IMG/VR virus record: IMGVR_UViG_3300035670_000770
Span: 1-34,250 of that record
Source of the DNA: a virus
Length of the DNA stretch: 34,250 nt
Direction: 5' to 3' (one strand)
In this document: one piece after another, positions 1 through 34,250 of the stretch
Layout: each line of letters starts with the position of its first letter
Numbering within the stretch: position 1 is the stretch's first letter
The notes under the pieces: model-generated
Told to the model about the DNA's origin: nothing
What the model saw: only the letters and a program-made list of their open reading frames with translations
The model's database searches: none
Program-made: the position numbers and the translations under genes

Positions 1-9
1 AAACGCCAT
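1..9 (-). CDS. Start of next late gene, probably tail sheath gp18 (partial)
   Basis: Only three codons are inside the window: ATG at 9-7 followed by codons for Ala and Phe. The start is supported by a good ribosome binding site (AGAGG, complement of 18-22) about nine bases upstream and by a late promoter octamer at 45-52. In T4 and its marine relatives the gene after large terminase gp17 is the tail sheath gp18, and a start of Met-Ala-Phe is compatible with that. The identity rests on gene order, because three residues cannot identify a family. Confidence 0.45.
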
Positions 10-44
10 GTTTATTACCTCTATGAGATTTTTTTTCTCAAAAC

Positions 45-52
45 TATTTATT
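45..52 (-). promoter_or_regulatory. T4-type late promoter (AATAAATA) for the gene after gp17
   Basis: The minus strand reads AATAAATA here, matching the T4/cyanophage late consensus NATAAATA. It lies 18 bases past the gp17 stop and about 36 bases upstream of the ATG at 9, leaving room for a leader with the AGAGG ribosome site. The repeated unit makes an overlapping ATAAATAAATA, so the exact register is ambiguous by four bases. Confidence 0.6.
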
Positions 53-69
53 TATCTTTATATTTTGAA

Positions 70-1746
70 CTACTTATATTCCCACATATAAGCCATATCA
101 CCATATTCATCAACATTCCACTTATCATCCGTAGCAGCAGTCCAATAATCTCCTTTAGTATCTACAAATGTAGTTTCAGTATCAGTCAAGCCATCCAATA
201 TAAAACCAAATGGAGCCATATCCTGCTCAATAGCCTCTCTTTGATCTTCAAAAATTCTTTTCCTAACATCATTTGAAGTAAGCTCCCTAAAATAAGGTTG
301 AGTTGATAACCAAGAGAAAATTACGAGACACATAGCTAAGTCATCATTACAACCTTCTTCAGCAGAGAAGCTGTCACTTTTTTGAATAAATGTAGTTAAC
401 TCACTAATAATATCATAATCTGGAACTAAAAGTTTATCATCTTCAATCATTGCTTTTAGGTTAGCACAGCCATACTTCTTAACTGCTTTGGTCATCTTAA
501 CCCCAAGTTGTGCTTTATTAGAAAATCCAGTTCCAACAATCTGCCCTGCACGACCTTTCATTGCACACATTAATAAATTATCGTACTCTAGGTCAAACTG
601 CAGGATATCTGCTACCTGCCCACCGATATCATTGACTTCTACCAATACATTGGCATTATTGTAGTTTTTGCCGACTGTATCTATGATATTGGGGAAGAGG
701 ATAGGTTTTATCTCATTATTCTTGTATTTTGCTACCATTTTATAAGGGATTGTAGTGACATCCATTACCACGAAGGCAGAGTAATCATTTCCAACTCCCC
801 TGGCAACGTCAACGGTCATTACATAATCATGACCATCTATTGGGTCTTCATATACATCCAATCCACCACTTCGTTTTAATGGATCTTCATAAACCATTGC
901 ACGAAGTTTATTTGGATTGATTAAAGTATCAACAGATCCTAGGAAGGTACATTCAAATTCTTGCTCAAACTGTCGTTGAGAAGTGTTTGCGATAGTTTCT
1001 TCTTTCCACTTCTGGTCTCTTCCTGGAACATCCCACCAATTAACTTCCAATGGTGTGTAACTGTTCTTTCCTCGTTCTGCATCGTGCCAGAACTTATAGA
1101 ACATGTTCATTCCATTTGGAGTGGAAATGATAATTACTTTAGTAGTTTTACCAGATGAAATAGTAGGGTATACAGAACTAAAGAACTGTTCTGCAATGTG
1201 GTTCGGAATGAACGCAAATTCGTCCAGGAAGATGATGTTGAATGAGTTTCCTCGGACAGCAGATGATGAAGTAGAAGCAGCAATAATCTTGGATCCGTTC
1301 TCTAGCTCCAGTGATCCACGGTTCCAAGAACCCACGCCCTGCTGCAACCATTTAGGTAAGTTTTCGTATGATAACTGCAATCTGGATAGAAGTTCTCTTG
1401 AGGTCTCTGCTTTGTTTGCAAGAATTGCGATTTTTACGTTGGGGTTGAACAAAGCATAATGTAACAGGTAGGAAACAACCGTAGTTGATTTTCCAGTCTG
1501 TCTTGGAAGCTTTGCGATATTAAATCTATGTTTATGGAAATTGTCAATCAATTTTTCTTGGAAGTCCCACATTTTAAATGGGACTAGACCTTCATCAAGA
1601 GAAACAATTTTGATGTATTTTTTTGCAAAATAAATTGGATCTTCTTGACATGTCAAATACTCTTCTAACTGTTCAGAAGTAAATTGTATTTGTACGTTAG
1701 AAGGTTTGAGGTTAGGATTACCTTTATAACTAGATCTTTCACTCAT
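70..1746 (-). CDS. gp17: Large terminase subunit gp17 (DNA-packaging ATPase and nuclease)
   Basis: This is the motor that docks on the portal, drives genome packaging with ATP and cuts the concatemer. The ATPase half has a Walker A-type loop LPRQTGKST at residues 80-88, Walker B IIFLDE at 171-176 and a coupling motif STPNG at about 208-212. The RNase H-like nuclease half shows the expected acidic residues: D313 in TVDVARG, E370 in VLVEVNDIGG and the DD pair at about 468-469 in CNDDLAMCL. These correspond by position to T4 gp17 D401, E458 and D542. Its 558 residues are somewhat shorter than T4's roughly 610. No intein or frameshift is seen. It is separated from its usual partner gp16 by two genes. 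No clear ribosome site precedes the ATG; the upstream gene ends 15 bases away. Confidence 0.97.
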   Translation of the reverse strand: MSERSSYKGNPNLKPSNVQIQFTSEQLEEYLTCQEDPIYFAKKYIKIVSLDEGLVPFKMWDFQEKLIDNFHKHRFNIAKLPRQTGKSTTVVSYLLHYALFNPNVKIAILANKAETSRELLSRLQLSYENLPKWLQQGVGSWNRGSLELENGSKIIAASTSSSAVRGNSFNIIFLDEFAFIPNHIAEQFFSSVYPTISSGKTTKVIIISTPNGMNMFYKFWHDAERGKNSYTPLEVNWWDVPGRDQKWKEETIANTSQRQFEQEFECTFLGSVDTLINPNKLRAMVYEDPLKRSGGLDVYEDPIDGHDYVMTVDVARGVGNDYSAFVVMDVTTIPYKMVAKYKNNEIKPILFPNIIDTVGKNYNNANVLVEVNDIGGQVADILQFDLEYDNLLMCAMKGRAGQIVGTGFSNKAQLGVKMTKAVKKYGCANLKAMIEDDKLLVPDYDIISELTTFIQKSDSFSAEEGCNDDLAMCLVIFSWLSTQPYFRELTSNDVRKRIFEDQREAIEQDMAPFGFILDGLTDTETTFVDTKGDYWTAATDDKWNVDEYGDMAYMWEYK

Positions 1747-1761
1747 AATATTTTATTTAAA

Positions 1762-2805
1762 TTAACATTTCCATTTACGCAGAGCTAATGCTTTTCTTGT
1801 TGGTCTGCCCTTTTCGTCTTTCATTGGTCCAGGATTGCCTCCCATTCTTGCACAGAATGATTTTTTCCGTGGTCCTCCTTCTGGTTGAGGTGGTTTTAAA
1901 TCAGATCCAGGATTTTCACGTTCATATGAACGTCTTCCCTTTTCGTTGAGTCCTCCACTAGGACTCTTACCAGACTTTTTTGTCCAAGCAGCCCCCTCAG
2001 TATTTAATTGTGTGCCGCTTCTTGGAATATACACATTTTTTTGTGGTTTTGGTTTTTTGTAATCTGGTCCTTTTAATTTAGATTTAGCAGCAGATTCTTC
2101 TCCTGCACTTGTTGTTCTATCTGCAAGATTTCTAATCTTTGCTTGTCTTCTAGCAGCACTATGTCCAGAACCAATTTGAAAACTTACATTATCTGCCTCA
2201 TTCATAAACTGAGAGAAAGATTTCTGCTCACTAATTTTTGCATCAGATGACAGATATTCTGCTGCGGTATCAATAAAATCTGCAGCTCGTGTAATTTTTG
2301 ATTGGACCCATGCAGGAAGCTGTTGATTTGATTTACGAATAATTTTACGAAGCATTTCAATGGATCTTTCCATTTGATCCATTTCAAGGTTTGCCATGTA
2401 ACCTTCGTGATCTTTGATTTTGCCAGAAGCAATTTCTTTATGATCTTCTTGCATGTTCAAAAGACTGGTATTCATTTCCCATGCACTAGGACCATATGAA
2501 CATTCTGATTTCTTTTCTGGTTTTTCACATATATGGCAATATCTAACTTCCTCTTTTTCTTCTTTAACAGCTTTTTTGCCGTTTTTCCATTCTCCCTTTA
2601 ATTTCTTTTCCATTTTTAGTAAATGCTTGTAGTAATCTGGAAACTCAGCAATATGCTGGAGAGCAATTCCATAAGCCTCTTGGTGAGTTGTTACGTGCTC
2701 TCTTTCTACAGTAGAACCGACTTCTGCTTGTCTAATGACATAATCAACAGAAACGCCATGTTTTTTGGCGATTTCCTTTTCTGTAGGAACTCTCAGTTTA
2801 GCCAT
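1762..2805 (-). CDS. DUF5661-DUF6321 multidomain cyanophage protein, function unknown
   Basis: The 347-residue protein appears to be three parts joined. Residues about 12-70 (KHGVSVDYVIRQAEVG, then EHVTTHQEAYGIALQHIAEFPDYY) look like DUF5661. Residues about 110-190, with AWVQSKITRAADFIDTAAEYL, match a helical segment common in cyanophage structural proteins. Residues about 268-347 (AAWTKKSGKSPSGGLNEKGR through the end ALRKWKC) match DUF6321, usually a stand-alone small protein. Cysteines at 90, 93 and 102 (CHIC followed by ECSYG) could bind metal. The C-terminal third is very rich in Lys and Arg, which suggests nucleic-acid contact. Its start overlaps the preceding stop as TAATG, so it is translationally coupled. 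Its place between gp16 and gp17 hints at a packaging or head role; that is inference. Confidence 0.8.
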   Translation of the reverse strand: MAKLRVPTEKEIAKKHGVSVDYVIRQAEVGSTVEREHVTTHQEAYGIALQHIAEFPDYYKHLLKMEKKLKGEWKNGKKAVKEEKEEVRYCHICEKPEKKSECSYGPSAWEMNTSLLNMQEDHKEIASGKIKDHEGYMANLEMDQMERSIEMLRKIIRKSNQQLPAWVQSKITRAADFIDTAAEYLSSDAKISEQKSFSQFMNEADNVSFQIGSGHSAARRQAKIRNLADRTTSAGEESAAKSKLKGPDYKKPKPQKNVYIPRSGTQLNTEGAAWTKKSGKSPSGGLNEKGRRSYERENPGSDLKPPQPEGGPRKKSFCARMGGNPGPMKDEKGRPTRKALALRKWKC

Positions 2806-3356
2806 TATCCACCTACTATTTGAACTTCAGTAATATGACCAACTGCAGCACCATTGCCATCTGGTTTTACTGAGAATTTAATTGAATTATTTAGAGTTGC
2901 AGTTCCAGTAAAATTTGCATATGCAGATGAATCTAATGCTACTGTAATGCTAGTATCAGTTACAGCCGTAACCTCTAGATGTGCAATTCCAGTATTATAA
3001 GCTGCAACAGAAGACCCAGTTAATGTTACGTAATCTCCAACAACAAATGAATGTCCTGGTCTACCACCACCCAAGTTTAGATTCAATACAGTATTTGTGG
3101 CACCTTTATCAATAGAGATAATTTGTACTTTTTTTGGAGTGGCACACTTAACTAGTTCTGACTGTTCTTTTGGAATGTGGAAATCATTTCCGTCTACAGC
3201 AGTTGGATTTCCACCCCAAGCCACATGAATAGCATCAGATGCATCAGCAGTAAAGCGATAAATTCCACTTCTTACAATAACTGCAGAAGATTGAGCTGCA
3301 TTTCCTCCAGTACATGATACAGCTGCAATATTTTGTACAACTTTTAAAACAGACAT
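2805..3356 (-). CDS. Small beta-rich structural protein between gp16 and gp17, unknown
   Basis: The 183-residue protein is rich in Ala, Ser, Thr, Val and Gly and has alternating hydrophobic strands typical of phage virion proteins (for example IVRSGIYRFTADASDAIHVA near the N terminus and FVVGDYVTLTGSS in the middle). It has no signal peptide or membrane segment. The start is well supported: AGGAG lies about eight bases upstream (complement of 3364-3368) and a late promoter octamer is at 3381-3388, so it heads a late unit with the 347-residue gene and gp17. I do not recognise a named family. A head or tail decoration protein is the simplest guess from composition and position. Confidence 0.75.
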   Translation of the reverse strand: MSVLKVVQNIAAVSCTGGNAAQSSAVIVRSGIYRFTADASDAIHVAWGGNPTAVDGNDFHIPKEQSELVKCATPKKVQIISIDKGATNTVLNLNLGGGRPGHSFVVGDYVTLTGSSVAAYNTGIAHLEVTAVTDTSITVALDSSAYANFTGTATLNNSIKFSVKPDGNGAAVGHITEVQIVGG

Positions 3357-3366
3357 TAAGATACTC

Positions 3367-3783
3367 CTATTCTTCTGTATTATTTATTTTTGATTGCTTT
3401 AGAAACTTTTGAAGTTCTGCAGTGCTTCCAATAAACATAGTATTATTTACAGTGGATGGACCTTTTCTTGTAGATGAATCTTCATCCATAGTTTTCATCT
3501 TTTTTTGCAAATCAATTAATTTATCGGTCATATCAGCAATATTTTTAATGCCCTGGAATGCAACTTCATATGCCCTTGGGTGATCACTATTTCTAGCTAC
3601 ATCCATGATGCCATCAATTGCTTCCTGACCCTTTCCAATTAAATTATATAATTGTTCTCTACTATATTCATAATCTTTTTCAATATCTTTTATATCATCT
3701 TCAAGTTTTACAATTTCTGTTTCAGAAACTGTATCTTGGGGAACAATATTAAAAGCGTCATCTAATTTATCGAATGTTGACAT
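3367..3783 (-). CDS. gp16: Small terminase subunit gp16
   Basis: The 138-residue acidic, helical protein matches the T4 gp16 pattern: an N-terminal tail, then a coiled-coil central domain (about residues 25-100, with EIVKLEDDIKDIEKDYEYSR and AFQGIKNIADMTDKLIDLQK). The C terminus carries MFIGSTAELQKFLKQ, a motif I recall from cyanophage gp16. The family forms rings that recognise concatemeric DNA and regulate the gp17 ATPase. It starts two bases after the gp15 stop. It is slightly shorter than T4 gp16 (about 164 residues). A late promoter for the next unit sits inside its final codons. Confidence 0.88.
   Translation of the reverse strand: MSTFDKLDDAFNIVPQDTVSETEIVKLEDDIKDIEKDYEYSREQLYNLIGKGQEAIDGIMDVARNSDHPRAYEVAFQGIKNIADMTDKLIDLQKKMKTMDEDSSTRKGPSTVNNTMFIGSTAELQKFLKQSKINNTEE
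3381..3388 (-). promoter_or_regulatory. T4-type late promoter (AATAAATA) ahead of the 183-aa gene
   Basis: The minus strand reads AATAAATA within the last few codons of gp16, 25 bases before the ATG at 3356. A transcript starting about six bases past the octamer would carry the AGGAG ribosome site. It defines a late unit of the 183-residue gene, the 347-residue gene and gp17. Confidence 0.65.
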
Positions 3784-3785
3784 AA

Positions 3786-4583
3786 CTATTCAGTCCAAAG
3801 TTCATTAAATCCAAAGTTATCATCTGGCTCGACTAAATTATCATCTAGTGTGTTAATAACTCCATCATTATTTAAGTCTTCCAGGGCTTTTGGAGTAGCA
3901 CTATATGTTACATATCTATTAGTGTTTATTGCAGTTCCAATATCAACATTAACCTTTTTAATTACTTCAGAAGTAGTAATTGGACCATAGATATAAGATT
4001 TTGCAGTAAATGTTAATGTATAAATAATAGTTCTTCTTACTCTAAAATCTCCTTCATACTCATCTTGAATTGATACATTATTTAATAAAATTGGAATATC
4101 TCTTTTCTCATCAGTTTCACTTACCATATTAATAGTAATTGAAAAATGCGGTTGAAAAAATGGAAGAATTTGTTCTAAAATTTGAACAGCATCATCATTA
4201 TTTTTACTAATAATTGCAACTTCAAAATCTAAATTGTATGGAACTGGCAAATAGTGACTATATGTTTTTTCTGCGTCTCCAGCTTTTGAACTTCTGCAAA
4301 TTTGTGTTGCACCAAGTTTTCTTGCTGGATCATATGAAATTCCTTTCATCTCAAAAGCAATTCTCGGCAATTGAATTTGAGTTGGTCTACGCTTATCTAA
4401 ATCTGGCTCTGCTTCTACTCTAGCCAAAAATTTTTCTGTTGGCCCATATGCCAACGGAACTTTAATAGTTTGCTTTACTGCTCCACCAGAGTCTTTTCTC
4501 TGAAGTTCTATATTATTAAATAGTGTACCAAATCCAATAATAGTTTTACGAATTGATTCGTTATAAAAATGTGTACCTAACAT
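3786..4583 (-). CDS. gp15: Tail completion and sheath stabiliser gp15
   Basis: The 265 residues fit the T4 gp15 length (about 272). The N-terminal MLGTHFYNESIRKTIIGFGT and the segments ARVEAEPDLD and LPRIAFEMKGISYDPARKL are characteristic of the family. Gp15 forms a hexameric ring on the tail terminus that stabilises the contracted or extended sheath and joins the neck. The ATG overlaps the gp14 stop as TAATG, so translation is probably coupled. The C-terminal stretch (residues about 230-265) is Asp/Asn-rich, with LNNDGVINTLDDN resembling a calcium-loop (dockerin or EF-hand-like) sequence. Confidence 0.93.
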   Translation of the reverse strand: MLGTHFYNESIRKTIIGFGTLFNNIELQRKDSGGAVKQTIKVPLAYGPTEKFLARVEAEPDLDKRRPTQIQLPRIAFEMKGISYDPARKLGATQICRSSKAGDAEKTYSHYLPVPYNLDFEVAIISKNNDDAVQILEQILPFFQPHFSITINMVSETDEKRDIPILLNNVSIQDEYEGDFRVRRTIIYTLTFTAKSYIYGPITTSEVIKKVNVDIGTAINTNRYVTYSATPKALEDLNNDGVINTLDDNLVEPDDNFGFNELWTE

Positions 4584-5680
4584 TAAAAGTCTCCCATGTT
4601 TGTATATTCACCAAATGGATTTCTTTCGGTCCAATCAACAATTTGATCTCCCTCGTCTTCAAACCATTTGTTCTCATTGAAGTCATCATTTTCATTTTCA
4701 ATAGAACTAAATGTGTTAATCACCCATTCAGCTCCACTAGTTTGACCAAGTATAGTTTCATTATCTATAAATGTTCCTACTATATCTATAAGCTCAAGCT
4801 CTAAGTTTGTCACGTCATAACGAATTACTTTTCCAGTAGCACCACTAATAGAACCAGTTACTAATTCTTCAAACTGATAAGTTCCAGTTGGAGCTAATAT
4901 TGCTTCTGCAGATGCACCAATACCAGAACCAGAAATAAACACAACTGGAGCACTGGTATAATTTATACCTGGATTAGTTACTTTTATTTCTGTTATAACT
5001 CCTCCAGACACAACAGCAGATGCAGATGCACCAGATGCTTCAATAACTTGCCCAAAGGTTATTGTAGTTCCAGATGCAGTATATCCAGAACCACCTGAAA
5101 TAACATTGATTTGTTTAATACCTTTAGTTAATTTAAATGTAATTGAATAACCTTCATCCCTTCTAATTTTATCAATTTCTGGAACTCCAGTCTCAAATCT
5201 TTCACTAGAGTCTTCCATTACCTCACATACTAATTGATATGTTGCAATCTGCCCTAATTGCCTAAATGGTTTATTGTGCTCAACAAATTTAATTTGAAAC
5301 AGTTGATTTGTCAGAGGAAAATAAATTGCATCACCCTCGTTTGGTCTTTCATTTGTAAGTAAATTATTAGAAGAAGAAATTAAATCTTCCCATCTTCTCT
5401 TTGATATTATAAATGTTGCTTCTTCTGAAATTCTAACTCCAAATTTACTTAATAAAGTTCCTTCTCCAGTAAATCCCTCATAATTAGAAACATACATCTC
5501 TATCATGTAATTTTCATCAAATAATGCTAATGGATCTTCTCTAAACAGCCTATCATCATTAGCAAATTCTCTTGGTAAATAATATACATCAAAACCATAA
5601 ATTTTCAAAGACTCAATAATTAAATCTTCATAGAGTCTTTGTTCTGATGATGTGCCGTGAGAGAAATAAACGTTTTTCAT
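4583..5680 (-). CDS. gp14: Neck protein gp14, enlarged by inserted beta modules
   Basis: Residues 1-190 match gp14: the start MKNVYFSHGTSSEQRLYEDL, the DVYYLPREF motif and the segment RRWEDLISS. Gp14 forms the ring below gp13 that connects head to tail. The protein is 365 residues against about 256 in T4. The excess lies at about residues 190-315, where two modules seen elsewhere in this window occur: a GGSGYT/GxNYTSAP module and an ISGATGKVIRYD/SGAEW module. The ending (WTERNPFGEY) returns to gp14 character. The start overlaps the gp13 stop as TAATG. Confidence 0.94.
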   Translation of the reverse strand: MKNVYFSHGTSSEQRLYEDLIIESLKIYGFDVYYLPREFANDDRLFREDPLALFDENYMIEMYVSNYEGFTGEGTLLSKFGVRISEEATFIISKRRWEDLISSSNNLLTNERPNEGDAIYFPLTNQLFQIKFVEHNKPFRQLGQIATYQLVCEVMEDSSERFETGVPEIDKIRRDEGYSITFKLTKGIKQINVISGGSGYTASGTTITFGQVIEASGASASAVVSGGVITEIKVTNPGINYTSAPVVFISGSGIGASAEAILAPTGTYQFEELVTGSISGATGKVIRYDVTNLELELIDIVGTFIDNETILGQTSGAEWVINTFSSIENENDDFNENKWFEDEGDQIVDWTERNPFGEYTNMGDF

Positions 5681-6501
5681 TATCCTACCATATCAAGTGG
5701 TGGTAATTCATATGTACTTAGAAGTTCTTCATATAGCTTATCTAACTCTCCAGATGCATCATCATATAATTGACGACCATTGAAAGTCACTCCACCTGGC
5801 ATTTGAATACCTTCAAATTTAGATAGATTTTGTCCCCACTGCTTTTTGATGAGTGAAGTTAAATATTTTTTAACCCAAATTTCATTGTAGAGTTTATTGA
5901 ACTCATTTGGATCCAATGCTCTATAGCAATCAATAACAATAAAATCATCCTTGGTTTGCATTCCCCAATCGAGGTCAATATATAATCTATTTTGAACTTT
6001 ATTATAGCGAATATCTTTATTACCTTCTAACATGAAATCTAGTGTTTCAAGGTAAGTCAAAACCATATAATAATTCATAATATCATATGAATAAAAATTA
6101 TAAAAGTCGTTTAGGAAGAACTGATATCTAAAACCAAACATATTATTAACAAAAGCATTCGATACTTTAAAGATGCCTTGTACTGCAATAACATGATCTG
6201 GAACTGTTAGATATCCTCTTCCCTCTTCAAAATTTAAAGTTCTAGATAAATCAGAATCGTTGGTATCAGTTTTAGTAGTAGTAAAATTTCGTATTTTACC
6301 ATTATCAATATCTTCTTGGGTAAGTTTGTACTTTAAGTACATCCTTTCCATGCCATTATAGGCTCTTTCATTAAAAATTTGAATTGTGTCGTCGATAAGA
6401 TCTTCGATTTGATCATCATCCACGTTGACTTCAATCACTGGTTTTCCAAGTTTACGAAGACAATATTCTTTTAATTGTACTCTACTACTTGGTTTTGCCA
6501 T
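5680..6501 (-). CDS. gp13: Neck protein gp13
   Basis: The 273-residue protein begins MAKPSSRVQLKEYCLRKLGK followed by PVIEVNVDDDQIEDLIDDT, the typical head-tail connector start of gp13 in T4-like phages (T4 about 309 residues). It forms the ring that binds the portal after packaging. Mid-protein it has aromatic, Asn-rich segments (FFLNDFYNFYSYDI) and the conserved DCYRALDPNEFNKLYNEIW. Its ATG overlaps the upstream stop as TAATG and the gp14 start overlaps its own stop, so the neck proteins are a coupled series. Confidence 0.94.
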   Translation of the reverse strand: MAKPSSRVQLKEYCLRKLGKPVIEVNVDDDQIEDLIDDTIQIFNERAYNGMERMYLKYKLTQEDIDNGKIRNFTTTKTDTNDSDLSRTLNFEEGRGYLTVPDHVIAVQGIFKVSNAFVNNMFGFRYQFFLNDFYNFYSYDIMNYYMVLTYLETLDFMLEGNKDIRYNKVQNRLYIDLDWGMQTKDDFIVIDCYRALDPNEFNKLYNEIWVKKYLTSLIKKQWGQNLSKFEGIQMPGGVTFNGRQLYDDASGELDKLYEELLSTYELPPLDMVG

Positions 6502-6713
6502 TATGCTGACCTTCTAGATTTAGCTGGTTCTTTTTGAGTTTCTAGAGATTCATCAAATGAATCTCCATCTGAAATTTCTGTTTGTTTGTACATATTTGTA
6601 ATAACACTATTGAGGTAAATTACTTTAGCCTCAAGCATAATATTTTGTGATGTCAATTCATTAATTTTTTTTTGCATCACCGATAACAAATTGTTAATTT
6701 CATCTTGATTCAT
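6501..6713 (-). CDS. Small coiled-coil protein upstream of gp13, unknown
   Basis: The 70-residue protein has a heptad-like hydrophobic pattern at residues 5-42 (INNLLSVMQKKINELTSQNI and onward), predicting one coiled coil, then an acidic Ser-rich tail and a basic end (KSRRSA). A strong ribosome site (GGAGA, about seven bases upstream) supports the ATG. It is coupled to gp13 by a TAATG overlap. By position it corresponds to where T4 has wac (fibritin), also a coiled-coil protein, but I see no sequence evidence of homology. Confidence 0.7.
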   Translation of the reverse strand: MNQDEINNLLSVMQKKINELTSQNIMLEAKVIYLNSVITNMYKQTEISDGDSFDESLETQKEPAKSRRSA

Positions 6714-6741
6714 GATGTTCTCCAGAATTATATTCTATATA

Positions 6742-9174
6742 TCAATATGTGCCCCCATCAATGGTTGTAGTCCATACTGGAACTCCAGAACCATTTACAG
6801 TTAGAATTTGATTTGAAGTAGTAGCATCATTTGTGCCTGCTGCTACTGTAGTGGTTATTCTTTTATATGCATCAAAGAATGGAATACCATTTTGAATACC
6901 AATTTCTAGTTTAGTTGTATTGAAATAAGCACTTCCTACAGTTCCACTAAAAACATTTCCCGAGTTTGTTGCATCTGGAATATATGTAAAATAATAATTA
7001 ATTACATCCTCAGAAATTCCAGATTCATCATAACCAAAGAAACCAGTCTTTAATGAACCATTATAGTACTTAAATTCAATACCACGATCCATATTATCAT
7101 CTGCACCTTGAGTGAATGTTAAATCCACACCAGCTGCAATTCCACCCGTCAATGCTTGACTAAGTTCAATTTCGGATGTTCCAGTATTTATTGTGATAAT
7201 AGTGGTGCCGTTTGGAATGTTAGCATCTCCACTAACAATGTCTCCAACATTTAATCCAACTACAGAGTCCAACTGCAATAGTGTTGCACCTGTGGCTGCA
7301 GAAGAAGATAAATTTTTCTCACTAATGCTATCACCAATCGTGAAAATTGGATCATTTACAGTCATTACAGTTGAATTTACTGTAGTAGTAGTACCAGTTA
7401 CAGTAAAGTTACCTCTAACAACTACTTCACCACCAGAATCTCCAGCTGAAGGATATGGATCAATTACAATAGTTCCAGCACCAGATTCACTGTAAATAGT
7501 TGTATCTTGAATTTTTAGATTTCCAAAATCTACAATTGTTGATGCAGTACCAATATTTAAGTTTTGTGCATCACCAAAAGCATTAACAGTTGTTGCAGTT
7601 GCATTTGCTAAGTTGAATGTTGTGGTAGTTACTGTTAAATCTCCACCATCAATATTTACATCCCCATCAACATCTAAATTATTATTAATATTAGTTGTTC
7701 CAAGTGCAGAACCTATTTGAATATCAGTAGCTGCCCCACCAAAATTAATTGTCTCTACATTTTGATTGAGTAAATTAAATGGTGTAGATGTGAGATTTGT
7801 GGTTAAATTTCCACCATCAATATTTAAATTATTATCAATATCAATATTTGCGGTTGCAAATGTAATCAATTCTGATGTACTTGTAGTATCAACAGTAATA
7901 AAACTATTGGTAGAATTTTTTACTACAAATGCAGCAGCAGTAGAATTTTCTACTATAATATTCACATTGGATAAATTATTACCAATATCTATAACTTCAT
8001 TACCATTTGAAGTAGAAATATTAAAATATTGATTTGTGGATTCACTGATGTTGAAAGCAGTAGCAGCATTATCTTCTACTACATTATAAATTGAAGAAAT
8101 ATTATTGCCTACAGTAATTAATTCAGCATTTTCTCCAGTATCAATTTTAAGATATATATTGCTAGACTCTTTAATTGTATATGCTGAAGTTTGAGAATCT
8201 TTAATTACAGTATCTACTGTTGTTAAAGAGTTACCTAGTGTTACTTTTTCACTTGAATCTGTTGTGGTAACATCTAGATATACATTAGTATCTTGTTTTA
8301 CTTGGAAAACATTAGTTGAATTATCTAAAATTTCAATAGATGTTTTAGATAATGAATTGCCAATATAAATTTTTTCTGCTGAATCAACAGTGTCTATTTT
8401 AATGTATGAATTGCCACCTTCTTTTATATCTAATGCTGCAGCAGTATCATCACGAAGATTAAAATTTGTTGCAGAATCAGTTAAATTGACATCTCCACCC
8501 TGTACAGTTAAGTCTCCACTAATTGTAAGATTTGTTGGAGATCCAACTTGACCAACATTAAATGAACCACCTACAAATAGATCACCACCAATACCAACGC
8601 CACCAGTCACAACAAGTGCACCACTTGATGTTCCACTAGAAGCAGTTTGATCTGAAATTGTTATTGCAACACCAGCTGCAAAATTCCAATCTGCACCTTC
8701 TACTTCTAATCTATCATCAGTTGTTTCATCGTATCTAATTTTAGTATCTTTACTTGATCCAAATGTTAAATATGTATCATCTGGGATTTGAATTTCACCT
8801 GCTCCATTTGGGTCTAATACAATATCGCCATCTGTATCAGTTGAAAATATGGTATTAGTATCGAAGCCAAGATTATCTACATAAAATTCATTTATTTTTT
8901 TGGCTGAGTCAACTATTATAGCAGAGTTCTCAGTTAAAGTTCCATGTCCATGATCTAAAAGATCAGTAAAATATTTACCACCAACTACTTCAATATTTGC
9001 AGCAATACCACCAGATTCAGTACCAGTTCCAAGGTACATCTTACCATAAGATGTTACTGTGGCAAGTTGGGCATCTGTGTATGTTCCTGTACCCCAAGAA
9101 TACCCTAATTCACCTTGCCCCAGATTTGGTTGAGAAGTTCCAGAGGATCTTTTAATTTTAATGATAGTTGCCAT
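6742..9174 (-). CDS. Repeat-containing tail fibre or appendage protein
   Basis: The 810-residue protein starts with MATIIKIKRSSGTSQPNLGQ, then GELGYSWG, a common N terminus of cyanophage fibre-like proteins. It has no transmembrane segment. Residues about 230-445 hold five imperfect repeats of about 42 residues. Later come DGDVNIDGGDLTV-type units and GEVVVRGNFTVTGTTTTVNS, typical of fibre shafts that trimerise. The C-terminal part (DRGIEFKYYNGSLKTGFFGY, then FTYIPDATNSGNVFSGT) is a module I recall from many cyanophage structural proteins. By position it replaces T4 gp12/wac. Fibres of this sort are candidates for receptor binding, but the binding end cannot be assigned from sequence. AGGGA lies about eight bases upstream of the start. 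Confidence 0.82.
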   Translation of the reverse strand: MATIIKIKRSSGTSQPNLGQGELGYSWGTGTYTDAQLATVTSYGKMYLGTGTESGGIAANIEVVGGKYFTDLLDHGHGTLTENSAIIVDSAKKINEFYVDNLGFDTNTIFSTDTDGDIVLDPNGAGEIQIPDDTYLTFGSSKDTKIRYDETTDDRLEVEGADWNFAAGVAITISDQTASSGTSSGALVVTGGVGIGGDLFVGGSFNVGQVGSPTNLTISGDLTVQGGDVNLTDSATNFNLRDDTAAALDIKEGGNSYIKIDTVDSAEKIYIGNSLSKTSIEILDNSTNVFQVKQDTNVYLDVTTTDSSEKVTLGNSLTTVDTVIKDSQTSAYTIKESSNIYLKIDTGENAELITVGNNISSIYNVVEDNAATAFNISESTNQYFNISTSNGNEVIDIGNNLSNVNIIVENSTAAAFVVKNSTNSFITVDTTSTSELITFATANIDIDNNLNIDGGNLTTNLTSTPFNLLNQNVETINFGGAATDIQIGSALGTTNINNNLDVDGDVNIDGGDLTVTTTTFNLANATATTVNAFGDAQNLNIGTASTIVDFGNLKIQDTTIYSESGAGTIVIDPYPSAGDSGGEVVVRGNFTVTGTTTTVNSTVMTVNDPIFTIGDSISEKNLSSSAATGATLLQLDSVVGLNVGDIVSGDANIPNGTTIITINTGTSEIELSQALTGGIAAGVDLTFTQGADDNMDRGIEFKYYNGSLKTGFFGYDESGISEDVINYYFTYIPDATNSGNVFSGTVGSAYFNTTKLEIGIQNGIPFFDAYKRITTTVAAGTNDATTSNQILTVNGSGVPVWTTTIDGGTY
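7830..8490 (-). repeat. Five ~42-residue fibre-shaft repeats encoded in the 810-aa gene
   Basis: Translated repeats follow the pattern D-N/S-x-x-T/A-A-F-x-[IV]-K/S-x-[ST]-x-N-x-Y-x-x-[IV]-x-T, then E-x-[IV]-x-[IV]-G-N-x-[IL]-S. Examples are TSAYTIKESSNIYLKIDT and ATAFNISESTNQYFNIST. Boundaries are approximate. The repeat is visible at protein level and has diverged in DNA. Confidence 0.7.
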
Positions 9175-9191
9175 TTTTGTTTCCCTGATGG

Positions 9192-9428
9192 TTAGTAATT
9201 ACCGCAATTGATGGTTAACCCATTTCTTTCTATAATATTAGATGCAACCCAAGCATTTAAGTTTGAATCATATTGTAAAATAGCACCGTGAGAAGCATTT
9301 AAAGCATCAACATCAGATAAAGATGCTATTCTATTGGCAGTATTTGTTGCTAGTGTTATAACTTGAGGTTGATTTGATACACTAGTTTTAATTTGAGGAC
9401 TTTTTTCAAGTCTTACGTTTACGTTCAT
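9192..9428 (-). CDS. Small structural protein, unknown (78 aa)
   Basis: The protein contains IASLSDVDALNASHGAILQY followed by DSNLNAWVAS, a motif found in many phage fibre and baseplate proteins (the 'SDVDxxxxxxGxxLxYdxxxxxW' pattern). Here it makes up most of a stand-alone small protein. The start is well defined: CCAGGAG lies five to six bases upstream and the ATG overlaps the previous stop as ATGA. It is probably a minor virion or fibre-assembly protein made with the 110- and 810-residue neighbours. Confidence 0.72.
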   Translation of the reverse strand: MNVNVRLEKSPQIKTSVSNQPQVITLATNTANRIASLSDVDALNASHGAILQYDSNLNAWVASNIIERNGLTINCGNY

Positions 9429-9757
9429 GTTACTCCTGGATTAATAGTAACAATTCCCTCTAATACTCTAGTCTTTTTCCCATATTCATTTTCTATAAGA
9501 ATATCATATAAATACCTTCCCTGTTCAAGTAATGAAGTTTGGCTAGAATTTAATTCAAGTACTACAGTTCCAGTAGGTCGAGATGCGGCAAACGAAAGTG
9601 TAAAATTTACAGAGGTTGAACTATAGTATGATTTTTTTATTTTAGCTTCACCAGTGTATCCAGTCAAATCCCATGGAAGATTATTATCATCATATATGGT
9701 GATTTGAGCATTAAAATCAGAACCTTGGTCAATATACAGGTTTTTTACGGCTGCCAT
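9425..9757 (-). CDS. Conserved small virion protein, Ig-like or BppU-like (110 aa)
   Basis: The sequence MAAVKNLYIDQGSDFNAQI, then DLTGYTGEAKIKKSYYSSTS and RYLYDILIENEYGKKTRVLE, has the alternating strand pattern of a small beta sandwich. It resembles phage baseplate or fibre adaptor domains that begin with 'QGsdF' and contain 'DLTGyt'. The match is from memory and is weak as to function. It is the first gene of a late unit, with TATAAATA octamers 8 and 33 bases upstream of its ATG. No ribosome site sits at normal distance: the nearest GGGAGA is about 25 bases upstream, in the hairpin arm. Confidence 0.75.
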   Translation of the reverse strand: MAAVKNLYIDQGSDFNAQITIYDDNNLPWDLTGYTGEAKIKKSYYSSTSVNFTLSFAASRPTGTVVLELNSSQTSLLEQGRYLYDILIENEYGKKTRVLEGIVTINPGVT

Positions 9758-9764
9758 TTACTGG

Positions 9765-9772
9765 TATTTATA
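9765..9772 (-). promoter_or_regulatory. Perfect late promoter octamer TATAAATA, proximal copy
   Basis: The minus strand reads TATAAATA ending eight bases before the ATG at 9757. If used in the normal way (start about six bases beyond the octamer), the transcript would be almost leaderless. It directly abuts the inverted repeat at 9774-9810. Confidence 0.55.
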
Positions 9773-9773
9773 T

Positions 9774-9810
9774 AGAGAGGTCTCCCTAATATTTATAAGG
9801 AGACCTCTCT
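9774..9810 (-). terminator. Perfect 12-bp inverted repeat after the NblA-like gene, hairpin or terminator
   Basis: The arms are AGAGAGGTCTCC (9774-9785) and GGAGACCTCTCT (9799-9810), fully complementary, separated by a 13-base loop. It starts four bases past the stop codon of the NblA-like gene, where a terminator or 3'-end stabilising hairpin is expected. No U-tract follows on the minus strand, so classic intrinsic termination is doubtful. The loop contains a late promoter octamer. Confidence 0.75.
9790..9797 (-). promoter_or_regulatory. Perfect late promoter octamer TATAAATA inside the hairpin loop
   Basis: The minus strand reads TATAAATA exactly within the loop of the 12-bp inverted repeat. 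Initiation about six bases downstream would give a leader of roughly 26-28 bases ahead of the 110-residue gene, starting near GGGAGACC. This is the more plausible of the two octamers. Confidence 0.65.
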
Positions 9811-9814
9811 TAAA

Positions 9815-9973
9815 TTATTTTGGCAATAATAAATTTAGAACAGTTTGCTGTTGTGTGTGATACAATTTAGCAAACTCTTTGGCAATTTTTTTCGCATCTT
9901 GTTCATTCAATGTATCTATATCATTGTATATTTTTTGGAGCGTAAATTGCTTAGATAGAGGAAGATCGTTCAT
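9815..9973 (-). CDS. nblA: NblA-like phycobilisome-degradation adaptor (52 aa)
   Basis: The translation is MNDLPLSKQFTLQKIYNDID, TLNEQDAKKIAKEFAKLYHT, QQQTVLNLLLPK. It fits the NblA pattern: a short N-terminal tail, a [EK]QF.L.K helix, an acidic S/N-E-[QD]-[DA] turn, then a second helix with a [FL]...LY/R-Q segment and a hydrophobic C-terminal end. Against Synechococcus elongatus NblA as I remember it, QQFDLQK lines up with KQFTLQK and the two helices align without gaps. NblA (usually 50-60 residues) dimerises, binds phycobilisome rods and presents them to the Clp protease. Phage copies are known (Ma-LMM01 and marine cyanophages). The start overlaps the upstream gene by 23 bases with no ribosome site, so coupled translation is likely. 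The alternative is an unrelated helical hairpin of the late module. Confidence 0.68.
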   Translation of the reverse strand: MNDLPLSKQFTLQKIYNDIDTLNEQDAKKIAKEFAKLYHTQQQTVLNLLLPK

Positions 9974-10187
9974 TTAATTTCAATATAAGGTTTTTTATTT
10001 CATTTAGCTCGGACTTGAGATCCTGTAGCTCATTATCAATCCTATCAATTTTTTGAGATTTTGTCTGTCTCATTTGATAGCTTTTCATATACGATTCATA
10101 CTCATATATATTACTGTTTACGATGGCACCACTTTCAATATCTCGATAAAGACCTGGGTGCCCATCAACCATTACTTTTTTCATCAT
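9951..10187 (-). CDS. Small coiled-coil protein of the late operon, unknown (78 aa)
   Basis: An N-terminal segment, KVMVDGHPGLYRDIESGAIV, is followed by a strongly heptad-patterned C-terminal helix (about residues 45-73: IDRIDNELQDLKSELNEIKN and onward). The ATG ATG start overlaps the stop of the 2094-residue gene (ATGA), so it is coupled to it. The N-terminal sequence is one I associate with a conserved cyanomyovirus hypothetical, possibly a clip that trimerises on the tail. No defined function. Its 3' end overlaps the NblA-like start by 23 bases. Confidence 0.75.
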   Translation of the reverse strand: MMKKVMVDGHPGLYRDIESGAIVNSNIYEYESYMKSYQMRQTKSQKIDRIDNELQDLKSELNEIKNLILKLNERSSSI

Positions 10188-13100
10188 ACTGCCAATGCAA
10201 TTGCTCTAAAGTTTCTTATTTTGGGGATATTAGTTTGATCCCCACTAATCATACAAATTTTAATTGAATATTCTTTAAATTCAGTTAAATTTTTAGTTTC
10301 AAATTCAAATGCTCTATAATCATTGGAATTTGTTGATATTGGATATGATATTGCAGGAAGTTCAATGTAATCCATATCATCAAATTTACCTAGATTTCCA
10401 TCACCATTAATCTTAGCAAATACTTTAATATCAGAATATGTTCCGTTTAGACCTTGCTTTCTGACGCCATCTAGTAATACTTTAATAGATGTAGATGTAT
10501 TTTGGAGAGTTATTTTTTTGGTAACATATGAAGAATATGTTCCAGAATTTGGAGTCAATTCTGCAGATATATCTACATCACCATTTAGAGTTTTTTTACT
10601 AATTCTGTTACATACTGTAATTGCAGATGATCCAGTAACATCTATGATAGGACTGATGTTATCAAGTTCTGTAGACAATCTTAAATTGAATACTAGAGAA
10701 GAAGGTGTAGATGGGAAATATGCTGAGTTATTTGCACTAGATACCACAATTCTAGAAGTTGTTAACTCACAATATTGTTTATTTTCAACAGATTCTTCTT
10801 CAACTTGGGCAAATGATGTCTGTGGTGCATATAAACTGTTTCCAGTAATACTAGTAAAAGTTATACTCAAATCTGTAGATGGTAGTACAAGTGTATTGAT
10901 ATTTGGATATAGCTCTTCATATTGAATATTTCTAGATGCAGTTACAGAAGTTCCACCAGCAATTGCAGTAGAATTTGCTGTATTGGTGGCTGCAATTTCG
11001 TATGAATCAAGATCAATAACATTAGTAATTTTGTGAGTTTTGTTAATTTCAGTTAGAGGAATACCATTGATTGAATAACATTTGACAATAGAACCAATAG
11101 CATGAACAGTTGCTAAGCTTCCAGATACACCTCTTTCTGAAATTGTTAATGTGTTTCCAGAAATTGAAGTATACTTCATAATTTCACTGCCAATTAACAC
11201 ATAACCAGGATTGGTTGCAGATACAGGTAACCCATTGATAGTTTTCCAAGTAGTAGCTGTTGCATTTCCAACAGTTACATTACCAGTTTGAGATGCAGTT
11301 GTGATAGCAGTATTTAATGTAGTATTTGGAGCATCCGATGACACTGAATTTAGTTTTACATAATTCTGTATACTATTCATACAATGGTTTGGATGATATA
11401 CTTTAATAGTGGCAGAACCATTGGTGAAAGATAATGGATCTGAATTTAATACTGCACTTGGAATTGGATCATTTTTTAATTTACAAGTATAAGTTGAATT
11501 TGTAATAAATTTAGCTCTATTCATTACAAATTTGACATCTTCAAATTGATCTGGTGTCCAGGTAGACATATTCTGAGACTTGAATAATGATCCAGAATAT
11601 GGTTGCTTGTCAATAACAAATGATGTTAATATATCAGTTTCAGCAAGTCTAGAAATCCAAACTCTATATTCTGTAGAATCACTTTTAATCATAAATGCAT
11701 AATAAGTATCTTGATTTAGATATACAGGTGATGGGAAAGTAAATCTAGTTGCTACAGATGCATTGGCGGATACTTTTACGTTTGCAGCTTCTACGACTGA
11801 AACACTATATGGAACTACTGTTTCAGTAACAGTTCCATTTTCCATTGTTCTGATTTCTACTGAAACAGGAATAGATGAATCTTTGGATTGGAAGTAAAGA
11901 TCAATAGATGATATAAATACACCGCCCTCAAGATCTACAAGGAAAGACTGTGCAAGTGGATCTCTTCCTCCACCCCCACCTCTTGGTGGTGGAGGTGGTG
12001 GTGGATCTGGAACGAATACAGTTCTAGTCCCTTTAATAGGCGATGAAGTAATTTGAGGTACGTCTAATGATACAACATTACTAGTTAGACTGATTCTTGC
12101 TCCTATTGTATCATATATATTTTCTGCATTGGATTGAGAGATGCCATAAATTGATGTTCCTGTAATTTCATCACATAGTTTAAATACTGAAGTTCCAGTT
12201 TGATATGTGTTTGGGGGAATAATTAAAAACGCATTTACTGTACCAACTGAATTTGCCTTTATTCTTGGAGAAGTTAACGTTACAGTTCCAGTTGCACCAG
12301 ATTGATTTCCAGTTATTCTAAATGTAGATCCTAGAGACACTGGATTTAAGTTACTTCCATCAGTTGTTACAATATCATCAATACTCAAATAAGTTGATGT
12401 TGATGTATAAGAACCTAGTATATCAGTTGTAACAGTTGCAGTAATTAGATTCAAACCTTCAACTGTAGTTGTTATTTCTGGGCGTAATGTTACAGTCTCA
12501 CCAACCACAAAAGTCCCAGTTCTATTTGACATTCCTGTTATATTTTTAGGGAATATCATTGAATCATTTAATGAATCATCAACAAAAAAGTGGAATAATG
12601 TATTTGGTTTTAATTTAGTTGCAACTAAATTAACTATCCTAGATCTAATAAATTCATCGGATACAATACTATTAATACTATCACCAACTTGTATTTCTTG
12701 GGTTAGGGATGAAAATGTATTATTTACACCAGCTCTTTCTTGAAATACATTTGTACCACCACCTGTTCTGGCAGAACCAGTTGAAGTCCATCCGCCCCAT
12801 TGTTCACCAGCAGCACCGCTATTATCGAATAAGAATCTGATTGGACTTGCTAGATCAATCTGTTGGGTCTCTCTTTGAGTTCTTACAGTATCAAACCAAA
12901 CATCTTTGTTTGGATCTAAAATGAGTTCGCCATTCCATGAAATAACTTCAAATGGTTGTAGATTTTCTACTCTACTTGCGTATTGCTGAGTGATATATGG
13001 AACTTCAGTATATGGAAGTGTTACTAATGAACCTTTCTTTCTGGTTGTTGAAGATGAATCATAATTTAAATTAATGTTATTTACATATGGATATGGTCTT

Positions 13101-16100
13101 AATAATGCATTGGCTGTGTCAATGGACGCTGTATATTGGACATCATTTAAATTAGCCAGGGCAGTAGTCTTAAAATTGTCTACAATAAATCCAGTCTTAA
13201 ATCTATTATTTCCATCATCATCGACAATATTTAAACTATTGGTTCCAATTTCAAGTAAGTTTAGTGAAGTCAATGTTTCTACATTTTCTAGCCTTCTGTC
13301 AATTAAACCAATATCCTTCATTGTATATCTCTTAGACTGCTGTATATTCAATACAGCGTCAGAAGCAGATTTCATGTATGGTGGAATTGTTACTGTAGCC
13401 AGTAATAGTGCATTTTGAATACTTTCTGGCTCTTGTGGATTATTAGTTTCAGATCCTTTGATAGATACTAAATTACCGTTTTCATCTAAGAAAATTTTAT
13501 CAATTCTACCAAGGTAGTAATCATAATCTGCACTAACTACTTCACCAGGGAAAGCAAAGGTTGAAATGCTTCTGGTTAACTGGTAATAATTTAAAGCTGA
13601 TGCAGTTTCTTGGTATGGAATGGTTAATGATCCACCAGTTCCAGATGATGGTGTTGTTTCATATCTAAAGTCTACTATATCTGTATATGAAGTGCCATCA
13701 TATGCAGTTGGAATTTCTGCATAATCTACTTCTGTTGGATCATATGAATTAGCCGAATAAAAATCATTTGATATATTTGAATGATTGTAATAATCAAATA
13801 CAACAATAAATTTATTGGTTGGAACTGGTCGGTTTTGTATCTTTACTAGCTTAGAAATATTGTAAAATTCTGAGCTATCATTTTTTACTAATACATAATT
13901 ATTAGTAATATCTTTGTACTTTCCATAAGTTGATGCAGTTACAACTTTTCCAGAAATATTAAAATTAGATATAATATTTACACTAAGAGCTAATGAAGTT
14001 CCTTGTGGAAATTTATCTGCACTTAAGTAAATAACGTATAATGTAGTACCACTGATTGAAATAATTTTTGCTCTAATATTTTCATAAGTAATAATATCGC
14101 CTTCCTTTAAATCTGTTGCACTATTAATAACCAAAGAATCAAACATAGTTTGATTTGTATCTGTTGAAGCTAGTGCTTCGTGGATAGCGTGAACACGATA
14201 TACATCTGAAAATTTTAATGAAATTTCATTGTCACTAATTCTAGTTCCATATATTGTATTAGTTGAATTTTTTGACTTGGTAACTGATAAGAAATTAAAT
14301 TTATTAGCAGATTTAATTTTTAAAGTCGGATTATTTACTCTAGCTTTATATACAACAACAACTGATGTTCCACTTAAAGTAGAATCTACACTTAAGCTAA
14401 TACTAGTAGAAGAAATAACGGTAGCAGTAAATGCTACAGTTCCAGATGAATTTGTTACTAAAATATCAGATGCAGATAGGGTATAATCTGAAGTCGTTGA
14501 AATATTTACCGCACTCCCAGTAACAATTTTAGTTTCGGTAATAGTCTTGTAGTAAGATAAATCACTAACAGATTTTAAAACACTATTTGAAAATTTAGTG
14601 AAGAAATTAGTGCCAGAATTGCTTAATTTTGGTACTAATTTTTTAACATTATAGTAAGTTCCATTTGCAATTGTACCTGTAACAGTTACAGATGTATCTG
14701 AACTTACTGCAGAAATAGTTACCGTACTGGTTCCAATACGAAGTTTCATTGGAGCTTTTAAATCTTTTGTAAATGCAGTTCCAATTCCAGTGAGTGTATT
14801 GTTATTGACAGTAAAACTACTTCCAGTTATAGATACTTCATCTAAAAATACGTCTGCAGAAAATCCAGATGAAGTTTTAACATCTGTAATATTTTCAATT
14901 TTATTATCAACAACACTAGAAATAGTATACGTATTTAAATCTCTACTATTTGAAATAATAGAACCAGATAAAAATTGACCTGTAATTTGACTTAATACAA
15001 TAGTATTTCCACTAATTGATTCTACTACTGCTTGAGCACCATTAGAGGAAAAAACAAAATCTCCTGTCAATACAGTTGGTGTCGGTTGAGTAGTTACTAT
15101 AGTTGTAAATAAAGTTAAATCTGCAAGAAATAATTTTTCTCCCGCAATGAGTGAAAGAACTCTGGCTTTACCAATTTGAGTTTCTGTAGATCCTACAGTT
15201 TTATTAAGAACTAATGTTACTCCAGGTAATACCCCATTAACAATTGTTGATGCATTTAATCTTAAATAATTTCCAAATGAAGCAAGTGCACCTTGATTAT
15301 TAATAGATGAGAATTTTCTTGGCTTTTCAATTGTCAAATACTTTTTACTAGTGTTCTCAACTTGAAACCCTTTGACATATGATTTGAGTGGATCTAATTC
15401 TATTGTGTAATAATTAGTTGCATCAATAGCATCTCCATCTTGAGCAGTTGGAGTTCTGTTTAAAATCTTCTTTCCGTCTGGAAGAACGTCATTTATACTA
15501 TAGACTCCATTATTTTCACCATTGTTATATGTCTCTTTAACTCTAAGATTGACAGTGTTTATTGTATAATTTCCAGATTCATCATAAGTTCTTCTGGCTA
15601 GATTTTTTTCTAATTCATTGTAAACTGAAGTTTCTGTTTGCTGAATAAGTTTACCTTCTTCCAGACGCAATAGTTCGATAAATGTAGAATCTGCTGCAAA
15701 ATTAATGTCTTGTTTTGATAATACTGCTTCAATTTTTAATCTATCTGCACCTGGCGCTGTGAAATTAGATGATCCTACTGCATTATCATATAAAGAGGAA
15801 TCCGTGTCTGCATTTACAATGATTTCAGTTACAGATAATCCAATTTTATATGATGGGAAGTTAGAATACTGATCTAAAATAATTGTTTGTGATGGAACAT
15901 TAACAAAAAATCCCCTGAGGAAATATACACCTTCAGTGATAAATGCAGCAGAACCAGTAAAGTTAGTTGCGTTTTGAGTAGCAGTTACTGCAACAGGATT
16001 ATCTGAGGAATCTACTAATGTTTCATTGTTTGAGAATTTAGTTAATTGAGTGCCATTTACAATATTTCCAGATGAAATATATTTTACATATAATGTAGCG

Positions 16101-16468
16101 GTAGACTTTTCTGAATCAGTTGCACTGATACTACTTAAGACTTTTGCCGTTACATTACTAGTTAAACCTCTAATTATAGTTCCAGTTAAATTTTCCCTGA
16201 TATCTTCAAAACTAGTTGTACCAACAGTGGATTGTATTAAAATTGCATAATGCTGTAAATCATATCCTGCTTGTCCAGGAATTACTACAGACCCCTCTTT
16301 GAAAACATGCTGACCAAATTTTTCAATTTGATTCTGTAAAATCGACTGTAGAGTAGTTAACTCTCTAGCTTGTACTGGATAATTTGGCTTAAACAGCACT
16401 CTATAAAAGTTTTTATTTTCATTAAAATCATCAAAATATGGTTGCAAACTGAGATCTGTATTTTGCAT
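10184..16468 (-). CDS. Giant DUF4815-type virion protein (baseplate-fibre, gp9/gp10 position)
   Basis: The 2094-residue protein begins with a DUF4815-like region: DDFNENKNFYRVLFKPNYPV, then QARELTTLQSILQNQIEKFG and PGQAGYD. Many Ser/Thr/Val-rich beta repeats follow. At about residue 1490 there is a Pro run followed by a Gly run (PDPPPPPPPRGGGGG) and then the conserved DPLAQSF with a beta domain (ISSIDLYFQSKD, VSVEIRTMENG). A module at about 1750-1800 (YVLIGSEIMKYTSISG) resembles ones in gp7 and the 1082-residue protein. It lies after gp8, where T4 has gp9 and gp10, so a role joining fibres to the baseplate is likely. A late promoter at 16504-16511 and a GAAGG ribosome site precede the start. 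Confidence 0.85.
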   Translation of the reverse strand: MQNTDLSLQPYFDDFNENKNFYRVLFKPNYPVQARELTTLQSILQNQIEKFGQHVFKEGSVVIPGQAGYDLQHYAILIQSTVGTTSFEDIRENLTGTIIRGLTSNVTAKVLSSISATDSEKSTATLYVKYISSGNIVNGTQLTKFSNNETLVDSSDNPVAVTATQNATNFTGSAAFITEGVYFLRGFFVNVPSQTIILDQYSNFPSYKIGLSVTEIIVNADTDSSLYDNAVGSSNFTAPGADRLKIEAVLSKQDINFAADSTFIELLRLEEGKLIQQTETSVYNELEKNLARRTYDESGNYTINTVNLRVKETYNNGENNGVYSINDVLPDGKKILNRTPTAQDGDAIDATNYYTIELDPLKSYVKGFQVENTSKKYLTIEKPRKFSSINNQGALASFGNYLRLNASTIVNGVLPGVTLVLNKTVGSTETQIGKARVLSLIAGEKLFLADLTLFTTIVTTQPTPTVLTGDFVFSSNGAQAVVESISGNTIVLSQITGQFLSGSIISNSRDLNTYTISSVVDNKIENITDVKTSSGFSADVFLDEVSITGSSFTVNNNTLTGIGTAFTKDLKAPMKLRIGTSTVTISAVSSDTSVTVTGTIANGTYYNVKKLVPKLSNSGTNFFTKFSNSVLKSVSDLSYYKTITETKIVTGSAVNISTTSDYTLSASDILVTNSSGTVAFTATVISSTSISLSVDSTLSGTSVVVVYKARVNNPTLKIKSANKFNFLSVTKSKNSTNTIYGTRISDNEISLKFSDVYRVHAIHEALASTDTNQTMFDSLVINSATDLKEGDIITYENIRAKIISISGTTLYVIYLSADKFPQGTSLALSVNIISNFNISGKVVTASTYGKYKDITNNYVLVKNDSSEFYNISKLVKIQNRPVPTNKFIVVFDYYNHSNISNDFYSANSYDPTEVDYAEIPTAYDGTSYTDIVDFRYETTPSSGTGGSLTIPYQETASALNYYQLTRSISTFAFPGEVVSADYDYYLGRIDKIFLDENGNLVSIKGSETNNPQEPESIQNALLLATVTIPPYMKSASDAVLNIQQSKRYTMKDIGLIDRRLENVETLTSLNLLEIGTNSLNIVDDDGNNRFKTGFIVDNFKTTALANLNDVQYTASIDTANALLRPYPYVNNINLNYDSSSTTRKKGSLVTLPYTEVPYITQQYASRVENLQPFEVISWNGELILDPNKDVWFDTVRTQRETQQIDLASPIRFLFDNSGAAGEQWGGWTSTGSARTGGGTNVFQERAGVNNTFSSLTQEIQVGDSINSIVSDEFIRSRIVNLVATKLKPNTLFHFFVDDSLNDSMIFPKNITGMSNRTGTFVVGETVTLRPEITTTVEGLNLITATVTTDILGSYTSTSTYLSIDDIVTTDGSNLNPVSLGSTFRITGNQSGATGTVTLTSPRIKANSVGTVNAFLIIPPNTYQTGTSVFKLCDEITGTSIYGISQSNAENIYDTIGARISLTSNVVSLDVPQITSSPIKGTRTVFVPDPPPPPPPRGGGGGRDPLAQSFLVDLEGGVFISSIDLYFQSKDSSIPVSVEIRTMENGTVTETVVPYSVSVVEAANVKVSANASVATRFTFPSPVYLNQDTYYAFMIKSDSTEYRVWISRLAETDILTSFVIDKQPYSGSLFKSQNMSTWTPDQFEDVKFVMNRAKFITNSTYTCKLKNDPIPSAVLNSDPLSFTNGSATIKVYHPNHCMNSIQNYVKLNSVSSDAPNTTLNTAITTASQTGNVTVGNATATTWKTINGLPVSATNPGYVLIGSEIMKYTSISGNTLTISERGVSGSLATVHAIGSIVKCYSINGIPLTEINKTHKITNVIDLDSYEIAATNTANSTAIAGGTSVTASRNIQYEELYPNINTLVLPSTDLSITFTSITGNSLYAPQTSFAQVEEESVENKQYCELTTSRIVVSSANNSAYFPSTPSSLVFNLRLSTELDNISPIIDVTGSSAITVCNRISKKTLNGDVDISAELTPNSGTYSSYVTKKITLQNTSTSIKVLLDGVRKQGLNGTYSDIKVFAKINGDGNLGKFDDMDYIELPAISYPISTNSNDYRAFEFETKNLTEFKEYSIKICMISGDQTNIPKIRNFRAIALAV

Positions 16469-16503
16469 TTATTTAACCTTCAAATGGTTGCGTCGTTTTT
16501 TAT

Positions 16504-16511
16504 TATTTATT
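16504..16511 (-). promoter_or_regulatory. T4-type late promoter (AATAAATA) for the DUF4815 unit
   Basis: The minus strand reads AATAAATA directly after the gp8 stop codon and 35 bases before the ATG at 16468. The intervening leader holds GAAGG as ribosome site. It would drive the 2094-residue gene, the coiled-coil gene and the NblA-like gene. Confidence 0.7.
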
Positions 16512-18143
16512 TTAGAACTCGATGACAAGTTTTACATCCTCAATTTGATCGTTAGATCTAAAAACTGGCTTTCTATTTTCTACATATAAAATTTTGCCAC
16601 TGTATTTTTTAATTTCTCCAGTAGAATATCCAGATGCAAATGTAATACCAGCAATAGTGCTATTATCAGTAATGTTTGGTGTTGCAGTTACATTACTGAT
16701 TGATCCAGTGATAGCATTAGCACCACTGAATTCTACTAATTTATCTTTATTAGTTCCAGCTTGATCTGCACTAATATACTCATTTTGATAATATCTTAAA
16801 ATTTTATTGATTGCATCCCAGTGAATAACTCTTCCTTTGGCTCCAGTGCTTGCCTGGGTAATGAGTTCACCATTTTCATAATTTACAGTAATTGATGATG
16901 CAAATTTAATTGACTTACAAACAGCTGCAGTTGGGGAAATATAATCAATTCCACTGTTTGAAGTAGGATCTTCAATGAGACCAAATCTTCTAAATTGCAT
17001 ATTAACTGGAATATCACCACTACCATCTAAAAATTCTAGATTTTTGTTGATCATGACACGGTATGCACCTAGTTCATAAATTGGATTTGAACCATGTCCT
17101 CCAGTTGGAGAAATGATAATTTCAATACTTGCAGTAGTTCCTAAGCTTGTACTAGTTCCAGTTCTAGCTAGTGCATCACTTAAACTAGAGTATGCAACAG
17201 TCAAGTCCAATGATCCAAAAGTGTAACCGCTACCAGATTGCTCTACTACAGCAGTTTCAATTTTGTTTGCAAAATTTCCACTTGATGGAACAGTGACTTT
17301 TACTACTGCTTTGGTGGAGTTTGCACCCAATCCACCATTTCCGATGATAGGAATATAGTAAGTTCCTGCAGTTAGTCCAGAACCTCTATTTGTAATTAAT
17401 ACTTGATTTATAGAACCATCTACTGCCGCAGTTTGCACCGCAGTATCTACCCTAACGGGAATAAAATCAGTTGATACAAATTTAATATAATCGCTAATTG
17501 AAATAGTATACATGTACTTCCAACGATAGCCGTCACTGTATGTAACAATATCGGTGTTTGTTCCAGTTGGCTCTACTGTAGAAGGCTTTCCATTTGGATA
17601 TGCCTCATTTGATGGGGTTTGACCGTTATAAATGCACTCGTAGACCTGAAAATTACTATTCATCACATAAAAACTAGTATCATATAGTTTAGATTGGCCA
17701 TTTGCAGAAATTTTGGTCACGCCATTAATAACTGTTCCATAATCATGTCTATACATATCATACACAACTCCAGATTGCCAGGTTCTTTTGCGAATTACTT
17801 CAGATACATCTGATCTAGTAACTCGTTTAATTGCAATCATATCGTCATAAATTTCATCAATTTCATCTAAACAGTCTACTGGATCTGGTGGTAGAAAGTC
17901 TGAAACTGTAGATACGCCATCATATTTTTCTACAATTTCTCCCGTGGTATCATTCCAATCATATGATCTACCGATAAACAAGTATATTTTACTTCTATAT
18001 CTTTGAGATGCATCTGATTCTGCTGGAAAATTTATTGGATCTTCCGAAGCAGGATTAAATGAAGTATTATATGGCTCTTCTAGAGACTCAATAAATTGTT
18101 GAGCCGCAAAAATTCTAAAATTATCAGTTACTAATGAAGGCAT
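16512..18143 (-). CDS. gp8: Baseplate wedge protein gp8, enlarged
   Basis: The N-terminal part matches gp8: MPSLVTDNFRIFAAQQFIES, then YLFIGRSYDWNDTTGEIVEK, the DIVTYSDGYRWKYMYTIS segment and PVRVDTAVQTAAVDG. Gp8 dimers link gp7, gp6 and gp10 in the wedge. It is 543 residues against about 334 in T4. The excess includes a G-S-G-x-x module at about 246-325 (ITNRGSGLTAGTY, EQSGSGYTFGSL) and a GELITQASTGAKGRVIHWD module at about 424-500, related to segments in gp7 and gp14. The conclusion ENRKPVFRSNDQIEDVKLVI is typical gp8. AAGGA upstream supports the start. Confidence 0.93.
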   Translation of the reverse strand: MPSLVTDNFRIFAAQQFIESLEEPYNTSFNPASEDPINFPAESDASQRYRSKIYLFIGRSYDWNDTTGEIVEKYDGVSTVSDFLPPDPVDCLDEIDEIYDDMIAIKRVTRSDVSEVIRKRTWQSGVVYDMYRHDYGTVINGVTKISANGQSKLYDTSFYVMNSNFQVYECIYNGQTPSNEAYPNGKPSTVEPTGTNTDIVTYSDGYRWKYMYTISISDYIKFVSTDFIPVRVDTAVQTAAVDGSINQVLITNRGSGLTAGTYYIPIIGNGGLGANSTKAVVKVTVPSSGNFANKIETAVVEQSGSGYTFGSLDLTVAYSSLSDALARTGTSTSLGTTASIEIIISPTGGHGSNPIYELGAYRVMINKNLEFLDGSGDIPVNMQFRRFGLIEDPTSNSGIDYISPTAAVCKSIKFASSITVNYENGELITQASTGAKGRVIHWDAINKILRYYQNEYISADQAGTNKDKLVEFSGANAITGSISNVTATPNITDNSTIAGITFASGYSTGEIKKYSGKILYVENRKPVFRSNDQIEDVKLVIEF

Positions 18144-18177
18144 TCTTTTATGTCCTTATGGTTAGTCTTTGTATGAT

Positions 18178-18185
18178 TATTTATT
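18178..18185 (-). promoter_or_regulatory. T4-type late promoter (AATAAATA) for gp8, fused to the gp7 stop codon
   Basis: The minus strand reads TAATAAATA: the first TAA is the stop codon of gp7 (18186-18184) and the octamer AATAAATA shares its bases. It lies 35 bases upstream of the gp8 ATG, with AAGGA in the leader. Confidence 0.68.
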
Positions 18186-21100
18186 AAATAAATTTATCGA
18201 AGTAAATAATATCTCCTTGATTATGTGTGGTCGATGATGATAAACGAGTACATCCAACTAGTTCATTTGATACAATATTAGTATATTCAATTATATCTGT
18301 TGATATAATTGCTCGGAATGTATCATACCCCTCACCAGAATTTTTAACTTCTACAGAAGTTACCCTACCCATAGCATCTAATACTGGATTGAGCACACAC
18401 CCACTTCCACCCCCACCAATAACGGTAAGTTCTACATCTCTATCATCATATCCAATTCCTTGAGTTAATACTTGAACTTTTCTAACTCTTCCATTGCTGA
18501 TAAATGGTCTAAATGTTGCAGAAGATCCACTTGATGAAGTAATATTAATTGTTATATCACTTTCTTCAAAATTTTGAGCATTTGCTACTGGGATAATTTC
18601 AGTTGTAGCTGTTATATTTGATGTTAATTTAGTTCCAATTGTAATACTTGAAGTACTTAATGGTGTTTGAGTTTCTGCAAAAATATATGAAGTTGGTACA
18701 ATTCTTTGTGGTGCATATTGGTTATAACCAGGATACTGAATAGTTACTGGTGATTCAATTTTGCCACCCAGTTTATAATTTACTGGTGCAGTTGCTTTAG
18801 CACCATATCCGCTACCAATAGTTCTTAGAATTACTGGGTGACGATACCCAGTTCCACCATTGGTAATTATAATTTCCGATAATTTACCGTTTATTGATAC
18901 GCCAGTAGCAACAAATCCAGTTGAAGAAGTTCCAGTATATGGTGATGTTTTGAGAACAGTAGATGATACAATTTCAGTGACAGTCCTTGATGTTGTTTCC
19001 CCACCAATAAAGATTTGATCCCCAACATTAACTTGGTACATTACATTATCAACTTTCATATCTTCTGATGTTCCTTTAAAGTCTAATACTACAAGTTTAG
19101 TGGCAGTTATATTAGAATTAAATATTAGCTGATTGTTATCTATATAATAATCATATAGTGGACTTTGAATATTACCATCTTTAATGACTACAATTTGATT
19201 TTCATGTGGTCTTGGACGATTAATAACAGCATTTGGATAATATGGAGAATTTGTTTGATTTTTTAGATTATATACTTTTCCACCAAATCCAGAAGTAATA
19301 CTGAGTAATTTTGTGAACGACCCAACACACTTAACTGAAATAATATCAGATTGAATTGGAGCGATTGTAAAATTAATTTGACTCTTAATGTCTCCAATTA
19401 ATGTATAATCTATACCAGGATCTAAAATTTTTCCATTTTTGACTACAATTATACTAGAATCTGATGGAGTTGAATTATTTTCAATTGTTCCAGGAGAAAC
19501 AAAATTTTCTTCATCCAAAAATAAATTAAATTTAGTAGTTACTCCGTTATATGGTGTGTTTATCTGATCTAATAGGTGAAAAATTCCAGCAAATTTGATG
19601 CCAAATACATATGCCGATGTATTTGTGGAAGCTAGAGTTATTCTTGATGTGGTAGTATATGTGTAGTCTGTCAATTCATTAAATTTCCAAGTATTATTTG
19701 AAAATATTACTAGATTTTCTTGATCTGGGGATGATATTGGGTGACTTAAATCATACACAGTAGTTGATCCAGATACAGAAGTTAAATTTATAACTTTATT
19801 ATCATACATTCTAATCATGAATATATCGTCTGTTTTTTGTGGAGCAATTAAAAATTCAATTTGTCCTCGATTTGCACTAATTGTATATTGCACTCCAGGA
19901 TATTGAATCACTCCATTTACGGACACTAAGACATCTGCATCTTCAATAATATCGGATGAAATTAAATTCTGATCATTATATAGTAATCTAAATTTAGTCC
20001 TAACACCATCTGGACAATTATCAAGTGAATCTATATAAGTAATTGGAGCATATAAAATTGCAAAAATTGAATCAATAGTCACTAAAGATGAAAGTGTCAC
20101 TACATTTCCAGAAATAGTAAAATTATTTTCGTAAAATTGTGGCACTCCATTTATATACAATACTAAATCTTTGTACTGAGATGGTAGTATTGTAGTAGAT
20201 AATGTTATGGAAACTCCAGATATGTTAGAAATAGCAATTTCACTAGAACCATGGCGATAATCTAAATATATATCATCATCTGCTGTAATATTTGTTGTAA
20301 ATGTTATACTGCCATTTGTGATAGTAAAATCTTCTGTTGGATTTTGAACCACTCCATTTCTCAGTACCAATATATCTGATACAGATGGTGCATTGAAACT
20401 CTTGTAATCTACTTGCAATTTATAAGTAGATTTACTATAGTCATCATTCAAATTATCAATAATTTCAGTTTGATATGAAAATGATCCAATTTGGTAAATA
20501 TAAATTACATCGCCAGAGATCAATGACGGATCTAATAATGTTACAGTTGATCCAGAAATAGTATATAATGATGGATTTATTATATCAGTTCCATTTAGAC
20601 TGAGTATTAAATCGGATTTACTTACTGGTAGATCCGTAGTTATTACGCTACCATTTATTGTTAAATTATATGTATTTGTTCCTATCGCAAATGTTATTGG
20701 GTCTATTACACGTTTTGCATTTGTGAATGCCAATATACAAACTTGATCTAGTGTTAAACTAACAAAATTTGCAAAACTTAACACATTAGTGCCAGAGTTG
20801 AAACTCCATGAATTCCCTACTTGTAAAACGCCATTTACATAAACTAAAAATACCGTTGTATCAACTATTGGAGACTGAGAAGTATATTGTAGCGAAGATG
20901 GATTTAATTGAGTAAATCTATCCGTGATATTTACTAAATCTTGGGCGCTATAATTTGTTATATTAATAGCGTCAGTTAATACTGGTGGAATAGTAAACTT
21001 AATATTTCTTGCATTAACTAAACCTTCAATTGTATAATCTAATTCTGGGTATTGGTACAACCCATTTTTAATTACTTGAAGATGACTTGAACTATATACG

Positions 21101-24100
21101 CTGCTGCTGATATAATTTGATGTCAGCCCAAAACGAGTTTCTGTACCATCATACATGCGGAAAGAATCAATAGCAAAGTTTTGATTTAACCCATCATATG
21201 AATAATAAACAAAAACCTGATCTTCAGCGAGCAATGGACTTGCAAATTGAATACTACTACCAGTTATAGTAAAATCAATTCCAGGTTTTTGATGGACACC
21301 AGATACAATTACAATTAAATGTTGTGCAGATATTGGGGCAAATAAAATTCCATCTATAGATATTGGAAAGGTATCTTGAATTCCATCTAAACATGTAAAT
21401 GAATCCAATAATACATTTTTAGTTTTTTCTGGTTCTAACTGTCTATTAAAATATGCAAGTTTAACAACATCAGATAAGTTTGGAGCTACTGTAAATGTAA
21501 TTTTATTATTATTAATTACATGTGATTGACTAGTTGGTTTGGATAAAATTCCATTCTTGATTGTAAATATATCTGCAATATTTGTAACATACTGAGGTAC
21601 ACCCCTATCAGATAAATTGAATGTTTTCCTAGAACTATTCTGAGAGACATTTAATCGGTCTAATATTGCAGACTTTAAATTTGTAGTATTTGCTAAGTAT
21701 TTACTGTTAAAATCTATGACTGTACATGTATCTGTTGAAATATAAGTCTGTACAAATGTAATTGATGATCCAGTTAAACTGTATTGGTCATGATCTAATA
21801 CTTCATTATTGATAGTTACTAATAAACTACTTTCTCCATTTACTGGAACATATGGTAGACCATCTGCATACGTTAGATTAAATGTTTTTGAAGATCCATT
21901 GAATGTAATTTTATTAAGTACTTCAACGTAGCTAGTTGAATACTCTGGGCTAGTGTATTTAAATTTAGTATCTAATCCATATACTGTATTATTATCTGTT
22001 CCAGAGTATACAGTGCCGTCCAGTAAATTTTTAGTTATTTTATAAACTGAATCTGGAGTTTTTACTGAATTTGATTCAATATATTGAGTTACTTTTTTGA
22101 TAGTGCAATTATTGAGTTGTAAAATTTTATTAGTGTTTACTGTAACTGGATCAATGATGTAGCATGAGATAGTTTCATCAATATACCAACCAAATATATC
22201 AGAACTGGCAACTGATTCAGATAAAACAATCTGATTGCCAGCTACTGAAAAATCAGTTAATAATTGAGATTGGGATACTGAATTTGCAAATAACAATAGA
22301 TTGCAGCTAGAGCTTGGTGAATAATTTATTGAATAATTTGTACCAGATCCAGAGAAAGTAAGTGCCTTTAGTTGTTCGTGGTATAAAATGAATACAGAAT
22401 CTGAGCTTTGTATTGTTTGTGATAATGTAATAGTATTGCCACTCAATGTATACGTAGGCGCTTGAATGACACCATTAATAGAAATCAATATATTTTCATA
22501 TGAATTTGGTATAAAGCTTAAATTATCTTTAACCAAAGCTAATTTATTTCCATCAACAATATAATCTACTATTGTAAATTCAGTGTCTAATTCATGTGCA
22601 ATAATCTCATCCGAAGAATTTAGATTAAATGTTGGAATAAAATTGGAATTGGATATGTAATATGAACTTCCTGGTTTTTGTAATATTCCAGAATAAAAAA
22701 TAAAATATAAATTAGTATCCGCTATGCCAAGAGATGCAAAATTTCTTGAAACTGTGAACAAATATTCATTTAAAATTAATGATTTATTATTCAATGATTG
22801 AATTTCTATGTAATTATCTTTGATTGATACTATTAATCCTACTGCACCAGAAAAATTCCCAAAAACAAAATCTCCAATAGAAAATGCAGAGTAATTATCA
22901 ACATATACTGTCTGAGTATTACAACTAGATAATTTTAAGTTTAGACCTGCAACATTTGATAGTGTTGCTTTAAATAGCACTGAACTATTGAATGAATCTT
23001 CCTGTCGTTCAAATAATTTTTTACTATTCTCTATTCTATATTTGCCAAATACTTTATACCCTGCTGGATGAGTATTTTGAATTACTTGATTTTTCCACTC
23101 GGAAGTATTTCTTTGTGATACTAAAGTATAAGACCAATCTTGATAGTAATTACTATCAATAATTCTTTGAGTTGAATCACTGACAAATCCAAAATTGTCT
23201 AGAAATTTGTAAGAATATGATGCGTATGGTGATGGAGTGCAGTATGCACTTGCGGTTTTAATGCTTACAATATTACCATATACATTTCCATCTTTAGTGT
23301 ATATAATGTCATTGTTGGAAATATTTCCAGAAATTACATAATATTCTACTGATGATGATGGGACATCAAAATGTACAACCTTACATATATTTCCAGATTC
23401 AAAAGACCCAAATGACAACACATCATTTTCTTCTAAAATTTTTCTTTTAATTCTGGCTTCTAATACAACACCTGCTCCAAATGCACTGTCAATTGTGATG
23501 GTTGGTATTGAACTAAAGTTAAATCCACCTCTAATAACTTGAACTTCTGTTATAATACCAGATGAAGTGATTATGTTAAATTCGCAATATGGATTTACTG
23601 CACCATTCACTTTTACGACATCTGTAGTTGGGTTATAATTTAATCCTCCATTTACAACTAAAATACTGGCAATTTGAAAATTATTAATTATTTTTGCAGT
23701 TGTGGGAATTACAACTGGATACTGGGTAAGCTTGTTTCCAATTAATTCATTTCCAATAGATGAATATTGGAAATTATTAAGTTCTCCAATATTATCTGAA
23801 TTTAATTGTACTAAAGCTCCATAACCATTTTCAGTTACAAATTCAATAACTTCTGGTAATTTAGTATAATTTTTTCCTCTATTTGTAATTGTAATTTTAT
23901 CTATTGATCCGCTTGCTGTTTTTGAATTAGTAATATAAGTCAATCCAGCTATGTTTAAATTTGTGAGATTTGATAGATTTTCAATTGCAAATTCAGTATT
24001 TGAAATTACACTATATACAGTTTGAGTAGTTAAAAAATTATTAAATTTTACTTTATCTCCAATGGTCAATCCGTGATCATTACTAGTAGTAAATTTAATG

Positions 24101-26211
24101 GAAGATCTGTCATTAATAGTTACCAATTGATATGTTACGATATTTTTCCCCTCAACACTGGTAACTTGAGCATTAAATCCATTGCCTAGATTTCCATCGT
24201 TGTTTATTACTAATTTATCATTTACTTTATAATTTATTCCCTTATTTTCAATGATTACTGAGTTGATCTCGCCATAATTGTATTTTTTTGCAGTTAAAAC
24301 AGTTTTGTTTAATTTGTATGTTGTTTCTGGATTTAACTCAAAAACATCAGTGTAGTATAATGATCCACCATTAACGATGACAGGTTGAGATGGTAACGCA
24401 TGTAATCTAAAAATAATAGGAGATGTATTTCTATCTCCATTTACATATCCTTTGATGAAATAACTTACTTCTCCAGCAGTTAAACACTCTCTACCATATA
24501 AAAACACGTTGGTATTTGCATTTATTGTCAGTGACCCAGTAGTTGTCAAAGTACAATTTATAAACTGAGTAGATGTTCTGCTTTCATATTGAATAATTTT
24601 ATTATTTACAAATAATCTTCCTTTCTTTTGTGGAAAATTAAATGTACTATCTACCGTAATTGTAGAATTAGATGAATTTGTTACTACAGTCGATTGAGTG
24701 GCAATAGTTGAAGAAGGTAAGTATAATTTGTTGTAATTTAATTTACCATCAATCTCAAATTCATATACATTATCTCTTACTCGTGTAATTTCAGAAATAT
24801 CTAATGAAGTTCCTGGAATTTTATTTGTAAGATCTCTTGATTGCACCAATTCAATAAAGTTAACATTATCAAGATCTTTTATTGAACTATAATCTTGCAG
24901 TAATTCACATCTAATTATTTTCTTTTCATAATATGTAGCAGAAGAAGGTTTAATTAGATAATTTTTTGGATACTCTACTTCAGGATCTTGTGAAATAGTT
25001 TCAATGGATGGATTTCCTTCTTTATTGATATCTGTAACTGGATATGCTTTTGCAATAAATGATCTTGGGGCTTCTTCACCTTCTCCAATGATTCTATCGC
25101 CAATTCTAAAATAACCAACAATATCAGTTAATAAAAGTTCGTCTGCTCTAGAATCCCAACTATCTACTCTTGCAGTTCCAGTTGTAACGCCATTCGCATT
25201 TTGATTGATTATTTTCTGTCCTTGTGTGAATGATCTATCTCTAATTCTTGCAGTGATTGGACCAATATAATTTTGTCCAGCATTGACAACTTGAACGGAT
25301 GTAATAGTTCCAGCTGAAGTCATTCCAGTGACAATCATTTCAGCACTTGTTGGAACTTGATTAAGTTGATTAGGCGATCCAGTTCCAGAACCAAGAATAT
25401 CAATTATTGGAGGAGATACTAAATTTGACAAATTATCTATTTCATAATAATAATTAGATCCACCAGAAACTAGTTGAAATCCACTAATACCTCCATCATA
25501 ATTTAAAATCTCAATCTTTGCATCTCTTCCACCAGGAACGAGTTTTAATTTCAGCTTCTTATCATTAAATAAAATTCGGAAAAATAGCTGATGCGATTGC
25601 TCACTGCCTTTTGCTAGATAAAAAGATTTAATATTTTTTAAGAATGATGATATATTAAGTTCTTCAGTTAATACTTCTGGTAATGATGGTGATATTTCTG
25701 ACCTAATTCTTCTGAGGAACTCCATAACAAAGGAGTGTCCAATATTAATAACTTTTGAATGAATAGTATGTTGATCTGCTGCAGAACCAGTATTGTATGT
25801 AATTTGATTGAATGGACTACTTTCCAATACAAATGCACTAGTTCCCCTAACACAATCTACAAACTGAGTCTGAGTTTTTGTCCTGTAGAATATAATTTCA
25901 TCATCAATAGATACATACCCATTCTTTTCTGGAAACCCAATAGTGCTATCTACAGAAATTGTAGTATCTGAAGCACTTATTGTTGCGGATAATAATGTAG
26001 ATTCAATTAACTTGTTTGGATGATAATACCCAATATTGTAATATTCAATGAAATTTTTTACAATGTCTAGATACCCATATCTAGACTCTTGAGATTCGTA
26101 ATATGAACTTAGAAAAGATACAAATTTTGGATTATTTTCTATTACAAAAGATGGAAGTTGATTTTCAATTAATGTAGAAATATCTACAATCTTTTCCTTT
26201 AAACTGTTCAT
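18184..26211 (-). CDS. gp7: Giant baseplate wedge protein gp7
   Basis: The 2675-residue protein has a gp7-type N terminus (residues 1-60, with NNPKFVSFLSSYYESQES; later VMEFLRRIRSEISPSLPEVL and YLAKGSEQSHQLFFRILF). T4 gp7 has about 1032 residues, so this one is much larger. A 'STIxVDSTxxFPxxxG' module at about 81-125 recurs at about 505-555. Several GGxNY/GxGY modules lie between about 240 and 900. A tandem array of about 14 beta repeats spans about 1235-2380, and the C terminus returns to GxGY modules and ends in a DIIEYTNI...GCTR segment. It starts in an ATGA overlap with gp6. No frameshift is seen. Gp7 links the wedge to the hub periphery; the array probably forms an extended arm, by inference. 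Confidence 0.88.
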   Translation of the reverse strand: MNSLKEKIVDISTLIENQLPSFVIENNPKFVSFLSSYYESQESRYGYLDIVKNFIEYYNIGYYHPNKLIESTLLSATISASDTTISVDSTIGFPEKNGYVSIDDEIIFYRTKTQTQFVDCVRGTSAFVLESSPFNQITYNTGSAADQHTIHSKVINIGHSFVMEFLRRIRSEISPSLPEVLTEELNISSFLKNIKSFYLAKGSEQSHQLFFRILFNDKKLKLKLVPGGRDAKIEILNYDGGISGFQLVSGGSNYYYEIDNLSNLVSPPIIDILGSGTGSPNQLNQVPTSAEMIVTGMTSAGTITSVQVVNAGQNYIGPITARIRDRSFTQGQKIINQNANGVTTGTARVDSWDSRADELLLTDIVGYFRIGDRIIGEGEEAPRSFIAKAYPVTDINKEGNPSIETISQDPEVEYPKNYLIKPSSATYYEKKIIRCELLQDYSSIKDLDNVNFIELVQSRDLTNKIPGTSLDISEITRVRDNVYEFEIDGKLNYNKLYLPSSTIATQSTVVTNSSNSTITVDSTFNFPQKKGRLFVNNKIIQYESRTSTQFINCTLTTTGSLTINANTNVFLYGRECLTAGEVSYFIKGYVNGDRNTSPIIFRLHALPSQPVIVNGGSLYYTDVFELNPETTYKLNKTVLTAKKYNYGEINSVIIENKGINYKVNDKLVINNDGNLGNGFNAQVTSVEGKNIVTYQLVTINDRSSIKFTTSNDHGLTIGDKVKFNNFLTTQTVYSVISNTEFAIENLSNLTNLNIAGLTYITNSKTASGSIDKITITNRGKNYTKLPEVIEFVTENGYGALVQLNSDNIGELNNFQYSSIGNELIGNKLTQYPVVIPTTAKIINNFQIASILVVNGGLNYNPTTDVVKVNGAVNPYCEFNIITSSGIITEVQVIRGGFNFSSIPTITIDSAFGAGVVLEARIKRKILEENDVLSFGSFESGNICKVVHFDVPSSSVEYYVISGNISNNDIIYTKDGNVYGNIVSIKTASAYCTPSPYASYSYKFLDNFGFVSDSTQRIIDSNYYQDWSYTLVSQRNTSEWKNQVIQNTHPAGYKVFGKYRIENSKKLFERQEDSFNSSVLFKATLSNVAGLNLKLSSCNTQTVYVDNYSAFSIGDFVFGNFSGAVGLIVSIKDNYIEIQSLNNKSLILNEYLFTVSRNFASLGIADTNLYFIFYSGILQKPGSSYYISNSNFIPTFNLNSSDEIIAHELDTEFTIVDYIVDGNKLALVKDNLSFIPNSYENILISINGVIQAPTYTLSGNTITLSQTIQSSDSVFILYHEQLKALTFSGSGTNYSINYSPSSSCNLLLFANSVSQSQLLTDFSVAGNQIVLSESVASSDIFGWYIDETISCYIIDPVTVNTNKILQLNNCTIKKVTQYIESNSVKTPDSVYKITKNLLDGTVYSGTDNNTVYGLDTKFKYTSPEYSTSYVEVLNKITFNGSSKTFNLTYADGLPYVPVNGESSLLVTINNEVLDHDQYSLTGSSITFVQTYISTDTCTVIDFNSKYLANTTNLKSAILDRLNVSQNSSRKTFNLSDRGVPQYVTNIADIFTIKNGILSKPTSQSHVINNNKITFTVAPNLSDVVKLAYFNRQLEPEKTKNVLLDSFTCLDGIQDTFPISIDGILFAPISAQHLIVIVSGVHQKPGIDFTITGSSIQFASPLLAEDQVFVYYSYDGLNQNFAIDSFRMYDGTETRFGLTSNYISSSVYSSSHLQVIKNGLYQYPELDYTIEGLVNARNIKFTIPPVLTDAINITNYSAQDLVNITDRFTQLNPSSLQYTSQSPIVDTTVFLVYVNGVLQVGNSWSFNSGTNVLSFANFVSLTLDQVCILAFTNAKRVIDPITFAIGTNTYNLTINGSVITTDLPVSKSDLILSLNGTDIINPSLYTISGSTVTLLDPSLISGDVIYIYQIGSFSYQTEIIDNLNDDYSKSTYKLQVDYKSFNAPSVSDILVLRNGVVQNPTEDFTITNGSITFTTNITADDDIYLDYRHGSSEIAISNISGVSITLSTTILPSQYKDLVLYINGVPQFYENNFTISGNVVTLSSLVTIDSIFAILYAPITYIDSLDNCPDGVRTKFRLLYNDQNLISSDIIEDADVLVSVNGVIQYPGVQYTISANRGQIEFLIAPQKTDDIFMIRMYDNKVINLTSVSGSTTVYDLSHPISSPDQENLVIFSNNTWKFNELTDYTYTTTSRITLASTNTSAYVFGIKFAGIFHLLDQINTPYNGVTTKFNLFLDEENFVSPGTIENNSTPSDSSIIVVKNGKILDPGIDYTLIGDIKSQINFTIAPIQSDIISVKCVGSFTKLLSITSGFGGKVYNLKNQTNSPYYPNAVINRPRPHENQIVVIKDGNIQSPLYDYYIDNNQLIFNSNITATKLVVLDFKGTSEDMKVDNVMYQVNVGDQIFIGGETTSRTVTEIVSSTVLKTSPYTGTSSTGFVATGVSINGKLSEIIITNGGTGYRHPVILRTIGSGYGAKATAPVNYKLGGKIESPVTIQYPGYNQYAPQRIVPTSYIFAETQTPLSTSSITIGTKLTSNITATTEIIPVANAQNFEESDITINITSSSGSSATFRPFISNGRVRKVQVLTQGIGYDDRDVELTVIGGGGSGCVLNPVLDAMGRVTSVEVKNSGEGYDTFRAIISTDIIEYTNIVSNELVGCTRLSSSTTHNQGDIIYFDKFI
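19072..22505 (-). repeat. Tandem array of ~14 diverged ~80-residue beta repeats in gp7
   Basis: Each unit contains a core [ILV]-x-V-x-x-N-G-V-x-Q-x-P, then D-[FY]-T-[IL]-x-G followed by [ST]-I-x-F/L and D-x-[IV]-x-[IV]-x-Y. Examples are ILISINGVIQAPTYTLSG, DILVLRNGVVQNPTEDFTIT, DVLVSVNGVIQYPGVQYTIS and SIIVVKNGKILDPGIDYTLI. Units are separated by about 80 residues. Boundaries are approximate, and repetition is at protein level only. Confidence 0.8.
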
Positions 26212-28388
26212 GAGCAGGTATCTGGAATAACTGGAGTGAAGTCTTCAATATTTTGATCTGGTGGTGGGCAACCGAGCTGAATGAGTCGTTGCTCACTTTC
26301 ATTATCTGTAAATCCTTGAGCAGAAATCTTATCATATATTTTTTGACATTCATCAATAAAGTCAGTTGGCTGCTCTACCGTAACGCTTCCATCTGGATTT
26401 GTAGTAGTTGCAGTTCCATCATCGGCCACAGTAGTGATACTTCCATCTGGATTTGTAACAGTTGTTCCAGGAACATTTGTTACGGGATCACTTCCAAATG
26501 GATCTCCAGAAGGAGCTGGGCTTGGAGCTAATGTAGATGGAATTGGTAATGGCTGAGTAGTATCAAAATCATCTGGTGTAGTTGCATTAACATCAATAAA
26601 TTCAATATCAATTAATTCTGTGGTGGGATATGTATCTGCACCAGTTGTGATATCGGCATTTTCTGGAATAACGTAAATATTTATTGGGGTATCTTGGCAG
26701 GAGGTAATAGAAAATTCCACTTCTCCAGTTTCATAATTGATAGTTCCAACTATACCAATAACTCTTTCTCTAGTAGTTAATAGGTAAATGTTATTATCTT
26801 GATCACACCCAGAAAAATCATTTCCAAATGCACCCAAAAATACTGGTTCATTGAAACCTTTTAAGCAAAATGGATCACTAATTAAGGTATATTTTGTTTG
26901 AATATTATATTTTAATTTTGTGTAGAAATTTAACTTATATCTGTAAAATATATTTTCAACTAATGTAACTGATCTCTTGAATAGTGCCTTTAGAACAACA
27001 AATTTAACAGTTGGATCAATATCTCTAAGTAAACAAATTATTTTAGATGAAGAGAACACTCCATTAAAATTTTTAAACTCATCATCTAGATTATAGTCGG
27101 CAACAATTTGTCTAACTGCACTAATTAAGGTTGATGTATTTTTTCTAGACTTAGCTTCATCAAAAATAATCTTAATGTATAGGTCAATATAAAATGCTAT
27201 TGCATCCTCGATGACTGGGGTGATAGAACCTACTGTATATGGTTGAATTTCGTTTTTAATTCGCCTCTTTTCTATGGTTGAGATAGTAGACCCAACTTTA
27301 GGCTTAATAGAAATGAAAACTTTGCCATATTCTGGAGGAGACTTAGTTTCTCCACCTACAACACGAACCAAATCTGCATTTGGATAGATATTCTGTAAAA
27401 TACTTTCATAATCACTAACAACTACAGCTCTTTGCTGTGCAGCATAATAACGTGGTGCTCTGTATTTAATGGATTTAATTGGTTCAAATTCAGATCCGCC
27501 ATCTGTTTTGGTTGCTAATGCAGTTGGAACCACATTTACTGTGCCAATTGGAGATGGAGCCCCAAGATTATATCCAATTGCAGACCCAACAAACTTTAAT
27601 TCTGATGCAGAAATGCTATTTGACTGTGAACCACTGGATACAATATAGTTTATGATGACAATTTCTCCATTTTGGAGTTTTCTACCAATTACATCGTCAC
27701 CAAATATAACTTCATATTTTTGATCTTGGACTTCTTCTACGAAAAAAATTCTATCTGCAGCACCAACCCCAACAATACTGAGTTTTCTCTGATATTCTAC
27801 CTCTAAGTTTGTTGCTGGGTCTGAAATCACATAAACTTTGATAGACTCTGCATCAACGTAATTATTAGGAACAAAAAATCTTTGATTTTCATTAGATTCA
27901 TCTACAGTGTATCTAATTGAGAATTCAGCACCTTCTTGGACTTCTACATTCTCAAAAGTTACACTGTTATTTCCTTGAGTATCTTTAGTGATCTCTTCTC
28001 TAAGAATAAATGTATAATTTTTACTATTCTGGGTTACTGAAAAAATAGGTCCTGGGGTTAAATTTACCGACTGATATTGTGAAACGTTATTTACAGTAAT
28101 ATTGTAGCTAATTTTGGCAGATGTATATGAATTTGGAGTATACCCAAGTCTCTTTGCATGTGAAACTACATTATCACGAAGAACTGCAGTGTCTAAATTT
28201 AGTTCATTTGCCGCCATATTGATGTTATATGACGAATACATGCTATTATAGGCCAATACGTCCACCAACATGGACAAGTTAGACCCCTCAAAGTCGTAAT
28301 CTTTGAAGTCAGTTTTTGTTTTGATGTAATTTTTAATGGATTCTCTGATTTGATTAAATTCTAAAGCAGAGATAGTAGGTAGTTCCAT
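26208..28388 (-). CDS. gp6: Baseplate wedge protein gp6, with repeat-rich C-terminal tail
   Basis: The N terminus (LEFNQIRESIKNYIKTKTDF, then FEGSNLSMLVDVLAYNSMYS and AANELNLDTAVLRDNVVSHA) and VFGDDVIGRKLQNGE are classic gp6/J-like baseplate protein. Two gp6 copies per wedge form the ring core of the baseplate. It has 726 residues against 660 in T4. After about residue 600 comes a Pro-rich linker (PLPIPSTLAPSPAPSGDPFG), a twofold NPDGS[IV]T repeat and a Cys-containing tail (ECQKIYDK, LGCPPP, DTCS at the end) that does not look like gp6. The gene starts three bases after gp25 and ends in an ATGA overlap with gp7. Confidence 0.94.
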   Translation of the reverse strand: MELPTISALEFNQIRESIKNYIKTKTDFKDYDFEGSNLSMLVDVLAYNSMYSSYNINMAANELNLDTAVLRDNVVSHAKRLGYTPNSYTSAKISYNITVNNVSQYQSVNLTPGPIFSVTQNSKNYTFILREEITKDTQGNNSVTFENVEVQEGAEFSIRYTVDESNENQRFFVPNNYVDAESIKVYVISDPATNLEVEYQRKLSIVGVGAADRIFFVEEVQDQKYEVIFGDDVIGRKLQNGEIVIINYIVSSGSQSNSISASELKFVGSAIGYNLGAPSPIGTVNVVPTALATKTDGGSEFEPIKSIKYRAPRYYAAQQRAVVVSDYESILQNIYPNADLVRVVGGETKSPPEYGKVFISIKPKVGSTISTIEKRRIKNEIQPYTVGSITPVIEDAIAFYIDLYIKIIFDEAKSRKNTSTLISAVRQIVADYNLDDEFKNFNGVFSSSKIICLLRDIDPTVKFVVLKALFKRSVTLVENIFYRYKLNFYTKLKYNIQTKYTLISDPFCLKGFNEPVFLGAFGNDFSGCDQDNNIYLLTTRERVIGIVGTINYETGEVEFSITSCQDTPINIYVIPENADITTGADTYPTTELIDIEFIDVNATTPDDFDTTQPLPIPSTLAPSPAPSGDPFGSDPVTNVPGTTVTNPDGSITTVADDGTATTTNPDGSVTVEQPTDFIDECQKIYDKISAQGFTDNESEQRLIQLGCPPPDQNIEDFTPVIPDTCS

Positions 28389-28391
28389 TTA

Positions 28392-28808
28392 TTAGCTTTC
28401 TCTTACGAGGATAAAGTCTACGGTTTGTACAACTGGAGGTAGTCCAACTATAAAATATTCTATTGATACGTCAAATTCATTGGAATTCTCATCAACATTA
28501 ACTGTAATATTCTCTAATGTGATCCTGGGCTCATATGTAAGCAGCACAGTCTCAATCTCTTCAATTAGTGAGTTTGCAGAAAATGTTGATGTTAATTCAA
28601 ATAGGTAGCTAGTTGTATCAGTTCCAATCAATGGGTTGAATAATCTTTCACCCAATTTAGTTAAAACTAAATTTTTAACTGATTGCTTGATAGCTTCCTC
28701 ATTTTTTAGCACTACAATGTCCTTGGTAACTGGATTTAGACCAAAATTTAAGCTAATGTCTTTAAAAGACCTAGAAATTTTGCCTAATTCTTGAGAAACG
28801 GTGGACAT
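28392..28808 (-). CDS. gp25: Baseplate wedge protein gp25
   Basis: The 138 residues match the GPW/gp25 family: FKDISLNFGLNPVTKDIVVL, then NEEAIKQSVKNLVLTKLGER and LFNPLIGTD, with IEETVL-type helix (residues about 80-92) and a terminal strand pair. Length agrees with T4 gp25 (132). It binds the gp6 dimer and nucleates sheath assembly in contractile systems. In T4 gene 25 lies away from 6-8; its place immediately before gp6 is usual for many other contractile phages. No obvious ribosome site lies in the 26-base gap upstream. Confidence 0.95.
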   Translation of the reverse strand: MSTVSQELGKISRSFKDISLNFGLNPVTKDIVVLKNEEAIKQSVKNLVLTKLGERLFNPLIGTDTTSYLFELTSTFSANSLIEEIETVLLTYEPRITLENITVNVDENSNEFDVSIEYFIVGLPPVVQTVDFILVRES

Positions 28809-28834
28809 TTAGGTAAAACACTAGTAGTTATAAA

Positions 28835-28990
28835 CTATTTAGATACATCCTCAAAGTATTCACAGTAATCAAGACGATATCTTTTTGATTTTTGAACTTT
28901 TTGAGGAACGTAGTCAGTGATTAATCGAGTTGTCCCCCACATTTGCTTCATATATGTGGTATCCCTATCGGGATTTGGATGTATTGCCAT
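28835..28990 (-). CDS. Small conserved cyanophage protein, unknown (51 aa)
   Basis: I place the start at the ATG at 28990 (MAIHPNPDRDTTYMKQMWGT) rather than at 29095. A strong ribosome site GGAGA lies eight bases upstream, and a late promoter octamer at 29052-29059 would start transcription downstream of the longer start. The protein is basic and Tyr-rich with no recognised domain. As first gene of the gp25-gp6-gp7 late unit it may be a minor baseplate or chaperone component; that is a guess. Confidence 0.72.
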   Translation of the reverse strand: MAIHPNPDRDTTYMKQMWGTTRLITDYVPQKVQKSKRYRLDYCEYFEDVSK

Positions 28991-29051
28991 CTGTTTTCTC
29001 CAAAAAATGGGTCTAACAGAACTTTTAAAGGGGTTGCTATCCCTTCGGTAG

Positions 29052-29059
29052 TATTTATT
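29052..29059 (-). promoter_or_regulatory. T4-type late promoter (AATAAATA) for the gp25-gp6-gp7 unit
   Basis: The minus strand reads CAATAAATAC. The octamer contains the TAA stop codon of the 198-residue gene (29057-29055). It is 61 bases upstream of the ATG at 28990, with the GGAGA ribosome site in the leader. Confidence 0.68.
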
Positions 29060-29651
29060 GTATATAAAATCCCTTTCTATGATAGTCTGGGTCACTTATA
29101 AATTCAAATTCAGACTTACTTTCGGGAAGCTCATCATCCCATACAGGTATCGCTACAGTATTGTCGTGAGAAAAATCGGGATTTTGCCTAAAATGAATCT
29201 CTATGAGCTTGTCTCCTATGAATTCGCAGTTTATCCACTCATAAACCCCCTTTAATTTGCCCAAAACACTGGGGAAGTCAACGGTTCTATTTACCTTAGT
29301 CCAGCGATCCCATTTATACAGAGGATTGTCAGAAGATCTTTCCCCCAAAATAATTAATTTTGGTTGAGTTTTATAAAAATCGACACTCAAATGCTCACCC
29401 GTAAATACTTCACACCAAAATTCTCCAGGGTGAAAGTGCTCAGTTGAGTTATCTATCCATTCTATTCTTGCATATCTGCCCATTCCCATGAAATTTGAAA
29501 TTGGACGCACACAATAAAAATCGGGCTTAGGAACTTGTAGTCCAATGGGACCACAAATATAACCTAAAACCCGACTAAGTATTAATTTATCGAAGACCCA
29601 AAGATCTTCAGGATGACATTCTTTCCAGATTATGTCATCCGATATAATCAA
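29055..29651 (-). CDS. Unknown 198-aa protein with TTG start
   Basis: No named family is recognised. The protein is soluble and rich in Trp, Asp and aromatic residues: DDIIWKECHPEDLWVFDKLI at the start, FHPGEFWCEVFTGEH at about 75-90, and HFRQNPDFSHDNTVAIPVWD near the end. No signal or membrane segment. The reading frame is open upstream only to a TAA at 29685-29687 with no ATG or GTG, so the only reasonable start is TTG at 29651, overlapping the stop of the preceding gene as TTGA. I associate similar proteins with cyanomyovirus hypotheticals near the PAAR gene. A virion-assembly role follows from location only. Confidence 0.72.
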   Translation of the reverse strand: MIISDDIIWKECHPEDLWVFDKLILSRVLGYICGPIGLQVPKPDFYCVRPISNFMGMGRYARIEWIDNSTEHFHPGEFWCEVFTGEHLSVDFYKTQPKLIILGERSSDNPLYKWDRWTKVNRTVDFPSVLGKLKGVYEWINCEFIGDKLIEIHFRQNPDFSHDNTVAIPVWDDELPESKSEFEFISDPDYHRKGFYIQ

Positions 29652-29791
29652 CGACCTTGACCTCGGTATGCTTTCTTGCGACCATTACGACTTGAAGCAG
29701 AAAGTCGAGTGTTCTTTGAACGACCTTGACGAGTCATCTTGGGATTTCCTGGGGTGTAACCAGACTTGCTGAAGCTAGGTGATTTTGCCAT
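29648..29791 (-). CDS. Very basic 47-aa protein, unknown
   Basis: The translation is MAKSPSFSKSGYTPGNPKMT, RQGRSKNTRLSASSRNGRKK, AYRGQGR. It has about 13 Lys/Arg and no Asp or Glu, and is rich in Ser, Gly and Asn, so it should be disordered and bind nucleic acid or an acidic partner. It starts one base after the PAAR stop (TAACATG) and its TGA overlaps the next gene's TTG start. Tight coupling on both sides supports a real gene. I recall near-identical small proteins in other T4-like cyanophages. Confidence 0.78.
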   Translation of the reverse strand: MAKSPSFSKSGYTPGNPKMTRQGRSKNTRLSASSRNGRKKAYRGQGR

Positions 29792-29792
29792 G

Positions 29793-30116
29793 TTAGTTCA
29801 CAAATACGTTGGTGGGAACAGGTAATATTATACGTGGTGAGACGGTATTTGTCAAGTCCCCTACGTGCCCAGATGGTCTTCCGTTAACAAAGACCTTGCT
29901 CGGTGCAATGATGGTCCTTGCAAGAGGAGCACAGCTCGTGTCTGGACACACTGGGAAGCCTGGTGCAGGGGTTAGAACGTCTCCTGCCTTGGCTCGGGGT
30001 CTTCCATTGGCAAATACCGTGGACACGATGGGAGTCACAATATTTGGTGGATAGACGCAGCATGATCTAAATGAAATCGAATCTGGATTTCCTAATGCTG
30101 CTATTGGTCTTGTCAT
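29793..30116 (-). CDS. PAAR-repeat membrane-puncturing tip protein (T4 gp5.4-like)
   Basis: The 107-residue protein has PAAR-type repeats: VFANGRPRAKAGDVLTP at about 34-50 and VFVNGRPSGHVGDLTNT at about 75-91. It contains metal-ligand candidates C19, C20, C57, C62 and H84. PAAR proteins form the metal-bound conical tip on the central spike of contractile tails, as T4 gp5.4 (97 residues) does. It starts in an ATGA overlap with the 1082-residue gene, suggesting that the two products are made together. No N- or C-terminal toxin extension is present. Confidence 0.92.
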   Translation of the reverse strand: MTRPIAALGNPDSISFRSCCVYPPNIVTPIVSTVFANGRPRAKAGDVLTPAPGFPVCPDTSCAPLARTIIAPSKVFVNGRPSGHVGDLTNTVSPRIILPVPTNVFVN

Positions 30117-33100
30117 ACGGCTTTATTTTGAATTGAAATTGGCCAGAACTGAGACAAGTAATTATTTTTCTGATAACTATAAATTGCATAGTTACTACCT
30201 GAGAATGGAGTTAAATTACTTTCAAATAAAATAACTTCACCACTTTCGGTAGTTCCAGATCCATCAGATGTTGCAGTAAAGATAGTTCCTACACCATAAC
30301 CATCTGGAGCACCATAATCTTTCCAGTTAACAGATCCAAGAGTCTTAATTATATAGGTTACCTCAGATTGAATATCGCCTGAGTTTGCAGTTTTTTCAAA
30401 TGATGATGTGGTATCAAACATTTCTCTTGTGCATTGTAAGAATTGAGTTTCAGTTTTATCTCTATAATAGATGATCTCTTCACCAAGATAGTAATGATAC
30501 AATGTCTCGTTTCTTGTTTCTGGATTTACTTCTTTCTTTACAATAAATTTTGGAATGATTAGATAACCTGCAGAGATAAAATCATGAGTACTATCTACAG
30601 TAATAGTAGTATCTGTTGTTTTTAGTTCTTGAATGAGTTTTGCATATGGGGGTTCATCCATATATGGATTACCTTTATTCTTCACTGCATTAGATAGATT
30701 CTTACTAACTTCATTGACTCTGAAGTTTAGGATTTTATCAAAGGTAACTTGGTAGTTTGTGTCTTCTCCATGCCAGAACGTAGTTGGTGCTGGTCCTGCT
30801 GCCCATGCAGTGGTAGCACCACCAAATGGAGGAGCTGGGAATGCCACGGCAGATATGGTTACTGTAGTGATAAATCCTTCGCCATCAGTATTAATATTAG
30901 CTTGCCAGCCAGTTCCACTAGAAGGAAAAATGTTACCAGTCCAGCGAGGGATAGATTTAATCTGAATTTCTATGTTGTTGGCATCAGAATCTGGGAATAG
31001 TGCAGAGTCATCAACGAAACTAAAGTCTTCAATGACATATTCTAGTGATTTAAACCTAGGTGGAATGCGATAGCCAGCTTCAGTTCTGAATACTTGACTG
31101 GATTTATCTTCGCCCTCAATCAGTGGAGGTAGATTTGGAATAGTTGTTTGCTTTGGAACAGACCCACCAATAGCTTCAATAGCTCTCAATAGGGTATTTT
31201 GAAGTGAATTTTCATTGGAGATGACTTGTTTATACATCTCCTGGGGTAAATTAATGTTTGCAAAGTCAAAACTGTTTTGTAAATTTGATGTAATGATGCT
31301 ATCAAGTTCTTCTTTGCTGTAAGATTTGGGAGTTTTTACATCAACACAAGGATCAAAGATAGTATCATTTGCCACTGGAGCAATATATTCATTAAAAGTC
31401 TTGAATTCGCTATGTGGATAGTAGACTTTTGAGTAGTCTGGAGTGATATTATTATCACATTCGGAGTCTTTTACTGCCTGAACAGTGCGAGTTCCTAGTT
31501 TCAACCTCTCAGTATCAACAATTTCCTTCTGAATGGTAAGAAAATCAGACCCAGCAAGTCTAGAAATCCAAGTATCAAGTTCATTTTTCTCTGCTGGGCG
31601 GTTAAAATACGTCCAAAATACATTGTTTATCTGATAAGCAGTATCATTTGCAGGAGAAACACATAAGAACTGCTGTTGCAAGTAATAACTACCATCATTT
31701 AGAATGACACTACCAAGTGCAAACTTACCAACTTCATCTTCTAAGTAAGTAGATTCGCAGAATTCATCTCTAGAATAGAACAATGGAGTATAAGTATAGA
31801 ACTTTTTGTCGTTACTTACATACACGCCACAAACTGCAGATCTATCAATAATGCCTTTACCAGCAATAACTTGAATTCTATTCTCTAGAATTGTTGCACC
31901 ATTCTGGACTCTGGTTACATTCCAACCTCTAACATAAGTATTAACCTTATTGTCCTGTCTCTTGAACCAAACTTTAAAACTTTTGCTGTCTACTACTTCA
32001 ATTTTAGATACAAAAGTAAAAGACTTTTCTACTCCAGATGCAGTTTGATCATCTGTGATAGAAATCTGGACATCACTGTTAGCATTAATCGTAGTATCAT
32101 CTAAGAATGTGACTAGGTAGTACTTTCTATTTTCAGAATCATCAGAACCACCTTCATCATTCTTGTTCTTTGCTTGAACCCTAATATCCTTAGTTGTAGT
32201 TAGCTGGATATCTTTGTTCTTTCTGTCATTAAAAACATGATAAACTGTACTAGTATACTGTGGTGTACTTGGAGTATCTTTAGAATAAAATTGATCCTTC
32301 ACAAATGCAGCACTGCCCCCACTAATCTCTGCATAACATAAGATTTGGTTGGAAATGTTATTGGCAAGACCAGTGTTGGTAAACTTTACGTTTCTAACTT
32401 TTCTTTTGTTTTTATACTTAAGAGGTTTAGTAAGAAAGATCTTCAGTCCTTGAATACTCTCTACGAAGGTCTCTTTTTGAATACCATAGCCAGTAACTTT
32501 ATCACCGACGTTGATAATTCTATCCTCTGCTCCGTCGTTTTTGTTAATGAAGATAAACCCAGGAGTCTTGTTCTTCTCAGAAACCTTAGAGACTCTCCTT
32601 CTAACAGACTCTGTGGTTCTCAGAGATTTCTCGTCAAAGTGCTCAGAGTTATAGTTAACTACTTTGTCTACTGTCCAGCCGTTGATGACATCACCAACAG
32701 CAATCATATCTTTATTGGTGGTATTCTCATAATAGAAGAATATCTTATTATCGAGTGTACCTCCATGGTATGCAACACTACCAGTAGGCAGTCCAATTAC
32801 TTGACTGTCTACTCTACCAAGTGTGAATGTACCACTGACACTTGTACTGGATACTGCATAAACTGGGCAAGGTTCTGGTGCTTCTGGATCTGCACTAGGT
32901 GGAGGTGTAGTTACAGTAATACCTCCCACAGGACGTGCAGGAAGTGTATGAGTTAATGGCCACTCAAAGATATGATAGAAGTATTGTTCGTCGTATACTT
33001 TGTCTGCTTTACAGAATCTTTCATAGACTGGTCTACTCTTAATATCATCACCAGAACCAATAATCTCATATTCTGGTTGATAAAATACCTGATCAACAAA

Positions 33101-33361
33101 GTTTACATTCTCACCACTGGAATTCTCTGCATCAATAGCAGGAATCTGAATGACTGTCTTTCTGAGCTTTTCCTGCTTGCTACCATTCTGTATAGTCTTG
33201 TTTGCAGCATCAGGTGGCCTTACTTCATACCAGTACTTTTCAATATAAGGAAACTCTAAGGTTATCTGAGCTGGAGTACCTTCTTCTGGTGCTGGACATT
33301 CAGGATAAGTAAACGTTAACTTCTTATCTACAGGGTCTTTCTTTGGACTACAATTAGCCAT
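30113..33361 (-). CDS. Large virion protein with DUF4214-like segment (1082 aa)
   Basis: The N terminus has Cys/Pro-rich motifs (MANCSPKKD, FTYPECPAPEEG, later PPPSADPEAPEPCPVY). At about residues 570-610 the sequence NNVFWTYFNRPAEKNELDTW, then ISRLAGSDF, resembles DUF4214, a helical repeat found in surface proteins. At about 910-980 a module TTITVDSTHDF ... EIIYYRDKTETQFLQCTRE matches ones in gp7. Near the end VNWKDYGAPDGYGVGTIFTA is a common phage structural module. No lysozyme catalytic pattern is evident, so I do not call it gp5. As the gene before PAAR it may be a tail or baseplate appendage. The ATG has AGGAG unusually far upstream (about 17 bases), overlapping the previous stop region. 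Confidence 0.8.
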   Translation of the reverse strand: MANCSPKKDPVDKKLTFTYPECPAPEEGTPAQITLEFPYIEKYWYEVRPPDAANKTIQNGSKQEKLRKTVIQIPAIDAENSSGENVNFVDQVFYQPEYEIIGSGDDIKSRPVYERFCKADKVYDEQYFYHIFEWPLTHTLPARPVGGITVTTPPPSADPEAPEPCPVYAVSSTSVSGTFTLGRVDSQVIGLPTGSVAYHGGTLDNKIFFYYENTTNKDMIAVGDVINGWTVDKVVNYNSEHFDEKSLRTTESVRRRVSKVSEKNKTPGFIFINKNDGAEDRIINVGDKVTGYGIQKETFVESIQGLKIFLTKPLKYKNKRKVRNVKFTNTGLANNISNQILCYAEISGGSAAFVKDQFYSKDTPSTPQYTSTVYHVFNDRKNKDIQLTTTKDIRVQAKNKNDEGGSDDSENRKYYLVTFLDDTTINANSDVQISITDDQTASGVEKSFTFVSKIEVVDSKSFKVWFKRQDNKVNTYVRGWNVTRVQNGATILENRIQVIAGKGIIDRSAVCGVYVSNDKKFYTYTPLFYSRDEFCESTYLEDEVGKFALGSVILNDGSYYLQQQFLCVSPANDTAYQINNVFWTYFNRPAEKNELDTWISRLAGSDFLTIQKEIVDTERLKLGTRTVQAVKDSECDNNITPDYSKVYYPHSEFKTFNEYIAPVANDTIFDPCVDVKTPKSYSKEELDSIITSNLQNSFDFANINLPQEMYKQVISNENSLQNTLLRAIEAIGGSVPKQTTIPNLPPLIEGEDKSSQVFRTEAGYRIPPRFKSLEYVIEDFSFVDDSALFPDSDANNIEIQIKSIPRWTGNIFPSSGTGWQANINTDGEGFITTVTISAVAFPAPPFGGATTAWAAGPAPTTFWHGEDTNYQVTFDKILNFRVNEVSKNLSNAVKNKGNPYMDEPPYAKLIQELKTTDTTITVDSTHDFISAGYLIIPKFIVKKEVNPETRNETLYHYYLGEEIIYYRDKTETQFLQCTREMFDTTSSFEKTANSGDIQSEVTYIIKTLGSVNWKDYGAPDGYGVGTIFTATSDGSGTTESGEVILFESNLTPFSGSNYAIYSYQKNNYLSQFWPISIQNKAV

Positions 33362-33373
33362 ATGTATAAGTCA

Positions 33374-33553
33374 TCAGTCTCCTACTTTATGTATGCGAAT
33401 ACCAGGAGTATCATGGTGGTCAAAATATTCAAATTCTAAAGTATCGCCCTCTTTCCAGTCCATCTCTTCTAGTACTTCGTCTGGGAATTTAATGAAATAT
33501 TCACCAGATGTGTTATCGTACTCTACCTCTGTTGTATATGAAAATGTAGACAT
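33374..33553 (-). CDS. AbrB/MazE-like swapped-hairpin protein (59 aa)
   Basis: I use the internal ATG at 33553 (MSTFSYTTEVEYD). A longer reading to 33718 would add 55 residues of low-complexity, hairpin-encoding sequence and overlap the upstream gene. The body, GEYFIKFPDEVLEEMDWKEG, then DTLEFEYF, follows the SpoVT-AbrB pattern 'xxIxIPxxvxexlxwkeGDxLex'. Such proteins dimerise and bind DNA as transcription regulators or antitoxins. It is acidic, which argues for caution about DNA binding. No toxin partner is seen next to it. It lies 12 bases before the 1082-residue gene. Confidence 0.7.
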   Translation of the reverse strand: MSTFSYTTEVEYDNTSGEYFIKFPDEVLEEMDWKEGDTLEFEYFDHHDTPGIRIHKVGD

Positions 33554-33701
33554 AAAATTGTATAAAGATTTACAGTATATATCAATGTTTTTCAGAATTT
33601 TTTTTTCTGGAAAAATTTTTCTGAGATTAGTTTGAGGCACTCTGAAAAACAGAGAGAAATATATGAGAGTTGCTCTCGGAGACTTGTGTTTGTTGAAAGT
33701 T
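33554..33701 (-). other. Gap with several short hairpins and A/T runs
   Basis: This 148-base stretch holds GAGAG-TTG-CTCTC (33665-33677), CTCTG-AAAAA-CAGAG (33640-33654), the near-palindrome CTGGAAAAATTTTTCTG and CAGAA-T6-TTCTG (about 33594-33609). No late octamer is seen. Stacked small hairpins with A/T runs fit termination after the 124-residue gene or a structured leader for the AbrB-like gene. Confidence 0.45.
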
Positions 33702-34076
33702 TCATAGAAGTTTTTCAAATTGTAAATGGGGAAATATGATATACTCTTCTTCTCCTTCGATTAACTTGATAATTTCTGCATTAGTTTTAGATTCGTAAAA
33801 TTGTTTGTTTAATGTATATAACTCATCATATACAACTACGATGTCATCTTCATAATACTCTGATGGTTTTGTGATATTGAGGGTAGTATGAAGATCTTTG
33901 AGTGCTTCTCGTATGCCAGAATTTTTTATCTCCATTTGATAACTTGTTTTTAGCTGGGCTAAAAATTGGATAGCTTCTTGTCTATCTGTTTCTAAATCTT
34001 CTCTGATATCCTGGTATGTGTGAAGATCTTCTGATACGTAGCCATTTTGATTATTTGTGCAATCCATATAAGTCAT
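33702..34076 (-). CDS. Unknown acidic helical protein (124 aa)
   Basis: The sequence is acidic and largely helical, with HTYQDIREDLETDRQEAIQF, then LAQLKTSYQ in the first half and YEDDIVVVYDELYTLNKQFY in the second. No family is recognised and no signal or membrane segment is seen. Two starts are possible, ATG at 34076 and ATG at 34067. Neither has a good ribosome site, and no late promoter octamer lies upstream, so it may be expressed earlier than the virion genes. It is the first gene downstream of the GC-rich leader at the window's right edge. Confidence 0.6.
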   Translation of the reverse strand: MTYMDCTNNQNGYVSEDLHTYQDIREDLETDRQEAIQFLAQLKTSYQMEIKNSGIREALKDLHTTLNITKPSEYYEDDIVVVYDELYTLNKQFYESKTNAEIIKLIEGEEEYIIFPHLQFEKLL

Positions 34077-34109
34077 AAAAATTTGGCGGAAAAATTTTGA
34101 GTTGGGTTG

Positions 34110-34137
34110 AGACCCTTTGAGGATCTTTGAGGGGTCT
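34110..34137. repeat. Inverted repeat upstream of the 124-aa gene
   Basis: AGACCC (34110-34115) pairs with GGGTCT (34132-34137) around a 16-base loop that itself contains the direct repeat CTTTGAGGAT/CTTTGAGGGG. On the plus strand it is followed by GGGAATTTTTT, so it has the form of a plus-strand intrinsic terminator. On the minus strand AAAATTTTT follows about 14 bases later. Confidence 0.4.
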
Positions 34138-34210
34138 GGGAATTTTTTGGTGATTAACTATCTCTCGGGCTCTTAAGGATCGGTATAGCTTAGGGTAGTT
34201 AGACGTTTTT

Positions 34211-34244
34211 CACGGGGCGGCGGGGCGCGACCCATAAGGGGCGC
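34211..34244. other. GC-rich tract with strong hairpin at window edge
   Basis: Twenty-eight of these 34 bases are G or C, in sharp contrast to the AT-rich remainder. Within it GCGACCC (34227-34233) and GGGGCGC (34238-34244) pair with one mismatch around an ATAA tetraloop. No tRNA fold or reading frame can be supported. The stretch from here to 34077 has no gene that I can see. Confidence 0.5.
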
Positions 34245-34250
34245 TTATAC

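Follow-up and report, generated by a model that had tools for sequence, protein, structure and literature searches.

NblA binds both phycobiliproteins and ClpC, delivering the phycobiliproteins to the Clp protease (PMC7966870, PMC4103541). A small open reading frame at the end of a tail-gene unit in a T4-like cyanophage, which a first-pass annotation of the sequence had read by eye as NblA, raises the question of whether such a protein is encoded among virion genes, and what it would do there. According to papers that cite Nadel et al. 2025, phage NblA matters ecologically for photosynthesis in the ocean, and the late tail-operon position offers a direct way to ask if degrading the antenna is useful at the end of infection too. 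We consider it likely that this gene encodes a divergent phage NblA, which would be made late, would pass phycobiliproteins to ClpC-Clp and is probably carried as cargo.

Gene order and conservation at the locus

The minus strand of the window, meaning here the whole 34,250-base viral record that was analysed, encodes tail, neck and terminase proteins of the T4-like cyanophage type. The features of the locus, all on that strand, are as follows.

9815..9973, minus strand: NblA-like gene, 52 aa (ORF with ATG start, 52 codons)
9951..10187, minus strand: coiled-coil gene, 78 aa (PHROG 473 'virion structural protein', E 7.9e-24), overlapping the NblA-like gene by 23 bases
10184..16468, minus strand: DUF4815/VrlC-type structural gene, first of the unit (PHROG 358; homologues annotated VrlC or DUF4815)
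9425..9757, minus strand: LtfC-like / L-shaped tail fibre assembly gene, downstream neighbour (PHROG 1084, E 4.2e-29; PHROG 3304, E 1.4e-27)
16504..16510, minus strand: ATAAATA, resembling a late promoter, 42 bases ahead of the DUF4815 start codon (motif search, unmapped)
9774..9810, minus strand: 15-bp hairpin immediately past the 3' end of the NblA-like gene (RNA folding energy -26.5 kcal/mol, z -6.1)
9790-9797, minus strand: TATAAATA motif in the apical part of the hairpin (motif search)
9765..9772, minus strand: second TATAAATA motif, before the LtfC-like gene (motif search)

The NblA-like reading frame is a real, conserved gene. There are 27 relatives in IMG/VR, and since 26 of these contigs (67-86% identity; the 27th is more distant) encode it with an identical start codon, a chance ORF is excluded. 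Substitutions are synonymous in their overwhelming majority, with a dN/dS of approximately 0.04-0.07 (0.04-0.06 against relatives for the pairs where it is computable; group median 0.066), and a median pN/pS of 0.11 when the first 8 codons, which form the overlap part, are left aside. The gene order is likewise fixed: DUF4815/VrlC, coiled coil, NblA-like gene, then nearly always the LtfC-like gene. The coiled-coil gene overlaps the DUF4815/VrlC gene by 4 bases and lies upstream of the NblA-like gene in 27/27 relatives, and the LtfC-like gene lies downstream in 26/27. The first-pass annotation had described the locus accurately, both in the extent of the 52-residue gene and in its place among virion genes, where it closes the DUF4815 unit on the 3' side; the overlap with the coiled-coil gene that it singled out is typical of the close group, and ranges from -1 to 23 bases among other relatives. 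Elsewhere in the window, residues ~182-283 of a gp14-type neck (head closure) protein (4583-5680, minus strand) match repeats of tail fibre and baseplate proteins, which suggests that the matching region is an inserted domain.

The ATAAATA motif that precedes DUF4815 is also found 41 bases before the gp8 start by motif search. On the window's minus strand there are only two TATAAATA sites, both between the NblA-like gene and the LtfC-like gene, the second directly after the hairpin. The hairpin and this motif recur in most relatives, where the hairpin is conserved with a few two-sided changes, but the covariation term is small. With its hairpin and TATAAATA motifs, the segment at 9765-9810 may serve both as a transcript end and as a late promoter, and these motif matches suit a late unit of DUF4815, coiled coil and NblA-like gene followed by a new late promoter.

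Relationship to NblA at the family level

The N-terminal motif of the window protein reads L-P-L-S-K-Q-F, against the conserved L-x-x-E-Q-x-F; the hydrophobic residues, Q and F are retained, and the EQ pair, invariant in the NblA set used, is replaced by SK. Proteins of the window group end without the extension that many NblA proteins have at the C-terminus. Searched alone, the window protein has no PF04485 match in Pfam, its top match being an irrelevant family (E 0.018). PDB sequence searches returned only irrelevant helices and no NblA structure, and an NCBIfam search gave no useful match. At the level of the group, NblA draws matches from more members (7/15) than any other of 24,736 Pfam families, with a best E of 0.0012 and nearly the full profile covered in those inspected. 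No member reached the curated PF04485 cut-off of 25 bits, the best scoring 19.7.

The window-group profile scored 26.3 against an NblA profile built from cyanobacterial, podoviral and Ma-LMM01 sequences, a score reached by 0/1000 column permutations; the reversed-profile control scored 17.6, and the neighbouring coiled-coil and slot families 10-12. When the NblA HMM was run over 3,808 ORFs, the NblA-like gene fell within the first 15 places, with the window copy at place 15 (entered on the minus strand as 24278-24436, which is 9815-9973 in plus-strand numbering). The window protein also aligned locally to S. elongatus NblA, whose reference sequence is identical to PDB 3CS5, with z = 4.1 and 11/2000 shuffles as good.

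An AlphaFold model of the window protein (mean pLDDT 87) has helices at 6-20 and 24-49, and the model of a cyanobacterial NblA control has them at 11-24 and 29-56; the 52-aa protein, of a length within the roughly 50-65 aa typical of NblA, is thus predicted to be a helix-turn-helix laid out like the control. Searches with the window model by Foldseek (PDB, BFVD) and VIA-align gave no matches. Because Foldseek with the NblA control finds no NblA structures either, that search says nothing on the window fold.

A bridging cyanobacterial paralogue

We searched the window-group profile against 244 cyanobacterial genomes. The best match, to residues 1-48 of 52, was a 57-aa protein (MSDLPVEKQFTHMMFCQQIQNIDIDSAKQLLTELHMLYLGQQ...) at E 9.9e-4, a value at which a chance match over 244 genomes is expected about a quarter of the time. 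The telling part of this match is the nature of the protein matched, rather than the E-value. It lies downstream of apcB-apcC on the same strand (genome G194), these being the genes of an allophycocyanin-type subunit (PF00502, E 3e-56) and its core linker (PF01383, E 8.7e-13), and the best Pfam family of the matched protein is itself NblA (E 9.5e-4). Moreover, this genome encodes a second such protein with 65% identity to the apc-linked one, and this paralogue clears the PF04485 threshold with 28.3 bits. Alignment of the window protein gives z = 11.9 with the apc-linked protein and z = 8.0 with the cut-off-passing paralogue; in both cases 0/2000 shuffles did as well. Pairwise BLASTP of the bridging paralogue against Nostoc-type NblA gave no match, so the link to NblA runs instead via the paralogue that passes PF04485. 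Profiles that contain the bridging sequences are partly circular, as those sequences were chosen as the best match; the Pfam group matches, the permutation test and the 3,808-ORF HMM ranking were made without them.

The window motif LPLSKQF, which stands in place of LSLEQQF, is nearly common to the apc-linked paralogue (LPVEKQF), and for this reason the alteration suggests a trait of the lineage and not decay. Considered together at the level of sequence, the NblA reading holds for the family: the window group is genuinely, if remotely, related to NblA. The relationship originally proposed from the likeness of KQFTLQK to QQFDLQK, which itself exceeds chance, is borne out by the profile comparison, the intermediate sequence and the permutation test, and the expected two-helix layout is reproduced in the model. 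The proposed comparison with PF04485 gave a divided outcome, in that 7/15 group members match the family but all fall below its cut-off, and the window protein alone is unmatched. The low PF04485 scores explain why the gene escapes automated annotation, as had been anticipated.

The apc-linked, divergent NblA paralogue lies on the reverse strand of locus L402 (1501-1674). Close homologues occur in two other cyanobacterial genomes, and two of the three genomes have a second copy (L413, L414, L421, L422). A host NblA was also sought in the 'family' of genome G089, and this search was rejected: a control found phycobilisome proteins in 0/191 genomes, and the matches from the group resemble RNA polymerase and other housekeeping genes. 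The group is evidently non-photosynthetic, so no inference on host NblA is drawn from it.

Distribution among cyanophages

The window protein matches PHROG 27081 (E 2.6e-9), as do 32/32 members of the family alignment. In S-SM2, Bellamy, SynMITS9220M01 and the freshwater S-SRM01, too, a homologue comes after VrlC and the coiled coil, in the slot that the gene takes in the window. The locus is shared between marine and freshwater phages and is not special to this phage, a correction to the first-pass annotation, for which its position stood out. The survey of cyanomyoviruses that it proposed places the family elsewhere in genomes as well, with one clear copy away from the slot in S-TIM5, S-SCSM1, S-SCSM2R, S-B05, S-SKS1, Sf-FS3, DSL-LC03, S-CRM01 and Sf-CH8. 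All confident isolate matches are cyanophages recorded on Synechococcus, and none is recorded as a Prochlorococcus phage.

A comparison in 2010 did not observe nblA among marine T4-like cyanophages (PMC3037559). Since then, the S-SCSM1 gene and seven cyanomyovirus homologues have been predicted as nblA by HHpred, that of S-TIM5 having been predicted earlier (PMC9602691), and the S-SCSM1 and S-SCSM2R homologues carry an NblA annotation. Phage NblA genes are therefore already known, and the window gene is an unannotated, divergent member of a predicted cyanophage NblA family. A divergent and mostly unannotated NblA branch thus occurs in T4-like cyanophages, and surveys based on PF04485 consequently undercount this branch.

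The majority of other cyanomyoviruses have an unrelated small helical protein after the coiled-coil gene, exemplified by S-CREM1_170 (L309, 23728-23925), whose reading frame overlaps that of the coiled coil at this position in S-CREM1. Proteins of this family are 58-65 aa long and highly conserved, and are found in 292 phage records, including Prochlorococcus phages. As a candidate homologue of the NblA-like protein, the slot protein was rejected (hhalign probability 0.2%, score 8.6-9.4).

Proposed role and alternative explanations

We infer that the NblA-like protein would bind phycobiliproteins and deliver them to ClpC-Clp of the host, with phycobilisome degradation as the outcome. It is probably a dimer, as is NblA, whose two copies form a four-helix bundle. 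As the last gene of the DUF4815, coiled coil and NblA-like unit it would be expressed late with the tail proteins, an expectation founded on the T4-type late-promoter-like motif at the start of the unit and the hairpin at its end. Its variable genomic position and single copy suggest that the product is probably cargo rather than an obligatory virion part. Late antenna degradation would then free amino acids and lower light capture during virion assembly, presumably to the benefit of the phage. A more specific reading, which we put forward tentatively and regard as possible but rather doubtful, is that the gene belongs to the NblA lineage through shared ancestry with the apc-operon-linked paralogue, and that its placement in a late virion unit times antenna removal, or a retargeting of ClpC to another protein, to assembly and not to early takeover. 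The apc-linked paralogue is a lead on the origin of the phage branch.

The position between virion genes in a fixed order could instead mark a small tail-assembly or virion protein proper to the slot, whose likeness to NblA is that of a short helical hairpin only; S-CREM1 indeed has a different small helical protein there. That slot family is unrelated to the NblA-like family, however, and the nine other cyanomyoviruses with one clear copy carry the NblA-like family far from the locus. In S-SCSM1 the locus itself lacks an NblA homologue, and the GenBank entry places the virion-protein label on VrlC and the downstream tail fibre protein, but not on the NblA homologue or the coiled coil, although for a protein of 54 aa its absence from a proteome is weak evidence. 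We thus find a slot-specific tail protein unlikely. That the likeness arose by chance between unrelated two-helix proteins is highly improbable: the window protein alone does lack a PF04485 match, but the permutation, reversal and shuffle controls stand against coincidence, and the genome-wide search converged on an NblA paralogue.

A further alternative is descent from NblA with a changed target, in which the protein would bring another host protein to ClpC, or block ClpC or host NblA, in place of degrading phycobilisomes. Its sequence lies well away from those NblA proteins that have been tested, and the altered N-terminal motif is the part reported as ClpC-binding (PMC4103541). Most of this altered motif is nonetheless present in the paralogue beside phycobilisome genes, and selection against amino-acid change is strong, as suits a protein with an active function, whichever that may be; we judge a changed target to be quite improbable. 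The reading we prefer remains that of a divergent NblA acting on phycobiliproteins.

Comparison with known systems

The S-CREM1_170-type protein is similar in size to the window protein and sits at the same place, but has no detectable sequence relationship to it. NblA genes of T7-like cyanophages (S-TIP37, S-RIP2, S-SRP01) and of Ma-LMM01 are phage-borne and share the role proposed for the window gene. Unlike the window group, they match PF04485 at or near the cut-off, and their surroundings differ, as the podovirus copies adjoin an exonuclease gene and the Ma-LMM01 copy lies among nucleotide-metabolism genes, neither being among tail genes. In S-TIP37, S-RIP2 and an uncultured phage, NblA-type frames that overlap or follow the exonuclease gene were seen without an annotated gene (L174, L175, L177; ~1500-1700).

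Cyanobacterial NblA (PF04485; 1OJH, 2Q8V, 3CS5) has the same length, two-helix layout and LxLxxQF pattern as the window protein, and an above-chance profile similarity to it. The window gene differs in scoring below the curated threshold, in having S-K for E-Q in the N-terminal motif, and in its LYxxQQ motif of helix 2, which the apc-linked paralogue also has. The closest comparison is with the PHROG 27081 isolates (S-SCSM1 ORF237, S-TIM5, S-SM2_101, Bellamy gp115, S-SRM01), which form one family with the window group at 25-38% identity. Relative to these isolates the window group has a shorter N-terminus and an LPLxKQF motif closer to that of NblA, and its gene is followed by a hairpin.
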